Positions 1 to 64,000 of a stretch of DNA of 64,000 nt are shown one piece after another. The stretch is from Candidatus Bathyarchaeota archaeon. GTDB lineage: Archaea > Thermoproteota > Bathyarchaeia > TCS64. Location: positions 1 to 64,000 of the forward strand of contig JAPKYO010000012.1 of the NCBI GenBank assembly GCA_026394265.1, written 5' to 3'. The translations under genes and the position numbers were made by a program. Below the pieces are notes generated by a model. It worked only from the letters and a program-made list of their open reading frames with translations. It was not told where the DNA came from and made no database searches. Within the stretch, counting starts at the first letter, position 1, and every line of letters starts with the position of its first letter.

Positions 1-23
1 TATCTGTTTATGAGGTTTGAACC

Positions 24-584
24 ATGGTAGAGGAAATTAGGCTACACGGTCAGGGCGGCCAGGGCGTCGTCGCAGCCGGTGAGCTCATCGCGATAGCTGC
101 CTCCTACGAGGGCAAGTTCTGCCGCGCCTTCCCCATGTACAGGTCCGCGAGGCGGGGCGCGCCGGTCCTCGCCTTCGCCCAGATAGGGGACGAGTCGGAG
201 GCAACCCGGTCCATGATCTACTACCCCAAGTACCTGATTGTGCTTGACCCGCCGATGCCGGAGATCATGGACGTCACAACGGGCCTACTCCCCGGTGGCG
301 TAGTCGTCTACAACACCACAAAGAAGGCGGATGAGGCAGTGAAGCTGTTCAAGGCGAAGCTGGGCAAGATCGCCGTCGTGGACGCGACGGGGATCGCCCA
401 GCGCGTCATAGGGCGCCCCATCCCCAACACGGTGATGCTGGGCGCATTCGCCAAGGCGACTGGGCTCCTCAAGATCGAGTCCATCGACAAGGCCATCGAC
501 AAGAGGTTCCCCGCGAAACTCGCCGCCTCGAATAAGGGCGCGGTGAAGATGGGGTACGATACGGTTGAGGTGAAGACGCTGTGA
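24..584 (+). CDS. porG: 2-oxoacid:ferredoxin oxidoreductase, gamma subunit
   Basis: 186 residues, the usual length for the gamma subunit of pyruvate or ketoisovalerate ferredoxin oxidoreductase. The N-terminal GQGGQGVVAAGE motif near residue 10 and the RSARRGAPV stretch near residue 41 are typical of this family, which helps form the CoA-side of the complex in the cytoplasm. The stop overlaps the GTG start of the delta subunit by four bases (GTGA), so the genes are translationally coupled. It is first in a three-gene operon with delta and the alpha-beta fusion. Substrate (pyruvate, branched or aromatic 2-oxoacid) cannot be read from the sequence. Confidence 0.93.
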   Translation: MVEEIRLHGQGGQGVVAAGELIAIAASYEGKFCRAFPMYRSARRGAPVLAFAQIGDESEATRSMIYYPKYLIVLDPPMPEIMDVTTGLLPGGVVVYNTTKKADEAVKLFKAKLGKIAVVDATGIAQRVIGRPIPNTVMLGAFAKATGLLKIESIDKAIDKRFPAKLAASNKGAVKMGYDTVEVKTL

Positions 585-856
585 GTCAGGATAAGAGTTT
601 GATCAAGGGATTCGCCCTCATGGATATGACAACGAGGGGCGGCCAGTACGTCGGCAACTGGCGTGTACTCATGCCGGAGATCGATGAGGCGAAGTGCGTC
701 GCCTGCGGCCTGTGTGTTACGATCTGCCCCGAGGCTGCCATCACGGGCAAGCCGAAGGCGAAGCCGAAGATCGACATGCGCTTCTGCAAGGGCTGCGGCG
801 TCTGCGCCAACGAGTGCCCACAGAAGGCGATCGAGATGAAGAAGGAGGCCGCATAG
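581..856 (+). CDS. porD: 2-oxoacid:ferredoxin oxidoreductase, delta (ferredoxin) subunit
   Basis: 91 residues with two classical [4Fe-4S] motifs, CVACGLCVTICP and CKGCGVCANECP, in the C-terminal two thirds. This subunit passes electrons from the thiamine diphosphate/beta subunit cluster to external ferredoxin. It starts at GTG overlapping the gamma stop and ends directly against the ATG of the alpha-beta gene. Strong GGAGG before the next start lies inside its last codons. Length and Cys spacing are normal for PorD/VorD. Confidence 0.93.
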   Translation: MSQDKSLIKGFALMDMTTRGGQYVGNWRVLMPEIDEAKCVACGLCVTICPEAAITGKPKAKPKIDMRFCKGCGVCANECPQKAIEMKKEAA

Positions 857-2956
857 ATGGCGGACTTTGACGTTATCCCTGGCAACAAGGCCCTAGCATA
901 CGGCGTGAAACTCGCGAGGGTGGAGGTCATACCCGCGTACCCCATCACCCCCCAGACGACCATCATCGAATACCTAGCCGAGTTCGTCGCCAACGGCGAA
1001 CTCGACGCCGAGTACATACACGCCGACGGCGAACACAGCTGCATGGCCATGGCAGTCGGCGCAGCCCTAGCCGGGGCGCGTGTCTTCACATCCACGTGCA
1101 GCCAGGGCCTCGCCTACATGCACGAGTGCGTAGCCCAGGCAGTCAACTACAGGACCCCCCTACTGCTAGGCGTAACAAACAGGACACTCGGCTGGTACTG
1201 GAGCCTCGGCCCCGACTACAGCGACATAATGCCCGAGCTCAACCTCGGCTACCTAGTCAACTTCGCCGAGAGCAACCAGGAGGTACTCGACATGACCCTC
1301 CAGCTCTACAAGATCGCGGAGGACTACCGCGTCCTCCTCCCCACCATGATGAGCCTCGACGGCTTTTACCTCAGCTACAGCCAGGAGAGGGTCTGGATGC
1401 CCGACCAGGATGTGGTCGACAAGTGGCTCCCACCCTACAAGGCTCCGTATCCGATCGACCCGACGATCAGCGACAAGTTCCCGACGGCGAGCATCCCCGC
1501 CGTGATGCACACCCCGATGAGGCGCATCTACGAGGAGATACTGCAGGACAGCAGGGCGGTCATAAAGGAGGTCGACGCGAGCTTCGGTAAGACCTTCGGG
1601 CGCAGCTACGGCGGCCTCATCGAGGAGTACAAGACGGAGGGCGCGGAGGCGCTCCTCGTAACCATGGGAAGCATGACGACTGCCGGGCGCCGCGCCATCG
1701 ATAAGCTGCGCGCCGAGGGCGAGAAGATTGGGCTTGTGAAGCTCCGCTTCATGCGCCCCTTCCCCGACGTCGAGATCAGGGAGATCGCCGCCAAGGTCAA
1801 GGCGATAGGCGTCGTCGACCGCATGATGCTGCACGGCACACGCGGCGGAGGAGCCTTCCAGGACATAAAGGGCGCCCTCTACAACAGCGGCGTTAAGATA
1901 CCCCTCCAGGGCTTCGTCACCGGCATGGGCGGCGAGGACATCCCAATCGACGACATGTACCTCATGGGCAAGAAGGTCCTGGCCGTCGCCAAGGCGAAGA
2001 AGGTCGAGAAGGAGGTCGAGTTCATCGAGCACAAGATGCCCCCGATGACGAAGCCCATCCAGCTCGACTGGGACGAGCCCATCTACCCCGCCAGCGACGG
2101 ATGCGCCGGCTGCGGAGCCAGCATAATCGTCAGGCACCTCCTCAAGATACTGGGCCCAAACACGATAGTCATCAACCCGCCCAGCTGCAGCGGAGTCAAC
2201 TACGGTCAGGCCGTACGCGTCCCGTGGATACTCGCAAACTTCGCGGCGGCCGCCGCCTACGAGACGGGCGTCTACCGCGCCATGAAGAAGAAGGGCAAGG
2301 CCGACAGGGTCTGCATCACCAGCTTCGCCGGAGACGGCGGCACCGCCGACATCGGGCTGCAGAGCCTCTCTGGCGCGGCGGAGCGCGGCGAGCCGATTAT
2401 GTGGCTCTGCTATGACAACGAGGCATACATGAACACGGGCATACAGCGGAGCGGCTCGACGCCCCTCTTCAGCGCGACGACGACGACGCCCGCGGGCAAG
2501 CTCATCCCCGGCAAGCAGGTCAGGCGCAAGAACCTGGAGATGATAATGGCCGCCCACAGGGTACCCTACATCGCCACGGCGAGCCTGAGCTACCTCCCCG
2601 ACCTGGAGAGGAAGATAAAGAAGGCCGTCGAGGTGACGAAGGCGGGGAAGGGTCTCGCCTTCCTCCACGTCCACCAGCCATGCGCAACGGGCTGGTACTT
2701 CCCCGAGAACAAGACGGTTGAGATGGGCAAGCTCGCCGTACAGACGGGCGCATGGCCTCTGATGGAGATCGACGAGGGCAACTTCAAGCTCAACCTCAAG
2801 CCGAAGGAGCTCCGCCCCATCGCGGAGTACCTGAAGCCGCAGGGACGATTCCGCCACCTGTCCGAGGGGCAGCTTGAAATGCTGCAGAACGACGCAGCGA
2901 CCGAGTGGGCCGCCCTGCTCGAGCTCGAGAAGAGGGGCCGCTTCCCCGGCTACTAA
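857..2956 (+). CDS. porAB: 2-oxoacid:ferredoxin oxidoreductase, fused alpha and beta subunits
   Basis: 699 residues. Residues 1 to about 395 match the alpha subunit: AYPITPQT near 27-34, a GEHS motif, TSTCSQGLA, and domain II with the VKLRFMRPFPD segment. Residues about 410 to 699 match the beta subunit: DGCAGCGAS and PPSCSG as cluster ligands, and the thiamine diphosphate site GDGGTADIG followed by DNEAYMNTGIQRS. The two are normally separate proteins of roughly 390 and 300 residues; here a short charged linker near 385-410 joins them with no stop or start between. It decarboxylates a 2-oxoacid oxidatively to acyl-CoA, reducing ferredoxin. The alpha motif is GEHS rather than the more usual SEHS, and LGPDYSDIM replaces the usual GDHSDSM region, so a non-pyruvate substrate is possible. 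Confidence 0.93.
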   Translation: MADFDVIPGNKALAYGVKLARVEVIPAYPITPQTTIIEYLAEFVANGELDAEYIHADGEHSCMAMAVGAALAGARVFTSTCSQGLAYMHECVAQAVNYRTPLLLGVTNRTLGWYWSLGPDYSDIMPELNLGYLVNFAESNQEVLDMTLQLYKIAEDYRVLLPTMMSLDGFYLSYSQERVWMPDQDVVDKWLPPYKAPYPIDPTISDKFPTASIPAVMHTPMRRIYEEILQDSRAVIKEVDASFGKTFGRSYGGLIEEYKTEGAEALLVTMGSMTTAGRRAIDKLRAEGEKIGLVKLRFMRPFPDVEIREIAAKVKAIGVVDRMMLHGTRGGGAFQDIKGALYNSGVKIPLQGFVTGMGGEDIPIDDMYLMGKKVLAVAKAKKVEKEVEFIEHKMPPMTKPIQLDWDEPIYPASDGCAGCGASIIVRHLLKILGPNTIVINPPSCSGVNYGQAVRVPWILANFAAAAAYETGVYRAMKKKGKADRVCITSFAGDGGTADIGLQSLSGAAERGEPIMWLCYDNEAYMNTGIQRSGSTPLFSATTTTPAGKLIPGKQVRRKNLEMIMAAHRVPYIATASLSYLPDLERKIKKAVEVTKAGKGLAFLHVHQPCATGWYFPENKTVEMGKLAVQTGAWPLMEIDEGNFKLNLKPKELRPIAEYLKPQGRFRHLSEGQLEMLQNDAATEWAALLELEKRGRFPGY

Positions 2957-2972
2957 GCAAACCTTCTAGCAA

Positions 2973-2980
2973 TTTTTTTT
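2973..2980 (+). terminator. oligo-T terminator after the oxidoreductase operon
   Basis: Run of eight T residues 17 bases after the porAB stop codon, the usual archaeal termination signal. No stable hairpin precedes it. Confidence 0.5.
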
Positions 2981-3044
2981 ATTAATCATCAGTCCGCCGG
3001 TTGAATCGTTATATTCTGATTCGGGTGCTTCTACCCTGATAGCA

Positions 3045-4103
3045 TTGCCAAGAAAGATCACTTACGAAGACGTTGAGGCACTGACGATTGGTGGCACGAT
3101 CCTCGGCGGAGGCGGCGGCGGCTGGCCCGACGAGGGGCGCGCCGCGGGTAAGCTCGCCATGGAGCTCGGCGGCATCGAACTCTGGAGCCCCGAGGAGGCC
3201 CCGCCCGAGTGGAACGTGATCACGGTCGCCGCCCTCGGCGCCCCGACGCAGAAGGGCGACACCAAGGCGCGCCACTTCATACGCGCCGTCCAGATGCTCT
3301 GGGAGGCCGGCGTCGAGTTCGATGGCGTCATCGCCGCCGAGAACGGCGGCCAGAACAGTTTTGGCGGCTGGATACCCGCCGCGGCGCTCGGGCTGCCAGT
3401 CGTAGACATCCCCGGTGACGGCCGCGCGCACCCCACCGCGATGATGGGGAGCATGGGCATGCACCGCATCGAGTACAACTCCGTCAAGGCGGGGGCCACA
3501 GAGGGGGCGGAGATGGTCTGCTGGGGCACGCTCCAGAGGACCAGCAACCAGATACGCTTCATGGCGGGGGACTGCAAGGCCCTCATCGCCATGGCGCGCG
3601 ACCCCATCCCCGTCGAGTGGTGCCTCGAACACGGCGCACCCGGCGCCATACAGCAGGCGATCGACCTCGGCAACGCCTACCTCAAGGCAAAGAAGGGCGA
3701 GGCAGCCGTCAAGGCCGCCGCAAAGTTCCTCGGCGGAGAACTAATCGAGAAGGGAAAGATCGTCGAGATGACAAACGAGGCCAAGGGAGGCTTCGACGTC
3801 GGCGTAATGACCATCAAGGGCGAGAAGACGTGGGAACTCGGCTACGTAAACGAGTACATGACCCTCGAAGCCAACGGCAAACGCATCATGACGTTCCCCG
3901 ACCTCATGACCACCTTTAACGCCGACGGCGACCCCGTCACCAGCGCCGCTCTCAAGCAGGGCGACACCGTCTACCTCGTCACCGCCCCCAAGGAGAAGAT
4001 CAAGGTCGGCGACGGCAACAGGTACCCCGAGATATACGAGCCCGTCGAGAAGGCACTCGGCAAACCCATGGTCAAGTACCTCAAGGGCTACCTCAAACCC
4101 TAG
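3045..4103 (+). CDS. DUF917 / S-Me-THD-like protein
   Basis: 352 residues starting at TTG, with a TATA-like TTATATT about 30 bases upstream, so probably leaderless. The N-terminal glycine-rich ILGGGGGGWP segment (about 19-28), the AAENGGQNSF stretch and the PVVDIPGDGRAHPT segment are what I associate with DUF917, a family placed with the S-methyl-thiohydantoin desulfurase and hydantoinase-like proteins. Members are often found beside hydantoinases or permeases; here the neighbours are the 2-oxoacid oxidoreductase and an Lrp regulator. Substrate unknown. Family assignment is by motif memory, not by a search. Confidence 0.7.
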   Translation: MPRKITYEDVEALTIGGTILGGGGGGWPDEGRAAGKLAMELGGIELWSPEEAPPEWNVITVAALGAPTQKGDTKARHFIRAVQMLWEAGVEFDGVIAAENGGQNSFGGWIPAAALGLPVVDIPGDGRAHPTAMMGSMGMHRIEYNSVKAGATEGAEMVCWGTLQRTSNQIRFMAGDCKALIAMARDPIPVEWCLEHGAPGAIQQAIDLGNAYLKAKKGEAAVKAAAKFLGGELIEKGKIVEMTNEAKGGFDVGVMTIKGEKTWELGYVNEYMTLEANGKRIMTFPDLMTTFNADGDPVTSAALKQGDTVYLVTAPKEKIKVGDGNRYPEIYEPVEKALGKPMVKYLKGYLKP

Positions 4104-4161
4104 CACCAATTCGCCTTTTTCTAGTTCCTTTACGCCCCCGGCCGGGGTCCAAGCAGTAAGG

Positions 4162-4605
4162 CTACGGGATGAGGCTGAAGTCTTCCTTCATCGTGTTGAG
4201 GACGAGGTGTGTCTTCGTACGGAGCACATGTGGAATAATTAGGAGCTTCTTCGTGAAGTCGCTCAGCTCCTTCCTCGACCGGAACTTGCCCACGACCATG
4301 ATGTCGGCGTCCCCCGTGACGTTGTAGACGCCAGTCGCCTGCCCCATCTTGGCGATCGTCTCGCAGGCCTCGATCATCTTGCCGTCGGAGACGGTGACCT
4401 CCGTTATGGCGGTGAGTTCGTAGCCGAGCTTCTCGTAGTCGAGTATGGCGGAGTAGCGGCGTATGATGCCGGTATCCTCCATCTCCTTGAGTCTCGAGGC
4501 GACCGTCCCCGAGGAGACGCCCACCTTCCTCGCGACCTCCCTTATGGATTGGCGGGAGTCCCTCAGGTACTCTTCGAGCACCCTTGCCGTGACATCGTCG
4601 GACAA
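4162..4605 (-). CDS. Lrp/AsnC family transcriptional regulator
   Basis: 147 residues from the TTG at 4605, the usual Lrp length. The reading frame stays open to a start at 4662, but the extra 19 residues (rich in R and I, with two Cys) look unlike the family. N-terminal helix-turn-helix (IREVARKVGVSSGTVASRLK, about residues 20-39) and C-terminal RAM ligand-binding domain with the GVYNVTGDADIMVVGKF segment. Such proteins sense amino acids, which fits the neighbouring 2-oxoacid oxidoreductase operon; control of that operon is an inference. It is convergent with the DUF917 gene. Confidence 0.88.
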   Translation of the reverse strand: MSDDVTARVLEEYLRDSRQSIREVARKVGVSSGTVASRLKEMEDTGIIRRYSAILDYEKLGYELTAITEVTVSDGKMIEACETIAKMGQATGVYNVTGDADIMVVGKFRSRKELSDFTKKLLIIPHVLRTKTHLVLNTMKEDFSLIP

Positions 4606-4684
4606 GCAATCGTCCCTGCGACAAATGATGATTCGGGGACGGTTAAAGTTGACGATTGGCAAAAAGCCGAACGTTCTGGTGTCC

Positions 4685-5620
4685 CTAGAAGAAGAACTGG
4701 ACGGCGACCATCGCGACCGTGAGCGCCACCAGCAGCTTCACCGAGATGGTGTTGAACTTCCCCGCCTCGTCGATCTTGTTCTTGTCGACGAGCCTCATGA
4801 TGTAGACGGAGACGGCGAGGTTGAAGAGGAATATGATGTAGACTATGAGCATCATCCTGTCCGCGAGGGTCAGGTAGCCGGTGGGCGGGAGGGCATTCAG
4901 CAGGGAGAGGTGGATGGCGGAGGCCGCCATCAGCGTGCTCACGGCGAGGCCGATGCGCTGCCCGAAGTTCTTCGGGTGTATGACGAAGGTCAAGAGGCTG
5001 ATGATCGTGATGACCGTAATCGGCAGCACGTTCTTCACGAGGCTGCTGAAGAAGGGGCGCCCGACGTTCAGGTCGAAGACGAAGTTGCTGAAGCTGTTGC
5101 CGCTGAACTGGTGCTCCACGACAGACGTCTTGAAGCTGAGCAGGTCCCAGCCGACCACGTTGACACCGGAGTCGAGGCTGGAGTCTGGGTCAGCCACGTA
5201 TAGCAGCTCGGTGCTGTTCATGTTCTTGTGCTCGATCTTGACCTGCAGGTCCTGCGTCTCGAAGGGGTAACGCGTGAAGTCGAAGGTCTTCAAGAAGTCG
5301 CCCTTGACGCGGTACTGGACGAAGCCCTCGGCCTCCGTGACGTAGACGACCTCCTTCGAGGGGGAGCCGTTCAGGAACTCAAAGTCCTGTATCTGCTTAA
5401 GCGTTATCTGGGATGGGTCCCAGCTGAACCAGAGGTAGAAGTCGAGCTTGTAGGTGTTTGCCGCTAGGTCGACCTTCTCGACGTTGACGAGGCGCACACC
5501 CGTGAGGACCTCGACGGGCTTGCTCTCGGCCTTGACGGGGGCGGCCACGAGTGAGAGCAGTATGACCCCGAGGAACATGACGGGTATTAACTTCTGGATG
5601 GTTTTCATCGCGCGAATCAT
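4685..5620 (-). CDS. pentameric ligand-gated ion channel (prokaryotic Cys-loop receptor type)
   Basis: 311 residues. Signal peptide at about 1-31 ending in VKAES. An extracellular beta-sandwich follows, with FYLWFSW near 60 and the diagnostic Pro-loop RYPFETQDLQVKIE near 118; the two Cys of the animal Cys-loop are absent, as in GLIC and ELIC. Four membrane helices follow: TM1 near 198-222 with the conserved Pro, TM2 near 226-250 reading GLAVSTLMAASAIHLSLLN, which resembles the GLIC pore helix, TM3 near 262-282 and TM4 near 292-311. The large cytoplasmic TM3-TM4 loop of animal receptors is replaced by a short linker. Likely a homopentameric cation or anion channel opened by an unknown ligand or protons. 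An alternative start is ATG at 5608. Divergent from an MFS permease. Confidence 0.9.
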   Translation of the reverse strand: MIRAMKTIQKLIPVMFLGVILLSLVAAPVKAESKPVEVLTGVRLVNVEKVDLAANTYKLDFYLWFSWDPSQITLKQIQDFEFLNGSPSKEVVYVTEAEGFVQYRVKGDFLKTFDFTRYPFETQDLQVKIEHKNMNSTELLYVADPDSSLDSGVNVVGWDLLSFKTSVVEHQFSGNSFSNFVFDLNVGRPFFSSLVKNVLPITVITIISLLTFVIHPKNFGQRIGLAVSTLMAASAIHLSLLNALPPTGYLTLADRMMLIVYIIFLFNLAVSVYIMRLVDKNKIDEAGKFNTISVKLLVALTVAMVAVQFFF

Positions 5621-5754
5621 TTTCAGAAGCCTCCGGGTCGGGGATAAGTTTTACCCCCGGGGTGGGCCACTCGTCTCAGTAAGTGGATCAAACTCCTTAA
5701 ATCCACAAAATAGAACTCCGTCAAAGCCTCCGTGGTCAAGCGGCCCCGGGGGAG

Positions 5755-6939
5755 ATGACCCTAGTGAGACTGTCGATTGGCGCGTTGTCCGGGTGGTTGA
5801 GGGAGATGGACACCCTCAAGCTGGCCCTGGTGGCCCAGTTCACCGTGTCGGTGGCCTTCGGGCTCATGCAGAGCTTCATGCCACTATTCATCAACAAGGA
5901 CCTCGGGGAGTCCCTCATCAGCTCCACCTACTGGTCGAGCATATCCAACTTCGCCTGGTTCGGGGGGATGGCGATCACGGCCCCCATCTGGGGCTGGGTT
6001 TGCGACAGGGTTGGGACTAAGAGGGTCCTCGTCATCGTGCTGGCGGGGAACATCCTCACCTACGCGGGTATGGCGTTCTCCGTCAACGTCGTGCAGCTCG
6101 TCGCCTTCAGGATAGTGCAGAGCCTCTTCGGCGGGTTGAGCACAATACTCTTCGTCGTCGTCGGCATAGTCTCACCGCCGAACAAGCTCAGGGAGCAGCT
6201 CGGCCTACAGATCGCGGGCTCGACGATCGGCAACCTGTTGTCGCCCGGCGTAGGCGGAACCATCGCCTCGTTCCTCGGGTACCGCATGACTATCCTCATG
6301 CAGGGCGTGATCTTCGTAGCCCTCTACCCGCTCATATTGAAGATGAAGACGGCGAAGCCCGCGGTTGCCGAGAAGGTGGAGAAGTTCAGCTTGGCCGACC
6401 TGAAGTCGATGCTGCCAACTGCGGGGGCGCTGATCTGCGCCTACGCGTGCATCGGCTTCATCAACCCGACGATCCCCTGGTTCCTATCATCCCTCGGCGT
6501 GGACTCCAAGTCGCTCCTGCTCTGGACCACCCTCACGACGATCCTCAACGGCACGGCGTTCGCCATCGCTACGCCGATCCTGACGAAGAGAGCCACCGGC
6601 AGGACACTAACCATCTTCCAGGTCCTCGCCGCTGTCGTCATCGAGGCGACGGCCTTCGCCTTCAACCCCGTCATGTTCATAGTTTTCAGGGTGGGCATCG
6701 GCGTCATACAGGCGGGTCTGCCCGCCAACCTTCTCGGAGGGAAGTCGGCGACGAAGGGCCAGGGCATGGGGCTCCTCAACTCTGCGAGGTACATAGGGAC
6801 GGCGATCGGGCCAGTCATAGCGTCCACGATACTCGGCGACGGTACGCCCCCCAAGCCGCTCTACATGTTCTCGGCGATAGCCGGAATCTCCCTGCTCTCC
6901 GCAGTCATCACCTACACTACACGCGCCAACGAAGACTGA
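5755..6939 (+). CDS. MFS transporter
   Basis: 394 residues with about twelve hydrophobic helices. The loop after helix 2, GWVCDRVGTKRVLV (about residues 80-93), is the major facilitator signature between TM2 and TM3. Two six-helix halves are separated by a charged central loop near residues 195-220 (KTAKPAVAEKVEKFS). Substrate is unknown; drug or organic solute export is common for this group. It starts at ATG 5755; ATG at 5806 (MDTLKLAL) is possible and would begin just before TM1. Divergent from the ligand-gated channel. Confidence 0.88.
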   Translation: MTLVRLSIGALSGWLREMDTLKLALVAQFTVSVAFGLMQSFMPLFINKDLGESLISSTYWSSISNFAWFGGMAITAPIWGWVCDRVGTKRVLVIVLAGNILTYAGMAFSVNVVQLVAFRIVQSLFGGLSTILFVVVGIVSPPNKLREQLGLQIAGSTIGNLLSPGVGGTIASFLGYRMTILMQGVIFVALYPLILKMKTAKPAVAEKVEKFSLADLKSMLPTAGALICAYACIGFINPTIPWFLSSLGVDSKSLLLWTTLTTILNGTAFAIATPILTKRATGRTLTIFQVLAAVVIEATAFAFNPVMFIVFRVGIGVIQAGLPANLLGGKSATKGQGMGLLNSARYIGTAIGPVIASTILGDGTPPKPLYMFSAIAGISLLSAVITYTTRANED

Positions 6940-7015
6940 GCTGAGCACCCAGTAGGCGGGTTGGTTTTGCCCGGGAGAATTGAGTCCCCGGGGCGCTGAA
7001 TAAGCCGAGAAACGG

Positions 7016-7402
7016 CTAGTACTCGACCGGGACCTTCTGCATGAGCTGGAAGAGCCTTAGGAAGCTCTTGCTGTAGCGGATGATGTTGCTCATGTTGCCC
7101 TTGAACTGGAGCTGGCGCTGCATGATGGCGTTGCTGCCGTCCAGCTCGCCCTTGTTGACCTTGCTCCAGACGTCGTATGTGCCCTCGAGGCTGAAGTCGG
7201 TCTTCTCACCCTCGTTGACGTTGCGGAGCTCGGCGATCTTGCCGTCCGCGAACTTGACGTAGACGGGCTTGAGGTCGGCCTTGTCGCTGACCTTGAACGT
7301 GAAGCTTGCCGCGAAGAGCTTGGCCTTTATGCCGAACTCCTGGTCGACGTTGGCGAGTTCCTGGACCTTCTTCCAGAATTCTAGGCTCAGATACTTTACC
7401 AT
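7016..7402 (-). CDS. SCP2 sterol-binding-domain-like protein
   Basis: 128 residues. The pattern of alternating strands with VKFADGKIAELRN and FSLEGTYDVWSKVNKGELDG followed by a C-terminal amphipathic helix matches the SCP2-like fold used as a hydrophobic ligand-binding module. Archaeal stand-alone versions have no proven role; binding of lipids or acyl-CoA-like molecules is the usual guess. No signal peptide, so cytoplasmic. Divergent from the HpcH/HpaI-like aldolase gene. Confidence 0.72.
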   Translation of the reverse strand: MVKYLSLEFWKKVQELANVDQEFGIKAKLFAASFTFKVSDKADLKPVYVKFADGKIAELRNVNEGEKTDFSLEGTYDVWSKVNKGELDGSNAIMQRQLQFKGNMSNIIRYSKSFLRLFQLMQKVPVEY

Positions 7403-7559
7403 GCAAATTCACCCTAGTGTTTCGTGTAATGGTTGCGGTCTCTTATTAAATAGATTGCCCCTGAGTAAATACGGCGCTTTTATAGGCGGCGGGGCGGCTG
7501 CCGGGCCCCAGTTTACTTATATCGCCTCCCACACCCCTTTCAATGGACTGGTGAATCGG

Positions 7560-8312
7560 ATGAAGAACCCACTTAAGGAGAAGCTTCAGAAGGGGAAGCC
7601 CGTCGTCGGCGCATTCGTCGGCCTCGGCCACCCAGACGTTACCGAGACGCTGAGCCGCGCGGGATTCGACTGGCTCCTGATCGACGGTGAGCACGGCCCC
7701 CTCGGCCTCGAGACCATGCAGACGATGATGATGGCGATGAACGGGAGCAACTGCACCCCCATCGTACGCGTCGAGTGGAACGACCCCGTCATAATCAAGC
7801 GCGTCCTCGACATCGGCGCATACGGCGTACTCGTCCCGTGGGTCAACACCAAGGAGGAGGCGGAGGCCGCCGTCCAGGCGTGCAAGTACCCGCCCGAGGG
7901 CATAAGGGGCTTCGGCCCACGCAGGGCGGCACGCTTCGACCCCGACTACCGCGCCACCGCAAACGACGAGATCCTCATCAGCGTACAGGTGGAGACACAG
8001 ACCGCCGTCGACAACCTCGAGGAGATCGCGGCGGTCGACGGCATCGACGCCCTCTTCATCGGCCCCTACGACCTGAGCAACAACATGGGCATCGGCATCC
8101 CGCCCCAGTGGGACAACCCGCGCTTCCTCGGAGCCATCGAGGCGGTGCTGCACGCCTGCGACAAGTACGACAAGGCCCCCGGCCTCTACTCCAACATGGG
8201 CAACATCAAGTGGGCCGTCGAGAAGGGCTTCATCTACAACACAGTCGGCGAGGCCGACGGATTCCTAGCCTACGGCGCAGAGCAGGCCCTCAAAGCCGCC
8301 AAGGCGAAGTAG
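7560..8312 (+). CDS. HpcH/HpaI family aldolase
   Basis: 250 residues from ATG 7560, which has a GGTGA-like site just before it; GTG at 7551 is the alternative. A frame open back to 7269 runs antisense through the SCP2-like gene and is not credible. Seen: AGFDWLLIDGEHGPL (about 27-41), VRVEWNDP, the VLVPWVNTKEEAEAAV metal-binding region, GFGPRRA and IGPYDLSNNMG near 165. These match class II metal-dependent aldolases acting on 2-keto-3-deoxy acids, which cleave them to pyruvate and an aldehyde. The aldehyde product could feed the AORs in this window, which is inference. A TATA-like TTACTTATAT lies about 30 bases upstream of the GTG. Confidence 0.9.
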   Translation: MKNPLKEKLQKGKPVVGAFVGLGHPDVTETLSRAGFDWLLIDGEHGPLGLETMQTMMMAMNGSNCTPIVRVEWNDPVIIKRVLDIGAYGVLVPWVNTKEEAEAAVQACKYPPEGIRGFGPRRAARFDPDYRATANDEILISVQVETQTAVDNLEEIAAVDGIDALFIGPYDLSNNMGIGIPPQWDNPRFLGAIEAVLHACDKYDKAPGLYSNMGNIKWAVEKGFIYNTVGEADGFLAYGAEQALKAAKAK

Positions 8313-8330
8313 CTGTTTTTGTTTCGGTAA

Positions 8331-8340
8331 TCTTTAAAAG
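8331..8340 (+). promoter_or_regulatory. TATA box for a putative small RNA
   Basis: TCTTTAAAAG-like element about 25 bases before position 8361, where a well-structured non-coding stretch begins. Spacing matches archaeal TATA to start-site distance. Confidence 0.4.
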
Positions 8341-8360
8341 GTGTGTCGTGGAGGGTTTGT

Positions 8361-8436
8361 TGGGCGTGAGCCCACCGGCTTAGGTCGGTTTCCGGGTAGG
8401 GATAAGGGGTTCGCGGCTTCGCGAGCCCCGATTATC
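8361..8436 (+). ncRNA. putative small structured RNA upstream of a tRNA
   Basis: Between the aldolase and the tRNA lies a compact non-coding block with its own TATA-like box. Hairpin 1 is TGGGC/GCCCA closed by a GTGA (GNRA) loop at 8361-8374. Hairpin 2 pairs GATAA plus GGGGTTCGCG (8401-8415) with CGCGAGCCCC plus TTATC (8420-8436), loop GCTT, with a two-base bulge, and is followed by TTTT. The stretch between the hairpins is complementary to the downstream tRNA: 8391-8402 pairs 12 of 12 with 8512-8523, 8373-8380 pairs 8 of 8 with 8504-8511, and 8382-8388 pairs 7 of 7 with 8493-8499. I recognise no known family; no C/D boxes are visible. It might instead be only the terminator region of the aldolase gene. 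Confidence 0.4.
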
Positions 8437-8440
8437 TTTT
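8401..8440 (+). terminator. hairpin plus T-run terminator
   Basis: Fifteen-pair stem with GCTT loop (one G-T pair, GA bulge) followed immediately by TTTT at 8437-8440. Would end the aldolase transcript and/or the putative small RNA. Confidence 0.6.
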
Positions 8441-8465
8441 AACTATCTTTAACTGTTTGTTTGTT

Positions 8466-8551
8466 GCGCCGGTGGCAGAGTGGACGATTGCGCCGACCTT
8501 ATGAGCCGGTGTCCCTACCCGGACACGCGGGTTCGAATCCCGCCCGGCGCG
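8466..8551 (+). tRNA. class II tRNA (Ser/Leu architecture), anticodon unclear
   Basis: 86 nt. Acceptor GCGCCGG/CCGGCGC, T-arm GCGGG-TTCGAAT-CCCGC, D-stem GCA/TGC, and a long variable arm TGTCC/GGACA, so a type II tRNA. Discriminator G73 agrees with archaeal serine tRNAs. The anticodon arm is odd: stem CCGAC/GCCGG has an A-C mismatch at 30-40 and the seven-base loop CTTATGA would put UAU (Ile) at 34-36, which does not suit a type II tRNA. Possibilities are an unusual tRNA, a decayed copy, or a base error (CTTAAGA would be Leu-UAA, CTTGAGA Ser-UGA). No CCA is encoded. Confidence 0.6.
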
Positions 8552-8577
8552 CAGAACCACCGCCGCTCCTCAGCCAC

Positions 8578-8658
8578 CCTCCGCCGCCAACAGACCCAGA
8601 AAACAGCCCCAAACAAGAAAACAAGCCCAAACACGGCAAAACGCGACGGCGGCGGAGG
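8578..8658 (+). repeat. 81-base hairpin repeat with T-free loop, copy 1
   Basis: CCTCCGCCGCC at 8578-8588 is the exact reverse complement of GGCGGCGGAGG at 8648-8658. The 59-base loop contains no T at all, being almost only A and C with a few G. The T-free run continues past the hairpin to about 8713. A second copy of identical length lies at 20637-20717 on the other strand, with the first 20 bases after the outer C and the last 28 or so bases around the 3' arm identical. Both copies lie in front of a gene read in the same direction: here the acyl-CoA synthetase, there MoaD/ThiS. It starts 27 bases after the tRNA. Confidence 0.75.
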
Positions 8659-8767
8659 AGGAAACGAGAAACCACACACACGCGCCACCAAACACGACAA
8701 CAACCGCCCCCAACTTTAAAATATGGAATGCAGCAGTGTTACCTGAACTACATCCGAGTTGATCGTG

Positions 8768-10201
8768 ATGGATACGAAGGAGTCAATAAATGCCATATTC
8801 AACCCCAAGAGCGTCGCACTCATCGGCGCCACCGCCGACTCAAGCAAATGGGGCTACATGTTCGTAAACGCCGTCAAGGTAGGCGGCTACCAGGGTAAAG
8901 TCTACCCCGTCAACCCCAAAGCAGCCGAGATCGGCAGCATCCTCGACTACAAGGTCTACCCCAGCCTCAGCGCCGTCCCAGACGAGGTCGACTGCGCCAT
9001 CATACTCGTCCCCGCCAAAGTCGTCCCAAGCGTCTTCGACGAGATGATCGCCAAGAAGGTCAAGGGAGCCGTCGTCATCACAAGCGGCTTCGGCGAAACC
9101 GGCGAAGAAGGCGCCAAACTCATCGCCAGCGTCAAGGAGAAGGCCGCAGGCAACTTCCGCTTCGTCGGCCCCAACTGCATGGGAGTCAGCAGCAGCGAAT
9201 CAAAGTTCAGCGCCCTAATGGTCCCCCTCGTCAGCAAGGAGGGCGAAGTCGCCTTCATCAGCCAGAGCGGAGGCTACGGACTCCAACTCTTCCTACGCGC
9301 AAACGCACTCGGCGTCGGAATCAGCAAATTCGTCAGCAGCGGAAACGAGACCGACCTCAAAGGCTGGGAATACTGCACACACTTCGCCGAGGACCCCTCA
9401 ACGAAGGTGCTATGCATGTACATCGAGGGCCTCAAGGAAGGCCGCAAGTGGTACGAAGCCGCCAAGCAGATCACGAAGAAGAAGCCAATCGTCGTCATCA
9501 AGGTCGGAGTCACCGAAGCCGGTAGCAAGGCCGCCGCTAGCCACACCGGAAGCATCGCCGGAAGCGACAAGGTCTACGACGCCGCCTTCAAGCAGGCGGG
9601 CGTCATCCGCGCAGGCGACGCCACCGAGATGTTCGACTTCGTCAAGGGACTCCTCTACTGCCCGCTACCAAACGGCCCAAACATCGGCATCGTCAGCAAC
9701 TCAGGCGGCGTAGCCGTCGAGACCGCCGACAGACTCATCGAGAACAACCTCAAGGTACCCACACTCAGCGCCGCCGCCCAGGACGAGATCAAGACCGTCA
9801 TCCCCTCCTTCGGCAGCGCCAAGAATCCAGTCGACCTCACCGCCAACCTCGACGTCTGGAAGCTCGGCCAGGTAGCCGAGATGGTCCTCAAGCAGCCCGA
9901 GATCGACGGACTCATCACCATCGGCCTCGGAACCGCCATGGTCAAGGCCATGTTCCCCGACGTAGACCAGGAGACGCTCACCGGCCTCATCAAGATGATC
10001 GACAACAACCTCATCACCACCTACAAGAAGTTCCCCAAGCCGGTCATCATCATCGAGCCGAGCGCGGACGTCGAGCCCGAGTCCGCGAAGATTCTGGAGC
10101 AGGCGAGGGTCCCCGTCTACACGACGCCCGAGAGGGCGGCGGACGTGATGGGCATCCTCTACAGGCGCAAGCTCTACCTAGACAAGGTAGGCTCCGCCTA
10201 A
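8768..10201 (+). CDS. acyl-CoA synthetase (ADP-forming), alpha subunit
   Basis: 477 residues from ATG 8768; TTG 8759 and GTG 8765 are in-frame alternatives and a TATA-like TTTAAAATAT at about 8715-8724 allows any of them. Domains: CoA-binding domain (IFNPKSVALIGATADSSKWG near residues 10-30), succinyl-CoA synthetase-like ligase domains with VGPNCMGV, ISQSGGYG and the phospho-histidine region ASHTGSIAGSD near 258, then SNSGGVAVETAD. The enzyme makes ATP from ADP and acyl-CoA, completing fermentation of 2-oxoacids. This is only the alpha part, about the usual 460 residues; the ATP-grasp beta subunit is not in this window. The 81-base repeat lies in its upstream region. Confidence 0.92.
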   Translation: MDTKESINAIFNPKSVALIGATADSSKWGYMFVNAVKVGGYQGKVYPVNPKAAEIGSILDYKVYPSLSAVPDEVDCAIILVPAKVVPSVFDEMIAKKVKGAVVITSGFGETGEEGAKLIASVKEKAAGNFRFVGPNCMGVSSSESKFSALMVPLVSKEGEVAFISQSGGYGLQLFLRANALGVGISKFVSSGNETDLKGWEYCTHFAEDPSTKVLCMYIEGLKEGRKWYEAAKQITKKKPIVVIKVGVTEAGSKAAASHTGSIAGSDKVYDAAFKQAGVIRAGDATEMFDFVKGLLYCPLPNGPNIGIVSNSGGVAVETADRLIENNLKVPTLSAAAQDEIKTVIPSFGSAKNPVDLTANLDVWKLGQVAEMVLKQPEIDGLITIGLGTAMVKAMFPDVDQETLTGLIKMIDNNLITTYKKFPKPVIIIEPSADVEPESAKILEQARVPVYTTPERAADVMGILYRRKLYLDKVGSA

Positions 10202-10281
10202 CCCCCCCAATTGATACCTTTTACCGATCTGTTTTCTGAATCCCTTAGAGTCTTATACGCGGAATTCTAGTCTCCCGTGGG

Positions 10282-10563
10282 ATGCCGAGGAACAAGGTCG
10301 TCGATGTTGGGGGCACCAGATACAGGGTGCGTGGCCTGACATTCGAGGAACTGGTACGGCTCGGCTCCGCGAGCGCCGAGGAGAAGGCGAGCAAGGCGGT
10401 CGTCGCCGAGGTGCTATCCCGATGTTTGATCGCGCCGAGACTTGAACGCGAGCAGATTACCCGTCTCGATGACAGGACCCTCGTGGCGCTTGTGGCTGAG
10501 GCGCTTGACATTGCGAGGGGGAATCTGGAGAACACGGGTCTCGTCGCGATGCCGACGACGTGA
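10282..10563 (+). CDS. hypothetical small protein
   Basis: 93 residues, no recognised family. Charged and helical: RYRVRGLTFEELVRLGSASAEEKASKA, then KAVVAEVLSRCLIAPRL and a final helix VALVAEALDIARGNLE. The short N-terminal strands followed by helices recall phage tail-chaperone-like or adaptor proteins, but this is only a shape. ATG start; upstream TCTTATACGCGG is TATA-like. Codon use resembles neighbouring genes (G/C in third positions), so likely real. Convergent with the deacetylase gene. Confidence 0.55.
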   Translation: MPRNKVVDVGGTRYRVRGLTFEELVRLGSASAEEKASKAVVAEVLSRCLIAPRLEREQITRLDDRTLVALVAEALDIARGNLENTGLVAMPTT

Positions 10564-10842
10564 TCGTCTAGGTCTTCGCGTGTATGGGTCTGTTTCCGCG
10601 TGATCGCTAGCAACAACATCGTGCGTGTTTTTGCGTGGGTGTTGTGTTTGGGTTTGGTTTTTTGTGGTTGTTTGACTCGTTTGTGTTATTTTCGGGTGTG
10701 TTTTGGAGTCGGGTGCGGTATTTATGGTGGGTGTTATTGACCGTAACAACACGTGGGGTGGCCTCTGTCGTCGTCGGGTCGTCGAAGGCTTCTGCTGGGG
10801 CGTTGTGGATACGGGGGAACTCCCGTGGCGCCGGTCCGGTCT
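10564..10842. other. gene-free G/T-rich intergenic region
   Basis: 279 bases between two convergent genes. The + strand is strongly G and T rich (the other strand A and C rich) between about 10620 and 10760, with no credible reading frame. It shares the short string TGGGTCTGTT (about 10587-10596) with the hairpin repeat copy 2, but not its inverted arms. It may be a decayed relative of that repeat or simply untranslated 3' sequence. Confidence 0.4.
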
Positions 10843-11625
10843 TCACTTGAGTTTCTTCCGCGTCCACTCGGCGAGCTCATTCCCCTTGGGGAACCAGACG
10901 TCCCCGCCCGCCTTCGCCTCGGAGACGAGCCTCTCAAGCATCTTTAGGCGGCTCACCCTGCCGATGCACTCCGGGTGGCACGTGAGGCCGAAGCAGCGCC
11001 CGAGCTCGTGCAGTCCCTCCCACTCGGGCTTCCACAGCCCGTAGATCTCCAGGGGGCTCCTCCTGTCCATCTCGAAGTGTGGCCAGTCGTCGAGCAGCCA
11101 CTCGACGGGTAGCTCGACGAGCCCCGTCGGTTTGCCCTTGTGCTCAAGCATGTATGGCATGTCCTCGTCCATCATGTTGCTGCTGTACTTGAAGCCGAGG
11201 CGCTTCATGTGGTTGATGCTGCGCTCACCGAACATCCAGTAGGGGGCGCGGTAGCCCTGCGGCTTCACGCCGACGCGTTCGAGGGCCGCCATGCTCTTCT
11301 CCCAGACCTCCACCTCCTTCTCCGCCGAGAGGTCGGTCATCTTCTCGTGGGCGTAGCTGTGCGCACCCACCTCGTGGCCGCGGCTGATGATCTCCGCGAG
11401 CGAGTCCGGGTGGTTATCGCACGTCCAACCGGGGGTGAAGAACGTGGTCTTGATCTCGAGTCTGTCGAGGAGGTTGAGTATCCTCGGGATGGCGACGCGC
11501 GGCGCGTACCGTCCCTTGCTCAGCGATGAGAGATCGTCGGGGGTCTTCCAAGTCTCGGCGCTTGAGGCGTCGTAGTCGAAGCTTAGGAAGAAGCAGCTCT
11601 TGTATCCCTTTGGCCAGAATCCCAT
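10843..11625 (-). CDS. polysaccharide deacetylase family protein
   Basis: 260 residues from ATG 11625; the frame is open upstream to 11772 but those residues are low-complexity Gly/Pro and unlike the family. NodB-homology motifs: FLSFDYD (motif 1 with metal Asp, about 13-19), TTFFTPGW, GHEVGAHSYAHEKM (motif 2, metal His pair HS..H), RAPYW (motif 3) and LTCHPE near the C terminus. Zinc-dependent removal of acyl groups from carbohydrates or amides; archaeal members with a divergent FDYD are of uncertain substrate. No signal peptide, so probably cytoplasmic. Divergent from the nuclease-like gene. Confidence 0.88.
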   Translation of the reverse strand: MGFWPKGYKSCFFLSFDYDASSAETWKTPDDLSSLSKGRYAPRVAIPRILNLLDRLEIKTTFFTPGWTCDNHPDSLAEIISRGHEVGAHSYAHEKMTDLSAEKEVEVWEKSMAALERVGVKPQGYRAPYWMFGERSINHMKRLGFKYSSNMMDEDMPYMLEHKGKPTGLVELPVEWLLDDWPHFEMDRRSPLEIYGLWKPEWEGLHELGRCFGLTCHPECIGRVSRLKMLERLVSEAKAGGDVWFPKGNELAEWTRKKLK

Positions 11626-11717
11626 CAGTACACCGTTGGGGATAAGCGGGGGGATGTGGATTTGAAGCCTTCGGGGGATGGAAACCCTCAATTCCCCCGC
11701 CCCGGGAGTGGAGGGAG

Positions 11718-12488
11718 ATGGAAAACCGCGCCACCCTCCGCCTCCTGCTGACCCGCCTGCTGGCGCAGACAAACGGCGAACCAGTCGAGGTAGAGGCGCT
11801 ACGCGGCTCCCTACGCCTCACCTCGGAGACCTTCGACGCCCTGCTTCAGCACCTCGTCGACGAAGGGCTAGTCTCCATGCAGGGAAAGTCGATCTCCCTT
11901 GGGCTGGAACAGAGGCTCGATGTGGCGATGAAGGCTGTGGAGGCGGGCGCCGACCCCGAAGCCGTAAGCAGGAACCTCGGCTGGCTCGAATTCGAGGAGC
12001 TCTCAGCCAAGGTCTTCGAGGCGAATGGCTTCCGCGTCCTGCGCCGCTTCAGGTTCACCGCCGAAGGGAGGAGGTGGGAGCTCGACCTACTCGCCATCAG
12101 GTCCCCCCACCTCGTCTGCTGCGAGTGCAAACACTGGGGGAAGGGCATCGGAAACCAGACCGCCAGGAGAATCATAGAGACCCACCTCGAGAAGACCGAG
12201 GTATTCACGAGGCACATCGAAGTGCTCCGGGAGCGTATCGGGATCCGCGGCTGGTCGAAGGCGGTCATCGTCCCCATGGCCCTGACCCTCTCGGCGACAC
12301 CCATGGAGATCTACCGACGCGTCCCATCCGTCTCCGTCCTCGCGCTCCCCAGCTTCATCGGCGAATTCGACGGACAACTGGAGCGCCTAGCCAACTTCAA
12401 AGCAGAGCTTCAACCGATGAAACCCGAGATAAAACAGACGACGAAAAAAAGGAGGGTCAGCGGCTCCAAGCGAGCTCGCCGTTTATGA
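11718..12488 (+). CDS. PD-(D/E)XK nuclease-like protein with N-terminal winged helix
   Basis: 256 residues. Residues 1-60 look like a winged-helix DNA-binding domain (ALLQHLVDEGLVSMQGKSISL). Residues about 92-200 carry a restriction-endonuclease-like core: FEELSAKVFEANGFRVLRRF, then WELDLLAIRSPHLVCCECKHW, giving the D and E-x-K catalytic residues. The Lys-rich tail KKRRVSGSKRARRL may bind nucleic acid. Archaeal homologues are stand-alone and their job (repair, defence or element restriction) is not known. No methylase neighbour, so not a classical restriction system. Its 3' end overlaps the convergent amidohydrolase by 32 bases. Confidence 0.8.
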   Translation: MENRATLRLLLTRLLAQTNGEPVEVEALRGSLRLTSETFDALLQHLVDEGLVSMQGKSISLGLEQRLDVAMKAVEAGADPEAVSRNLGWLEFEELSAKVFEANGFRVLRRFRFTAEGRRWELDLLAIRSPHLVCCECKHWGKGIGNQTARRIIETHLEKTEVFTRHIEVLRERIGIRGWSKAVIVPMALTLSATPMEIYRRVPSVSVLALPSFIGEFDGQLERLANFKAELQPMKPEIKQTTKKRRVSGSKRARRL

Positions 12489-13632
12489 TGACCTTCTCGA
12501 CCTTCGTCTTGAGCTCGAGGGGGTCACCGCTTATGATGCGTATGTCGGCGTCCTTCCCCTTCTCCAGGCTGCCGACGCGGTCGCCCACCCCTATGATCTG
12601 TGCGGGGCTGATGGTTATCGCCTTCAACGCCTCCTCGTAGGGAAGCCCCTCCCTGCAGGCAAGGCCGGCGCAGATGGGGAGGAACGCGATTGTGCTCCCG
12701 ACGGCGTCCGTCTGGATGGCGAAGTGGACGCCCGCCTCGTAGAGCGCCTTGGGCGTCTCGAAGCTGAGCTCCCTCATCTCCCACTTGCCCCTGGCGGTGA
12801 GGCTCGGCCCCCAGATGGCGGGGACCTTCTTCTCGGCGAGCCACTTGGCTACCCTGTGCCCCTCGGTGGCGTGCTCCCAGCTCATCTCCAAGCCGAACTC
12901 CTCGCATATCCTGACCGCTGTGGCGACGTCGTCGGCCCTGTGGGCGTGAGCCCTGAGGGGTATCTGCTTCTTCACGACCGGTAGGAGCGCCTCGAGCCTC
13001 GGGTCCCTCTCCGGCATCTTGATGGGGTCCTTCTGCTGGGTCGCCGACTCCTTCTTCTCCGCGTATAGAAGCGCCCTGTTCAGCCACTCCCTGAGGAGGG
13101 CGGCGACGCCCATGCGTGTGCTAGGCATCTTCTTGAGCTCGACGCCGTAGACGCGGCGCGGGTTCTCACCGAAGGCTATTTTCATCCCCGAGGGATTCTT
13201 GAGGATCATCTCGTCGACTGTAACCTTGGGGGCCGTCTTCACAATGACGCCTGTTCCGCCGATGACGTTGGCGCTCCCGGGCAGGATCTGAGCCGTGGTT
13301 ATGCCCGCCGCCAGCGCCGCCTCAAGCCCCTTCTCGTCGGCGTTCGCCTTTATGCCGTCAATCGCCCTCATGTGGGGAGTGATGGGCTCAGTCATCTCGT
13401 TACCGTCGCTGCCATACCAGCCCACGGTCTCCTCCCATATCCCTATGTGACAGTGAGCCTCCACCAAGCCCGGCATGATGACCTTCCGCTTCGCGTTTAT
13501 GACCTTGACATCGGCTGGGATCTTCACATCCTTGCCAATCGCCTTGATCTTGCCATTCTCAATCAGAACGACACCATCATCGATTACGCCCTTCGTAATG
13601 GTTAGAACCTTACCACCCTTGATCGCAATCAT
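12457..13632 (-). CDS. amidohydrolase, imidazolonepropionase-like
   Basis: 391 residues. Composite N-terminal beta domain (residues 1-55), then the TIM barrel with VEAHCHIG metal site near 60, PLRAHAHRADD near 230, SWEHATEGHR near 255 and the catalytic Asp in FAIQTDAVGS near 312; C-terminal KGKDADIRIISGDPLE returns to the beta domain. Metal-dependent hydrolysis of a cyclic amide or peptide-like bond; the substrate is not evident. ATG start. A divergent AT-rich promoter region (13633-13751) is shared with an unknown small gene. Confidence 0.88.
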   Translation of the reverse strand: MIAIKGGKVLTITKGVIDDGVVLIENGKIKAIGKDVKIPADVKVINAKRKVIMPGLVEAHCHIGIWEETVGWYGSDGNEMTEPITPHMRAIDGIKANADEKGLEAALAAGITTAQILPGSANVIGGTGVIVKTAPKVTVDEMILKNPSGMKIAFGENPRRVYGVELKKMPSTRMGVAALLREWLNRALLYAEKKESATQQKDPIKMPERDPRLEALLPVVKKQIPLRAHAHRADDVATAVRICEEFGLEMSWEHATEGHRVAKWLAEKKVPAIWGPSLTARGKWEMRELSFETPKALYEAGVHFAIQTDAVGSTIAFLPICAGLACREGLPYEEALKAITISPAQIIGVGDRVGSLEKGKDADIRIISGDPLELKTKVEKVIINGELAWSR

Positions 13633-13751
13633 GTGATTCCTTGTAACTAATACTAAATGCTATAAGAGTTTTAGTAAACGCGCCACAGGCTTCCCCTATT
13701 TAAGTTAAATTTATAATAAGAGCTTCCCAATTCATTTTAGGTGAAGAAAAA

Positions 13752-14141
13752 ATGAGAAGTTTCATCAAGATATATGGTCCACCGGTCTACGACGCATTGA
13801 AGGCGCTGGAGAAGCTCGCCATCGATGTCCCGCAGGTCTGTATCATGGATCCCCTGATACAGCAGCTTTACACCGACGACGTCGGCGGGGGCAGCCCCGA
13901 GTCTGGGCCAACGACGAGTGGCGCCAAGGCGATGGAGTACTTCGTGCCCCTCAAGAAGAACATCGGCCCAGAGCGGTGCGGCAAGATCATAAGCAAGTAC
14001 GGCGAGAAGCTGGGGGAGTACGACTTCTTCTTCGAGTGGTTCAAGACGCCGACCCTCGACGAATTGAACAACCTCATCAAGATGATCGATAAGGCCCTCA
14101 CCCCCCTCGGGTGCAAGTACACCATAACCTCGAAGAAGTAA
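13752..14141 (+). CDS. hypothetical protein
   Basis: 129 residues, unrecognised. It starts MRSFIKIYGPPVYDALKALEKL, has PQVCIMDPLIQQLY near 28-41, a Gly/Ser/Pro-rich loop near 45-55, and ends in two helices with FFFEWFKTPTLDELNNLIKMIDKAL. No membrane segment or signal. Good GGTGAAG ribosome site and the AT-rich TTTATAATAAG upstream argue that it is expressed. Soluble and mixed alpha/beta; no function can be given. Confidence 0.7.
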   Translation: MRSFIKIYGPPVYDALKALEKLAIDVPQVCIMDPLIQQLYTDDVGGGSPESGPTTSGAKAMEYFVPLKKNIGPERCGKIISKYGEKLGEYDFFFEWFKTPTLDELNNLIKMIDKALTPLGCKYTITSKK

Positions 14142-14162
14142 ACCCTCTACCCACTAGCGACC

Positions 14163-14170
14163 ATTTTTTT
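14163..14170. terminator. T-run between convergent genes
   Basis: Short run ATTTTTTTAGAAAAAG between a + gene and a - operon; T-rich in both directions, so it may end both transcripts. Confidence 0.4.
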
Positions 14171-14193
14171 AGAAAAAGAAAGGAAGGTTGAGT

Positions 14194-14925
14194 TTAGACC
14201 GTTTTTGTCTTGTTCTTATTCATCAGGTCGTAGCCGATCATCGTCGCGAGCATTATCAGCGCGATGACGATGAAGGCTGGCCGAGCCTCGGCGGGGTTCG
14301 GCGTGATGCCCAGCAGGTACTGCGCGCGTCCGATGAACATGGCATACCTGGTAAGTATCGTGTAGCCGAAGCCTGCTCCGAAGCCTGCCATCATCGTGTA
14401 CCTCGCGACCTTGTCGATGATCTTCATGGGTCCTGATTCTCTATAGCTTCCGGTGAACCAGAAGTAGAGGACTACGCAGGGCACCATGATGAAGATCATG
14501 ATGTTGTTGAACATCGTCATCAGGTTGGTTGGCACCCAGAGGTTGAGCTTCGCCTGTGCTATGATCTGCGTCGTGAACTGGGCGAAGATTACCGTCCTGA
14601 GGGCCGCTCCTATGCCTGTGCCGACGATTATGGCGAGGGGCCAGCGGTAGAGGTAGAAGTACTGCTTCGTGAAGCGGAAGTACCAGAGCAGGCCGATCAG
14701 TATGGCTAGGACGTAGCCGATCATCATTATCGATGATGAAGACCACTGCCCCGCCCACTGGTCGCGGACATACTTCATGTCCAGTGCGACCTGGTATCCC
14801 ACGGCGAGACCGAGGAAGACCGACTCAGCGAAGCGATACCATGGGTTTTCCTTGTACAGAATCGTGTAGATGGCTAGTGTGAAGAAGACCGCCGCGTAGA
14901 CGCCGAGAAGTGCTAGAAGTTCCAT
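14194..14925 (-). CDS. polytopic membrane protein of unknown function (operon gene 4)
   Basis: 243 residues with about seven membrane helices: 3-24, 33-50, 65-86, 95-113, 135-160, 178-205 and 217-235. The segment TILYKENPWYRFAESVFLGLAVGYQ between TM1 and TM2 is well patterned and probably conserved. No transporter, channel or enzyme signature is recognised. Its ATG overlaps the stop of the preceding gene as TAATG, so it is translationally coupled. It is the last gene of a four-gene operon with two membrane-anchored alpha/beta proteins and a second polytopic protein. Confidence 0.75.
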   Translation of the reverse strand: MELLALLGVYAAVFFTLAIYTILYKENPWYRFAESVFLGLAVGYQVALDMKYVRDQWAGQWSSSSIMMIGYVLAILIGLLWYFRFTKQYFYLYRWPLAIIVGTGIGAALRTVIFAQFTTQIIAQAKLNLWVPTNLMTMFNNIMIFIMVPCVVLYFWFTGSYRESGPMKIIDKVARYTMMAGFGAGFGYTILTRYAMFIGRAQYLLGITPNPAEARPAFIVIALIMLATMIGYDLMNKNKTKTV

Positions 14926-15758
14926 TATGATTTCTTCCCCCTTGAGACGAAGTAGCCGACGTTACCAAGCACTACCAGAGCAACGATGAGTATGTGGCTC
15001 ATCGAGACGGCGTCAACGCCCGCGATGGCAAGCCCCTTCCTGTTAAGTAGAAGCTCGTACTCTGCGCTCGACGTTAGGCCGGGCAGCAGTGCGCTGAGTT
15101 GTCCTGACTGGAGGAAAGGCGCCATTCCTGGGGCAGAGACTCCGATGCAGCCAACGACTATGGGTGTCCTAAATGGTTCCTGCCACTGGCGGAGCCACTC
15201 AGTAAGACCGGGCGTACCCGTCTCTATGCTGATTACGAGGTCGACGTCCGCTGCGCTGTTTATGCTCTTCATCATCGGGAACTCGCTGAGGTTCTTTCCC
15301 TCGACGTAGTCCTTGGCAACGGCCTTCGCCATGTCCTCGCCGAATGCCCTCATCGCCGGTTCACTTCCCGGGATGTAGCCGAGATTAATCCAGTCCACGC
15401 CGTATACCTTCCCGTAGCTCGTCGGATTCATCTGGTTGAGGAGCTGGGTGAAAACCAGCGGTCCCTCAGCCCAGAAGCTCACAACTATGATCTTAACATT
15501 CTTGCTCCATAGTTGGTGCATCGTTGCGAGTGTCATCGGGAAGAGTTCAGGCATGCCGGATGTGCCGTACATTGGGGAGAACACGACTACGCTGCCGTCA
15601 GGGATGTCGTTGATCGCCTTGTACCATTGTTGGGACTCCTTGTTGATTGGTACTGGTAGGCCGAGTGGGAAGATCAGTGGGAATAGTACGAAGAGCCAAG
15701 AGAGTAGATAGATCCAGCGTCTATCTAGATCATTGAACTTTTCAAAGAATGATGACAT
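14925..15758 (-). CDS. membrane-anchored alpha/beta protein of unknown function (operon gene 3)
   Basis: 277 residues. One helix at about 16-35 (YLLSWLFVLFPLIFPLGLPV), a soluble domain of about 210 residues, then a helix at about 250-270 (ILIVALVVLGNVGYFVS) and a basic tail. The domain has alternating strands and helices: GSVVVFSPMYG, VKIIVVSFWAEGP, VDLVISIETGTPG and TPIVVGCIGVSAPGM, resembling a Rossmann-like or periplasmic-binding fold; topology suggests it faces outside. The ATG overlaps the upstream stop as TAATG. It resembles operon gene 1 in plan (helix, alpha/beta domain, C-terminal helix), so the two may pair. Confidence 0.75.
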   Translation of the reverse strand: MSSFFEKFNDLDRRWIYLLSWLFVLFPLIFPLGLPVPINKESQQWYKAINDIPDGSVVVFSPMYGTSGMPELFPMTLATMHQLWSKNVKIIVVSFWAEGPLVFTQLLNQMNPTSYGKVYGVDWINLGYIPGSEPAMRAFGEDMAKAVAKDYVEGKNLSEFPMMKSINSAADVDLVISIETGTPGLTEWLRQWQEPFRTPIVVGCIGVSAPGMAPFLQSGQLSALLPGLTSSAEYELLLNRKGLAIAGVDAVSMSHILIVALVVLGNVGYFVSRGKKS

Positions 15759-16411
15759 TAGTCACTGCCTCCTCTAAGGTAGCCGCGCTCGATACCCATC
15801 AGCGTCCTCACCGCGAGGGCGATGGCTCCCAGCGCTGCACCGATAGTTACGGCCCTGTTCGTCGCCATGTTGGGGACGTCGTAGATCCACTGGCCGATCG
15901 TCCTGAAGCCAGGCCACGTCGCCGTGAAAATAGGCGCGTTGTACATGACCATGGCTAGACCGGCTAGAAGGACTATGGTTGCCTCTATGTTCTTAGCCCT
16001 GAATGAGCGGTAGGCGGCCGAGGTGATGAAGAAGGCGATGAGTCCATACATCGTGCCCGAGAGGGGCGTCTGAGCATACGTGAACAACCAGTTGTACACA
16101 GCGTTCGTCGTACCGAGGCCGATCTCGGCTATGGGTAGTCCCGCGATGGTCATGACTACCGTGAACAAGAGTACGATGACGCTGAAGTACCAACCCTTGG
16201 ACCTCTTCTGAACCGTCTTACCGTGGACCTGCATCAGGCTTAGAGGCCCGATGAAGGTAGCCCACGCGACGATGAGAAGGACCCAAAGGTTGACCGTGTT
16301 CGCAGCGTCGTTCAGCGGTGTGTAGTCAACGTAGTATGGTATGACCTGGAGTAGGGTTGCTACGATGGTCAGGAAGATGGGTATCTCGATTCTTCTAAGT
16401 ACGTTACTCAT
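15758..16411 (-). CDS. polytopic membrane protein of unknown function (operon gene 2)
   Basis: 217 residues with about six membrane helices: 11-28, 38-62, 74-95, 118-133, 142-158 and 187-205. The loop after TM2 is basic (HGKTVQKRSKG), suggesting it is cytoplasmic. No family recognised. It lies four bases after operon gene 1 and its stop overlaps the start of gene 3. Together with gene 4 it would form the membrane core of a complex. Confidence 0.75.
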   Translation of the reverse strand: MSNVLRRIEIPIFLTIVATLLQVIPYYVDYTPLNDAANTVNLWVLLIVAWATFIGPLSLMQVHGKTVQKRSKGWYFSVIVLLFTVVMTIAGLPIAEIGLGTTNAVYNWLFTYAQTPLSGTMYGLIAFFITSAAYRSFRAKNIEATIVLLAGLAMVMYNAPIFTATWPGFRTIGQWIYDVPNMATNRAVTIGAALGAIALAVRTLMGIERGYLRGGSD

Positions 16412-16415
16412 AGTA

Positions 16416-17210
16416 TCACCACGACATTACCGTTAGGAGCGGGTTTCCGGCGACTGTCAAAGCCGTCGTTAACAGTGCTCCTAAGATGCCGAGTATGACG
16501 GCGAGCATCCTGCCGAAGTCCTGGCCCGCGAGGCTCGCGATGAGCGGCGCCTCGTTTGTCAGGTAGGCTCCGGCGGCGTAGATCTCCTCGCCGATGAGGC
16601 AGTAGTCTGTAGAGACGAGGAAGAAGGGTATCTGGCTGGTCTGGGCCGTGCCCGAGATCTGCATGGCGCCGACGCGGCTGCCGGTCTCGGCTAGCTGCAT
16701 CGACTCCGCCCAGTAGGCGCCGATCATGATGTTGGCGCCCGGTTTCTCCCTCATGAGTAGGCCGATGTAGTTGCTTGAGAATCCGAATTGTTCGGTGCTA
16801 AGGAAGACAATATCGCTCTGTTGGAACTCCTCTCCCTTCCCCGCCATCTTGTAGGCGGTCTCGACGACATCAGCCGCGATGGGCCACACCTCCGGTTGGC
16901 GTACCGGAACGATGAGACGTGTGCCGACTTCAGCACACTTCTTGGCCACATAGCTGAGGACGCTGAGACCGGCGATGGTCTGTGGTCCGGTTGTTGAATC
17001 CCTGAGGTTGGCGATGCCGTGGCTGGCTACGACGGGGCGACCCATCTCGACGGCTCGGCCTATCGCCTCGTCCATGGCGTCTATGCCGGGTATCCGTCGG
17101 ACCTTGGGAACCTTGCCCCCTTGAGCCCGCTTGATGAAGTATGCAACTGCTATCATTATCGCTAGCAGGCAGACAAGTCCGAAGATTCTATTCGCTATCA
17201 GAATTGCCAA
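16416..17210 (-). CDS. membrane-anchored alpha/beta protein, DUF6754-like (operon gene 1)
   Basis: 264 residues from TTG 17210, preceded by GGAGG ten bases upstream and a TATA-like TTATATA at 17254-17260. N-terminal helix at 5-24, soluble alpha/beta domain, C-terminal helix pair at about 235-262. The domain reads GRPVVASHGIANLRDSTTGPQTIAGLSVLSYVAKKCAEVGTRLIVPV, then SDIVFLSTEQFGFSSNYIGLL and GANIMIGAYWAESMQLAETG. I associate this pattern with the uncharacterised DUF6754 family, from memory. The large Ser/Thr/Gly-rich loop after the first strand could bind a ligand. Head of the operon. Confidence 0.7.
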   Translation of the reverse strand: MAILIANRIFGLVCLLAIMIAVAYFIKRAQGGKVPKVRRIPGIDAMDEAIGRAVEMGRPVVASHGIANLRDSTTGPQTIAGLSVLSYVAKKCAEVGTRLIVPVRQPEVWPIAADVVETAYKMAGKGEEFQQSDIVFLSTEQFGFSSNYIGLLMREKPGANIMIGAYWAESMQLAETGSRVGAMQISGTAQTSQIPFFLVSTDYCLIGEEIYAAGAYLTNEAPLIASLAGQDFGRMLAVILGILGALLTTALTVAGNPLLTVMSW

Positions 17211-17253
17211 TCATTAGCCTCCGTTTAGGCAAAAGTAAATCAGCTTCAAATCG

Positions 17254-17260
17254 TATATAA
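17254..17260 (-). promoter_or_regulatory. TATA box of the four-gene membrane operon
   Basis: TTATATA on the minus strand about 44 bases before the TTG start, inside a 195-base AT-rich intergenic region (17211-17405). The spacing leaves a short leader with a GGAGG ribosome site. I see no other feature in that region except the hairpin at 17366-17385. Confidence 0.5.
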
Positions 17261-17365
17261 GATTTAATTTGATGAAAGTTAAATAAATACTATAATTGTG
17301 GGACAAAAGCGATTCTTTTCATACAAATATTATTACTGGCTACATTTTATAAATTGTAACAGCTA

Positions 17366-17385
17366 GGACGGAAAAATTGCCGTCC
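17366..17385 (-). terminator. hairpin after the 102-residue protein gene
   Basis: GGACGG/CCGTCC six-pair stem with an eight-base A/T loop, 20 bases after the stop of the small membrane protein. It separates that gene from the following operon. Confidence 0.35.
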
Positions 17386-17405
17386 GCCGCGTTTAGAACG
17401 TTTTC

Positions 17406-17714
17406 TCACTTGGGACGTTCGTCTTTCTCTTGCTTCGCCCGCGCGAGTCTCCTCTTCATAGCCTCCTCGTAGTACTCTACCTCGTTGTCCCAGAGCCCCC
17501 TCGGTCCCTCCCGGGGTCTGTCGGAGTGTTCGCGGATGCCCATCCCCCATGAACCCATGAATCTGTAGTTTGGAAGCTCCTCTATAGACTTAGGTTTGTA
17601 GTTTGCCGCGTCTATGTCCTCCAAGCCTCGGGGCTTCAAGAGTGCCCATAGTCCACCTGCCATTAGTATCGTCCCGAATACCGTGAGGAACAAGATGGCG
17701 TTGTTGATGTCCAA
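17406..17714 (-). CDS. small single-helix membrane protein of unknown function
   Basis: 102 residues from TTG 17714. One helix at about 5-26 (AILFLTVFGTILMAGGLWALL), then a charged cytoplasmic or external tail with KPKSIEELPNYRFMGSWGMGIREHSD and a C-terminal basic helix EEAMKRRLARAKQEKDERPK. It follows the AOR gene by 49 bases in the same direction and may be cotranscribed with it; it also precedes the four-gene membrane operon on the same strand. It could anchor either. No family recognised. Confidence 0.6.
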   Translation of the reverse strand: MDINNAILFLTVFGTILMAGGLWALLKPRGLEDIDAANYKPKSIEELPNYRFMGSWGMGIREHSDRPREGPRGLWDNEVEYYEEAMKRRLARAKQEKDERPK

Positions 17715-17763
17715 CTTCAGTTGACACTATCCGTTATGGGTGATAAAAGGGTGGCGCAGGGGG

Positions 17764-19599
17764 CTACTTCAGCTTGACGACCTTGTTGAGCGCCTCGGCC
17801 TCTTTCCCCAGGCCGAGCTTGTTCATCGTCGCCTTCGTGGGGATGCCGCGGTTGTCCCAGCCACGCTTCTCATAGTAGTAGCCGAGGAGGGCGTCGTACT
17901 TTGCCTTGTCGAGCTTCTTCCCAGCGAGGGGCCCCTCGGTCAGCGGCTCCTTGAACCAGCGCTCCGGCGGGTAGTCCATCTCGCGGTCCCACTTGCCGGC
18001 GAATTCGCGTACCCAGAAGGCGCGTATGAGGGCGTAGACCCTGTCCCCGAGAGCCCACATGTCGTCCAGGCTCCACTTGAGTCCCGTCGCCGCCTCCATG
18101 TACTTGGGGTAGTGGTCGACCTCGAAGCCCAGCTCTATCCAGGGGAACCTGCAGGCGACGAGGCACTCGAACATGCCGCCGCGTATGCGCTGGAACTCGA
18201 TGACCTTGTCCGCCTTGGCCGGGCCGTATTCCTCCCGTGTGCCGCTGCTTATCTCCCAGCTTATCACCCAGGCGTCCTTGTGGTGGGCGCCGATGGGGCT
18301 GGTGCCGAAGCTGAGGCTCATGCCCGGGCAGAGGTGGCAGTCGTATGCGCTGCACTCCAGGCCCTTGACTTGCATGGCGAAGTCCATCGAGTCCCCGCCG
18401 ATCTTCTCGGCGGCGGCCTTCGTGCCCATGCCGAAGAGTGCGCCGTGGCCGCGCATGTACGCTATGTCCTCGATGAGCTTCTGGGAGCCCTCGAAGTCGC
18501 CCCAGTCGAGCTTTAGGCCCTTCACCAGCTTCTTCTCGCTGCACTCCATGGCGAAGCCGAGGGCGCTGCCCGCGCTGATCGTGTCGAGTCCCAGCATGTC
18601 GCACATCCTGTTTAGGCGGCCCACCTGCTTGAGGTCGCCGACGCCGATGTTGCTGCCGAGCATGACGACGTTCTCGTAGTCGAGTTCAGACTCCTCCCCG
18701 TTTGTGTCGAGGATGACGTTTCCGCAGATCATGTTGCAGTTGGGGCAGCCACGCTGTTTGACGGTGGTTGCCTCCATGGTGTTGCCGTCGATCTCCTTGC
18801 TGTGGTCGAAGACGCCCTCCCTGAAGTTGCGGGTGGGGAGGGTCGAGGCGGCCTGGCACCACTCGACTGTGGCCATGGTGCCCTGGGCCTTCCAGTGCTT
18901 GTAGTTGGGTCTCTTGAGGATGTCTTGGAAGTCTTCTCTGCCCATCTTCTTCAGGGCGTCCATGTCGGCGACGGGTATCTCGCCCGTGCCCTTGATTATG
19001 ACTGCCTTGAGGTTCTTGCTGCCCATGACGGCGCCCATCCCGGGGCGGCCGCCTGAGCGTCCCTCCTGGGAGACGACTGTGGAGAAGCGGCTGAGGTTCT
19101 CGCCGCTCTGGCCGATTGTGAGGACGCCGGTTGTCGCGCCGTGCTCCTTCTTCAGTCTCTTCTCGGTCTCGTAGCTGTCGAGGCCCCAGAGGTCGGCGGC
19201 GCTCTTGAACTCGACCTGGTCGTCGTTTATCCAGAGGTAGGTGGGCTTCTTCGCCTTGCCGGTGAATACTATGCCGTCGAGGCCGGCCTTCCTCATGTTG
19301 GGGGAGGCCATCGTGCCGAGGTTGCCGTCTCCGTAGCCGCCCGTGAGGGGGCTCTTTGCGGCGACCACCATCTTGCCGCTGTTGACCGCTGGGAGCCCCG
19401 CGTAGAGGCCGCCGGCGAATATGAGGATGTTATCGGGGCCGAGGGGGTCCGTCCCCGGCTTCAACTCGTCCCAGAGTATCTTCACGGCGAGGCCGCGGCC
19501 GCCTATGAACTTCTTGGCGAGCTCTTCCGAGTATTCAGTATGGACCGCCTTTCCCTTTGTGAGGTCGACTCTGAGGAGGCGTCCCGTCCATCCCTTCAA
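17764..19599 (-). CDS. aldehyde:ferredoxin oxidoreductase family protein (divergent)
   Basis: 611 residues, usual AOR length, from TTG 19599. Domain 1 (residues 1-210) has GWTGRLLRVDLTKGK, FIGGRGLAVKILW and KSPLTGGYGDGN, which bind the tungstopterin. The cluster motif CPNCNMIC is near 285. The second pterin segment, normally AYDPRG-like, reads AYDCHLCPGMSLSFGTSPIGAHH near 415, replacing Pro-Arg and adding two Cys. A further Cys motif, ECLVACRFPW, follows. The enzyme family oxidises aldehydes to acids with ferredoxin; substrate is unknown. Unlike the two AORs at 22-27 kb it has no ferredoxin partner gene. It is followed by the 102-residue membrane protein. Confidence 0.9.
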   Translation of the reverse strand: MKGWTGRLLRVDLTKGKAVHTEYSEELAKKFIGGRGLAVKILWDELKPGTDPLGPDNILIFAGGLYAGLPAVNSGKMVVAAKSPLTGGYGDGNLGTMASPNMRKAGLDGIVFTGKAKKPTYLWINDDQVEFKSAADLWGLDSYETEKRLKKEHGATTGVLTIGQSGENLSRFSTVVSQEGRSGGRPGMGAVMGSKNLKAVIIKGTGEIPVADMDALKKMGREDFQDILKRPNYKHWKAQGTMATVEWCQAASTLPTRNFREGVFDHSKEIDGNTMEATTVKQRGCPNCNMICGNVILDTNGEESELDYENVVMLGSNIGVGDLKQVGRLNRMCDMLGLDTISAGSALGFAMECSEKKLVKGLKLDWGDFEGSQKLIEDIAYMRGHGALFGMGTKAAAEKIGGDSMDFAMQVKGLECSAYDCHLCPGMSLSFGTSPIGAHHKDAWVISWEISSGTREEYGPAKADKVIEFQRIRGGMFECLVACRFPWIELGFEVDHYPKYMEAATGLKWSLDDMWALGDRVYALIRAFWVREFAGKWDREMDYPPERWFKEPLTEGPLAGKKLDKAKYDALLGYYYEKRGWDNRGIPTKATMNKLGLGKEAEALNKVVKLK

Positions 19600-19745
19600 G
19601 GAATATACACCTGCTAACTGTAAAGGGTAAAGATTGATAAGGGTTGCACCCGCGAGATGCTCCTAAATACATATCGAATTTAGTGGAAGTAACCGATATA
19701 GATTAACTGTATAAAGATGGTGGTGTCTCAACCTTCAGTATTAGA

Positions 19746-19755
19746 GCTTATATGG
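19746..19755 (+). promoter_or_regulatory. TATA box for the RidA-like gene
   Basis: GCTTATATGG about 30 bases before the ATG at 19785, so a leaderless transcript is likely. Confidence 0.5.
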
Positions 19756-19784
19756 TCACCCGAGTAGAGCCTTTGTGATAAGCT

Positions 19785-20267
19785 ATGAAAATAGAAGCCA
19801 GATTGAGGGAGCTCAACATCAGTCTCCCCGAGCCAACTAAGGCTCCGCCGACGTTCAGGCAGACCTTCCCATTCGTTAGGGTCCACGGGGACAGGGCGTA
19901 TGTCTCTGGGCACGGGCCGACGAACCCCGACGGCTCTATCGCGAAGTTCTCCGGGAAGGTGGGCGCAGGCGTCACCCAGGATGAAGCCTATAAGGCGGCG
20001 CGCCTCACCGGTCTCGCGATACTCGCGGACCTCAAGCAGGAGCTCGGCGACCTCGACAGGGTGGAGAAGTGGCTCAGGGTCTTCGGCATGGTCAACACGG
20101 CCCCCGGCTTCACGAATATGCCCGCGGTGATCAACGGGTTCAGCGACCTGATAATTGAGGTCTGGGGGAAGGAGGCTGGCAGGCACGCGAGGTCCGCCGT
20201 CGGGTTGGCGGAGCTCCCCTTCGGCATACCCGTCGAGATAGAGGCCGAGGTACTGGTCCGGCCCTAG
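19785..20267 (+). CDS. RidA/YjgF-type protein
   Basis: 160 residues, typical of the longer YjgF/YER057c/UK114 subgroup. Seen: FVRVHGDRAYVSGHGPTNPDGS near 27-48, KVGAGVTQDEAYKAARLTGLAILADL near 55-80, and the C-terminal RSAVGLAELPFGIPVEIEAEV, where the conserved Arg and Glu of imine-deaminase RidA proteins would lie. These trimers hydrolyse reactive enamines or imines formed during amino acid metabolism, or act in specific pathways. The end overlaps the convergent MoaD/ThiS gene by four bases. Confidence 0.85.
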   Translation: MKIEARLRELNISLPEPTKAPPTFRQTFPFVRVHGDRAYVSGHGPTNPDGSIAKFSGKVGAGVTQDEAYKAARLTGLAILADLKQELGDLDRVEKWLRVFGMVNTAPGFTNMPAVINGFSDLIIEVWGKEAGRHARSAVGLAELPFGIPVEIEAEVLVRP

Positions 20268-20539
20268 CCGCCCGCCGTCGGCTGCATGACGACGACCTCG
20301 TCACCGTCCTTCAGCTTCGTCCCGGGGCCGTCGATCATGTCTATGTTCTTGCCGTTGACGAGGATGGCGAGGTCCTTGCCGCCCACTCGGAACTCGCCGA
20401 GGTAGCCTTGGCGCTGCCCGGACTTCTCGCCGACTACGGTGGTCACAGTGGATACCGTTGCGCCGGTGGGGGCATCGACCTCGTGTCTCTTGCCGATGAT
20501 CTGGCTGATGTCCCCGAAGACGCGTACCGTGATCTTCAT
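20264..20539 (-). CDS. MoaD/ThiS-type ubiquitin-like sulfur carrier
   Basis: 91 residues from ATG 20539; the frame is open further upstream but only through the hairpin repeat. Beta-grasp pattern: MKITVRVFGDISQIIGKRHEV, LAILVNGKNI, LKDGDEVVVMQPTAGG. The C-terminal Gly-Gly is the site adenylated and thiocarboxylated in MoaD and related carriers. Three tungstopterin-dependent AORs within 7 kb make a role in pterin cofactor sulfuration attractive, though tRNA or thiamine sulfuration and protein tagging (SAMP-like) are possible. No MoaE or MoeB in this window. Confidence 0.88.
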   Translation of the reverse strand: MKITVRVFGDISQIIGKRHEVDAPTGATVSTVTTVVGEKSGQRQGYLGEFRVGGKDLAILVNGKNIDMIDGPGTKLKDGDEVVVMQPTAGG

Positions 20540-20931
20540 CGATACAACCCCGTCGGCGGCGGAAAATAAGGATTGAGTGGGGGGGTCTCTGCGTCTGCTC
20601 GTGGGTGGTGTGCGTGTATGTGGTTCCCCGTTTCCTCCTCCGCCGCCGTCGCGTTTCCTCGTTTTTGGGGTTGTTTTGTGGTTTGGGTCCTTTTTTTGGG
20701 TCTGTTGGCGGCGGAGGTGCGGCGGAGGATCGGTTGAGTTTCGCCGGTGTATCTTCTTTTTCCCTCGATTGAGGCTGATTTCGTCCTCTTCAGGGTTGGT
20801 TACGGCGTCTTTGCATTCCTTTATTCGGTGCACAAGGAGGATGGGCGGGAGGAACATGTCGCTGACGAGTCCGTTACGCCTAGGCGGTGGGTTGTTCTCC
20901 CTTTTTATCGCCCGGTGTCACAGTGTCTGTC
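20540..20931. other. gene-free region holding hairpin repeat copy 2
   Basis: 392 bases between the MoaD/ThiS start and the SpoIIM-like start (divergent). The left part carries the 81-base repeat and its A/C-rich minus-strand flank. The right part (20740-20931) holds no supported gene; frames here merely extend the SpoIIM-like gene or run in its shadow. A TATA-like CTTTTTATCG lies at about 20900-20909. Confidence 0.5.
20637..20717 (-). repeat. 81-base hairpin repeat with T-free loop, copy 2
   Basis: Read on the minus strand: CCTCCGCCGCC (20717-20707), a 59-base loop without a single T, and GGCGGCGGAGG (20647-20637). Length, arms, the opening AACAGACCCA and the closing AAACGCGAC of the loop equal copy 1; the middle of the loop differs in order but keeps the A/C composition. 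The downstream flank (AGGAAACG then A/C-rich) is also shared for about 30 bases. It stands upstream of the MoaD/ThiS gene, with about 98 bases between. Confidence 0.75.
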
Positions 20932-21537
20932 ATGGCTGGCCTTTGGGGTATCCCGCGTGCGCTCGGACGCGCTCGGAAGGCGATCATCTCAGTGGCCCTG
21001 CTCTACGCCCTATCGGTCACCGCTGGGGCGGTCATGGTTCAGGTGGGATACCAGCCCGCCCTCAGCTACAGGGATACCCTAGTTAACAGCGCGCGGGCCA
21101 CCGACCCCGTCTTCATGGCGCTGAACAGCGGCGACAGGCTGGGGGCGGCGCTGCTCGACTTCTACGGCAACCTCGTCCTCGGGGCGATACCTAACACGCT
21201 AGGGGGGCTCGGCGTCGTGTTCCCGTACCCACTCGTGGCCTTCAGGGGCTGGGTCGGCGGAATCGTATCCGTCAACGACGCCCACGTCAGTAGGCTCGCC
21301 ACCTTCGACGGCGGGGCCTACTACCTCATCACCCTCGTCCTCCAGCTCGTGCCATACTCGCTCTCTACGGGCGCGGGGGTCAACCTCGGCCTGCCGCTGT
21401 GGCGTAGGCAGCCCTACTACGAGGGCGAGAAATGGTTCGGGTTCTCGAAGGAGGCGGTCCTCGACCTGCTTAGAATCTACGCCGTCGTCGTACCTCTGTT
21501 CCTAGTGGCATCCCTCTGGGAGTTCCTAGCCGTATAG
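20932..21537 (+). CDS. SpoIIM/DUF95-like integral membrane protein
   Basis: 201 residues from ATG 20932, about 25 bases after a TATA-like box. Helices: about 15-38, 72-95 (ALLDFYGNLVLGAIPNTLGGLG), 135-155 and 180-200. The Asn-containing FYGNLVLGAIPNTLGG-like segment is the pattern of the stage II sporulation protein M (DUF95) family, which in archaea has no known role beyond membrane association. Another membrane family with this N motif cannot be excluded. Confidence 0.6.
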   Translation: MAGLWGIPRALGRARKAIISVALLYALSVTAGAVMVQVGYQPALSYRDTLVNSARATDPVFMALNSGDRLGAALLDFYGNLVLGAIPNTLGGLGVVFPYPLVAFRGWVGGIVSVNDAHVSRLATFDGGAYYLITLVLQLVPYSLSTGAGVNLGLPLWRRQPYYEGEKWFGFSKEAVLDLLRIYAVVVPLFLVASLWEFLAV

Positions 21538-21597
21538 AACGGCACCCGATTAAGATACCTTTATCAGCTATATATTTTGGATATATTATTGAGATAT

Positions 21598-21834
21598 ATG
21601 GAGGTCCAAGTCAACGTCAAATTGGACGAGAAGATCGTCAAGGAACTTGACAAGATGGTTGACAGCGGCTTCGTGGGTACGAAAAAGGAGGCCTTCGAAA
21701 AGGCTCTCGTCGGGCTAATCAAGGATTACAGGGCTGCTGAGTTCAGGGAGAGGATTGATAAGGTCAGGAGCGGTACGGCGAACTTCAGAAGCGTTACCGA
21801 TGAGGTCGTGAAGGGGCATGAGGAGGAGGGCTGA
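21598..21834 (+). CDS. VapB-like ribbon-helix-helix antitoxin
   Basis: 78 residues from ATG 21598, directly about 25 bases after TATATATTTT, so leaderless. N terminus MEVQVNVKLDEKIVKELDKMV is a ribbon-helix-helix DNA-binding strand and helix; KKEAFEKALVGLIKDYR is the second helix; the C-terminal tail FRSVTDEVVKGHEEE would block the toxin. The next gene is a PIN-domain toxin. The stop TGA is in the same frame as the toxin, three bases before its putative start codon. Confidence 0.82.
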   Translation: MEVQVNVKLDEKIVKELDKMVDSGFVGTKKEAFEKALVGLIKDYRAAEFRERIDKVRSGTANFRSVTDEVVKGHEEEG

Positions 21835-21837
21835 TCC

Positions 21838-22293
21838 ACGAAGAGGATCGCCGTCGACTCCTCGGTGGTCGTAAAGTGGTTTAAGGAGAGGGAGGAGTGG
21901 GAGAGGGAGGCCCTCGAACTCCGCGAAATGATCTTGTCATCCAAGATTCAGGCGGCCTGCTCGGAGCTTCTCCCCCTTGAGGTGTGCCGCGGGCTGGTAA
22001 GGGCAGGGTTCCCGGGGGAGAAGGTACGCGGAGCGTCATCAATCCTTAACGACATGGCAGACTCCGGTTTCATTGAGGCATCGCCGGTAAGCGGGATCCT
22101 GAAAGACTCGGAGGAGATAGTGATCGACCTGCACCTATACGCCATCGATGCGGTCACACTCGCGACATCATTTGCCCTGCAGCTCGACCTAGTAACCGAG
22201 GACAAGCACTTGCTAAAAGAGTCCGTAATAAAAACGGCTAGAAAGAAGGGAGTCAGCGTGCTGACTCTATCTGAGATGAGTTCGCAGCTTTAA
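21838..22293 (+). CDS. VapC-like PIN-domain ribonuclease toxin, non-canonical ACG start
   Basis: 151 residues if translation begins at ACG 21838, giving the normal PIN N terminus (x)KRIAVDSSVVVKWF with the first catalytic Asp. The first standard in-frame start, GTG at 21865, would delete that Asp. Other acidic residues: Glu in CSELLPLEVCRGL near 45, Asp in YAIDAVTLATS near 103 and TEDKHLL near 122. GAGGAGG lies about 11 bases before the ACG. So either a true ACG start, a T-to-C change in an ATG, or readthrough from the antitoxin TGA, which is in frame. VapC proteins cleave tRNA or rRNA. The gene converges with an AOR gene, overlapping by four bases. Confidence 0.8.
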   Translation, partial: TKRIAVDSSVVVKWFKEREEWEREALELREMILSSKIQAACSELLPLEVCRGLVRAGFPGEKVRGASSILNDMADSGFIEASPVSGILKDSEEIVIDLHLYAIDAVTLATSFALQLDLVTEDKHLLKESVIKTARKKGVSVLTLSEMSSQL

Positions 22294-24158
22294 TTCCTCA
22301 GCTTCTTCATCTGGGGTTCGCAGTCGCTGAGCCCCAGCTTCTTCAGGGTCTCCTTCGTGGGTATGCCCCTGTTGTCCCAGCCGAGGGTCTCGAAGTACTT
22401 CTGAAGCTTCTCGTCGACGATCTTCCTGTCTGTCGTCTTGCCCTTGTATGGGCCGGTGGGCAGCGGCTCGTAGAAGCGTGGCGGGTTGTCGTCGTCCTTC
22501 ACCGGCTCCCACGTGACGTCGGGGCCTCCGAGCAGCATCAGCACCTTCTGCAGGGTGACGATCCTCGGACCCGTGACCTTACGCCAACTTTCGAGGGTTA
22601 TCGGGAAGCCGGTGACGGCCTTTGCGAAGTCGAATACGAGGCTCTGTGGGACGCCGTAGTAGCAGAAGTTGCAGAAGACGGCGGAGTCGGTGAAGACTGC
22701 GCCGCTCATGTCGCTGTAGCCGTCTACGGCGGTGGATGTGTGGTCCCCGCCCTGTACGGAGGCGGCGTAGGCGATGTCGTGCGTGTAGTCCATGTCGCTG
22801 CGTGTGCCGTGTGCGCCTATCTCTATGCCCTTCACGTGCACCGCGTACTTGAGCAGCTCCTCGGGCTTCATTTTCTTCATCTTGGCGATTTTGATGGCGG
22901 CGCGGTAGGTTCCCTCTGCAAGGACGTCGCCTATCCTCTCCCTCTTAGCGATTAGCCAGGCGAGCTTATCAATAGACTCGGCGTCGCCCCAGACGGGTTT
23001 GAAGCCGAAGTCGGCCTCCTTGAGGATGCCTCTCTGGTAGAGTTCCGCGGCGAAGGCCATCGTGTTGGGGCCGTTGATGCCCGAGTGGCCGAGGTTGTCG
23101 ATCAGGGCGCTCATGTGTATGTTGTCGGCTGGGTCGAAAATGCCGAGGTTGGTCCCGCAGTATGCCTCGAGCTCGTAGTCGGGCATGTCGGTTATGTCAC
23201 CCTTCCACCTGCCCGACTTTATGCAGCTTACCTTCATGCAGTTGGTTGTGCAGCCGTAGTCGGCCCACTTCTTCTTTACCCAGAACTTGTTCTCGAACTT
23301 GGGGCCGCCCATGCTCTTCTCGTCGTGCCACTCCTCCTGCCAGTTTCGGACGGGCTCACTGCTGGAGTCGGCGCCAGTCACGTAGCCACCGTAGCCGGTG
23401 CCCCAGCGGCGCATCCTCGTCTGCGTCCAAAGGTGCTCATGCGTCTTCTGGATCAGGAGTCTGACGGACTCGGGGGCGTCCACTGTGGGGATCTTGCCCC
23501 TTCCCTTGGCGACTATGGCCTTGAGGTTCTTGCTGCCCATGAGGGCGCCGTATCCACCGTAGCCGCAGGCGTGACAGAGCTTCGCCATCACCGCTGCGTT
23601 CCTGACGAGGTTCTCCCCAGCGGGGCCGATGTATATGCTGCCGGGCTCCTTCCAGAGGCCGATGAGTGGCTTCTTCTTCGATAGCTCCGCCGTGACCTCC
23701 CTGTTCAGGATCTTGATTGTTTCTTCACCGATCTTTCCCCAGAGGTGCTTCGCGGGCTTGATGACTCCACCCTCGTCGGTGATCTGGATGTAGACGGGCT
23801 CATCCGCCTTGCCCGAGACGATGACGCCGTCGTAGCCTGCCATCTTGATCTCGGAGGCGAACTCGGTCGCGGCTGTTGAGCCGACGACGCCGTTGCTCGT
23901 GGGCGACTTGCCGCTGCACATGATCCGGGCGCCGGGGTAGATCGCTGTCATGGGGCCGGTCAGGGCGAGGAAGACGTTCTCCGGGCTCAGGGCGTCGATG
24001 TCCGCCCACTTCTTCCCTATCCTGTCCCAGAGTATCTTCGTAGCCAAGCCGCGGCCGCCGAAGAACATCTCAAGAGTCTCGTCGTCGAAGGTGACGTCCT
24101 TCACCTTTCCCTTCGTAAGGTCAACGTCTAGGAATTTCCCTGCATATCCACCCGGCAT
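22290..24158 (-). CDS. aldehyde:ferredoxin oxidoreductase family protein, copy A
   Basis: 622 residues. N-terminal PGGYAGKFLDVDLTKGKVKD and FFGGRGLATKILWDR are the first pterin-binding domain; SPTSNGVVGSTAATEFA follows. The cluster ligands are C-x3-C-x4-C (CTTNCMKVSC near 305), not the usual C-x2-C-x3-C. The second pterin segment is GAHGTRSDMDYTHDIAYAASVQGGDHTS near 460, unlike classic AOR; FCNFCYYG near 500 may supply the fourth ligand. This subfamily's substrate is unknown to me. It follows its four-cluster ferredoxin gene by one base. It is a close paralogue of the gene at 24913-26772, sharing long identical blocks. Confidence 0.9.
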   Translation of the reverse strand: MPGGYAGKFLDVDLTKGKVKDVTFDDETLEMFFGGRGLATKILWDRIGKKWADIDALSPENVFLALTGPMTAIYPGARIMCSGKSPTSNGVVGSTAATEFASEIKMAGYDGVIVSGKADEPVYIQITDEGGVIKPAKHLWGKIGEETIKILNREVTAELSKKKPLIGLWKEPGSIYIGPAGENLVRNAAVMAKLCHACGYGGYGALMGSKNLKAIVAKGRGKIPTVDAPESVRLLIQKTHEHLWTQTRMRRWGTGYGGYVTGADSSSEPVRNWQEEWHDEKSMGGPKFENKFWVKKKWADYGCTTNCMKVSCIKSGRWKGDITDMPDYELEAYCGTNLGIFDPADNIHMSALIDNLGHSGINGPNTMAFAAELYQRGILKEADFGFKPVWGDAESIDKLAWLIAKRERIGDVLAEGTYRAAIKIAKMKKMKPEELLKYAVHVKGIEIGAHGTRSDMDYTHDIAYAASVQGGDHTSTAVDGYSDMSGAVFTDSAVFCNFCYYGVPQSLVFDFAKAVTGFPITLESWRKVTGPRIVTLQKVLMLLGGPDVTWEPVKDDDNPPRFYEPLPTGPYKGKTTDRKIVDEKLQKYFETLGWDNRGIPTKETLKKLGLSDCEPQMKKLRN

Positions 24159-24159
24159 A

Positions 24160-24681
24160 TTAGATTACCTCCTCACCCTTCTCGCCGAAGAATAGGACGG
24201 CGAGGTCCTTCGCCGTCTCCATCGGCGGCTTCGCGAAGAGCTTCCTGTTTAAGCTCGGCCCCTCTGGGACGATCATAAGCGCGTTGTAGCCCGCCTCCTT
24301 GCAGACCTTGACGCACTCGGGGTCACCGTTGCATAGGTCGCAGATGGTGGCCTTGTTGTCCCCGGGGTGGAGCATCGGCACGTTCCCCGGACACGCCTTT
24401 ACGCATTTGCCGCAGCTTATGCACTTCCCCCTGTCGACGATGACGGCGCCGGTCCCGGCGTCGGTGCTGAGTGCCTGCACGGGGCATGATGCCACGCATG
24501 GGTAGTCATTGCACTGGGCGCAGAGGTGGGGCACCTCGACGCCGGGGAACGGCATGAAGACGCGGACGCGCGAAGCCTCGGGCCACATCCAGCCCTCGTG
24601 CTTCCAGCTGCACGCTATCTCGCACCGCTTGCAACCACTGCAGGCGGCGTAGTCTCGGGCAATCCAGATAGGCTTACTCAT
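24160..24681 (-). CDS. four-cluster ferredoxin-like electron transfer subunit, copy A
   Basis: 173 residues with sixteen Cys in four [4Fe-4S] motifs: CSGCKRCEIAC near 13, CAQCNDYPCVASCP near 53, CISCGKCVKACPG near 88 and CDLCNGDPECVKVC near 117. The spacing is that of HycB/NrfC/DmsB-type subunits. It lies immediately upstream of AOR copy A and should carry its electrons. ATG start. A 12-base element with inverted repeats lies 75-110 bases upstream. Confidence 0.9.
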   Translation of the reverse strand: MSKPIWIARDYAACSGCKRCEIACSWKHEGWMWPEASRVRVFMPFPGVEVPHLCAQCNDYPCVASCPVQALSTDAGTGAVIVDRGKCISCGKCVKACPGNVPMLHPGDNKATICDLCNGDPECVKVCKEAGYNALMIVPEGPSLNRKLFAKPPMETAKDLAVLFFGEKGEEVI

Positions 24682-24755
24682 TAACTCACCAGAATGCTAG
24701 ATTTTTAGGGAGTTCTTCGAATTAAAGCCTTTGCAGGGGCGTTAATAAGCCGAAA

Positions 24756-24793
24756 TATATGGAAAAACATATCGATTCGTGGAAAACCACGAA
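24756..24793 (-). promoter_or_regulatory. inverted-repeat element upstream of the ferredoxin/AOR pair A
   Basis: ATATG-GAAAAA-CATAT followed by the perfect TTCGTGG-AAAA-CCACGAA. Within it AAAAACATATCG (24763-24774) recurs upstream of the second pair (27348-27359). The 231-base intergenic region 24682-24912 holds no gene. Confidence 0.5.
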
Positions 24794-24912
24794 ATAGGCC
24801 GAAATCACCATCGAATCGAGGTCTTCTCCCCGGAGGAGGCGTCAAATAGCTACTTCACCATCTGAGAAGATCCATCGGGGAAAAGTAAGACGAGGAAAAA
24901 TAGGGGGAGGGA

Positions 24913-26772
24913 CTATACCCTCATCTTCTTCATGTAGGGCTCAAGGTCGGCGAGGTCGAGCCTCTTCAGCGTCTCCTTCTCGGGGATGCCGCGCTCGTCC
25001 CATCCGAGGGTCTCGAAGTAGGCCTGTAGTTTCTGATCGACGAGCTTCTTGTCCGTTGTCTTGCCCTTGTAGGGTCCCTCTGGGAGGGGCTCGTAGAAGC
25101 GTGGCGGGTTGTCGTCGTCCTTGATTGGCTCCCACTTCATGTCGGGGCCACCCAGTAGCAGTAGCGCTTTCTGGAGCGTCACTATCCTTGGACCGGTCTC
25201 CTTCCTCCAGTTCTCGATCGTGATGGGGAAGCCTGTGACGGCCTTGGCGAAGTCGAACTCTAGCTCCCTCGTGGTTCTGCAGAAGTCGCAGAATACGCCG
25301 CAGTCGGCGAAGATGGCGTCGCTCATGTCCGTGTAGCCGTCGCCGATGGTGGATGTGTGGTCTCCGCCCTGTACGCTCCCCGCGTAGCTCGCGTCGTGTA
25401 CGTAGTCCATGTCGCTGCGCGTGCCGTGTGCGCCTATCTCGATGCCCTTCACGTGTACGACGAACTTGAGGAGCTCCTCGGGCTTCAACCCCTTCATCTC
25501 CGCGATCTTGATGGCGGCGCGGTATGTGCCCTCGGCGAGGATGTCGCCTATTCCCTCGCGCTTCGCCATCATCCACGCCAGCTTCGTGAAGGCGTCGGTG
25601 TCCCCCCATTTGAGCTCGAAGCCTATGTCCTTCTTCGTGAGTATCTTCCTCTGGAAGAGCTCGGCGGCGAAGCCCATCGTGTTGGGGCCATTGATACCGC
25701 TGTGGCCGAGGTTGTCGATTAGGGCGCTCATGTGTATGTTGTCGACGGGCTCGAATATGCCTAGGTTGGTGCCACAGTAGGCCTGCAGCTCGTAGTCGGG
25801 GAGGTCTGTTATGTCGCCCTTCCACTTGCCGTTCTTTATGCAGCTGACCTTCATGCAGTTGGTGGTGCAGTTGAAGTCCGCCCATTTCTTCTTGACCCAG
25901 TACTGCTCGAAGCGCGGGCCGGCGTAGCTCTTCTCGTCGTGCCACTCTGTCTGCCAGTTCCTGATGGGCTCGCTGCTCCTGTCTGCGCCTACGGTGTATC
26001 CGAGGTAGCCTGTGCCGTAGCGGCGCATCTCGCTGTTTGCGATGAGCATCTGGTGCGCCTTCTTCCAGAGTAGCTTCGCGGCCTCGGGGGCGTCGGGTGC
26101 GGGCATCTTGCCGCGGCCCTTGGCGACGACCGCCTTGAGCTTCTTCGAGCCCATGAGGGCGCCGTAGCCTCCATAGCCCGCGGCGTGGCAGATCTTAGCC
26201 ATCACGCCGCTGTTGCGCACCATGTTCTCCCCCGCGGGGCCGATGTATATGGAGCCGGGCTCGCGCCAGATGCCGACGTTCGGCTTACGCTTCTTCAGCT
26301 CCTCTCCGACCTCCCTGTTCAGCAGCTTTATCGTCTCCTCGCCGACCTTCCCCCAGAGGTGCTCGGCGGGCCTGATCTCGCCGCCGTCATCGGTCACTAG
26401 GAGGTAGACGGGCTTCTCCGATTTGCCCGTGAAGATGACGCCATCATAGCCCGCGCACTTCAACTCGTGGGCGAACTCGGTCGCGGCCGTGGAGCCTACT
26501 GTGCCCATGCTGACGGGGCTCTTGCCGGAGACGCATATCCTGTCCCCGGGGTAGATGCCCGTCATGGGGCCTGTGAGCACTATGAGTGGGCTCTCGGGGG
26601 CGTAGGGGTCGAGGTTCTCCCACCTCTTGCCGACGCGGTCCCAGAGAATCTTCGCCGCGAGTCCCCTGCCGCCGAAGTACTGCCAGAGCGTCTTGTCGTC
26701 GAAGCTGACCTCCCTTATCCTCTCCTTGGTGAGGTCGACGTCGAGGAACTTGCCAGCGTATCCGCCCGGCAC
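24913..26772 (-). CDS. aldehyde:ferredoxin oxidoreductase family protein, copy B
   Basis: 619 residues from GTG 26772, which directly follows the ferredoxin stop. Same plan as copy A: PGGYAGKFLDVDLTKERIRE, CTTNCMKVSC near 303, and GAHGTRSDMDYVHDASYAGSVQGGDHTS near 458. The later region differs: FCDFCRTTRELEFDF in place of FCNFCYYGVPQSLVFDF. The most similar parts are the pterin sites, the most different the surface of domain 1, as expected for paralogues with different substrates or conditions. Its partner is the ferredoxin-like gene just upstream, in an operon divergent from a DASS transporter. Confidence 0.9.
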   Translation of the reverse strand: MPGGYAGKFLDVDLTKERIREVSFDDKTLWQYFGGRGLAAKILWDRVGKRWENLDPYAPESPLIVLTGPMTGIYPGDRICVSGKSPVSMGTVGSTAATEFAHELKCAGYDGVIFTGKSEKPVYLLVTDDGGEIRPAEHLWGKVGEETIKLLNREVGEELKKRKPNVGIWREPGSIYIGPAGENMVRNSGVMAKICHAAGYGGYGALMGSKKLKAVVAKGRGKMPAPDAPEAAKLLWKKAHQMLIANSEMRRYGTGYLGYTVGADRSSEPIRNWQTEWHDEKSYAGPRFEQYWVKKKWADFNCTTNCMKVSCIKNGKWKGDITDLPDYELQAYCGTNLGIFEPVDNIHMSALIDNLGHSGINGPNTMGFAAELFQRKILTKKDIGFELKWGDTDAFTKLAWMMAKREGIGDILAEGTYRAAIKIAEMKGLKPEELLKFVVHVKGIEIGAHGTRSDMDYVHDASYAGSVQGGDHTSTIGDGYTDMSDAIFADCGVFCDFCRTTRELEFDFAKAVTGFPITIENWRKETGPRIVTLQKALLLLGGPDMKWEPIKDDDNPPRFYEPLPEGPYKGKTTDKKLVDQKLQAYFETLGWDERGIPEKETLKRLDLADLEPYMKKMRV

Positions 26773-27291
26773 CTAGATTACCTCCTCGCCCTTCTCGCCG
26801 AAGAAGTAGACGGCGAGCTCCTTCGCCACCTCGACGGGGTGGCGGCTGAACAGCTTCCTGTTGGGGGTTGGCCCCTCGTCGACGAGCATGAGGGCGTTGT
26901 AGCCGGCCTCCTTGCAGACCTTTACGCACTCGGGGTCGCCGTTGCAGAGGTTGCAGATGGTCGCCTTGTTGTCCCCGGGGTGCATGATCGGGACGTTACC
27001 CGGGCAGGCCTTTATGCAGGCGCCGCAGCTTATGCACTTCTCCCGATCGACGAGCACAGCCTTCGTGTTGGGGTCGGTCGACAGGGCCTGTGTCGGGCAG
27101 CTCCCCACGCAGGGGTAGTCCGTGCACTGTGCGCAGAGGTGGGGCACTTCGAGCCCCGGGAAGGGCATGAAGACCCTGATCCTTGAAGCCTCGGGCCAGA
27201 TCCAGCCCTCGTGCTTAATGCTGCACGCGATCTCGCACCGCTTGCACCCGCTGCATGCGGCGTAGTCGCGGGCTATCCATATGTTCGCCAT
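26773..27291 (-). CDS. four-cluster ferredoxin-like electron transfer subunit, copy B
   Basis: 172 residues from ATG 27291 (the frame is open to 27468 but that part overlaps the divergent promoter and transporter start). Four [4Fe-4S] motifs as in copy A: CSGCKRCEIAC, CAQCTDYPCVGSCP, CISCGACIKACPG and CNLCNGDPECVKVC. Very similar to copy A over its whole length. It should accept electrons from AOR copy B. The stop is directly followed by the AOR start. Confidence 0.9.
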   Translation of the reverse strand: MANIWIARDYAACSGCKRCEIACSIKHEGWIWPEASRIRVFMPFPGLEVPHLCAQCTDYPCVGSCPTQALSTDPNTKAVLVDREKCISCGACIKACPGNVPIMHPGDNKATICNLCNGDPECVKVCKEAGYNALMLVDEGPTPNRKLFSRHPVEVAKELAVYFFGEKGEEVI

Positions 27292-27347
27292 TAAACCACT
27301 GATCTGAGAACTAAGAGCACGTGATAAGAACGCTTCGAAGAGCATCC

Positions 27348-27359
27348 AAAAACATATCG
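27348..27359 (-). promoter_or_regulatory. shared 12-base element upstream of the ferredoxin/AOR pair B
   Basis: AAAAACATATCG, identical to 24763-24774. It is 57 bases before the ferredoxin copy B start and about 57 before the divergent transporter start, so it could act on both. Confidence 0.4.
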
Positions 27360-27415
27360 CGGTTCTCTGCTTGAAACCCCAAGCATTATAGATGGACAAA
27401 GCCTCGTGTAGACCT

Positions 27416-28825
27416 ATGACGACCGGAGACGCGATCAAGTACGCGTTCACCGGCCTCACCTTCCTCATCTTCGTCTTCTTAGCCGCCGTGGGCCGAATCG
27501 AGGCGCAGATCCTCGGAGTCGTCCTCCTCGCCCTCGTCGTCTGGAGCCTCTACCCGAAGAGACACCTCGAGACGAGCATACTGATCATCGCCCTCATAGC
27601 GGTCTTCGAGGCGAGTCTGAACATCCATGAGTTCATCACGGGTCTCTTCAGCACCTATGGGGGGAGTGGTCTCTGGATCATCCTCAGCGGATTCGTGTTG
27701 GCTAAGGGGATGGAGGTCAGTGGTCTCGGTAAGCGTGTTGCCCTAGTCATAGCGACGTCGATGGGGTGTAAGCCGAGGAACATCGTACTCGCCGTGGCTG
27801 TTGCGAGCATGGCCATATCCCCCCTAAGCCCGAGCACGACCGCCAAGGCGTTCATCATACTCCCCATCTGCGTCGGGTTGATCGAGGCCTTCGGGGTGGA
27901 GAAGGGGAGGAGCCGATTCGGTGCAGCCGTGATGCTCATGGCGATGGCTGGCAACAACATCTGCAGCACCGCGTTCCTCACCGCAACCATCCCCAACCCC
28001 ATCTCCGCCGACTACCTCTCCACCTCCCTCGGCCTCGCCCTCGACTGGGGCGGCTGGTTCAAGATGGCCTTCCCCCTGACCCTTGTGCTACTAACCGCCA
28101 GCTACCTCCTCGTCATCTGGATGTTCAAACCAGAGGTGGCGGCCTCCAAGGAGACATACGACAAGGTATGCTCCATACGGGACGGCCTAGGCCCGCTGTC
28201 GAGGAAGGAGAAGATCGTCGCGGTCACATTCGGCGTCTCACTCATACTCTGGATAGCCGAACGCTACATCCCCTTCAACGCCGGCCTCATAAGCCTGGCC
28301 TTGAGCCTTGTGCTCTTCCTCCCCCAGACTCGGGTGATGGAGGTCGGCAGGTTCGGCGGCAGCGTCCCCTGGGGGAGCATCGTGCTCTTCGCGGCGAGCA
28401 TGTTCCTCGCCAAGGCGGTCGGGCGATACAGGGCACTGGACCCGGTGGCCGAGGGCTTGTTCAACGTCCTCGGGCTGAGCCACCTATCCCCCTACATGTT
28501 CGTCGCTGGAGCCGTCCTCGTCGCCATGATGCTGCACGTCATCTTCACGAGCACAACCGTCTACGCGACGGTCATGGTGCCGGTTATGATCGGGTTGACC
28601 CGGATCTCCGGCGTGAACCCCGTCCTCACCGCGCTCCCGACGGCCATCCTCGCCCCCATCGCGGTCATACTCCCCGTGAACACCATACCAAACATAATCT
28701 TCCACACCGAGGGCTGGTTCACCGAGAAGCAGATCATAGTCTACGGTCTCGTGTTGAGCCTAGTCTCTGTCGCCGTCGTGCTCCTCGTGGGCATACCTTA
28801 CTGGCAGCTGATCGGCCTCATCTAG
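27416..28825 (+). CDS. SLC13/DASS-family dicarboxylate or anion transporter
   Basis: 469 residues from ATG 27416; ATG 27392 is an alternative, but a TATA-like CATTATAG overlaps it. About eleven to twelve helices. Each half has the DASS signature: SPLSPSTTAKAFIILP near 138 (SNT-like) and FTSTTVYATVMVPV near 380, the paired Ser/Thr-rich re-entrant loops that bind sodium and a carboxylate. PNPISADYL and LPVNTIPN are further family hallmarks. Substrate may be a dicarboxylate or sulfate. It is divergent from the AOR copy B operon, suggesting that a carboxylate used or made by that AOR is moved. Confidence 0.88.
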   Translation: MTTGDAIKYAFTGLTFLIFVFLAAVGRIEAQILGVVLLALVVWSLYPKRHLETSILIIALIAVFEASLNIHEFITGLFSTYGGSGLWIILSGFVLAKGMEVSGLGKRVALVIATSMGCKPRNIVLAVAVASMAISPLSPSTTAKAFIILPICVGLIEAFGVEKGRSRFGAAVMLMAMAGNNICSTAFLTATIPNPISADYLSTSLGLALDWGGWFKMAFPLTLVLLTASYLLVIWMFKPEVAASKETYDKVCSIRDGLGPLSRKEKIVAVTFGVSLILWIAERYIPFNAGLISLALSLVLFLPQTRVMEVGRFGGSVPWGSIVLFAASMFLAKAVGRYRALDPVAEGLFNVLGLSHLSPYMFVAGAVLVAMMLHVIFTSTTVYATVMVPVMIGLTRISGVNPVLTALPTAILAPIAVILPVNTIPNIIFHTEGWFTEKQIIVYGLVLSLVSVAVVLLVGIPYWQLIGLI

Positions 28826-29731
28826 GCGCGCCCCGGAGCCGGTGACCTCCTTCCTAACCTGCAGCATAAGCCGTGAGAGGAGGCCGAACGTTGTTATCTG
28901 GAAGCCGCCGAGGACGAGGAGGACGGCCGCTATGAAGCTGTAGGGGTTCATGAAGCCGGAGAGGGGGGAGCCGAGCTTCTCAAGGATTAGTATGGCGAAC
29001 CATGTCAGCCCTGTAGCCATCAGGGGCGCCCCGAAAAGTAGGGCGAGCCTGTCCAATCTGGCTGAGAGGAGGTCCTCGAGCTTCGTCTCCACCTTCCGGA
29101 GTAGGGTTTCCCTGCTCCTGCGCATCTCGACGACGTTGACTGGGACCTCTGCTATCCTCATGCCCCGCCTCTCGGCCTCGACGAGCAGTTCGGTTTCGAA
29201 GACCCTGCTCGCCCCCGTGAGTCCCTCCATCAGGCTTGAGACCACGGACTTCCGATACGCCTTGGCGCAGGTGGTGTCCGAGAGTTGGGTCCCGTATAGC
29301 CACTTCACGAGCCTGTGGTATACTATGCTCGTGACTTGTCTGATCAGTGGTCTGTGGTCCTCCCCACGCCTCTTCGATGCTATGACTAGGTCGTATTCCT
29401 CTAGCAGCCTGATGCTCTCCGGGATGAAATCGAGGCCGACGGAGAGGTCGAGTGGGTAGTAGAGTATCTTCTCTCCGTAGGCGGAGTTTATGCCGAGTTT
29501 GAGGGCGTCGCCGAGGCTGGCCTCGGGGAGGGTCAGGCACCTTATCTCGTGGAAACGCTGGCTAAGGGCCTCGGCGACAAGCCACGTGTCGTCGACGCTG
29601 CCGTTCTCGACGAGTATCATCTCGAAGGACTCGCCGACGTTCTTCATGTATCTTCTCAGCGCCACTGCGCTGGACCACATCCTCGCCGCCTCGTTGTGGA
29701 CCGGGACGAGGAGGCTCACGGATGGTCCCAT
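28760..29731 (-). CDS. glycosyltransferase family 2 with C-terminal membrane helices
   Basis: 323 residues. GT-A fold: SLLVPVHNEA near 5-14, LVENGSVDDT near 39-48 (first Asp motif), the ASLGDALKLGINSAYGE stretch and DLSVGLDF. Two helices follow at about 228-250 and 262-290, as in dolichyl-phosphate mannose synthase-like enzymes of archaea. Likely transfers a sugar from a nucleotide donor to a lipid carrier for N-glycosylation or surface glycans. Its 3' end overlaps the transporter gene by 66 bases, tail to tail. Confidence 0.85.
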   Translation of the reverse strand: MGPSVSLLVPVHNEAARMWSSAVALRRYMKNVGESFEMILVENGSVDDTWLVAEALSQRFHEIRCLTLPEASLGDALKLGINSAYGEKILYYPLDLSVGLDFIPESIRLLEEYDLVIASKRRGEDHRPLIRQVTSIVYHRLVKWLYGTQLSDTTCAKAYRKSVVSSLMEGLTGASRVFETELLVEAERRGMRIAEVPVNVVEMRRSRETLLRKVETKLEDLLSARLDRLALLFGAPLMATGLTWFAILILEKLGSPLSGFMNPYSFIAAVLLVLGGFQITTFGLLSRLMLQVRKEVTGSGARLDEADQLPVRYAHEEHDGDRD

Positions 29732-29809
29732 ACCTCACCGCCAAGAAGAATCTATAACCATCAGTAAAATATAAATGTATTATTGCGCTTGAAGGTACGC
29801 TGAGGCGGG

Positions 29810-30922
29810 TTGAGGGTCTGCTTCGTTTCGCCGGAGGCATTCGCTTGGGGCGTGCATGGAGGGTTCGGGTACGTCACGAGGACCCTGGCGCGTGAGCTCG
29901 CGCTCAGGGGCGTGGATGTGAGTGTCGTGACTCCCCGGCGTTCGGGGCAACGTGAGGTTGAGGAGCTGGACGGCTTCACCGTCTACGGGTACCCCCCGCA
30001 TGTGGGTGAGCCGCATGCCCTGCGGGCGCTCCACTCCCGCCTCGACTCCCTCCCATTCTACAGGGGCGCCGACGCCGACATCTATCACAGCCAGGAGGCG
30101 AGCTACAGCACGGTCGCCGCCCAACGCGCCGAGCCGGGGAAGGCGCACGTCATCACCTTCCAGGACCCATACGACGAGGAGGAGTGGAGGCGGATCGGCC
30201 TCGTCGAGCCCAGCTACAAGATGACCTACCCATTCAGGGCTAGGCTCTGGTTCGAGAGGCGGATACTCGCCTACGCCTGCAGCAGGGCGGACGCCCTCTA
30301 CACGCAGGCGCACTTCCTGACACCCCGAGCGAAGAGACTCTACAACCTCAGCGAAGACCCGGTCTTCCTCCCGAACCCCGTCTACGTCCCGAGGCGCAGG
30401 CTGAAAAAATCGCCGACGCCGATGGTCTGCTTCCTCGCGCGCTGGGACCCGCAGAAGAGGGTCGAGATATTCCTCGACTTGGCGAGGAGGTTTCCCGAGG
30501 TCATATTCGTTGCCATGGGGCAGGGGCACGACCCCGTGAGGGACGCCGAGATCAGGAGGCTATACCGCGGGGTCTCAAACCTCCGCCTCACGGGCTTCGT
30601 CGACGAGGAGGAGAAGTCCCGGGTGCTTGAGGAGAGCTGGGCGCTCGTAAACACGAGTGTGAGGGAGGCGCTCCCCGTCTCATTCCTGGAGTCGCTCGCC
30701 CACGAGGCCCCCGTGATAAGCGGTGAGGACCCCGACGGCATAACCTCCACATACGGCTACAGGGTCACCGGCGATGACTACGCCTCGGGCATCGGGTGGC
30801 TGCTGGGCTCGGAGGAGTGGCGCGGGAAGGGCAAGAGGGGGAGGAGACACGTCGAGGATACCTACGAGGTCGGGAAAGTCGTGGATATGCACCTCGACGC
30901 GTACCGGAGGGTGCTCGGGTAG
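29810..30922 (+). CDS. glycosyltransferase family 4 (GT-B fold)
   Basis: 370 residues from TTG 29810, about 35 bases after TAAAATATAAATG. N-terminal MRVCFVSPEAFAWGVHGGFGYVTRTLA is the acceptor domain with the Gly-rich loop; C-terminal domain has FLARWDPQKRVEIFLDLA near 203, LTGFVDEEEKSRVLEESWALVNTSVREALPVSFLESLAHEAPVI, containing the E-x7-E motif. A retaining transferase using an NDP-sugar. It is followed eight bases later by a pyruvyl transferase gene and is divergent from the GT2 gene; all three suggest a small surface-glycan set. Confidence 0.9.
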   Translation: MRVCFVSPEAFAWGVHGGFGYVTRTLARELALRGVDVSVVTPRRSGQREVEELDGFTVYGYPPHVGEPHALRALHSRLDSLPFYRGADADIYHSQEASYSTVAAQRAEPGKAHVITFQDPYDEEEWRRIGLVEPSYKMTYPFRARLWFERRILAYACSRADALYTQAHFLTPRAKRLYNLSEDPVFLPNPVYVPRRRLKKSPTPMVCFLARWDPQKRVEIFLDLARRFPEVIFVAMGQGHDPVRDAEIRRLYRGVSNLRLTGFVDEEEKSRVLEESWALVNTSVREALPVSFLESLAHEAPVISGEDPDGITSTYGYRVTGDDYASGIGWLLGSEEWRGKGKRGRRHVEDTYEVGKVVDMHLDAYRRVLG

Positions 30923-30930
30923 GGCTGAGC

Positions 30931-32049
30931 TTGAGGCTGCTCGCCCTCGGCGGCTGGTACGGCTCGGGCAACGTCGGAGACGACGCCATACTGATAGGGG
31001 TGACGGACCTCTTCGCCGAGGTGGCCCCCGGCACAGAAATTGTGGCTCTTTCGACGGATACTGCCCAGACGCGGGCGACCTGCGGCGTCGAATCCCTCCC
31101 CCTGACGAGTCCCCGAGAGTACCTCACCCGCGGCTCCGATTACCGAGAGACATTCAGGGGCGCCGATGCGGTCCTCGTGACAGGCGGGACGCCCTTCTAT
31201 GACTGGGATCACGTATCCCGGTTCATCCACATGGGGCTGGCGAGACGCGGGATGCCGATGGTCTGCTTTGGCGTGGGCTCCAAGCGGATAGAATCCATCC
31301 ACGGGCGTCTGCTGACACGTTGGCTGCTCTCAGGTGCGCAAAAAGTCTCGGCGCGGGACGAGGCAAGTCGGACCCGGTTAAGTGGATTATCGGGGAGGGA
31401 TGTAGCGTTGACGGGTGACTCGGCCCTGTGGATGGAGCCCGCGCCCAACGGCGAGGTAAAGGGTGCGCCGGGCATCGTGGATGATGAAGTGGTCGTGATC
31501 GCCCCGAGGGCGCTTTCGCTGCTGAACCAGTCGCATTATCACGACCCCGTATCAACTGCCCTGATAGTCTCCATCAGGGTGAGTCTCACACGATTAGCCG
31601 ACGAGCTACTTGACGCTGGGTACAGGGTGGTGTTTCTGCCGATGCACTGTTCGGTGGGCGATGATGACCGGCGCGAGATCGAAATGATCACCGGGGGGAT
31701 GAGGGGAAAACCCATCCAGGTATCAGAGCCTCTTGCGCCGCGGGAGACCGCCGCGTTCCTCGGCTCCGCCTCCCTAGTCGTTGGCCTGAGGCTCCACTCC
31801 CTCATACTCGCCGCCCGCCAAGGCGTACCAGTCGTTAGCGTTGGTTACGACGAGAAGATTCGGGGATTCATGGAGTACTCTGGGGTCCCCGAGTGCGTCG
31901 TCGAGCCCGGGGGTCTCTCGGGGAGGGTCTTCGAGTTATTGGAGAACGATCAGGGTGTGGGTAAGATTCTCTCGGGGTCGTGTGCCATGATGAGGTCGCG
32001 CATCAGGGGAGAGGCGGTGGCAGTCGCCGAGACGCTTGGGCTATGTTGA
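30931..32049 (+). CDS. polysaccharide pyruvyl transferase family protein
   Basis: 372 residues from TTG 30931; the frame is open further upstream, but only inside the preceding gene. N-terminal RLLALGGWYGSGNVGDDAIL is the family signature (GNxGD). Also VTGGTPFYDW near 83, ARDEASR near 145, and the C-terminal LGSASLVVGLRLHSLILAARQGVPVVSVGYDEKIRGF, matching CsaB-type enzymes that transfer pyruvate from phosphoenolpyruvate to cell-wall sugars. Overlaps the convergent FolC gene by nine bases. Confidence 0.9.
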   Translation: MRLLALGGWYGSGNVGDDAILIGVTDLFAEVAPGTEIVALSTDTAQTRATCGVESLPLTSPREYLTRGSDYRETFRGADAVLVTGGTPFYDWDHVSRFIHMGLARRGMPMVCFGVGSKRIESIHGRLLTRWLLSGAQKVSARDEASRTRLSGLSGRDVALTGDSALWMEPAPNGEVKGAPGIVDDEVVVIAPRALSLLNQSHYHDPVSTALIVSIRVSLTRLADELLDAGYRVVFLPMHCSVGDDDRREIEMITGGMRGKPIQVSEPLAPRETAAFLGSASLVVGLRLHSLILAARQGVPVVSVGYDEKIRGFMEYSGVPECVVEPGGLSGRVFELLENDQGVGKILSGSCAMMRSRIRGEAVAVAETLGLC

Positions 32050-33348
32050 CCCGCCCTTCCAGCGCCGCCTCGCCTCGCCGACGGCGAAGACGGAGCCTGT
32101 GACGAGTATCATGTCGTGTTTCCCCGCCTCCTCCATGGCGCGTTTCACCGCGTCCCCCACCTTCTCGACCGCCTCCCACGGTTTGCCGTGCTTCTCGATC
32201 TCCCTGCCGAGCCCCTCCCTCTCGGCGGCGCGCCCCATGACGCTGTGGCTCGTGACGACGAATGCATCCGCGACGCTCGCCAGGTTGGCGATCATCTCGG
32301 AGATGTTCTTGTCGCTGCTTATGCTGACGACGACGATGAGCCTCCGGTGGGGGAGTTCACCGGTTGCCTCGGCGAGCGCCCTCGTCGCCTCCGCGTCCTT
32401 GGCCGAGTCGAGGACGACTAGCGGGCTCCTCTGTACAACCTCCAGCCGACCGGGCCACTCAACCGACGCCAGCCCATCGGAGATGGCTGACCCTGATACG
32501 TCGATATTATAGCGGCTTAGGGCCTCGACGGCCCCGACGGCGGTGGCGGCGTTGTATAACTGGTAGCCGCCGAGGAGGGGGGTGTAGAGGGTGTAGCTCC
32601 CCCTGAGGCCGTCGACGGTGAAGCTCTGCCCGTCGAGGTCTCCCCCGAGCTTCTTGAACGTTATATCGTCCCCGACGCGGTGGATCTCGGTGTTGAGTCT
32701 CGCGCAGGTCTCCTCGAAGAGGGCGTAGACGGAGTCATCCTGTGTGGCGGTGACGAGGATGCTGTCGGGCTTGATTATGCCCGCCTTCTCGTAGGCGATC
32801 TTGAGGACGGTGTCGCCGAGGACCTGCGTGTGTTCGAGGCTGATGTTTGTGATGACGGAGACGAGTGGCTGGACTATGTTTGTTGCGTCGAGTCTTCCGC
32901 CCATGCCGACTTCGAGGACGGCGAAGTCGATGTGCCTCTCTTCGAAGTACTTGAAGGCCATCGCGGTGACTATGTCGAAGAAGAGTGGGCGCACCTTCTC
33001 CGGCTCAGAGTCTAGGCTCTCCACGAGCGGGTGGATGAGTTTTGTGAGCCTTACGGCGTCCTCCTCGGGTATCTCCTCGCCGTCGACGACTATGCGCTCG
33101 GTGAATCGTTCTAGGTGTGGGCTCGTGTAGAGTCCGACGCTGTAGCCGGCGGCGCGGAGTATGCTGGCAATCATGGCGGAGGTGCTGCCCTTGCCGTTCG
33201 TGCCGGTGATGTGGATGGCTTTGAAGCTGTTCTGGGGGTCACCGAGCATCCCTGCCAGTCGGCGGATCGGGTCGAGGGTCCTCTCGGGCCCGAATCTGCG
33301 CACCTGGAAGAGCCAGTCGACGGCGTCCTTGTATCCGCTTGTCGCCAA
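32041..33348 (-). CDS. folC: folylpolyglutamate/dihydrofolate synthase family Mur ligase
   Basis: 435 residues from TTG 33348. Mur-ligase ATP site ITGTNGKGSTSAM near 46-58, TSPHLERFTERI near 76, FDIVTAMAFKYFEERHIDFAVLEVGMGGRLDATN near 122-155, and the C-terminal domain VVLDSAKDAEATRAL. It adds glutamate to folate or a pterin such as tetrahydromethanopterin; in archaea, related proteins also lengthen F420. Which one is unclear. Usual family length is 420-430. Confidence 0.9.
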   Translation of the reverse strand: MATSGYKDAVDWLFQVRRFGPERTLDPIRRLAGMLGDPQNSFKAIHITGTNGKGSTSAMIASILRAAGYSVGLYTSPHLERFTERIVVDGEEIPEEDAVRLTKLIHPLVESLDSEPEKVRPLFFDIVTAMAFKYFEERHIDFAVLEVGMGGRLDATNIVQPLVSVITNISLEHTQVLGDTVLKIAYEKAGIIKPDSILVTATQDDSVYALFEETCARLNTEIHRVGDDITFKKLGGDLDGQSFTVDGLRGSYTLYTPLLGGYQLYNAATAVGAVEALSRYNIDVSGSAISDGLASVEWPGRLEVVQRSPLVVLDSAKDAEATRALAEATGELPHRRLIVVVSISSDKNISEMIANLASVADAFVVTSHSVMGRAAEREGLGREIEKHGKPWEAVEKVGDAVKRAMEEAGKHDMILVTGSVFAVGEARRRWKGGST

Positions 33349-33408
33349 GGTCGTGGTGCAGTTACACGTGCACCGATAAAGGGTTATTCACGCATCCCTT
33401 GGTGGCGC

Positions 33409-33498
33409 CTAGAGGAAGTAGCCGAGGATTATCGGTGCCGTCTCCACCGGCTGGATACGGTCTCTCTTTCTCGTCGCCTCTGTCGGGTTGCTCCTCAT
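33409..33498 (-). CDS. possible small ORF upstream of folC
   Basis: 29 residues beginning MRSNPTEATRKRDR and ending APIILGYFL, with ATG 33498. Basic N terminus and hydrophobic C terminus; it could be a leader peptide or chance. The 208-base region 33349-33556 holds nothing else I can support. Confidence 0.2.
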   Translation of the reverse strand: MRSNPTEATRKRDRIQPVETAPIILGYFL

Positions 33499-33556
33499 CT
33501 GCTGACAGCGTTGGCAACGTTCTAATTCGCTGATTCCCCATCCAACTCCGATTGAT

Positions 33557-34495
33557 ATGGCGAAGGATGTCTGGTTCGGGGTCCACCTCCCCTCCGAGGG
33601 GAAGGACTGGAGCTACATGCGCGAGGCGTGCCTCGGCGTCGAGGCGAACGGCTACGACCTCTTCACGACGACGGACCACTTCATGAACATGTGGAACCCG
33701 AGGGGGGAGGGCAACCACCCACTGGAGTGCTGGACGCTGCTCTCCAGCCTCGCGGCGGTGACGAAGCGGGTCAAGCTTGGCCCCCTCGTCGGCTGCTACG
33801 GCTACAGGCAGCCAACGGTGCTTGCGAAGATGGCGACGAGCGTCGACATCATCTCGGGCGGGCGGCTCATCTTCGGCATCGGCGCTGGGTGGCACGAGGA
33901 CGAGTTCAACGGCTTCATGGGCAGGTTCCCACCCGCACCCGAGAGGCTACGCGGCCTCAGGGAGACGATAGAGATATGTAAGGGCATGTTCACTAACGAA
34001 CACTTCACCTACAAGGGCAAGCTCTACAGCGTCGATAACGTCCTGAACAAGCCCCAGCCGATCCAGAAGCCCGTCCCCATAATGGTCGGCGGCGGGGGTG
34101 AGAAGGTCACCCTCAAACTCGCCGCGAAGCACGCCGACATCAGCCACTTCTTCACGGGCGACCTCCAGATACTCGACGCGAAGACGTCGGCGCTCCGCGG
34201 CCACTGCGAGAAACTCGGCAGAAACTACGACTCGATAAGAAAGGGGACGGGCTTCAGCGTCCTCCTCGGGAAGAGCGACGCCGATGCGGAGGCTAAGCTG
34301 AAAAAGGTGGCCGCGATGCGCGGGCAGACGCCTGAGGCTATGAGGCAGCGGCTCGGCCCCGGCTTCGGCACCCCCGAAAAGGTCGCGGCGCAGATGGGGG
34401 AGTACATCGACAGGGGGATAGGGCTCATAACCCTGAGCTTCACCGACTGGGACGACATGCACGTATTCGCTGATAAGGTCATGCCACGCTTCTAG
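33557..34495 (+). CDS. LLM-class F420-dependent oxidoreductase
   Basis: 312 residues, luciferase-like TIM barrel. FGVHLPSEGKDWSYMREACLGVEANGYD near 6-33, TTDHFMNMW near 38, VKLGPLVGCYGYRQPTVLAKMATSVDIISGGRLIFGIGAGWHEDEFNGFG-like core (with FNGF) near 75-122, and PIMVGGGGEKVTLKLAAKHAD near 176. The GIGAGW..E segment is typical of F420-binding members, consistent with F420:NADP reductase elsewhere in the window. Substrate is unknown. Overlaps the convergent MBL gene by four bases. Confidence 0.9.
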   Translation: MAKDVWFGVHLPSEGKDWSYMREACLGVEANGYDLFTTTDHFMNMWNPRGEGNHPLECWTLLSSLAAVTKRVKLGPLVGCYGYRQPTVLAKMATSVDIISGGRLIFGIGAGWHEDEFNGFMGRFPPAPERLRGLRETIEICKGMFTNEHFTYKGKLYSVDNVLNKPQPIQKPVPIMVGGGGEKVTLKLAAKHADISHFFTGDLQILDAKTSALRGHCEKLGRNYDSIRKGTGFSVLLGKSDADAEAKLKKVAAMRGQTPEAMRQRLGPGFGTPEKVAAQMGEYIDRGIGLITLSFTDWDDMHVFADKVMPRF

Positions 34496-35337
34496 CGGCG
34501 TTCCCCGACCCAACTGTAACCCGTTTTCTCTTTCTTCACCACACCGAGGACGCCCGGTATGTGGGGGACAAATAGCAGCAGCCTCCTCCTGTAGGCGTCC
34601 TCGACAAGTCTTTCCCTGCCCGCCGCGGCCGAGACCTTGTCCGTCTCGAAGGACGGTATCCAGTCGGTGTGCTCGACGTGGACGGGGTGCAGGATGATGT
34701 CCGAGGTGTAGAGCAGTGTCTCGCTTTTGCTGGACAGCTCCGTGACGGCTATCCCGGGGGTGTGTCCGGGTGCGGTCCTGACGGTCACGCCGGGGGCGAC
34801 TTCGGCGACGTCGGGGAGGCGCCTGAGCCCGTCGCCGAGCACGCGGAGGTATTCGAGGGCCCACCCCTCTGCCTTGGAGCAGATGTACTCCGCCTCCCTC
34901 GCGCTGATCATGTACTCGGCGTTTGGAAATGTGGCTTTCCCGCCCGTGACTGCCCCGCCGAAGTGGTCCCAGTGGCCGTGGGAGACGACCACAGTATCGA
35001 CATCGTCTACGCTGAACCCAGCCTCGCCGAGGCTCTTCACGAGTAGCCCCGCGGGCTCGTCGGGGTTCTCGTCGTTCTCCGCCTGGTCGCCGCAGCCGAC
35101 GTCGAGCAACGTTATGTGCCCCTCGTTCTCGGCGAGGAGGTAGTTGAAGGGTATATGTGTGTCCGGGCCGATTCCGCCGTAGGGTCTGAGGGCGGCCTCA
35201 ACTTCCGCCTCGGGGGCGTCGCCGAAGATGAACCGCCTCGCCGAGCCCCTCGTCATCGAGCCGATGCTGCGGGAGCCATCGTAGAGTACGTGGCAGTCGA
35301 AGTCGCCGAGCTTGAAGGAGCGGTTCTGGGGCGCCAT
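34492..35337 (-). CDS. metallo-beta-lactamase fold hydrolase
   Basis: 281 residues from ATG 35337; GTG 35346 is an alternative. The zinc motif SHGHWDHFGG (about 124-133), DVGCGDQ near 77, TAPGHTPG near 178 with a metal His, and LYTSDIILHP near 198 fit the AHL-lactonase/N-acyl-lactone-like group of the MBL superfamily. The substrate is not evident. No signal peptide. Confidence 0.88.
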   Translation of the reverse strand: MAPQNRSFKLGDFDCHVLYDGSRSIGSMTRGSARRFIFGDAPEAEVEAALRPYGGIGPDTHIPFNYLLAENEGHITLLDVGCGDQAENDENPDEPAGLLVKSLGEAGFSVDDVDTVVVSHGHWDHFGGAVTGGKATFPNAEYMISAREAEYICSKAEGWALEYLRVLGDGLRRLPDVAEVAPGVTVRTAPGHTPGIAVTELSSKSETLLYTSDIILHPVHVEHTDWIPSFETDKVSAAAGRERLVEDAYRRRLLLFVPHIPGVLGVVKKEKTGYSWVGERR

Positions 35338-35402
35338 GGTTACCACTCACCTCATGGATGTTTGGAGTTTGCGCCTAAAAATGGGGATGGGGTTTGTTCC
35401 CA

Positions 35403-36524
35403 TCACTTGTTCTTCTTGAACCGGGGTTCCAGTGCCTTTAGGACCTGTGGGAGGGTGGTGTACTCCATGGCCTCTGGTCCGAGGCGTGCGGGCTCGAACT
35501 CGCCCATGCGGCGGAGGAACTGGCTCATCTGGATCGCCTCCTGGCGTGCGCCGTCGAAGGCGACGTCCTCGAAGAAGTCGACCACGAGGGGGTTGCCGTC
35601 GTCGTCCGCGGCGAGCTTGCCGTTGCTTATCTGGACGCCGAGGCAGACTATCCTCGGCGGGCCGTCGAAGACTGTGCACTTGCTGTCCTTGAGCCCCACG
35701 GGCATGAATGGCCCCCAGTGGCTGCCCCTCATCCAGCCCGCGACCAGGTAGGTGTGCTGGAATGGGGCGATGATCTCGCCGACGCTTGGGAAGCCGCTCT
35801 GCCCCCTGACGAGGCAGACGGGGTCATCCTTCCCAACGTATGTGCCGGCGATCAGGCTGAGCTTCGTCGTGCTGCACGTGGAGACTATCTCGTTGTCGCT
35901 TGTGCGCCATATCTTGCTGACCATGTAGCGGCTCGTGGCGCCGATGAGGGCTATGAGCTGGTATAGCTCCTTCGGGCTCTCAAGCACGACGCTCTTGTCC
36001 TCGTAGGCGTCGAAGACCTCGAACTTGAATCCGCCCGTCATCTTTGGGTCGATGACGAGGCCGGCGGTGTTGCTCGGGTCGGCGAAGACGCGGTAGAGGA
36101 GGTAGTTGAAGGCCGAGGGCTCGGTCTTGTCGGCTGCGAATACGACTACCGGGTCGCTGCCTCGCTCCTCGAACTCCATCTCGGCGACGCCGGGGCCCAT
36201 GCCCTTGACGTTTCCGCTGAAGGCGTCGTGTAGGAGGTCCTGCCCGGCGCCGTAGAGCTTCAGCTCCTTTGCCTTCTTGGTGCAGGCGAGGAAGGTGTCC
36301 CACGCGAGCTTGTGTATCTCGGGGTTGTCCTCGCCCTTGAAGTGCGTCATCAGCAGCTCCAGGTCGTCTCCCGCGTTGAAGACGAAGTAGCTGTTTATGA
36401 GGCCCTGCTTCTGGGCCTCGGCGAGCTTCTTCTTCGCTATCGTGAAGAGTGGCTGGGCGACGACGGAGTGTCCGGCGACGCTACCTATATCGGCTTTGAT
36501 TAAAGATACCGTGGTCTTGACCAT
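35403..36524 (-). CDS. fbp: fructose-1,6-bisphosphate aldolase/phosphatase (archaeal, type V)
   Basis: 373 residues from ATG 36524, giving MVKTTVSLIKADIGSVAGH, the invariant N terminus of the archaeal bifunctional enzyme; the GTG at 36539 is less likely. AGDDLELLMTH binds Mg with Asp pairs, GPGVAEMEFEERGSDPVVVF and the FGMFTA-like PSNTAGLVIDPKMTGGFKFEV follow, then the Schiff-base region around GQSGFPSVGEIIAPFQHTYLVAGWMRGSHWGP. It condenses triose phosphates and dephosphorylates the product, fixing carbon flow toward sugars (gluconeogenesis). Length is normal. Confidence 0.96.
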   Translation of the reverse strand: MVKTTVSLIKADIGSVAGHSVVAQPLFTIAKKKLAEAQKQGLINSYFVFNAGDDLELLMTHFKGEDNPEIHKLAWDTFLACTKKAKELKLYGAGQDLLHDAFSGNVKGMGPGVAEMEFEERGSDPVVVFAADKTEPSAFNYLLYRVFADPSNTAGLVIDPKMTGGFKFEVFDAYEDKSVVLESPKELYQLIALIGATSRYMVSKIWRTSDNEIVSTCSTTKLSLIAGTYVGKDDPVCLVRGQSGFPSVGEIIAPFQHTYLVAGWMRGSHWGPFMPVGLKDSKCTVFDGPPRIVCLGVQISNGKLAADDDGNPLVVDFFEDVAFDGARQEAIQMSQFLRRMGEFEPARLGPEAMEYTTLPQVLKALEPRFKKNK

Positions 36525-36614
36525 CGGGTTGTGCCTCACATCTGGGGATGTTTACAAGATATTTAATGATTGGTCTCCGCCCCGCCGAGGCGCTCCGTAC
36601 TGTATTTATCGGGG

Positions 36615-36992
36615 CTAGTTGTGTTCTTCGGGCTTTATGTCGATGATGGGGGAGCCCTCGAAGGCGTCGAGGCCCTCTACTACGAGCCTGTTTCCCTCCA
36701 TCTTGACTAGGTCGACGGATGTGAGGCCGACGGGGTTGGGGCGGTGGGGGCTGTGGGTGGAGAAGACGCCCCTCTCCTCTGTGGCGCCGTGGCGCCTCGG
36801 GACGACCCGAAGTGTCGCCCTGCGCGCAGGGTTATCCCCCTCGTGCAGCCAGTAGATGATGTAGAGTCGCTTGTAGGCGTCGAGGCCGTCGAGCCCCGGG
36901 GCGTACTGTGGGTATATGAGTATCGTGGAGAGGTCTCCCTCGACCTTCTCGACGACGCCGATGAAGTTGACCGTGCCGCTCAAACCAACCAC
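36615..36992 (-). CDS. tRNA m6t6A methyltransferase TrmO-like (UPF0066/TsaA family)
   Basis: 125 residues. GTVNFIGVVEKVEGDLSTILIYPQYAPGLDGLD, then GVFSTHSPHRPNPVGLTSVDL near 77-97 and FEGSPIIDIKPEEHN at the C terminus are the TrmO signatures that bind S-adenosylmethionine. The fold is a beta-barrel methyltransferase acting on t6A37 of tRNA. The protein ends right after DIKP, lacking the extra C-terminal helix of longer homologues. GTG start at 36992; TTG 36983 is also possible. Confidence 0.85.
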   Translation of the reverse strand: MVGLSGTVNFIGVVEKVEGDLSTILIYPQYAPGLDGLDAYKRLYIIYWLHEGDNPARRATLRVVPRRHGATEERGVFSTHSPHRPNPVGLTSVDLVKMEGNRLVVEGLDAFEGSPIIDIKPEEHN

Positions 36993-37104
36993 GTTTCCAG
37001 AGTCTCCGAGCGATTATTTACTGCTTGCCCACGCCAGCGGGGCACGCCCGCGGCCCCGGGGACAGTTTCATATCCCCTCACCGGGCTAGTTCCCTTGATG
37101 GCTC

Positions 37105-38253
37105 ATGGGTAAGGTCTCCATAGTCAAGAGTGCCAAGGCTCCACGTGACGCGGAGGTCGCCGGGCTCATTAAGAAGGCGATCGACCTCGTCGGCGGCATC
37201 GGGAGCGTCGTGAAGAAGGGCGACGTCGTCGCCTTGAAGCCAAACGTAGTCACGGGAAGGGTGTCGAAGCCCGGCGTCATCACCGACAAGCGCGTCGTAG
37301 AGGCGATGATACGGATGTGCCAGGAGGCGGGGGCCTCCAAGGTGCTCGTCGTCGAGGGCTCCGGCTACTTCACGCCCACCGACGTGGCGCTTGAGAAGAG
37401 CGGCATAAAGGCCGCCGCAGAGGCGCTCGGCGCGGTCGTGGTGGACGTCGACAAGGACAAGCTCGTCGAAGTCCCCGTCCCCGGGCACCTCATCGTGGAC
37501 AAGATACCCATATCCAAGGCCTTCATGGAGGCGGACGTCAGGATCAACCTCCCCGTCATGAAGACGCACGACCAGCTTCTCGTCACCCTCGGCGTAAAGA
37601 ACCTCAAGGGCGTCATACCTAAGCCGTGGAAGAGGAACTTCCACAAGATAGGGGTGGTGAAGGCCATCGTGGACCTGAGCCGCGTCGTACCCGTCGACCT
37701 CACGGTCCTCGACGCCATAAACGCCATGGAGGGGCTCGGCCCAAGCTTCGGAGACATCGTCCCACTAAACACCGTGATGGCGTCGAAGGATGTCTGGAGC
37801 CTAGACCTCGCCGCGAGTAGGGTCATGGGATTCGAGATCGAGGAACTCGACTACCTGAAGGAGGGGCTCAAGCTCGGCCTATTCGACCCGAAGAAGCTGG
37901 AAGTGGTCGGGGAGCCCATCGAGAAGGTGGCGCGGAAGTTCAAGAGGCCGCCAACCGACCTTGAGTTCGGTGAGGGCATCACCGTCGTCAGCGACGGTGC
38001 CTGCAGCGCCTGCCGCGGCACGATCCACAGCGTCGTCTACGACCTAGAGCAGATGAAGATGATGGGGGAGATAAGAGACCTCACCATCGTCGTGGGTGCG
38101 AACGCGAAGGTGCCGAAGGGGCTGAAGACGACGCCCCTCGTGATGGGGACCTGCCTGAAGGCGCAGGAGGGCGAGGGCTGCTACGTCGTAGGCTGCCCGC
38201 CCAACAACGACGGCATGCTCGCCGCGATAAAGAAGGTCTGTAAGCTGGAGTAG
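37105..38253 (+). CDS. DUF362 family protein
   Basis: 382 residues. DVVALKPNVVTGRVSKPGVITDKRVVEAMIRMCQEAGASKVLVVEGSG near 42-88, INLPVMKTHDQLLVTLGVKNLKGVIP near 147-172, and DLTVLDAINAMEGLGPSFGD near 196-215 are the DUF362 pattern. The C-terminal CSACRGTIHS and CYVVGCPP could bind an Fe-S cluster. Members are associated with radical-type or ferredoxin-linked cofactor chemistry, but have no settled function. Not cotranscribed with close neighbours. Confidence 0.88.
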   Translation: MGKVSIVKSAKAPRDAEVAGLIKKAIDLVGGIGSVVKKGDVVALKPNVVTGRVSKPGVITDKRVVEAMIRMCQEAGASKVLVVEGSGYFTPTDVALEKSGIKAAAEALGAVVVDVDKDKLVEVPVPGHLIVDKIPISKAFMEADVRINLPVMKTHDQLLVTLGVKNLKGVIPKPWKRNFHKIGVVKAIVDLSRVVPVDLTVLDAINAMEGLGPSFGDIVPLNTVMASKDVWSLDLAASRVMGFEIEELDYLKEGLKLGLFDPKKLEVVGEPIEKVARKFKRPPTDLEFGEGITVVSDGACSACRGTIHSVVYDLEQMKMMGEIRDLTIVVGANAKVPKGLKTTPLVMGTCLKAQEGEGCYVVGCPPNNDGMLAAIKKVCKLE

Positions 38254-38254
38254 G

Positions 38255-39472
38255 TTACTCGTCGAGGGACTCGCCGAGTTCGGCGATGTCCAGCCCCTCC
38301 TCCTCTTCCTTGGGGGAGACCCTGAGCTTTGTGACCATGCCCAGCGCCTTCAGGATTGCGAATGTGCCTATGAAGGCGTAGGCGGCCACCGCGACGATGC
38401 CGATGAGCTCGGATACGAGCAGCGAAGGGTTGCCAAGCAGCAGCCCGTTCGCGCCCGCCGCGTTGATCGCGGCCGAGGCGAATATGCCCGTGGCTATGAG
38501 GCCGAGTGTCCCGTTCACGCCGTGGCAGGCGAAGACGTCGAGGGTGTCATCGATGCCAGACTTCGCCCTCCAGCTCGCCACGAGGTTCGATACGACGCCT
38601 GAGGCGAGGCCGATTATTATGGCTGCTACTGGCCCGACGAAGCCGGCGCCGGGGGTGATGGCGACGAGGCCGCAGACGGCGGCGACGCTGAACCCGACGG
38701 CGGAGGGCTTCTTCCTCACGATGTAGTCGACCGCCATCCAGCTTAAACCGGCGGCTGCCGCCGAGAGGCTCGTCGTAAGCACCACCGAGGCGACGACGTT
38801 GTTGGCCTCCATCGTGCTGCCCGCGTTGAAGCCGTACCAGCCGAACCAGAGGAGCCCGGCGCCGAGGATGACGTACGGGATGTTGCTAGGCGACGTGGAT
38901 TCGCCCTTCTTCGCCTTGATCCGTGGGCCGACGACGATCGCCGCGGCGAGGGCGGAGAGCCCGGCGGCCATGTGGACGGCGTAGCCGCCCGCGAAGTCGA
39001 TGGCGCCGAGGGTCCTGAGCCAGCCCCCCTCGTTGAACACCCAGTGGGCGATCGGGGAGTAGATGGCGAGACACCAGATCACGCTGAATGCGAGGATCGT
39101 CTTCAGCTTCGCCCTCTCGACTACCGCGCCCAGTATGAGGGCGGGGGTGATCCCTGCGACCACGGCCTGGAAGGCGAGGAAGAGCAACTCGGGTATCTTG
39201 GGCGCGTACACGGCGTTCGGGGTCTCACCGACGCCGGAGAAGCCGAGGCGCGAAAGGTCGCCTATGAAGCCACCCACGCTTCCACCGAAGACGAGGCTAT
39301 AGCCCACGAGGGACCAGACGACGGCGACCGCCGCGAAGACGGCGAGGCACTGTAGGAACGTCGAGATCACGTTCTTCCTCCTCACGAGTCCGGCGTAGAA
39401 AATGCCGAGTGCGGGGACCATCAACACGACGAAGGCGGCCGAAACCGTCATCCATACGACGTCAGTATCCAA
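38255..39472 (-). CDS. amt: ammonium transporter, Amt family
   Basis: 405 residues from TTG 39472, eleven helices. Starts with DVVWMTVSAAFVVLMVPALGIFYAGLVRRKN, the Amt signature of TM1. Further: DFAGGYAVHMAAGLSALAAA near 140 with the pore His, LGAGLLWFGWYGFNAGS near 196, and FACHGVNGTLGLIATGIFA near 300 with the second pore His. It takes up ammonium, usually with GlnK control; no glnK is next to it. C-terminal tail EEEEGLDIAELGES resembles the P-II-contacting tail. Confidence 0.95.
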   Translation of the reverse strand: MDTDVVWMTVSAAFVVLMVPALGIFYAGLVRRKNVISTFLQCLAVFAAVAVVWSLVGYSLVFGGSVGGFIGDLSRLGFSGVGETPNAVYAPKIPELLFLAFQAVVAGITPALILGAVVERAKLKTILAFSVIWCLAIYSPIAHWVFNEGGWLRTLGAIDFAGGYAVHMAAGLSALAAAIVVGPRIKAKKGESTSPSNIPYVILGAGLLWFGWYGFNAGSTMEANNVVASVVLTTSLSAAAAGLSWMAVDYIVRKKPSAVGFSVAAVCGLVAITPGAGFVGPVAAIIIGLASGVVSNLVASWRAKSGIDDTLDVFACHGVNGTLGLIATGIFASAAINAAGANGLLLGNPSLLVSELIGIVAVAAYAFIGTFAILKALGMVTKLRVSPKEEEEGLDIAELGESLDE

Positions 39473-39608
39473 ATCCAGATCCTCTTTCCGGGCAAAGCCG
39501 ACGCTGCGTGTTTAAGGGTTTCTCGGTTCCGGTGGTGATTGGACATACTGTAATCTCTCGCCCGGTATCTGGCTCGGTCTTTTAAGCTTCAACACCCAGT
39601 TTCTGGTG

Positions 39609-40109
39609 ATGGTGGGGATCACCGAGGGGGAGGCCCACCGCCTGCTGGAGGGTTCCAGCAAGCTCTTCCACTCTATCCTAGCGGCTCGGATTATGGAGGT
39701 CCTCGCCCCCGGGTTCGGCGCGGTGCCACAGGACTGGGGCCTCGTCGGCCTCCTGCATGATCTCGATCACGACGCCACCGTGGATGACCTGCCCCGCCAC
39801 GGAAACCTGGCCGCGGATATACTCGCGGAGAAGCTCCCCGAGGCGAGCCTCCACGCGATACGGGCACACGACTACCGGTCAGGAGTAAAACCCATCACCA
39901 TCCTGGATAGGGCGCTCATCTTCGCGGACAACCTAGCCATCCTCATCGAGAATCAGGGCATCAAGAGCCCCTGCACGCCCACCGTCCTCTTCGACGCGGT
40001 CAGGAAGGAGTGTCAAGACAAGCCTTGGATCGCGGAGTACGTCCTCGGCTTCGCGGAGAGGGAGGGGCTGGCGATCTGGGACGTCGTCAACAAGATAGGG
40101 CCCAGATAG
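39609..40109 (+). CDS. HD-domain protein
   Basis: 166 residues from ATG 39609 (GTG 39606 also possible), about 30 bases after TCTTTTAAGC, so leaderless. HSILAARIMEVLAP near 23, GLVGLLHDLDHDAT near 46 with the HD pair, and HAIRAHDYR near 85 as third His, then DRALIFADNLA. This is a predicted metal phosphohydrolase. The substrate is unknown. Confidence 0.82.
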   Translation: MVGITEGEAHRLLEGSSKLFHSILAARIMEVLAPGFGAVPQDWGLVGLLHDLDHDATVDDLPRHGNLAADILAEKLPEASLHAIRAHDYRSGVKPITILDRALIFADNLAILIENQGIKSPCTPTVLFDAVRKECQDKPWIAEYVLGFAEREGLAIWDVVNKIGPR

Positions 40110-40190
40110 GTGCCCCAGATATCCTTTTAGAAGTCGTGGGTTTCTGGGCGCACCCACCCTCTTTTATCTGGCGCCATCCGGGGATCACAC

Positions 40191-40643
40191 GTGGCCAAGA
40201 TGGATGTCGTGGGGCGCTGCGGGATATACTGTGGCGCCTGCCCCATCTACAGGGGCACGAGGGGGGACGAGGAAGCCAGGAAGTTCGCAAGGGAAGTCTG
40301 GAAGACGCCCGCCAACAGGATGACCTGCGACGGCTGCCACAACCTCGGCCCCGAGGCGCACGGCGTCGACTGCCCCCGCCGCAAGTGCATGGACGCCAAG
40401 GGCCACGAGTACTGCAGCGAGTGCCCCGAATACGCCACCGGTAAGTGCGAAAAGTTCGAGAGCATGGACCGCTACTTCGTGAAGAAGGGTGAGAGTCTCC
40501 GCGATAACCTTAGTCGGATCAACTCTGGCGAAACCGATGCTTGGCTCGCGGATCAGGGGGCGAAGTGGAGCTGCCAATCCTGCGGGGCGCCAACATTCTG
40601 GGAGGAGAAGAACTGCCCCAGGTGCGGGAAACCCCTCAAATAG
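40191..40643 (+). CDS. DUF3795-like Cys-rich protein
   Basis: 150 residues from GTG 40191, with CTCTTTTATC about 27 bases upstream. VGRCGIYCGACPIYRG near 7-22, CDGCHNLG, CPRRKC, CSECPEYATGKCEKFE are the Cys pairs of the DUF3795 family; the tail adds a zinc ribbon, CQSCGAP...CPRCGK. Sixteen or so Cys indicate metal or Fe-S binding. Function unknown. The end is 20 bases before an HD-domain gene. Confidence 0.82.
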   Translation: MAKMDVVGRCGIYCGACPIYRGTRGDEEARKFAREVWKTPANRMTCDGCHNLGPEAHGVDCPRRKCMDAKGHEYCSECPEYATGKCEKFESMDRYFVKKGESLRDNLSRINSGETDAWLADQGAKWSCQSCGAPTFWEEKNCPRCGKPLK

Positions 40644-40663
40644 CCTCGGGCAACAATCTACCC

Positions 40664-41209
40664 GTGGACACCGACGGGCTCATCGACTTCATAGCCGAGG
40701 CGGGTAAGCTGAAACGGCTGCCCCGGACGGGGTGGGTGGAGTCCGGTGTCCCCGACCCCGAGTCGGTGGCCGACCACAGCTTCCGCGTCGCCCTCATCGC
40801 TCTGGTCCTCGCGGACGCGAAGGGACTCGACTCGTTGAATGTGGTGAGGATGGCACTCCTCCACGACCTCGCCGAGGCGGAGACGGGTGACCTCACCCCC
40901 ACCCAGAAGGGTGCCGACCCCGGCGCCAAGCGCGCCGAGGACGAGGCCATGGTGAGGCTGCTCAACAAGCTCCCCGAGGCGATCCGTGGAGCGTATCGAT
41001 CAGCTTGGCGCGAGTTCTCCGAAGCATCAACCGAGGAGGCCCGCCTAGTCAGGGACGCGGACAAGCTGGAGATGGTCATACAGGCATCCGAGTACCAGCA
41101 AGACGGAGGTGACCGTGGGAAGTTGATGCGCTTCTGGCACGCCGAGATAAATGGCGAAGAGGCGAAGATGATCAGAGACACCATAAAGAAGAGAATCGGA
41201 AAGATTTAG
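40664..41209 (+). CDS. HD-domain nucleotidase, YfbR/HDDC2-like
   Basis: 181 residues from GTG 40664; the frame is open upstream only within the DUF3795 gene. KRLPRTGWVESGVPDPESVADHSFRVALIAL near 19-49 with the first metal His, MALLHDLAEAETGD near 66-79 with HD, and LVRDADKLEMVIQASEYQ near 130-147 with the final Asp. These match 5'-deoxynucleotidases of the YfbR/HDDC2 group. It overlaps the convergent nitroreductase by four bases. Confidence 0.88.
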   Translation: MDTDGLIDFIAEAGKLKRLPRTGWVESGVPDPESVADHSFRVALIALVLADAKGLDSLNVVRMALLHDLAEAETGDLTPTQKGADPGAKRAEDEAMVRLLNKLPEAIRGAYRSAWREFSEASTEEARLVRDADKLEMVIQASEYQQDGGDRGKLMRFWHAEINGEEAKMIRDTIKKRIGKI

Positions 41210-41763
41210 CCGAGGAACTCGGCGACCTCGTCGACGGGGAGCCTCGGCGGCCCCTTCTTGCCTATCATCTTCTCGGATTGGTAGCCGAAGCCTACGCCGG
41301 CGATCAGCTCCCAGTCGGGGTGGCCGTACCTCTTCGTGATCTCGTCCTTGCTCCACCTGACGGCGGCGACCCAGAGGGAGCCGACTCCCAACCCGTGTGC
41401 CTTGAGCATCATCGTCTGTATGCAGGCGCCCACGCTCTGCGGGCTCGTCACCGACTTCTCCTTGTCCCAGACGAGGACGACGACGTCCGACTTCTCAAGG
41501 CTCGTGCAGCTCCAGAAGGCGATGTTCTGCACCTGTTCCGTCATCCCAGCCCTCTTGGACTCTAGGTCGGCCCTGTGGAGGCTGATGAACTCCGTCTTCG
41601 CCTCGCCGCTGAGTACGGTGAACCTCCACGGCTGGCTGTTCGTGCCCGAGGGGGCCCACGTCCCCGCGTGGACTATCTCCCTCATCATCTCCTTCGAGAC
41701 GTGCTTGGTCTGGTCGTAGCTTCGGCAGCTGCGCCTGTTGAGTATTGCCTCGTCGAGCTCCAT
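41206..41763 (-). CDS. nitroreductase family protein
   Basis: 185 residues. RRSCRSYDQTKHVSKEMMREIVHAGTWAPSGTNSQPWRF near 11-49 is the FMN-binding signature; SVGACIQTMMLKAHGLGVGSLWV near 105-127 and IAGVGFGYQSE near 157 follow. A flavin enzyme reducing nitro compounds, quinones or similar with NAD(P)H, or a cofactor modifying member. Typical length for the small subgroup. ATG start, divergent from the FrlD-like kinase gene with 48 bases between. Confidence 0.9.
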   Translation of the reverse strand: MELDEAILNRRSCRSYDQTKHVSKEMMREIVHAGTWAPSGTNSQPWRFTVLSGEAKTEFISLHRADLESKRAGMTEQVQNIAFWSCTSLEKSDVVVLVWDKEKSVTSPQSVGACIQTMMLKAHGLGVGSLWVAAVRWSKDEITKRYGHPDWELIAGVGFGYQSEKMIGKKGPPRLPVDEVAEFLG

Positions 41764-41811
41764 GGCGATCCTGATAAATGGGCTCGCGGTGAGGTTTAAG
41801 GGACTCGCAAC

Positions 41812-42615
41812 ATGAGGCTCCTAGCCATCGGCGATAACTGCATAGACAACTACGCGGAGCTGGGGAGGCGCTTCCCCGGCGGCAACGCCCTGAACGTCGC
41901 CGTGTACTCCCATAGGGTTTCCGGGATCGATTCTGATTACATCGGCGTCATGGGGGACGATGAGGCGGGGGGCTTCATGGTTGACCAGATGAGGCGGGAG
42001 GGGCTGCGCACGGATGGCGTGATCCGCCTGCACGGGGAATCCGCCGTCACGACCATACTCATCCGAGGCGGCGACCGCGTCTTCGCCAACTACGTCGAGG
42101 GCGTACAGAAGGACGCGAAGTTCCCCTCCAAGCTCCTACCCAAGGTGAGGACATACGATCTCGTCCACTTCAGCGTCTGGGGCTTTGGCAGAAATCACAT
42201 CCCCTGGATAAAGCGGGGAAACCGCCCAACCCTGAGCTTCGACTTCAGCAACCAGCTCCAACACGACGCACTAAGCGTCCTGCCCCACCTCGACTACAGC
42301 TTCTTCAGCGGCAAGGAACTCATCACGAAGGGGCTGGACCCCGAGAAGAAGCTCAGGGAGTACAAGGCGAAGACGCCGGGACTCGTCGTCATGACCCTCG
42401 GCGAACACGGCTCCCTCGCATACGACGGGAAAAGGGTCTACAAGGGGGAGGCCGAGCCGGTCGAGGTCGTCGACACGCTCGGCGCCGGCGATAGCTACAT
42501 AGCCGCCTTCCTCTGCGCCCGGCTCAAGGGCGCCCCAATCCCCGACGCCATAAAGGAGGGGCATAGGGCGGCAACGGAGACCTGCAAGCGACTAGGCGGG
42601 TGGGGCGGAAACTGA
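41812..42615 (+). CDS. PfkB-family sugar kinase, FrlD-like (fructoselysine 6-kinase type)
   Basis: 267 residues. MRLLAIGDNCIDNYAELGRRFPGGNALNVAVYSHR, VFANYVEGV, DLVHFSVWGFGRNHIPWI, SFDFSNQLQ and the PfkB signature VVDTLGAGDSYIAAFL near 223-238 with the catalytic Asp. The IGDNC.D....GGNA.NVAVY beginning and the short length are those of E. coli FrlD, as I recall it, which phosphorylates fructoselysine. The SIS protein at 43138-44157 resembles FrlB, the deglycase acting next. A related ribokinase-like specificity is possible. Overlaps the following ASCH gene by 16 bases. Confidence 0.82.
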   Translation: MRLLAIGDNCIDNYAELGRRFPGGNALNVAVYSHRVSGIDSDYIGVMGDDEAGGFMVDQMRREGLRTDGVIRLHGESAVTTILIRGGDRVFANYVEGVQKDAKFPSKLLPKVRTYDLVHFSVWGFGRNHIPWIKRGNRPTLSFDFSNQLQHDALSVLPHLDYSFFSGKELITKGLDPEKKLREYKAKTPGLVVMTLGEHGSLAYDGKRVYKGEAEPVEVVDTLGAGDSYIAAFLCARLKGAPIPDAIKEGHRAATETCKRLGGWGGN

Positions 42616-43082
42616 CCGAGTACCCGCCCGAGGTAACCCGGTACTGGGAGACCTTCAAGAGGCGCTTCGGCGTCCCCGATGGCACACACTGGGAGGCGTG
42701 GGCGTTCGGCGACAACCCCCGCCTAGCCGACGAACTGCTCCGCCTCGTCCTCAAGGGCAAGAAGCGAGGCACTGCAGATATCCTCCCCGAGTACGAGGCG
42801 AAGGGTGAACCCATCCCGGAGGTTGGTGGCTACAGTGTCATCCTCGACGGGCGGGGGAAGCCTGCTGCGGTAATCCGGACGACGAGGGTCGAGATCAAGC
42901 CGTATATGGAGGTCACCGCCGAGTTCGCCTACTCCGAGGGCGAGGACGATAGGACCCTCGAATCGTGGCGCCGCGAGCACAGGAAGTACTGGACGAGGAC
43001 GCTCACCGCCAGAGGCGAGAATTTCGACGAGTCATCACTCGTCGTCACGGAGACCTTCGAGCTGGCCTATCCGGAGAAATGA
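42600..43082 (+). CDS. ASCH-domain protein
   Basis: 160 residues from GTG 42600, overlapping the kinase gene. The domain reads FGDNPRLADELLRLVLKGKKRGTADILPEYE, with the G-x-K-x-G-T signature of the longer ASCH group, then SVILDGRGKPAAVIRTTRVEIKPYMEVTAEFAYSEGEDDRTLESWRREHRKYW. ASCH proteins are beta-barrel RNA-binding or nuclease-like, and one short member (YqfB) is an N4-acetylcytidine amidohydrolase. Tight coupling to the FrlD-like gene is noteworthy; a link with Amadori metabolism is not known. Confidence 0.85.
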   Translation: MGRKLTEYPPEVTRYWETFKRRFGVPDGTHWEAWAFGDNPRLADELLRLVLKGKKRGTADILPEYEAKGEPIPEVGGYSVILDGRGKPAAVIRTTRVEIKPYMEVTAEFAYSEGEDDRTLESWRREHRKYWTRTLTARGENFDESSLVVTETFELAYPEK

Positions 43083-43137
43083 GGCCCAATCGGTTCCCGG
43101 AAAAAATATTTTCGTTATGAGTGGTAACACGCCACGA

Positions 43138-44157
43138 CTACCACTCGACCTTGTCGTAGTACCGCCACTGCGCCATGTCCCTGTTCTTAGCGAGGCTCAG
43201 GTAGTAGCTCAGCCACTCAAGCTCGACGAAGAGGGTGAAGGGGGTGAGCAGGTTGTCTACCTCCCCGCCCTGGCTGTCGAGGACGATCCCCCTGACGCCG
43301 TTCTGGGTGCTCCAGTTGACCACCGCCTTCTCGAGCTCCCCCTCGTTCCCCCTGCTGCGTAGGAATATCGCCGGCGTCCCGGGGGTGAACATCTCCACCG
43401 GGCCGTGGCGGAACTCCGAGTAGTTTATGGGAGTCGCGTGGACCCAGCACATCTCCTGAAGCGTGCAGACGGCGTACTGGTAGGCGAGGCCCCAGTTTAT
43501 GCCTCCGCCGAGGACGTACATCTCCCTGTCGTCCTTGAACCTCAGCGCCGTCTTCTTGGCGAACTCCCTCGCCTTCGGGATCATGGGCAGGAGCACAGAG
43601 GGCAGCGACTCCGCCGCCTTTATCATCCTGCCCCCAACCTCGAAGCCCTTCTCCTTCAACACCGTGCCGAAGAGCAGGTAGAGGGTGGTGAGCTTTCCCA
43701 TGGTGACGCCGCGTGCCCCCGTGCCGAAGCCGATGTCAGCCGCCTTGCAGATTATGGCGTCCTGCTTCTGGCTCAGTCCCATCGTGAAGGCGCCGTTCTT
43801 CTTCGCCCACTCCATCGCCCGCACGACCTCCTTCGTCTTCCCGCTCTGAGTGATGAAGAGGCAGGCGGAGCCCTCGTTCGCCGCCCACGGCATCCTCTCC
43901 AGAAACTCCCAACCGCTATACTGGAGCACGGGCACATCCGAGTACTTCTCCGCAAGGTACCTGACGGGGAACTGGACGCTGTAACTCCCACCGCTCCCAA
44001 CGAGGTAGAACCTCTCCGCCTTCGCCAGCTCCCTCCCGAGCCGCTGGATCTCCACCTTCGCCCCGAGGACCGCCTTCAGGCTGGCCTCCGTGACGCCATC
44101 CTTCAGCCAATCAGGACGATAGGACTCCTCAGATAGATAGGCAACCGGTTCGCCCAT
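43138..44157 (-). CDS. SIS-domain sugar isomerase/deglycase, FrlB-like
   Basis: 339 residues with two SIS domains. Domain 1: YLVGSGGSYSVQFPVRYLAEKYSDVPVLQYSGWEFLE near 50-86, then FITQSGKTKEVVRAMEWAKKNGAFTMGL near 100-127. Domain 2: YVLGGGINWGLAYQYAVCTLQEMCWVHATPINYSEFRHGPVEMFTPG near 214-260. The GGSYS loop, EFRHGPVEM catalytic region and GlmS-like layout match fructosamine 6-phosphate deglycases such as FrlB, which split 6-phospho-fructoselysine into glucose 6-phosphate and the amine. ATG start. The gene is convergent with the ASCH gene and the FrlD-like kinase. Confidence 0.85.
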   Translation of the reverse strand: MGEPVAYLSEESYRPDWLKDGVTEASLKAVLGAKVEIQRLGRELAKAERFYLVGSGGSYSVQFPVRYLAEKYSDVPVLQYSGWEFLERMPWAANEGSACLFITQSGKTKEVVRAMEWAKKNGAFTMGLSQKQDAIICKAADIGFGTGARGVTMGKLTTLYLLFGTVLKEKGFEVGGRMIKAAESLPSVLLPMIPKAREFAKKTALRFKDDREMYVLGGGINWGLAYQYAVCTLQEMCWVHATPINYSEFRHGPVEMFTPGTPAIFLRSRGNEGELEKAVVNWSTQNGVRGIVLDSQGGEVDNLLTPFTLFVELEWLSYYLSLAKNRDMAQWRYYDKVEW

Positions 44158-44307
44158 GAACTTGCACTCTCAGGATAAACCTTTTCACCGAGAATAAAGA
44201 GTTGGCGACGAACCAGGGGCCAAGGCATACCCGCCCCCCGAGAAACGTTTTCAAAAACAATTCCCTAACGCCATAAACGATATGAACCTAAAAACTCCCA
44301 TCTAGTC

Positions 44308-45297
44308 ATGGAGAAATGGGTTCTAATAGCGTTGATAGTGGTCCTACTCGTCGGCAGCGGCGGCGGGTACTTCTTCGCATCGAGCACTTACAAGCCTCAG
44401 GTCGACTCGCTGCAGACGCAGCTAACCTCCACCCAGCAGGAGCTTAGCACAAAGTCGCAGAGCTATGACAAGCTGAACGGTGAATATCAGGCGCTCACCG
44501 CGGCGAAGGCGAAGCTCGACGCCGACTACGTGAGCCTGCAGGCCAAGTACGACTCGCTGGACGCGTCCTACGCCACCGTCAGCTCACAGTACGATGTGCT
44601 GAAGGAGAGCAGCGACTCCGGCTTCGTCAAACTCTCCGCCGACTACGTGACCCTGAAGAACCAGTATGACGCCCTCAACCAGATGGTTGGGAGCGACGTA
44701 TACAAAACCATAGGCTACACCCAGATGCTCCAAAACTATTACCAGCTCACACTGAACGTGAGGACGCTCAACGCCACGCTCTGGGCGTACTGCGACGAGC
44801 CCTACTCCTTCAGGAACACACTGACGACGAGCGACGTTATGAAGGTCGAATCCGCCGTCATAGAGGCCATCGGCTCCTCGACCAACGCCTGGAGCTGCTA
44901 CCAGAAGATACACGAGTACGTCACGTCAAACATCAAGTACGTCTACGACATCGAGTTCCCCTCCATCGGCCAATACACATACACCGACGTCAACGGCGTC
45001 AGGTACCTGACGGGCTTCGACACGGGGACCATAACAAACTACATCCAGAAGCCCGAGTTCACCCTCCAGTACAAGCAAGGTGACTGCGACGACCAGGCTG
45101 CGCTCGAGTACGCGATGGTCAGGTACTACAACAAGTACATCCTCGGCTCCGACTATAACCTCTATATCGCGGAGATGAAGTTCTCCGACGGGTCGGGGCA
45201 CATCTCGGTCTTCATGCCCGTGTCCGGGGGCAAGATCACCATACTCGACCCCGCCGGGAACTACCTGACCTCCACATCCTCCACAATCACCTTGTAG
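44308..45297 (+). CDS. membrane-anchored coiled-coil transglutaminase-like protein, ends at an in-frame TAG
   Basis: 329 residues to TAG 45295-45297. Signal anchor at about 4-27 (VLIALIVVLLVGSGGGYFFA), then a coiled coil at about 35-130 with many Gln and Ser repeats, then a transglutaminase-like domain: YQKIHEYVTSNIKYVYD near 200, QGDCDDQAALEYAMV near 258 with the nucleophile Cys, GHISVFMPV near 295 with His and ITILDPAGNY near 312 with Asp. So the catalytic triad is complete before the stop. The frame continues for 52 more sense codons after the TAG. Likely an extracellular crosslinking or protease-like enzyme. Confidence 0.82.
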   Translation: MEKWVLIALIVVLLVGSGGGYFFASSTYKPQVDSLQTQLTSTQQELSTKSQSYDKLNGEYQALTAAKAKLDADYVSLQAKYDSLDASYATVSSQYDVLKESSDSGFVKLSADYVTLKNQYDALNQMVGSDVYKTIGYTQMLQNYYQLTLNVRTLNATLWAYCDEPYSFRNTLTTSDVMKVESAVIEAIGSSTNAWSCYQKIHEYVTSNIKYVYDIEFPSIGQYTYTDVNGVRYLTGFDTGTITNYIQKPEFTLQYKQGDCDDQAALEYAMVRYYNKYILGSDYNLYIAEMKFSDGSGHISVFMPVSGGKITILDPAGNYLTSTSSTITL

Positions 45298-45456
45298 GCC
45301 TCCGCATCCGAGTTGGAGTCATACGATTCCCACTGGCTCTCAACCTACGGCTCGATCACCCACATGAACCTGTACTCCATCAACCTTCAGGATGGGAGCT
45401 ACAAGTTGGTCGCGACGGGTACGACGGCCGAAGTAGCGGCCTTCCTGTCGGGTTAG
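45298..45456 (+). pseudogene. in-frame extension after TAG of the transglutaminase-like gene
   Basis: The 52 codons after the TAG stay in frame to a second TAG at 45454-45456 and encode a plausible domain end: ASASELESYDSHWLSTYGSI, then HMNLYSINLQDGSYKLVATG and TTAEVAAFLSG. The alternating hydrophobic pattern and codon use look coding. Readthrough, a recent nonsense change, or a base error would explain it. Confidence 0.6.
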
Positions 45457-45489
45457 AATAAGGGGCGCCCCTAGAAGGGAGCGCGTGTC

Positions 45490-46413
45490 TTAGATGTCGA
45501 GCTTCAGGGCTTCCTTGAGGCCCTTGTAGCGGTTCCTGATGGTGACCTCGGTCACGCCCGCGGCGTCCGCGATCATCTTCTGCGTCCTCTTCTCCTCATT
45601 CATCACGCAGGCGATGTAGAGCGCGGCTGCGGCCAGGCCCATCGGGTCCTTGCCGGCGGTGGTGCGCTTCTTCTCCGCCTGCTCGAGGAGGTTGACGGCC
45701 GTCTGCTGCGTCCTCTCACCGATGTTGACCTTCGCGGCGATCTTAGGAACCCTGTACTGGGCCTTCGGGATCGGCATCTGGATGGTCAGCTCGCGTAGGA
45801 GTAGCCTGTAGCAGCGGGCGAGGTCCTTCTTGTCGATGGTTGAGACCTTGGCGAGTTCGCGTAGGGTCCTCGGGGTGCCGGTTGCGCGACACGCGGCGTA
45901 GAGGCTGGCGGCTGCGATGGCGCTGATGCTGCGGCCCCTGACGAGGCCCTTCTCGAGCGCCTTCCTGTAGATGACGGCTGCGCGCTCCTTGACCTGCTTG
46001 GGGATGTGGAGCTTGTCGCAGAGTCTGCTGAGCTCGGTCATGGCGTGGCTGAGGTTCCTGTCGACGCTGCTCTGGTAGCTGCTCCTTATGTGCCACTTCT
46101 TGAGGCGGAGCATCTGGAACATGGTCTTGCTTGGTATGGTGCGGCCGAAGGCGTCCTTGCCGACCTGCCCGATCATGGTGCTGAGGCCCTTGTCGTGCAC
46201 GCTGAAGCTTAGAGGCATACCAACGCGGCTGCGGCTCTCCCTCTCGTCCTGGCTGAAGGCCCTCCACTCGGGGCCATCGTTCAACATGTTATCCGCCATG
46301 ACGAGCCCGCATCCACCGCAGATCTTCTCGCCGGTGTCGTTATCGATGATGACGTTCTTTGATCCGCACTCTGGGCACGTGTCGCTGGAGGCTTGCTCGG
46401 TCTTGACTATCAT
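45490..46413 (-). CDS. tfb: transcription initiation factor TFB
   Basis: 307 residues from ATG 46413. Zinc ribbon CPECGSKNVI...CGGCGLVMAD near 13-40, B-finger region DGPEWRAFSQDERESRSRVGMPLSFSVHDKGLSTMIG near 47-84, then two cyclin-like repeats, each with ISAIAAASLYAACRATGTPRTLRELAKV near 170 and GLAAAALYIACVMNEEKRTQKMIADAAGVTEVTIRNRYKGL near 260-300. It recruits RNA polymerase to TATA/BRE promoters. Only TFB gene in the window. Its 5' region has a hairpin and an AT-rich promoter. Confidence 0.97.
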   Translation of the reverse strand: MIVKTEQASSDTCPECGSKNVIIDNDTGEKICGGCGLVMADNMLNDGPEWRAFSQDERESRSRVGMPLSFSVHDKGLSTMIGQVGKDAFGRTIPSKTMFQMLRLKKWHIRSSYQSSVDRNLSHAMTELSRLCDKLHIPKQVKERAAVIYRKALEKGLVRGRSISAIAAASLYAACRATGTPRTLRELAKVSTIDKKDLARCYRLLLRELTIQMPIPKAQYRVPKIAAKVNIGERTQQTAVNLLEQAEKKRTTAGKDPMGLAAAALYIACVMNEEKRTQKMIADAAGVTEVTIRNRYKGLKEALKLDI

Positions 46414-46450
46414 TGTTTTTTCCCTTTTCCTACGCTCTTCTACGCGGAAT

Positions 46451-46470
46451 ATTCCGATTAAGATCGGAAT
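46451..46470 (-). promoter_or_regulatory. perfect inverted repeat in the tfb 5' region
   Basis: ATTCCGAT-TAAG-ATCGGAAT, eight pairs and a four-base loop, 38 bases before the tfb start. With a TATA-like ATTATATACT at about 46512-46523 it would be in the transcript or overlap its start. A TFB autoregulatory site is possible. Confidence 0.45.
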
Positions 46471-46508
46471 TGGGTTCCGCGACCCATAGAATATGGCATC
46501 AGTCATCA

Positions 46509-46526
46509 ACTAGTATATAATACTTA
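46509..46526 (-). promoter_or_regulatory. TATA region of tfb
   Basis: AT-rich ACTAGTATATAATAC; the string ACTAGTATW recurs at about 46578. The 336-base region 46414-46749 also contains the promoter of the divergent phosphorylase gene (CACTTTAATC about 30 bases before its ATG) and no gene. Confidence 0.4.
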
Positions 46527-46749
46527 CCTCTGTACTTACTATAGGCGACCCGATAAATAGGTGGGTCTACAGCATTTACTAGTATTGACGGTAATTAAAA
46601 ACGGGTAACCTTGAGCCCGATAGGAATATTACACCCCTAAATGTCTCAAATTTAACCGTTTCGGCGGGTACGGCAGTCGAAGTCGTAATTTTTACGTTTT
46701 CCCCGCGCGCGGGCAACACTTTAATCGCGCGGGGGCGGAATACGCGCCC

Positions 46750-47610
46750 ATGAGTGATATCCCCCGTGTTGCCATAGCCGTCATCGGTGGCTCCGCGAAC
46801 CTGAACTCCAAGTTCCCCGAGGACTACCCGGGCGTCGAGGTCATAACTAAGGACGTGGTCTACGACACCCCCTTCGGGCCGTCTGCCCCCTTCACACACG
46901 CTAGGATCAACGGGCGCGAGTTCCTCAGCGTCCCCTTCCACGGCATAACCAAGGCTATCAGGAATACGGAGCCTAACGGCGCCGGTGAGCGCGTCTTCTA
47001 TGTGCTCTGGAAGGCGGGGGTCAAGAAGATACTCGGGACAGCCCTCTGCGGCTCGTCAAACAGGCTCCTCGACCCAGCCGACGCCGTGGTTCCCGACGGC
47101 TTCGTCGACTACACGACCAAGAGATGCCAGGCATTCTTCAGGGCGCTAGAGTCGAAGGGCGTCGAGGGGGAGAGGACGAGTTACCGCCTCCACCAGGCAT
47201 TCTGCCCCGAGTTGAGCAGGAGCCTCTATATGAACGTGAAGAAGGCGGGGTTCCCGCGCGTCTTCCAGCGCGGCGTGGTGGGCGTCGCCGAGGGCCCCCA
47301 CCTCGAGTCCCCGGACGAGATCAGGATCAGGTACACGAACGCGGGGATCGATGTGGTCACCATGAACCTCGTGCCTGAGATCTACTTCGCCCGCGAGATC
47401 GGGGCCTGCTACGCCTGCGTCGAGGTCGTCTCCAACTACGGGGAGGGATGCGTCTCCACGACGTGGGAGGGGAAGATGGCGTTCAGCGACTTCCAGGCGA
47501 AGTGGGCGCGCCCAACGGGGCAGGCGCTCCTCGACACCGTCGCCGAGATGGACGCCGGGAGCGAGGCGTGTGGCTGCCACACATACAGGTGGAAGTCGAT
47601 CTTCGGCTAG
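46750..47610 (+). CDS. purine nucleoside / methylthioadenosine phosphorylase family protein
   Basis: 286 residues. IAVIGGSANLNSKFP near 9-23, DTPFGPSAPFTHARINGREFLSVPFHG near 38-64, AEGPHLESPDEIRIRYTNAGIDVVTMNLVPEIYFAREIGACYACVEVVSNYGEG near 178-230. The layout matches trimeric MTA/PNP phosphorylases, but the usual GIIGGSG is GGSANL and the final GCSEACGCHTYRW-like tail has extra Cys, so substrate specificity is uncertain (5'-methylthioadenosine or inosine). Promoter is leaderless-type. Confidence 0.82.
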   Translation: MSDIPRVAIAVIGGSANLNSKFPEDYPGVEVITKDVVYDTPFGPSAPFTHARINGREFLSVPFHGITKAIRNTEPNGAGERVFYVLWKAGVKKILGTALCGSSNRLLDPADAVVPDGFVDYTTKRCQAFFRALESKGVEGERTSYRLHQAFCPELSRSLYMNVKKAGFPRVFQRGVVGVAEGPHLESPDEIRIRYTNAGIDVVTMNLVPEIYFAREIGACYACVEVVSNYGEGCVSTTWEGKMAFSDFQAKWARPTGQALLDTVAEMDAGSEACGCHTYRWKSIFG

Positions 47611-47683
47611 AAGCCACGACCACCCGCCACATCACCGCTTTTCGACGCCTTTCACGCCCCCGCATAAGATTTAAGTGTCCCAA

Positions 47684-47713
47684 GTCGGTTTACAACCTCT
47701 GGTTTACAACCAG
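47684..47713 (+). promoter_or_regulatory. paired operator boxes before the ArsR-like regulator
   Basis: Two GGTTTACAACC boxes at 47687-47697 and 47701-47711, 14 bases apart start to start, directly downstream of a TATA-like TAAGATTTAA at about 47664-47673. The second sits in CTGGTT-TAC-AACCAG (47699-47713), which abuts the GTG start. The same pair recurs before the thermosome gene. A repressor here would cover the transcription start. Confidence 0.75.
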
Positions 47714-48426
47714 TGTCGAACAAGAAAAAGACCCAGAGGAAGGACTTCGAGTCAGTCGTAGGCGTCCTCGGGAACCCCGTTCGACGCAACATCATAAAGA
47801 AGCTCAGCGAGGGCCCCGACTACACCCTCAGGCTGAGCAACGAACTCAACATCCACCAGCAGCTCGCCGCAAAGCACCTCAAGGTCATACAGGACGCCGA
47901 GCTCGTCGACGTCGTCCGCCAGAAGAGCAACATCGGCGCGGACAAGAACGTCTTCCACCTCAACAAGTTCTACAGCCTGCAGATAGATTTCAGCCCAAGC
48001 CTCTACAACGAGAGGTTGATCAGCTTCAACAACCCCCACCAGTGGATACAGGAGGACAACTACATGGAGAAGCTGGAGGAGCAGGTGAAGGACATAGATG
48101 ATGAGAAGCTCGACGTCGAGGACGTGTCCCCCCTCCGCCAGATAGTCGAGTTGATAGACGACGAACTCGATGGACTCGAGAAGAGGCGCGCCCGGCTACT
48201 CTACATACGCAACCTGGCCCTCGGCGCCGCACAGGGCGCCGTCGAGGAGCTGGGCCGGATAAAGCAGCAGATCATCCAGCGCCTCATGGACCTCGGCCCC
48301 ACGAGCATCGAGGCAATGAGTAAAACCTTCCAACTGAAGGAGGCCGACGTCAGGGACGTTGTGTCTGAGCTTGAGAAGGAGGGTCTCGTCAGCCGGGACG
48401 AGGATGTTATAAGCCTGAACACGTGA
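47713..48426 (+). CDS. ArsR/winged-helix transcriptional regulator, probable thermosome regulator
   Basis: 237 residues from GTG 47713. N-terminal winged helix: VVGVLGNPVRRNIIKKLSEGPDYTLRLSNELNIHQQLAAKHLKVIQDAELVDV near 15-67. A central charged coiled coil near 115-175 (EKLEEQVKDIDDEKLDVEDVSP, DELDGLEKRRARLLYIRNLALG) and a C-terminal second winged helix, LMDLGPTSIEAMSKTFQLKEADVRDVVSELEKEGLVSRD. Operator-like boxes shared with the downstream chaperonin gene suggest autoregulation and control of protein folding, comparable in logic to Phr of Pyrococcus, though a homology link is not shown. Confidence 0.82.
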   Translation: MSNKKKTQRKDFESVVGVLGNPVRRNIIKKLSEGPDYTLRLSNELNIHQQLAAKHLKVIQDAELVDVVRQKSNIGADKNVFHLNKFYSLQIDFSPSLYNERLISFNNPHQWIQEDNYMEKLEEQVKDIDDEKLDVEDVSPLRQIVELIDDELDGLEKRRARLLYIRNLALGAAQGAVEELGRIKQQIIQRLMDLGPTSIEAMSKTFQLKEADVRDVVSELEKEGLVSRDEDVISLNT

Positions 48427-48460
48427 CCTATTCTAGGCCATCGAAAGGTTTTTTATTACA

Positions 48461-48490
48461 GTCGGTATACAACTGTCGGTTTACAACCAG
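48461..48490 (+). promoter_or_regulatory. paired operator boxes before the thermosome genes
   Basis: GTCGGTATACAAC (48461-48473) and GTCGGTTTACAACCAG (48475-48490), the same 14-base spacing as at 47684-47713. They lie just downstream of a TATA-like TTTTTATTA at about 48450-48458, so a bound regulator would block initiation. Confidence 0.75.
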
Positions 48491-48502
48491 AAGTGGTACA
48501 CC

Positions 48503-48595
48503 ATGATGCGTTGCATATCGACCCTGTTCACCGTCTCAACGGAGGAGGGGGTCCTTGGTGTATCCCTTGAATATCAAATGGAGATGAATGAATGA
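48503..48595 (+). CDS. 30-codon leader ORF overlapping the thermosome start
   Basis: ATG 48503 to TGA 48593-48595, encoding MMRCISTLFTVSTEEGVLGV and ten more residues. Its stop overlaps the ATG of the chaperonin gene as ATGA, so translation could be coupled. GGAGGAGG occurs inside at about 48540-48547. Whether it is translated is unknown. Confidence 0.4.
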   Translation: MMRCISTLFTVSTEEGVLGVSLEYQMEMNE

Positions 48596-50256
48596 GCGCA
48601 CAAGGTGGAAATCAGCCCATATATATCCTCAAGGAAGGAACCGAGAGGAACACGGGCAACGACGCTCGCGGTAACAACATCATGGCCGCGAAGATCGTCG
48701 CCGAGGCCGTAAAGACAAGCCTCGGCCCCAAGGGAATGGACAAGATGCTTGTCGACAGCTTCGGCGACGTCACCATCACGAACGACGGCGCGACGATGCT
48801 GAAAGAGATGGACATCCAGCACCCCGCCGCCAAGATGATGGTAGAGGTCTCGAAGACTCAGGACTCTGAGGTCGGCGACGGCACGACGTCAGTCGTCGTC
48901 CTCGCGGGTGAACTCCTCGGCAAGGCCACGGACCTCATGGACAAGAAGGTCCACCCGACCGTCATCATCGACGGCTACAGGGCGGCACAGGAGGAGGCAC
49001 TGAAGATCCTCGACGACATAGCCATCAAAGTCAAGCCAAAGGACAAGGAGACCCTGAAGAGGGTCGCCAAGACCACGATGTCGACGAAACTCGTGAGCAG
49101 CCACAGCGGCTACCTCTCCGAGATCGCCGTCGACGCCGTCCTACAGGTCGCCGAGGAGGCGAACGGTGGGATGAAGGTCGACCTCGACATGATCAAGGTC
49201 GAGAAGAAGCCCGGAGGCTCGATGACCGACACGGTCCTCGTCAAGGGGCTCATCATCGACAAGGAGGTCGCACACAGCGACATGCCCAAGCTCGTCAAGA
49301 AGGCGAAGATCGCGCTCCTTGACGCCGCTATGGAGATCGAGAAGACCGAGTTCACGAGCAAGATCAGCATCGAGACGCCCAGCGAGATGCAGGCCTACCT
49401 CGATGAGGAGGAGAAGATGCTCCGCGACATGGTCAAGAAGGTGAAGGAGGCCGGTGTGACCGTGCTCCTCTGCCAGAAGGGCATCGACGACATGGTTCAG
49501 CACTTCCTCGCACGCGAGGGCGTCATGGCCGCGCGCAGGCTCAAGAAGAGCGACATGGAGGCCCTCGCAAAGGCGACGGGCGCCAAGGTCGTCAGCAGCG
49601 TCGACGAGCTAAGCGCCTCCGACCTCGGCTACGCCGACTCGGTCGAGGAGAAGAAGATCGGCTCGGACAAGCTCATCTTCATCGAGGGGTGCAAGAACCC
49701 CAAGGCCGTCAGCATACTCATACGCGGCGGAACCGAGAGGATCGTTGACGAGGCCGAGAGGAGCATGCACGATGCTCTCTGCGTCGTCAAGGACGTCGTT
49801 GAGACGCCCAAGATCGTCGCCGGCGGGGGCGCCGTCGACATCGAGATCGCCCGGAAGCTCCGCGCATACGCCGAGAAGCTCAAGGGCAGGGAAAGACTCG
49901 CGGTGGCAGCCTTCGCGGACGCCATCGAGGTCCTCCCGACGACCCTCGCCGAGAACGCCGGCATGGACCCCATAGACGCTATGGCAGAGCTGCAGAGCCG
50001 CCACGCCAAGGGCGAGAAGTGGGCCGGAGTCGAGGCGATGGAGGCGAAGATCGCCGACATGGAGAAGCTCGAGATCATCGAGCCCATGGTCGTCAAGGCA
50101 CAGGCAATAAAGTCCGCCACGGAGGCGGCGACGATGCTCCTAAAGATCGACGACGTGATAGCGTCGACGAAGAGCAAGGGCCCGCCGCCCGGCGCAGAGG
50201 GCATGGGCGGAATGGGCGGTATGGGAGGCATGGGTGGCATGCCCCCCATGATGTAG
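48592..50256 (+). CDS. thsA: thermosome (group II chaperonin) subunit
   Basis: 554 residues from ATG 48592. Equatorial, intermediate and apical domains in the usual order: [68 protein letters not shown] near 43-110 contains the ATP site; later [17 protein letters not shown] near 405 and the ATP-binding [14 protein letters not shown]-terminal tail [16 protein letters not shown] is the usual Gly-Met repeat lining the ring cavity. It folds proteins in an eightfold or similar double ring. Forms an operon with the second subunit 10 bases downstream and follows the ArsR-like regulator. Confidence 0.97.
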
Positions 50257-50266
50257 GTGAAACATA

Positions 50267-51913
50267 ATGGCATACCAAGGTAACCAGCAGGTAATCGTCC
50301 TCAAGGAGGACACGAAGAGGAGCCGCGGACGGGACGCGCGCCGCAGCAACATGATGGCGGGCCAGATCATAGCCGAGGTACTCAAGACGACCCTCGGCCC
50401 CCGCGGCATGGACAAGATGCTCGTCGACGGCCTGGGAGACATAACCATCACCAGCGACGGCGCAAAGGTGCTCGAAGAGATCGACGTACAGCACCCAGCG
50501 GCCAAGATGATCATCGAGGTCGCCAAGACCCAGGACAAGGAGGTCGGCGACGGCACCACAACGTCCGTCGTCTTCGCCGGTGAGCTACTGAAGAAGGCAG
50601 GCGAGCTGCTCGAGCAGGAGATTCACCCGAGCATCGTCATCAGCGGCTACCAGAAGGCAGCCGACAAGGCCCTAGAGGTCCTCAACAAGGTCGCCATGCC
50701 CGTTGACCTCAAGGACAGGGAGACCCTGCTCAAGCTCGCCAGCACCTCTATGAGGAGCAAGGCGGTCAGCAGCGACAGGGCACACCTCGCAGAGGTCGTC
50801 GTTGACGCGGTCATGCAGATCGTGGAGAAGCGCGGAAGCGAGACGATCGCCGACGTCGACAACATCCAGATCGTGAAGAAGGAGGGCAAGAGCCTCAAGG
50901 AGACCACGATGATCAAGGGAATCATCGTCGACAAGGAGGTCGTCCACGAGGGCATGCCCAAGAAGCTCAAGAACGCGAAGATCGCCCTCCTCAACGCCGC
51001 GATGGAGATCGAGAAGACCGAGATCGACGCCGAGATCAGGATAAAGACCCCCGACGGCGTCAAGGCCTTCCTAGACCAGGAGACCGAGATGCTGAAGAAG
51101 ATGGTCGACCAGGTCGCTGCATCGGGCGCTAACGTGTTGCTCTGCCAGAAGGGCATCGACGACGTCGCACAGCACTTCCTATCGAAGGCTGGCATCATGG
51201 CGGCTCGTCGCCTCAAGGAGAGCGACATGGAGAAGCTCGCCAAGGCGACCGGAGGCAAGATCGTAAACAACCTCAAGGACCTTAAGAAGGCGGACCTCGG
51301 TGTCTGCGGTCTCGTCGAGGAGAGGAAGGTCGGCAACGACAAGCTCATCTTCGTCGAGGAGTGCAAGAACCCCGCGAGCGTCGCCATCTTCATCCGCGCA
51401 GGGCTGGAGAGGATGCTCGACGAGGCGGAGAGGAGCCTGAACGACGCGCTCTACGTCGTGAGCGACGTTGCCGAGGTGCCGAAGATGGTGCCCGGCGGCG
51501 GCGCGATCGAGATGGAGCTGGCGAAGGAGGTTCGCGGCTACGCGCGCCAGGTCGGCGGGCGGGAGCAGCTTGCCATCGAGGCCTTCGCTGACGCGCTTGA
51601 GGTCATCCCGAGGACGCTGGCGGAGAACGCTGGCCTAGATCTCCTCGACACGATGGTGGCGATGAAGGCTGCCCACGAGAAGAAGAATGGCCTCAAGATG
51701 GGGGTCAACGTCTTCGAGGGCGGCGTCATCGACATGCTCAAGGAGGGCGTCATCGAGCCCATGGTGGTCAAGCAGCAGGCGATCAAGAGCAGCATCGAGG
51801 TCGCCAGCATGATCCTGAGGATCGACGACGTCGTGGCCGCGAGGAGCAGCGGTGGCCCAGGCGGCCCCGGCGGTGCGGGCGGTATGCCCCACGGCGGCGG
51901 CGACGACGAGTAA
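50267..51913 (+). CDS. thsB: thermosome (group II chaperonin) subunit, second
   Basis: 548 residues from ATG 50267. ATP site: [68 protein letters not shown] near 43-110. [19 protein letters not shown] near 408 and C-terminal [20 protein letters not shown], a different tail from the first subunit. Paralogous to thsA; the two likely form a hetero-ring. A GGTGA ribosome site precedes it. The run of T at 51920-51928 should terminate the operon. Confidence 0.97.
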
Positions 51914-51919
51914 ACCAGA

Positions 51920-51928
51920 TTTTTTTTA
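51920..51928 (+). terminator. oligo-T terminator after the thermosome operon
   Basis: Nine T residues seven bases after the thsB stop codon; archaeal-type termination signal. Confidence 0.55.
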
Positions 51929-51994
51929 AACCGGGAGCTAATACGCTTCCTCATCAAATAATTCTCGATACTTGGCCCGTTCAGCGGGCTGTTC

Positions 51995-52393
51995 TCATGC
52001 AACTATGCCGGCTAGTCGTTGCGCGACGATTTTCCCGATGAGCACGCCGAGGATGACGAGGCCGTTCGTGGCTAGTAGGTACGAGGCGAAGCGCATGCTG
52101 TCCCCCTGCTCGAGGAGCCTGAAGGACTCGTAGCCGAATGTGCTCATGGTGGTGTATGCTCCGAGTACGCCGATGGTGAGGAGTGTCCTCGTCTCCGGGG
52201 AGACCCCTGCTGTGTACTCGGAGAGGTACATGATTGTGCCGAGGGCGAGTGTGCCGGTGAAGTTGACGGCGAGGGTCCCGAGGGGGAACCCGGATTGGCT
52301 GCTCCCCGCCCACCCGCTTATCAGGTAGCGGAGGATGGCGCCGACCATGCCGCCGAGGCCGATGAGAATGAGCGTGTTGATGTTTATCGTCAA
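51995..52393 (-). CDS. crcB: fluoride ion channel FluC/CrcB
   Basis: 132 residues, four helices. GMVGAILRYLISGW near 15-28, FPLGTLAVNFTGTLALGTI near 36-54 with the conserved Asn, and LGAYTTMSTFGYESFRLLEQGD near 77-98 with GxxTTxSTF are the CrcB signatures. Dual-topology fluoride exporters work as dimers. No fluoride riboswitch pattern is visible upstream on the minus strand (52394-52450). Confidence 0.93.
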   Translation of the reverse strand: MTININTLILIGLGGMVGAILRYLISGWAGSSQSGFPLGTLAVNFTGTLALGTIMYLSEYTAGVSPETRTLLTIGVLGAYTTMSTFGYESFRLLEQGDSMRFASYLLATNGLVILGVLIGKIVAQRLAGIVA

Positions 52394-52450
52394 GGTTAGC
52401 CCCGTGTCGTCTTCCCTCGTGGAAGTTGGAGGGGATTTAAGCGTTGAGGG

Positions 52451-53464
52451 TCAGCCGACGACCTTTTTGATGAGCCTGAGGTGGTTGCCGCCGAGTATGA
52501 GGCGGATGTACTCCTCCGAATATCCGCGTTTGACGAGTTCCTCGGTTATGGCGGGCATCTTGGAGGCGTCCTCCAGCCCCGCCGGTGTGGCGGGGATGCC
52601 GTCGAAGTCGCTGCCGAGTCCAACGTGCTCGGGGCCGACGAGGTCCACTATGTGATCGATGTGGTCGACGAGTGTCTCTACGCTGGGTTTGGTCTTGTGG
52701 ACGAAGTCGGGTGCGAAGTTCATACCCATGACGCCCCCCTTCTCGGCGAGTGCCTTGATCATCTCATCCGTCATGTTTCGGGGGTGGCTGCAGACGGCGC
52801 GGCTGTTGCTGTGGCTCGCCACGATTGGGTCCTTCGATGCCTCCAGTACGTCCCAGAAGCCGGCGTCGCTCAGGTGGCTCACGTCAACTATCATGCCGAG
52901 CCTGTTCAGCTCCTCGACGACCTCGACGCCGAGCCTGCTCAAGCCGCCCTTGGTGCGGGTGTCTGCGACTCCGTCGGCGAGGAGGTTTCGGAGGCTGTGG
53001 ACGAGTCCGACCATCCTGACGCCGAGGCGGTGGTAGACGCGGAGCATGCTTAGGCGCCCCTCGATGACGTCTGCGCCCTCGATGCTCAGCATCGCCGCGA
53101 TCCTGCCCTCCTCGTTTGCCTGCATTACCTCGGCGTAGGTGGTGACGGGTTGGACGAGTTTGGGGTACTTTTCGCACTCGGTGTAGAAGGCCTCTATCAT
53201 CTCCATCGCCGTGCGGAGTGGGTAGGCGGGTGTGGGGTCACGTTCGCTGCTTATGGCGAAGACCTGGAGGTCTACTCCGCCCTCCTTGAGGCGGGGGAGG
53301 TCTATGTGGCCGAGCTTCGACCTTTTCCCGAAGCCGACCTTGCTTCTATCCCCCCACATGCTGTCTCGGGGGCGCGTGAACTGGGGGAGTAGGCACTTGA
53401 GTGTGTCGCAGTGGGTATCCACCACGAGGGCCTGCCTGTGGAGACGTAGAGGGTACTCATCCAA
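52451..53464 (-). CDS. renal-dipeptidase family (M19) metallo-dipeptidase
   Basis: 337 residues from TTG 53464; TTG 53515 would add a less typical N terminus. VVDTHCDTL near 16-24 holds the metal His-x-Asp, AAMLSIEGADVIEGRLSMLRVYHRLGVRMVGLVHSLRN near 123-160 gives the Glu ligand and following motif, VSHLSDAGFWDVLEASKDPIVASHSNSRAVCSHPRNMTDEMI near 200-240, and VGLGSDFDGIPATPAGLED near 290. Cleaves dipeptides, some including D-residues or cysteinyl-glycine. This fits peptide use by the cell. Confidence 0.9.
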   Translation of the reverse strand: MDEYPLRLHRQALVVDTHCDTLKCLLPQFTRPRDSMWGDRSKVGFGKRSKLGHIDLPRLKEGGVDLQVFAISSERDPTPAYPLRTAMEMIEAFYTECEKYPKLVQPVTTYAEVMQANEEGRIAAMLSIEGADVIEGRLSMLRVYHRLGVRMVGLVHSLRNLLADGVADTRTKGGLSRLGVEVVEELNRLGMIVDVSHLSDAGFWDVLEASKDPIVASHSNSRAVCSHPRNMTDEMIKALAEKGGVMGMNFAPDFVHKTKPSVETLVDHIDHIVDLVGPEHVGLGSDFDGIPATPAGLEDASKMPAITEELVKRGYSEEYIRLILGGNHLRLIKKVVG

Positions 53465-53554
53465 GGCTAATCGATCAGAATACCGCCTCGGGGATAGAAG
53501 AGCCTTGGCTCCCAACGCTTATCACGGCGAGAAACGCCACTTCTCTGATCAATC

Positions 53555-53953
53555 ATGGTAAAGGTTTCACCCGAGATCAAGGCGGTCTTCGAGAAGCAGC
53601 GAGTCATCCCCATGGCGACTGCGGACAAGCACGCCCACCCCAACGTCATCCTAGTCGGAATGTGGTACTGGGCGGACGACGAGACCCTGGTCGTCTCCGA
53701 CAACTACCTGAACAAGACGAAGGCGAATCTGGAGGAGAACCCGGTCGTGGCCTTCAACGGCTACGCGGATGGAAAGAGCTACCAGATCAAGTGCAGGGTC
53801 CACTGGGAGTCCTCTGGTCCCCGCTATGATCAGATCCGGAAGATGGCGACCGGCGGGACGCGCCAGTTCCCGGGTAAGGCCGCGGTCGTCTGCGTCGTCG
53901 AAGAAGTGTATCAGGGTAGCGGCGGGGACGGGGCGGGTAAGAAACTCGCCTAG
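53555..53953 (+). CDS. pyridoxamine 5'-phosphate oxidase-like flavin-binding protein
   Basis: 132 residues. KAVFEKQRVIPMATADKHAHPNVILVGMWYWADDETLVVSDNYLNKTKANLEENPVVAF near 9-67 is the split-barrel FMN-binding pattern of small PNPOx-like proteins. C-terminal AAVVCVVEEVYQGSGGDGAGKKLA lacks the Arg and Trp of true PNPOx. Possibly an F420 or FMN-binding reductase. It overlaps the next, convergent gene by four bases. Confidence 0.78.
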   Translation: MVKVSPEIKAVFEKQRVIPMATADKHAHPNVILVGMWYWADDETLVVSDNYLNKTKANLEENPVVAFNGYADGKSYQIKCRVHWESSGPRYDQIRKMATGGTRQFPGKAAVVCVVEEVYQGSGGDGAGKKLA

Positions 53954-54303
53954 ATGACGAAGTGGTTGCCCTGCTGCCCGAGCTGATCCTGCTCGCGCTG
54001 CTTGGCGACGCCCTTCTGCATACCCTCATTCGTGATCTCAGTGTCGTACTCGATGAACTTCTCAACCATACCCATGATGGTCTGGCTCATCTCCTCAAGC
54101 TCCTCCTTAGTGAAGTTGCTCATCACCTCGGGGCTGTTGACCCACTGCATCCAGCCGGCGAGGCTCTGGCCGAGTGCCATGAAGGCGAAGCGCATGGCCT
54201 TGACCCTGTCGAGGCGGTCCTGATCCTTCTGCTCCCTGAGCTTCTTCAGCTCCTCCAGGGTCTTCTCGCTGCGCTCGACCCAGTTGACGTTGAGGGCTTC
54301 CAT
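53950..54303 (-). CDS. hypothetical helical protein, perhaps DUF2153-like
   Basis: 117 residues, nearly all helical: VERSEKTLEELKKLREQKDQDRLDRVKAMRFAFMALGQSLAGWMQWVNSPEVMSNFTKEELEEMSQTIMGMVEKFIEYDTEIT. The W-x-x-W-x-N-P-x-M and F(x)3E(x)L parts resemble a conserved archaeal family (DUF2153) as I recall it. No membrane segment. Unknown function; a four-helix bundle is likely. Confidence 0.6.
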   Translation of the reverse strand: MEALNVNWVERSEKTLEELKKLREQKDQDRLDRVKAMRFAFMALGQSLAGWMQWVNSPEVMSNFTKEELEEMSQTIMGMVEKFIEYDTEITNEGMQKGVAKQREQDQLGQQGNHFVI

Positions 54304-54391
54304 TGCGTAGATGCCTCCACTGTCGCCCCTAAAAACGTCTCCGGTCAGCCGGGTAGGGTTTAAATCAATCGTGCCTCGGGTAATTGGTGGG

Positions 54392-54478
54392 GCCGGGGTC
54401 TCCTAGCTCGGTAGGGAGCCAGCCTGGAAAGCTGGTGTCCTTATGGACTCGAGGGTTCGAATCCCTCTCCCGGCGCCA
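54392..54478 (+). tRNA. tRNA-Ser (GGA), CCA encoded
   Basis: Acceptor GCCGGGG/TCCCGGC, anticodon stem CCAGC/GCTGG, loop CTGGAAA with anticodon GGA, long variable arm, T-arm GAGGG-TTCGAAT-CCCTC, discriminator G then CCA. Type II serine tRNA reading UCC/UCU. Serine class II synthetase SerS is present at 60.9 kb. Confidence 0.93.
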
Positions 54479-54499
54479 ATTCTACACCCTCGACGACTC

Positions 54500-55225
54500 T
54501 TATGCGGTGGAGGCGTTTAAATCGACATCGTCGGGGACCCACGGCACGATCCTGATGGAGGGGTCGTGGAGCCCGTTGAGGATCGCCGCGTTCAGCAGCA
54601 GGGGCGTCAGGGACTCGACCCACTTCGAGTTCTCCAGCGGCCCGACCCTGAGGGGCCGGAGGCCGGGGATGTCCCTCACGAGCCCCATAACTGTCTCCAC
54701 CGCCGCCGCGTCGTCTCCCGCCACGAGGACGTCGAGGTCGAGTATGCCGTTTATGTCGTTGAGGTACTGGGCGGGGACCGTCTGGAAGGCGGAGACAACC
54801 CTCGCGGTGGGAACCGCCTCCTGTATTAGCTCCGCCGCAGACCTTGCCTGGTCGCGGCCCCCGGCGACGACGGGGGACCACGTGTAGAGCTTCCCGTGCC
54901 TCTTCATGGGGACGACGCAGGAGACGACTACCTGCCCCGGGGTGAACTTGTCTTTGATTGTGGCGAGGGTGGTGACGGCGGCTGAGGCGGGGAGCGTCTC
55001 GATTACGATGTCCCTTCCAGCTACGGCGTCCTCGTTGAGGGCGCCGGTGATGCTCCCCCTCATCGCGGCCTGGTAGAAGCCCCGGGCCTTCGCCTCCAGT
55101 TCCCCCGCCGCCTCCCCCGCCTTATCGACGCTCCTAGAACCCACAGTTACATCGTGCTTGAGCGAGAGGCGGAGCGCCAAGCCGCCCCCCATGTTGCCGG
55201 TCCCACCGAGGATACCGATCTTCAC
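54500..55225 (-). CDS. F420H2:NADP oxidoreductase-like protein
   Basis: 241 residues from GTG 55225; the frame is open to 55264, but KIGILGGTGNMGGGLALRL near 2-20 is the true Rossmann N terminus. VTVGSRSVDKAGEAA near 27 binds NADP; VVIETLPAS near 70 and FQTVPAQYLNDINGILDLDVLVAGDD near 145-170 follow. The fold and length match F420-dependent NADP reductase (Fno/NpdG), moving hydride between F420 and NADP. tRNA-Ser lies just downstream. Confidence 0.88.
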   Translation of the reverse strand: MKIGILGGTGNMGGGLALRLSLKHDVTVGSRSVDKAGEAAGELEAKARGFYQAAMRGSITGALNEDAVAGRDIVIETLPASAAVTTLATIKDKFTPGQVVVSCVVPMKRHGKLYTWSPVVAGGRDQARSAAELIQEAVPTARVVSAFQTVPAQYLNDINGILDLDVLVAGDDAAAVETVMGLVRDIPGLRPLRVGPLENSKWVESLTPLLLNAAILNGLHDPSIRIVPWVPDDVDLNASTA

Positions 55226-55334
55226 CAGGACACCCCATAGGTGTTTGGCGGCGGTGAATATCAACCATAAAGATCACAACATGCGCCGTTGACCGTGGAA
55301 CTCTTATAAAGCAATCAGTGCCTGTTCTAGAAAC

Positions 55335-55499
55335 ATGGCTAATCTTGGGCGTCTACTGTCCGAAGGATCGATCATCCTCCTCGTGATGGCGCTGGAGTAT
55401 TTCACGATCCGGCCCCTCATCGGGGACAACTTCGGCTGGGGGCTACTCCTCGTAACCGGGATAATCCTGATCGTCGACGTGTTGAGGAATATCCTCTGA
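55335..55499 (+). CDS. small two-helix membrane protein
   Basis: 54 residues from ATG 55335 to TGA 55497-55499. Two hydrophobic helices around ILLVMALEYFTIRP and LLLVTGIILIVDVLRNIL, joined by GDNFGWG. A CTTATAAA box lies at about 55301-55308, giving leaderless spacing. Too short for most gene finders. Function unknown. Confidence 0.65.
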   Translation: MANLGRLLSEGSIILLVMALEYFTIRPLIGDNFGWGLLLVTGIILIVDVLRNIL

Positions 55500-55515
55500 G
55501 TCCCGTGAGTGGAGG

Positions 55516-56625
55516 TCACGGCGCGAGGCTCAGATCCAGGCTCTCTCCCCAGATCATCGGCACGTAGCGGACACCCGTATCCTGCGGAGTCACATGTTCG
55601 AGCCAGAGGTGGCCGCCCCTCTCCTGCTCCAGGGCGTTCTTGAACATAGCGTAGCTGAGGATGTCCTTGCCGTGGCCGATCTCGTGGAGGTGGAGCGGCA
55701 CCAGTACGCGGCTCTGCGGCGCCAGCTTGTAGTAGTCCTCGGCATACAATCCGTCGACGTAGTGGACGAGGTAGAGGTCCACCCGCTTACCAGTGAAGTC
55801 CGGCTTGTCCCCCGGGAAGGAGCCGTCCCCCGTGTGGAGGACGCCGAAGCCCGAGACCTCGACGTAGAACCAGTCAACGGGTATCTTGGATTCGGGTGAG
55901 TTCGGGAAGCTGTGCTCCGCGGGGATGGCTGTGATCCTTACCCCCTTCACCTCGATGGTCTCCCCCGGCTTCACCCCGACGAGTGCCTGGGCGGCGAGTT
56001 CTGACCCGGTGAGGAGCTTGACCATGCTCGTGCCCGCCGGGTCCCTGACTACGCCGGGCGGGTTCGAGTCGTCGAGCCTGACCTTCTCGTCGGCGACGAC
56101 TATCTTCGCCCCGGCCTTCGCCGCGGCGACCGCGACCGCTGGGTCGAGGTGGTCGCCGTGTGGGTGGGTGATTATGAGGATGTCGAGGAGTCCGCCGACG
56201 TCGGCGATTGAGGGGGCCTCGTATGTGCCCGCCACGTCTATGCCCACCGTGGCGTCCGCGGTCTTCACGACGACGCCCATGTTGTAGATGTACCAGACCC
56301 TCATGCTCCCCTCCGGGACCTTCGCGGCGCGTATCTCCTCGACGGCGCGCCTCGTCCTGAGTTCGAGCAGCTTCGTCACCTCGGTCTGGGTGGTCACCGC
56401 GGTGGGGAAGTTGCCCGCTATGAAGTCGTCGAAGCCGAGAAGGAGCGTCCTCCGGTCCTCCGCAGCGCCCCCGGGTGGCGTCGAGACGATCCGCTCGTTC
56501 AGGGCGTCGGCGGGGCCCTCGGTGAGCTGCCCGGGCAGGAAGGGTGCCTTCAGGTATAGGGCGACGCCGAGCAGCGCGATCAGGGCGACCGGGATCAATA
56601 CGAGATAGTACCTGTGGTGCCCCAT
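55516..56625 (-). CDS. membrane-anchored metallo-beta-lactamase fold hydrolase
   Basis: 369 residues. Signal anchor at about 7-25 (YLVLIPVALIALLGVALYL), then an MBL domain: IYNMGVVVKTADATVGIDVAGTYEAPSIADVGGLLDILIITHPHGDHLDPAVAVA near 113-165, with the HxHxDH site, VRITAIPAEHSF near 230 and VLHTGDGSFPG near 260 as further metal ligands. UPF0173/UlaG-like, substrate unknown; extracellular face presumed. It ends 16 bases after the small membrane protein. Confidence 0.82.
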   Translation of the reverse strand: MGHHRYYLVLIPVALIALLGVALYLKAPFLPGQLTEGPADALNERIVSTPPGGAAEDRRTLLLGFDDFIAGNFPTAVTTQTEVTKLLELRTRRAVEEIRAAKVPEGSMRVWYIYNMGVVVKTADATVGIDVAGTYEAPSIADVGGLLDILIITHPHGDHLDPAVAVAAAKAGAKIVVADEKVRLDDSNPPGVVRDPAGTSMVKLLTGSELAAQALVGVKPGETIEVKGVRITAIPAEHSFPNSPESKIPVDWFYVEVSGFGVLHTGDGSFPGDKPDFTGKRVDLYLVHYVDGLYAEDYYKLAPQSRVLVPLHLHEIGHGKDILSYAMFKNALEQERGGHLWLEHVTPQDTGVRYVPMIWGESLDLSLAP

Positions 56626-56634
56626 GCCGGTTGC

Positions 56635-57738
56635 CTACTTCGTGACCCGCCGCATAAAGCGTCCGAGGCGATCCAACCCCTGACCGAGGGTCTCACCCTT
56701 GGTGCCTATGTTTATCCTGAGGTGCCTCTCGACGCCGAATTGGTCTCCGGGGCTGACCAAGACGCCCTCCTCCTTGAGTAGCCTCTCGGCGAACTTGGAT
56801 GAGCCGAGGCGGTTCTTGTAGCGGGGGAAGACGGTGAAGCCGCCGATGGGATCGGCGCATTTGACAAGCTCCGGGTTATCCTTACACCACTTGTTCCAGG
56901 TGCCGATGTTCGCCTGCCTGATTGACTGGTTCCTCTTTATGTAGCGTGCCCTGTTGGTGAGCAGCTTCTCCGCTATCTGCTCCCCTATGCCGCAGTGGCT
57001 GATGGTCGTGTAGTCCTTCATCACCCAGCAGCGCTCTATGATGTCCTTCTCCGCCACTATCCAGCCTATGCGCGGGCTGGTGGCCCCGAGTTTGCTTATG
57101 CTCCCCGTTATGATGCCCTTCTCGTAGAACTCGGGCGTTGGTGCAGGTTTGCCGTCGGCCTCGGAGCCGCGTAGGGCGTTGTCGCAGTGGACGTATGCGC
57201 CCACGTGCTCGGCGATCTCGCAGAGCGCCTGCATCTCCTCCTGTGTCATGATGGCGCCGGTGGGGTTGTTGGGGTTGTCGAGGAAGATCATCTTTGTGTG
57301 GCGGTTGATCTTCTCCTTCAGCTCCTTGAGGTCTGGGGTCCAGCCCTTCTCCTCGACGAGGTGGAACGGCTTCACCTTGGCGCCCAGCATACGGGCGATG
57401 CCGGTTGTCTGCTCGTACTGGGGGGCCTCCGAGAAGTATTCGTCGCCCGGCTCTAGGAGGGCGAGGTTGACGAGGAGGTTCGCCTCGCTCGTCCCCGATG
57501 TGATGAGGACGTTCTCGGGCTCAACCCTGTACCAGTCGGCTACCTGCGCCCTGAGGGCCTCGGAGCCGCAGGTCGCCCCGTACTTCATGACTGTGTCGGG
57601 GGACAGCTGGGGGACGACCTCCTTCAGTTGCAGCTTCGCCACCCCGCCACCGCCGAGGTCGATCTCAGCCTTCTCGAGAAGCCAACGCTCAAGCCTGAAA
57701 GGGTCGATCTTCAGACGCGGAGCCCCCTTACAATGCAT
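56635..57738 (-). CDS. class I/II PLP-dependent aminotransferase
   Basis: 367 residues. ITSGTSEANLLVNLALLEPGDEYFSEAPQYEQTTGIARMLGAKVKPF near 81-125, FLDNPNNPTGAIMTQEEMQALCEIAEHVGAYVHCDNALRG near 152-190 with the PLP-binding Asn and Asp, and the Schiff-base Lys in GSISKLGATSPRIGWIV near 214. Aspartate/aromatic aminotransferase-like fold type I; the substrate is open. Would produce 2-oxoacids for the ferredoxin oxidoreductase. Confidence 0.9.
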   Translation of the reverse strand: MHCKGAPRLKIDPFRLERWLLEKAEIDLGGGGVAKLQLKEVVPQLSPDTVMKYGATCGSEALRAQVADWYRVEPENVLITSGTSEANLLVNLALLEPGDEYFSEAPQYEQTTGIARMLGAKVKPFHLVEEKGWTPDLKELKEKINRHTKMIFLDNPNNPTGAIMTQEEMQALCEIAEHVGAYVHCDNALRGSEADGKPAPTPEFYEKGIITGSISKLGATSPRIGWIVAEKDIIERCWVMKDYTTISHCGIGEQIAEKLLTNRARYIKRNQSIRQANIGTWNKWCKDNPELVKCADPIGGFTVFPRYKNRLGSSKFAERLLKEEGVLVSPGDQFGVERHLRINIGTKGETLGQGLDRLGRFMRRVTK

Positions 57739-57780
57739 GTGGTGAGGGAGTTTAAAACATAAATGGAGGAAGTTGGCCGG

Positions 57781-58203
57781 TTACTTCCTCTTCGTGAGAC
57801 TGAGGTACTTTACTGCCAGCTCCTCGCTCATGCTCTTCAGGTTGTAGCCGATGTCGTCGGTCGTGAGTATGCCGGTGACGTGGTCCATGTCGTCGATGAC
57901 TACGAGGCGCCTGATCTTGTGCTCGTTCATGGTGTCGACTGCGTCCTCGACCTGGGTGTGGACGGAGACGGCGATGACGGGCTTTGTGCAGATGTCGGCC
58001 GCCATGAGCTTCTTCGGGTCCTTCCCCGGGGCGAGTACCCTGTGGACGAGGTCGCGCTCGGTGACTATGCCCACGGGTTTCCCGCCTGTGACGAGGATGA
58101 CGCTGCTTATCCCCTTCTCGCGCATGATGTTCGCGACCTCGTCCGCCCTCGCCGCGGGGGAGAGGGTGACGGGTGCCTTCGTCATGATGTCGGAGACTCG
58201 CAT
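57781..58203 (-). CDS. CBS-domain-pair protein
   Basis: 140 residues, two CBS motifs: VSDIMTKAPVTLSPAARADEVANIMREKGISSVILVTGGKPVGIVTERDLVHRVL and ICTKPVIAVSVHTQVEDAVDTMNEHKIRRLVVIDDMDHVTGILTTDDIGYNL. Such stand-alone pairs bind adenine nucleotides and regulate partners. No fused catalytic domain. ATG start. Confidence 0.92.
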   Translation of the reverse strand: MRVSDIMTKAPVTLSPAARADEVANIMREKGISSVILVTGGKPVGIVTERDLVHRVLAPGKDPKKLMAADICTKPVIAVSVHTQVEDAVDTMNEHKIRRLVVIDDMDHVTGILTTDDIGYNLKSMSEELAVKYLSLTKRK

Positions 58204-58247
58204 AAGAATCGAGTAACTATTGGGCGCTGGTGTTTAAAAAGTAGCGA

Positions 58248-58928
58248 TCAGGCTTTCTCGATGCGTATGGGTGTGCCTCTGGCGACCCTGAGGGCGAAGG
58301 GGAACCTGTCGAGGCTCATGGCGGCGTGGAAGTCGCCCTCACGGAAGCTCGTCTGGGCCGGGTCGAAGAACTTGGCCCCCTGCGGGTCGGCCCTGATCCT
58401 GCGCGCCATGTCGGTGAAGTCGGGGCACTCGCCGCGTAGCCGGGCTTCGAGGTACTCGGCGCATAGCTCGTCCTCGATGGCCTTGAAGTCGCCCTCCCAC
58501 CCCATGGCGACTATGGAGACGACCCCCGGATTCTTCTTCTTGATATATTCCACCGTCGCCTCGGCTATGACGAAGCTGCCGAGCAGTATCTCGTCTGCGC
58601 CTGAGGCGGCGAGTATGCCCTGTACGCCGCTGCTCGTCCTCTGGATGACGGTCTTGCCCCTGAAGTCGACGCGGCTGACCTCGTCGGGGCTGTTGCCGTA
58701 GTCGTAGCCGGGGACCTTGTGGCCGTGTACCTCCCCCATGACGAGCCAGTCGGGGTTGCGGCGGCGAAGCTCAAGCGCCTCTTCGACGCCGCCGACGGGG
58801 AGTATCTTCTCGGCGCCGTTTGCCATGACGAAGGCGGCGGTGGTGAAGGCGCGGAAGACGTCGATGATGACCGCTGTGCCCGTTGCCCTGCGCGCCCCCT
58901 CGAGGAGGCTGAACCGCCTGACCTCCAT
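58248..58928 (-). CDS. comB: 2-phosphosulfolactate phosphatase (ComB)
   Basis: 226 residues. AVIIDVFRAFTTAAFVMANGAEKILPVGGVEEALEL near 19-54, LVMGEVHGHKVPGYDYGNSPDEV near 62-84, VIQRTSSGVQGILAASGADEILLGSFVIAEATV near 94-126 are the ComB pattern. Removes phosphate from 2-phosphosulfolactate, as in coenzyme M biosynthesis; many archaea outside methanogens also have it. No other CoM genes are in the window. It ends three bases from the amidohydrolase gene and is probably cotranscribed with it. Confidence 0.9.
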   Translation of the reverse strand: MEVRRFSLLEGARRATGTAVIIDVFRAFTTAAFVMANGAEKILPVGGVEEALELRRRNPDWLVMGEVHGHKVPGYDYGNSPDEVSRVDFRGKTVIQRTSSGVQGILAASGADEILLGSFVIAEATVEYIKKKNPGVVSIVAMGWEGDFKAIEDELCAEYLEARLRGECPDFTDMARRIRADPQGAKFFDPAQTSFREGDFHAAMSLDRFPFALRVARGTPIRIEKA

Positions 58929-58931
58929 CGG

Positions 58932-60173
58932 CTAGATGCCCCTGTTTACCTCGACGTTGCCCGCCTTCATGACGAGGCGTATCCTCGCCTTGTCCTGGAG
59001 GAGCTTTATGTCGGCTGTTGGGTCTCCGTCGACGACTATGAGGTCGGCCCACTTCCCCTTCTCGATGGTGCCGGTCTTTGTTCCGAGCCAGCAGGCCTCG
59101 GCGCCGACCTTTGTGGCGCAGGTGATGGCCTCGATTGGCTTGAGGCCGGAGTTGACCATGAGTTCGAGCTCTTTCGCATTGTCGCCGTGGCGGTTGAAGG
59201 GGGTGCCGGCGTCGGTTCCGGCGGCGACCTTTACGCCCGCCTTGTAGCAGAGCATGAGGCTCTTCGGCGGGTATTCGGCGATCTCCTTCGCCTTATTTAC
59301 TGCCCAGTCGGGGATGCCCGCCGCGGTGCCCTTGGTGACGATGTTCCACGAGGCGGTTAGCGTCGGCACCTGGAAGACGCCGTGCTCGACCATCGCCTTC
59401 ACGGTCTCGTTCGTCTGTATGCTGCCGTGTTCGATGCTCTTGACGCCGCCCATGATGGCGTTCATGATGCCCTTGGGGCCGTGGGCGTGGCTGGCGACGA
59501 ATTTGCCGACGTGGTGTGCCTCGTCGCAGACCGCCTTGATCTCGTCTACCGTGAGCTGGGGGGTGTCGACGGGGTCGCTGGGGCTCATGACCCCGCCCGT
59601 AGTGCATATCTTTATGAAGTCGGCGCCCTCGCGGAGGTTTATCCTCGCCGATCTTCGCGTCTCGACTGGGCCGTCGCTTATGAGGCTCATCTCGTTGTAG
59701 GCGACGCCGCTTGGGAGGTAGAAGTCGGCGTGGCCGCCGGTCATGCTTATGATCCTGCCGGGGGCGATGATGCGGGGGCCCCTGGCGACGCCCATCTCTA
59801 TCGCCTTCTTGAGGCTGAGGGCGAAGCCCGAGGGGGCGCCCATGTCGCGGATCGTCGTGTAGCCAGCGTCGAGTGTCTTGGCGGCGTTGTGTGCTCCGAA
59901 TAGCTGGATGAGGCCGGGGGTGTAGCCGAGCGCCGACATGACGCTTGGGTCGCCGTTGCTGCAGATGTGGACGTGGGCGTCGATGAGCCCCGGCATAACA
60001 GTCCTGCCGGCGGCGTCGATGACCTCCGCCCCCTTCGGAGCGTCGACGGTCTTACCGACCTCCTCTATAGTGTTACCCTTGATTATGATGGTCGCGTCTT
60101 TGACGGGTTTCTTCCCCGAGCCGTCGACGAGGTACGCGTTCCTTACCACTTTCACTTGCTCGTTCTGGGCCAT
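58932..60173 (-). CDS. amidohydrolase, second imidazolonepropionase-like
   Basis: 413 residues. VMPGLIDAHVHICS near 56-69 metal site, ADFIKICTTGGVMSPSD near 186 with a Lys at the carbamate position, VASHAHGPKGIMNAIMGGVKSIEHGS near 225-250 with the metal His pair, and AAGTDAGTPFNRHG near 316. This is the common Xaa-Pro/organophosphate-degrading-like subgroup of the amidohydrolase superfamily, substrate unknown. ATG start. Related to the amidohydrolase at 12.5 kb only distantly. Confidence 0.9.
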   Translation of the reverse strand: MAQNEQVKVVRNAYLVDGSGKKPVKDATIIIKGNTIEEVGKTVDAPKGAEVIDAAGRTVMPGLIDAHVHICSNGDPSVMSALGYTPGLIQLFGAHNAAKTLDAGYTTIRDMGAPSGFALSLKKAIEMGVARGPRIIAPGRIISMTGGHADFYLPSGVAYNEMSLISDGPVETRRSARINLREGADFIKICTTGGVMSPSDPVDTPQLTVDEIKAVCDEAHHVGKFVASHAHGPKGIMNAIMGGVKSIEHGSIQTNETVKAMVEHGVFQVPTLTASWNIVTKGTAAGIPDWAVNKAKEIAEYPPKSLMLCYKAGVKVAAGTDAGTPFNRHGDNAKELELMVNSGLKPIEAITCATKVGAEACWLGTKTGTIEKGKWADLIVVDGDPTADIKLLQDKARIRLVMKAGNVEVNRGI

Positions 60174-60217
60174 GTGGTAGAAGTCGGGGCTTGGGGTTTA
60201 ATGGTTTTCCAGAACCG

Positions 60218-60811
60218 TTATTGGAGTTGGCTTATCTCCTTGCGGAAGTCGATGTCTCCGCCCTTGCCGACCTTGGCGAGGAGATCCTGTACCGTGCTGT
60301 ATGCCTCGTCGACTGTGCCGCTGTGCTCCTTCTGCGTCTTGAGGAGGTGCCACGCCCACTCGAGCGCCTCGAATGCGCCCATCTGGTAGCTTGAGACCGA
60401 CTCCATGCTCTTCACCGCGAGATTCCGTCCCCTCAGCGTTAAAAGGGGTTGCGCACCGCATCGTAGGGGGGACCCGGGTGAAACTGAGGGGGGCGGCTCC
60501 TTGGCGCTCTTCTTCATGGGCAGTTTGAGCTTCTGGTAGAGTTCCGCCCCTTTCTTTGATTCCCAGATGGGGTATACCTCTACGCTCGCGACTTGGCCGT
60601 ACTCGGTCACGTAGTGCATCAAGTCCTCCTCGCTGTCTGTCTCGAAGATGGTGAAGCCTGAGTATCCCTTCGGCGTGTTCGCCATCGTGTGTGGGGGGAA
60701 GAGTGTCTTCAATGTGTGCCCCGCCTTCATCCTCCTCTGCCATATCTCTATGAAGTCGTCGAGGTCTTCTGATGCGCATTCAAGGAACGCAATATACTTC
60801 AACTCTGTCAC
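60218..60811 (-). CDS. DUF3303-like ferredoxin-fold protein with extra C-terminal segment
   Basis: 197 residues. Residues 1-95 form a dimeric alpha/beta barrel-like domain: IAFLECASEDLDDFIEIWQRRMKAG, GYSGFTIFETDSEEDLMHYVTEYGQVASVEVYPIWE, similar to DUF3303. A low-complexity stretch follows at about 100-135 (KSAKEPPPSVSPGSP), then a helical segment beginning MESVSSYQMGAFEALEWAWHLLKTQ. The join may reflect a fusion or two genes read through. Function unknown. Confidence 0.6.
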   Translation of the reverse strand: MTELKYIAFLECASEDLDDFIEIWQRRMKAGHTLKTLFPPHTMANTPKGYSGFTIFETDSEEDLMHYVTEYGQVASVEVYPIWESKKGAELYQKLKLPMKKSAKEPPPSVSPGSPLRCGAQPLLTLRGRNLAVKSMESVSSYQMGAFEALEWAWHLLKTQKEHSGTVDEAYSTVQDLLAKVGKGGDIDFRKEISQLQ

Positions 60812-60914
60812 CGGGTGTCCGTGAGGATCAGTGGATAATAAACGTAATCCGTCTGGGGTGGGTGGTAACTTCTAAATGTCTCCTCGTGGTGATGGATACC
60901 TTGCGTGACTGCAT

Positions 60915-62228
60915 TTGCTTGACATCAAGCTGATCAGGGAGAACCCTGAGATGGTGCGCGGCAACCTGGAGAGGAGGCAGCAGCCGGAGAAGCTGGAGCT
61001 GCTTCAGCAGGTTGTCGACGCTGACAAGCGGTGGCGTGAGCTGACCGCTAACATGAATAAACTCCGCAAGAGGCGGAACGAGATAAGCCAGGAGATCGCC
61101 CAGGCCATGAAGTCTGGGAAGGATGCCTCATCTCTGAAATCCGAGGCCAGTAAGATCCCCGAGGAGCTCAAGGTCATCGAGTCTGAGCTCGATGAGAGGC
61201 AGGTGTTCGTGAAGAACGGCCTGATGAGGCTGCCGAATCTCCTGCACGAGTCCGTGCCCTACGGGAAGGACGACAAGGACAACGTCGTCGTAAAGGTCTG
61301 GGGTGAGCCGCCCAAGTTCGGGTTCTCGCCGAGTAGTCACGCCGAGCTCTCCCAGTCCCTAGGCATAGCCGACTTCGAGAGGGGCGCCAAGGTCACCGGG
61401 ACCGGCTTCTACTACCTGCGGAACGAGATGGCCCTCCTCGACTACTCGATCATGCGATACGCGATGGATGTGCTCCTGAGCAGGGGGTACAGCCTCATCG
61501 AGCCCCCCTATATGATTAAGCGGAGCTTCTACGAGGGCGTAACCGACCTCGCCGACTTCGAGAACGTCATGTACAAGATAGACGACTCGGAGAACGTCAA
61601 GGACCCACTCTACCTCATCGCCACAAGCGAGCACCCTATGGGCGCGATGTTGAAGGATGAGGTAGTGAACGCCGACCAGCTGCCCATCAAGATGTGCGGC
61701 GTCTCCCCGTGCTTCAGGAGGGAGATCGGCAGCCATGGCAAGTACACGAAGGGCATCTTCCGCGTACACCAGTTCAACAAGATCGAGCAGTTCATCTTCT
61801 GCCTCCCCGAGCAGAGCTGGGCCCTACACGAGGAGCTGCAGGGGAACTGCGAGGCCCTCTACGAGGGGCTCGGCATCCACTACCGCGTGGTTAACGTCTG
61901 CACGGGGGACATCGGGAGCATCGCGGCGAAGAAGTACGACACTGAGGCGTGGATGGCGGACGGCGAGTACCGCGAGGTGGGCAGCAACAGCAACTGCACC
62001 GACTATCAGGCGAGGCGCCTGAACGCGCGGTACAGGATGAAGGAGGGGCAGGCCCCGGTCGGGTTCCTCCACACCCTCAACAACACGGCGATAGCGACCT
62101 CCCGGACCATGATCATGGTTATGGAGCAGTATCAGCAGGAGGACGGCACGATCAGGGTGCCGAAGGCGCTCCAGAAGTACATGGGCATGGAGGTCATCGA
62201 GGGCAAGCTAAACAAGATGACGATATAG
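60915..62228 (+). CDS. serS: seryl-tRNA synthetase
   Basis: 437 residues from TTG 60915, giving MLDIKLIRENPEMVRGNLERRQ, the standard N terminus. Residues 30-105 form the coiled-coil tRNA-binding arm (KRWRELTANMNKLRKRRNEISQEIAQAMKSG). Class II motifs: motif 1 near 190-215, motif 2 VSPCFRREIGSHGKYTKGIFRVHQFNKIEQFIF near 264-296, motif 3 with GFLHTLNNTAIATSRTMIMVMEQYQQEDGTIRVPKALQKYM near 380-421. Common (not methanogenic rare) SerRS type. It charges serine onto tRNAs such as the one at 54.4 kb. Confidence 0.97.
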   Translation: MLDIKLIRENPEMVRGNLERRQQPEKLELLQQVVDADKRWRELTANMNKLRKRRNEISQEIAQAMKSGKDASSLKSEASKIPEELKVIESELDERQVFVKNGLMRLPNLLHESVPYGKDDKDNVVVKVWGEPPKFGFSPSSHAELSQSLGIADFERGAKVTGTGFYYLRNEMALLDYSIMRYAMDVLLSRGYSLIEPPYMIKRSFYEGVTDLADFENVMYKIDDSENVKDPLYLIATSEHPMGAMLKDEVVNADQLPIKMCGVSPCFRREIGSHGKYTKGIFRVHQFNKIEQFIFCLPEQSWALHEELQGNCEALYEGLGIHYRVVNVCTGDIGSIAAKKYDTEAWMADGEYREVGSNSNCTDYQARRLNARYRMKEGQAPVGFLHTLNNTAIATSRTMIMVMEQYQQEDGTIRVPKALQKYMGMEVIEGKLNKMTI

Positions 62229-62265
62229 GCGCCCTACCCCGAAGCCCCCCTTGTTCCCACCGAGT

Positions 62266-63009
62266 CTACTCTTTCTCCATGTTCTTCCTGTGGAAGAGCA
62301 GCCCCATGTATGTGAATAGCCCCGTGTAGAAGATGAGGACGGCGGCGTTCAGAGGGAGGCCGAAGTATGATGTGCCGCCGAGTCCTACCCTCAGGATGTC
62401 TAGGGCGTGCGTCAGCGGGCTGGCGAAGGCCGCGTACTGCGCCGCGGCGGGGAGTTGCTCGATGGGGATGAAGATGCCGCTGATGAACATGAGGGGTATC
62501 CTGATGAAGTTGAGGGGCATCATCACGTCTCCCGGGTTCTCGGTGGGTATGGAGGCGAACATGATGCCCATCATGGAGAAGGCGAGGCTCGGGAGGAGCA
62601 GCCCGAGGAGGAGCGCGGCGGGGTTTATGGTGGTGGAGCCGAAGGCGTAGAGGCCCGCCGCGAGCCCCACGAGGGATATGAAGAGCCCGAAGACGGCCCC
62701 CGCGAGAGCCTTGCCTAGTAGCACCGTGATGAGCGACACCGGCGCCGTCAGGTACCTCTCGAATGTGTGCATCCGCCTCTCCATCGGTATCGAGGTGGGG
62801 CCGATTGAGGATGAGGCCCAGAAGATGGTCTGGGCGACGAGCATCGGCACGAGCCTGTCGGCTGAGACTTGGCGCCCGAGTGTGAAGCTGAGGAAGAGTG
62901 TGAATGGGAAGAGGACGCCGAACATCACGGCTGGGGGCCTCATGTAGTAGACCCTGATGTCCTTCTCGGCGATTGCGAGGGCGCGCTTAAACTCGTCGAG
63001 GGCGCTCAC
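62266..63009 (-). CDS. ABC-2 type transporter permease
   Basis: 247 residues, six helices. IRVYYMRPPAVMFGVLFPFTLFLSFTLG near 18-46, SIGPTSIPMERRMHTFERYLTAPVSLITVLLGKALAG near 71-107, NFIRIPLMFISGIFIPIEQLPAAAQYAAFASPLTHALDILR near 175-215. The GIFIPIEQLP signature before the last helices is typical of ABC-2 permeases in drug or polysaccharide exporters. Overlaps the ATPase gene by four bases. Confidence 0.92.
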   Translation of the reverse strand: MSALDEFKRALAIAEKDIRVYYMRPPAVMFGVLFPFTLFLSFTLGRQVSADRLVPMLVAQTIFWASSSIGPTSIPMERRMHTFERYLTAPVSLITVLLGKALAGAVFGLFISLVGLAAGLYAFGSTTINPAALLLGLLLPSLAFSMMGIMFASIPTENPGDVMMPLNFIRIPLMFISGIFIPIEQLPAAAQYAAFASPLTHALDILRVGLGGTSYFGLPLNAAVLIFYTGLFTYMGLLFHRKNMEKE

Positions 63010-63989
63010 TGCTTGCCGCCTCCCCTGCCCTTTCCCTCTTTAACTACCTCCGCGACCATCTCCCTCCCCGTGAGCTTGACAAACACGTCCTCGAAGCTCG
63101 GCCCGAGCGTGTTCATCGAGAGTGGCTTCAGTTCCCTGCTTCGGGCGTAGTCCCAGACCTCGCCGAGTACCGTCGGGGGGTCCGACGTGTATAGGCGGTA
63201 CTTGTCGCCGAGCTTCGCCACGTCGCTCACGGCGCCCAGCCCCGCTAGTTCGCGTGTCAGGTCTGCCTGCGCGGCGTCGAATGATACCTCCACCGACTGG
63301 ACGTTCTTCGCCGTCTGCCTGAGGCGCTCCGGCGTGTCCTCCGCCGCGATCCTGCCCCTGTTTATGATGGCTATGCGGTCGCACATCTGGTTAGCCTCTT
63401 CGAGGTTGTGTGTGGTGAGGAAGACCGTCAGTCCCTCGCCGTTTAGCCGCCTTATCGTCTGCCTGATCTCGCGGACGCTGTCGACGTCGAGGCCGAGTGT
63501 GGGCTCGTCGAGGAAGAGGACGCGTGAGTCGTTCATGAGTGCCATGGCTATGCATATCCTCCTCTTCATGCCGCGGCTGAAGCCCTGCACCCTGTCGAGT
63601 CTTCGGTCGTGTAGGTTGAAGCGGCGGAGCAGGTCATCCGCCCTCTCCTCGCGGGTATCCTTGGGTATCCCGTAGAGTTTGGCGGTGAAGATGAGGTTGT
63701 CCCAGGCCGTCAGCTCCTCGTAGACGTTGCTTGTGTCTGGGACGATTCCCATGAGGGACTTTGCCTCGATGGGCTGCGTTGTGATGTTATGACCCATTAT
63801 GGCTGCCTCGCCCTCGGTGGGGGTGGATACGCCCGTGAGCATCCGGATAGTCGTCGTCTTCCCCGCCCCGTTGGGGCCGAGGAACCCATAGATCTCCCCC
63901 GGTTTAACCGCGATGCTGACGTGGTCCACGGCTAGGAAGGACCCGTATTTCTTTGTGAGGTTCTTCGCCTCTATCGCATACTCGCTCAA
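63006..63989 (-). CDS. ABC transporter ATP-binding protein
   Basis: 327 residues from TTG 63989. Walker A FLGPNGAGKTTTIRMLTG near 36-53, signature LDRVQGFSRGMKRRICIAMALM near 136-157, Walker B RVLFLDEPTLGLDVDS near 160-175, H-loop FLTTHNLEEANQMCDRIAII near 190-209. The C-terminal DrrA-like extension near 225-320 fits drug or daunorubicin-type exporters. Gene order ATPase then permease. Its start is 11 bases from the window edge, so further operon members may lie beyond. Confidence 0.94.
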   Translation of the reverse strand: MSEYAIEAKNLTKKYGSFLAVDHVSIAVKPGEIYGFLGPNGAGKTTTIRMLTGVSTPTEGEAAIMGHNITTQPIEAKSLMGIVPDTSNVYEELTAWDNLIFTAKLYGIPKDTREERADDLLRRFNLHDRRLDRVQGFSRGMKRRICIAMALMNDSRVLFLDEPTLGLDVDSVREIRQTIRRLNGEGLTVFLTTHNLEEANQMCDRIAIINRGRIAAEDTPERLRQTAKNVQSVEVSFDAAQADLTRELAGLGAVSDVAKLGDKYRLYTSDPPTVLGEVWDYARSRELKPLSMNTLGPSFEDVFVKLTGREMVAEVVKEGKGRGGGKQ

Positions 63990-64000
63990 ACTGACCCTTC

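What the first reader, a model, noticed from the sequence alone, without database searches (positions are those of the whole stretch)
47684..48490. Identical paired operator boxes before a regulator gene and the thermosome genes
Seen: GGTTTACAACC-type boxes in pairs, 14 bases apart start to start, at 47687/47701 and 48464/48478, each just downstream of a TATA-like element. The gene between them encodes a two-winged-helix ArsR-like protein with a central coiled coil. The arrangement predicts an autoregulated repressor controlling the chaperonin operon. Heat-shock control of chaperonins in most TACK archaea is not well described, so this would be a new regulator.
Basis: partly seen in the sequence, partly recalled or inferred. 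Interest (0 to 1): 0.75.

Follow-up and report, generated by a model that had tools for sequence, protein, structure and literature searches.

The report
Archaeal repressor guarding the chaperonin genes
An uncultured archaeon carries a two-winged DNA-binding protein whose likely docking sites sit at the start of its own gene and of the next-door chaperonin genes, and relatives of this protein sit beside other heat-shock genes, which points to a heat-shock switch that seems not to have been described.

Summary
The boxes are real. Both promoters carry GTWTACAAC-N5-GTTTACAAC. The pair stands before the regulator and before the thermosome genes in the window and in all 12 related loci found. In 11 relatives' genomes a whole-genome scan finds it at these promoters only (23 of 23 matches). 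All 11 genomes with an orthologue have it; of 245 other genomes of the class 2 have a match, both inside coding frames.

The protein is a Phr/SurR-type ArsR regulator without SurR's CxxC. The register equals SurR's published long motif. A sister family (about 30% identical) mostly lies beside hsp20 or grpE-dnaK, with a palindrome of the same geometry at most of those promoters; in one distant genome it marks only two unlinked thermosome genes.

Best reading: an autoregulated heat-shock repressor binding over the transcription start. Binding, repression and heat response are inferred. Papers seen say Phr and HSR1 regulons lack thermosome genes.

The parts
47669..47675 (+). TATA-like element of the regulator promoter (ATTTAAG)
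   Evidence: sequence; aligned in relatives; inferred start of transcription near 47698
47687..47697 (+). operator box R1 (core GTTTACAAC 47688-47696)
   Evidence: present in 12 of 12 related loci, some with a changed base
47701..47711 (+). operator box R2 (core GTTTACAAC 47702-47710), ends 1 base before the GTG start codon
47713..48426 (+). regulator, 237 aa: N-terminal ArsR-type winged helix, further strand pair, long helix, C-terminal winged helix; Phr/SurR-like; no cysteine
48443..48456 (+). BRE/TATA-like element of the thermosome promoter (GAAAGG TTTTTTAT)
   Evidence: conserved in 13 promoters; inferred start of transcription near 48479
48464..48474 (+). operator box T1 (core GTATACAAC 48465-48473)
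48478..48488 (+). operator box T2 (core GTTTACAAC 48479-48487)
48493..48501 (+). third operator sub-site T3 (GTGGTACAC), inverted half relative to T1; T2-N5-T3 has the 9-5-9 geometry of the sister family's palindromes
48503..48595 (+). 30-codon leader ORF that starts 1 base after T3 and whose TGA overlaps the thermosome ATG (ATGA)
   Evidence: an ORF of this position in 11 of 12 loci
48592..50256 (+). thermosome subunit 1
50267..51913 (+). thermosome subunit 2, 10 bases downstream on the same strand

Best explanation
The 47713 protein is an autoregulated transcriptional repressor of the two thermosome genes. It binds a tandem operator of 9-bp sub-sites spaced by 5 bp (GTWTACAAC-N5-GTTTACAAC, plus GTGGTAYAC at the thermosome promoter) that lies over the predicted transcription start, so a bound protein would stop RNA polymerase from joining the TBP/TFB promoter complex, as reported for Phr. 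Under heat or misfolding stress it lets go and both the chaperonin and the repressor are made, so the response switches itself off again. The proposed trigger is heat-labile binding or loss of the folded repressor; titration by the chaperonin is the rival. Shown by comparison: the protein family, the sites, their exclusivity in relatives' genomes, their co-occurrence with the protein, and the link of the wider family to hsp20, grpE-dnaK and thermosome genes. Inferred: binding, sign of control, heat as the signal, the release mechanism.
For: Box pairs at both promoters in 13 of 13 loci, window included. Only these two promoters genome-wide in 11 genomes: 23 of 23 matches; the extra 3-mismatch matches (16) do not exceed the control (20), nor do single boxes outside the locus (23 against 32). 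Co-occurrence: 11 of 11 orthologue genomes against 2 of 245 others, those two inside coding frames (Fisher p 1e-17, not corrected for kinship). Relatedness to Phr and SurR by sequence and by fold. Register equal to SurR's long motif. Of 20 sister loci examined, 12 are directly downstream of an hsp20-like gene and 5 directly upstream of grpE-dnaK, with a 9-5-9 palindrome at most of those promoters. In G061, G062 and G063 the palindrome also marks an unlinked hsp20. In G535 it marks exactly the two unlinked thermosome genes. A recognition-helix lysine goes with a C or G next to the spacer: 32 of 32 half-sites against 9 of 22.
Against: No binding, expression or heat data exist for this organism here. 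The window clade's operator starts with a direct repeat, unlike the sister family's palindrome. Two sister promoters (L051, L060) show no palindrome at up to 1 mismatch, only sub-sites seen by eye. The position over the start predicts repression, but SurR also activates genes, its own included. The window's own genome could not be scanned. G010 has 8 single boxes outside the locus against 2 for its control, so a slightly larger regulon there is possible. The orthologue is narrow: in an even draw of 398 genomes of the phylum only G001 has it, and the other 19 matches are weaker, sister-type. The genomes named in titles are metagenome-assembled.
Confidence: 0.8

Rival explanations
1. The repressor is a folding client of the thermosome, as HrcA is of GroEL (recalled): free chaperonin keeps it active, and misfolded protein titrates the chaperonin away so that the repressor fails. 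Heat is sensed through the chaperonin level, not by the repressor itself.
For: In relatives' genomes the regulon is just the repressor and the chaperonin, the minimal wiring for such a loop; 5 of 20 sister loci have a regulator-grpE-dnaK layout like that recalled for bacterial hrcA-grpE-dnaK.
Against: Nothing in the sequences shows that the protein needs the thermosome; for Phr, the nearest solved relative, a fall in protein level and loss of repression on heating are reported (that passage does not speak of chaperonin).
Confidence: 0.25
2. It responds to redox, sulfur or another metabolite as SurR does, and the chaperonin is a general stress target.
For: Operator register equals SurR's; SurR matches over nearly the full length.
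Against: SurR's CxxC is absent: 0 of 130 listed family members have a CxxC and 16 of 130 have any cysteine; SurR's cysteine segment CMEC aligns to EGPD here. The loci examined lie beside chaperone genes.
Confidence: 0.08
3. The protein acts as an activator, or as both activator and repressor, at these sites.
For: SurR activates its own gene and hydrogen genes and represses sulfur genes.
Against: In the window clade the sites lie between the TATA-like element and the start codon, over the inferred start of transcription, where Phr is reported to keep RNA polymerase from binding.
Confidence: 0.1
4. Thermosome output is set mainly at the RNA level, through the leader ORF or a hairpin in the roughly 100-nt leader, and the boxes are minor.
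For: Leader ORF reaching the thermosome start in 11 of 12 loci, per-locus shuffle fractions 0.000-0.062; the segment at the third sub-site can pair with downstream leader sequence more than in shuffles, combined p 3e-4 over 10 loci; leaders of L001, L004 and L005 fold better than most shuffles.
Against: The boxes are far more conserved than the leader; 7 of 10 leaders folded have z above -1.2 and 5 of 10 lie near 0; the third sub-site is explained by the operator register; in G535 one thermosome gene starts about 15 bases after its operator, which leaves no room for such a leader.
Confidence: 0.1
5. The boxes are a chance or inherited promoter feature unrelated to the protein.
For: The 12 loci come from one class and share ancestry.
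Against: Sites survive down to 61% protein identity while flanks do not; complete co-occurrence; palindromes of the same geometry in the sister family and at unlinked targets.
Confidence: 0.03

Closest known systems
Phr of Pyrococcus furiosus (PDB 2p4w), heat-shock repressor
   Same: Best solved relative by sequence and by fold (210 columns, 18% identity); heat-shock gene targets; autoregulated; site over the transcription start.
   Different: Operator elements TTTA / TGGTAA / AAAA over 29 bp are not the boxes here; Phr regulon is said not to include thermosome genes; score far below the NCBIfam Phr cut-off.
SurR (PF0095, PDB 2qlz/2quf), sulfur regulator of Thermococcales
   Same: Two winged helices and central domain, matched over profile positions 17-235; long motif GTTn3AACn5GTT has the same spacing as the boxes; recognition-helix core AKHLK shared.
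   Different: No CxxC; linked genes are chaperones, not hydrogenase or sulfur genes; below the NCBIfam SurR cut-off.
HSR1 of Archaeoglobus fulgidus
   Same: Autoregulated archaeal heat-shock repressor whose gene is in an operon with hsp20.
   Different: Site CTAAC-N5-GTTAG; no thermosome in its regulon; its sequence was not compared here.
HrcA-CIRCE of bacteria
   Same: Works alike at the level of wiring: repressor gene beside chaperone genes, chaperonin operon with a conserved operator (recalled; one search gave a search listing only).
   Different: No HrcA domain match in the Pfam scan; different operator (CIRCE recalled, not compared by a call).

Membership tests
ArsR/SmtB-type winged-helix regulators (PF01022, PF12840) | domain match above curated cut-off | tested here: met
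   HTH_20 31.4 bits (cut-off 27), HTH_5 28.7 (cut-off 22)
Phr (NF053602) | NCBIfam score above 320 bits | tested here: not met
   40.5 bits
Phr | fold of 2p4w | tested here: met
Phr | TTTA/TGGTAA/AAAA operator over the start | tested here: not met
   a different motif, at the same position
Phr | DNA binding relieved by heat | not testable with these tools
   needs protein
SurR (NF047699) | NCBIfam score above 250 bits | tested here: not met
   46.1 bits
SurR | redox CxxC in the first winged helix | tested here: not met
   0 of 130 listed homologues; aligned segment EGPD
SurR | site GTTn3AACn5GTT | tested here: met
   window 47688-47710 fits exactly; 48465-48487 with GTA for the first GTT (motif)
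HSR1 | sequence relatedness and CTAAC-N5-GTTAG site | not tested
   no HSR1 sequence was compared; the published site differs from the boxes seen
HrcA | HrcA domain | tested here: not met
   no HrcA family among Pfam matches up to E 0.05

The most novel reading that the evidence does not exclude
A general archaeal counterpart of HrcA-CIRCE: one Phr/SurR-derived repressor family in Bathyarchaeia and relatives governs three chaperone systems (Hsp20, GrpE-DnaK, thermosome) through one evolving 9-5-9 operator, and the window's lineage has narrowed it to a closed loop between the repressor and the chaperonin, possibly with the chaperonin itself as the sensor and with a coupled leader ORF for translation.
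Probability: 0.3. Interest if true: 0.85.

Novelty: new variant of a known kind. Interest (0 to 1): 0.7.

Why it matters
How archaea outside the Euryarchaeota control heat-shock genes is open in the papers seen here: no thermal-responsive regulator is known in Crenarchaeota, no conserved protein-binding motif was found at Sulfolobus heat-shock promoters, and the two known archaeal heat-shock repressors are said not to control thermosome genes. This gives a defined protein, a defined operator and a two-promoter regulon that can be tested in a tube, plus a family whose sites and recognition helices seem to vary together.

Tried and rejected
Single-box counting in the window: not significant alone. 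Wider regulon: 3-mismatch pairs and single boxes are at or below control level. RNA hairpin or thermometer in the thermosome leader: found by eye, tested by folds of 10 leaders and by pairing against shuffles in 12 leaders (combined p 3e-4 for the 14-nt segment over 10 of them, a set that still holds near relatives; a control segment, box 2, gave p 0.08); kept only as a lead, because the conserved 5' side is better explained as the third operator sub-site. Rfam over 47000-52500: one match up to E 1, a snoRNA family below its gathering score (19.1 against 38 bits, E 0.18). Redox sensing through a CxxC: rejected. Viral contigs: 66 pattern stretches, no relative. First structure model with 51 close relatives: poor, mean pLDDT 57.7; replaced by one with 75 sequences including the sister family, pLDDT 88.4. 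Phylum-wide palindrome scan with 2 mismatches: 36 of 398 genomes, fewer than its control pattern (about 64 by my count of the rows), so most hits are noise; the hits with up to 1 mismatch (G061, G062, G063, G203) are all regulator genomes, and none of the 24 loci fetched anew by that scan (L159-L182; other hits had no locus) shows a heat-shock query match. The VIA look is dominated by single winged-helix domains and tests little beyond residues 1-96.

Limits of counts: one search drops L001 (13-bp spacing) from the regulator logo; one search's second figure drops L008 and L010; one search uses operators that I picked from the loci, partly by eye, 6 of 13 thermosome-clade loci, and related loci, so its p value is optimistic; one search used a thermosome start 3 bases late for L006 and L007, so their ORF stops, printed at -2, overlap the start as in the others; sister matches weaker than L065, from G103 down, were not examined, and of the weaker ones only G340 was.

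Full report
Observation. The cores are GTTTACAAC 47688-47696, GTTTACAAC 47702-47710, GTATACAAC 48465-48473 and GTTTACAAC 48479-48487, so each pair is GTWTACAAC-N5-GTTTACAAC. One box is no rarer than chance in the window (8 matches against 6.9 expected); the paired register is what stands out.

Protein. The ORF 47713-48426 (237 aa) matches HTH_5 and HTH_20 above the curated cut-offs. Its best solved relatives are Phr and SurR of Pyrococcus furiosus (with the deeper alignment A4, E 3e-22 and 3e-17). A model of mean pLDDT 88.4 shows a first winged helix (to about 83), a further strand pair (87-104), a long helix 135-176 and a second winged helix 182-235; Phr and SurR are the top fold matches. The superpositions are loose over the full length (rmsd 7.1 and 18.1), so the domains are placed differently. 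Searches found 288 and 309 homologues at their cut-offs, of which 130 were listed. Those 130 hold no CxxC, and 16 have any cysteine.

Conservation of the sites. A scan of GTDB genomes found 12 loci in 11 genomes, all titled Bathyarchaeota, 61-92% identical. A thermosome gene follows the regulator in every locus whose contig reaches it; L003 ends first. Box pairs stand before the regulator in 12 of 12 and before the thermosome in 12 of 12 (L003's promoter is there although its gene is cut off), besides the window. Deviations: the regulator pair of L001 is 13 bp apart; L002, L006, L007 and L012 have one or two changed bases in a regulator box; L001, L003, L004 and L007 have a changed first thermosome box. 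The near-invariant columns are the boxes, parts of the TATA/BRE of the thermosome promoter and a third element GTGGTAYAC, 14 bp after the second box and only at the thermosome.

Exclusivity. In the 11 genomes GTWTACAACN5GTTTACAAC with up to 2 mismatches gives 23 matches, 0 for the reversed control: 11 before the regulator, 12 between it and the thermosome gene or the contig end, none elsewhere. That is 2 per genome, except G001 (1, since its other pair has 13-bp spacing) and G003 (4, from two similar contigs). At 3 mismatches 16 further matches appear against 20 for the control. Single boxes GGTWTACAACY outside the locus number 23 against 32 for the control, though G010 has 8 against 2.

Co-occurrence. 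Of 256 genomes of the class, 11 have an orthologue (E 3e-117 or better). With up to 1 mismatch the pair occurs in all 11 and in 2 of the other 245. Both of those are inside open frames far from any heat-shock query: G256 in a 218-aa ORF and G159 in a 449-aa frame. The control pattern hit 3 genomes. In an even draw of 398 genomes of the phylum, 20 match the protein profile at E 1e-15 and only G001 is an orthologue.

Sister family. The same search found a second group, about 30% identical (L047-L065; L111). Of these 20 loci, 12 lie 25-52 bp downstream of an hsp20-like gene and 5 lie directly upstream of grpE-dnaK; L058, L064 (contig end) and L111 do neither. L048, L049 and L050 are near copies. 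Pfam confirms Hsp20 (L052), GrpE and HSP70 (L048, L063); other hsp20 calls rest on translated similarity or on the shared C-terminal sequence. G340, examined besides, also has hsp20-regulator, with two palindromes. The promoters carry a palindrome with the same 9-5-9 geometry: CTATACAAN-N5-NTTGTATAG in 7 of 12 hsp20 promoters at up to 1 mismatch (L052, L053, L056, L057, L059, L061, L062), also at the hsp20 start of G104 and directly before the regulator of L058; GTATACTAC-N5-GTAGTATAC or a close form at L047-L050, L063, L064 and the hsp20 of L065. L051 and L060 have only sub-sites seen by eye, and L054 lacks the upstream sequence. In G061, G062 and G063, whose regulator is beside grpE-dnaK, the palindrome also stands before an unlinked hsp20. 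In G124 it stands before hsp20-regulator, with grpE-dnaK on the other strand about 0.7 kb away. In G535 the regulator stands alone, and the only two palindromes at up to 2 mismatches (0 in the control) stand directly after the TATA-like elements of two unlinked thermosome genes. Box T2 with the third element of the window clade has this same geometry and is matched at up to 2 mismatches in 11 of 11 genomes; further 2-mismatch matches in that scan are about as many as its control's.

Specificity. The recognition helix reads xQQLAxKHL in the 130 thermosome-clade proteins and xQQLVxKHL in 117 of 120 sister proteins listed; several hsp20-linked sister loci have A, S or T in place of that lysine. 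In the operators that I compared, proteins with lysine at window residue 54 have C and G flanking the spacer in 32 of 32 half-sites; proteins with A, S or T there in 9 of 22 (sister family alone 20 of 20 against 9 of 22). SurR, which also has AKHLK, has C-N5-G in its motif. This is what a DNA-reading residue would give, with the caveat that sites were partly picked by eye and loci are related.

Mechanism. If transcription starts 25-27 bp after the TATA centre (general archaeal rule, recalled), it starts near 47698 and 48479. The boxes then cover about -10 to +13 at the regulator and -14 to +23 at the thermosome. A protein bound there should block RNA polymerase, as reported for Phr. The two-promoter regulon makes a closed loop of repressor and chaperonin. 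Whether the repressor senses heat itself or through the chaperonin cannot be told from sequence.

Leader ORF. Between the third sub-site and the thermosome gene, 11 of 12 loci have an ATG/GTG 1-6 bases after the sub-site that opens a 23-32-codon ORF; its stop overlaps the thermosome start in 9 and lies just before it in 2 (L002, L011). In the window it is 48503-48595, with an ATGA overlap. The fraction of shuffled leaders with so long an ORF is 0.000-0.062 per locus; L012 (0.262) lacks it. Peptide sequences differ between lineages, so its translation, not its product, may matter (coupling). This is a separate finding, not followed further.

Literature. Passages of PMC10653856, PMC10746257, PMC9133787, PMC12162507 and PMC8595942 were read; no whole paper. 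They name only Phr and HSR1 as archaeal heat-shock regulators, say that their regulons lack thermosome genes and that none is known in Crenarchaeota, and call SurR unique to Thermococcales. Searches for a Bathyarchaeota or thermosome repressor showed none in their listings from this open library; subscription journals are mostly outside it.

Noticed in passing
window 48503-48595 and 10 of 11 related leaders tested: Short leader ORF starting 1-6 bases after the operator and ending at or overlapping the thermosome start codon in 11 of 12 loci, with peptide sequence that differs between lineages.
   Followed up: partly
window 48493-48565 and relatives: The GTGGTAYAC segment can pair with sequence near the end of the leader RNA more often than in shuffles, possible hairpin.
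   Followed up: partly
L065/L154 (genome G124): Heat-shock cluster: hsp20-regulator with a palindromic operator, and grpE-dnaK on the other strand about 0.7 kb away.
   Followed up: partly
L051 and L060, hsp20 promoters: By eye, three sub-sites in 14-bp register, like the thermosome promoter of the window.
   Followed up: partly
proteins P0018, P0023, P0033, P0036, P0038, P0051: Database versions of the regulator start too early and translate the operator itself as VYNxxFTT.
   Followed up: no
L003 and L004 (genome G003): One MAG holds two similar copies of the locus on two contigs, perhaps two strains binned together.
   Followed up: no
window 46750-47610: Upstream gene is MTA-phosphorylase-like but far below the curated cut-off (109 against 275 bits).
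   Followed up: no
window 45490-46509, minus strand: A TFB (TFIIB-like) gene lies near the thermosome cluster.
   Followed up: no
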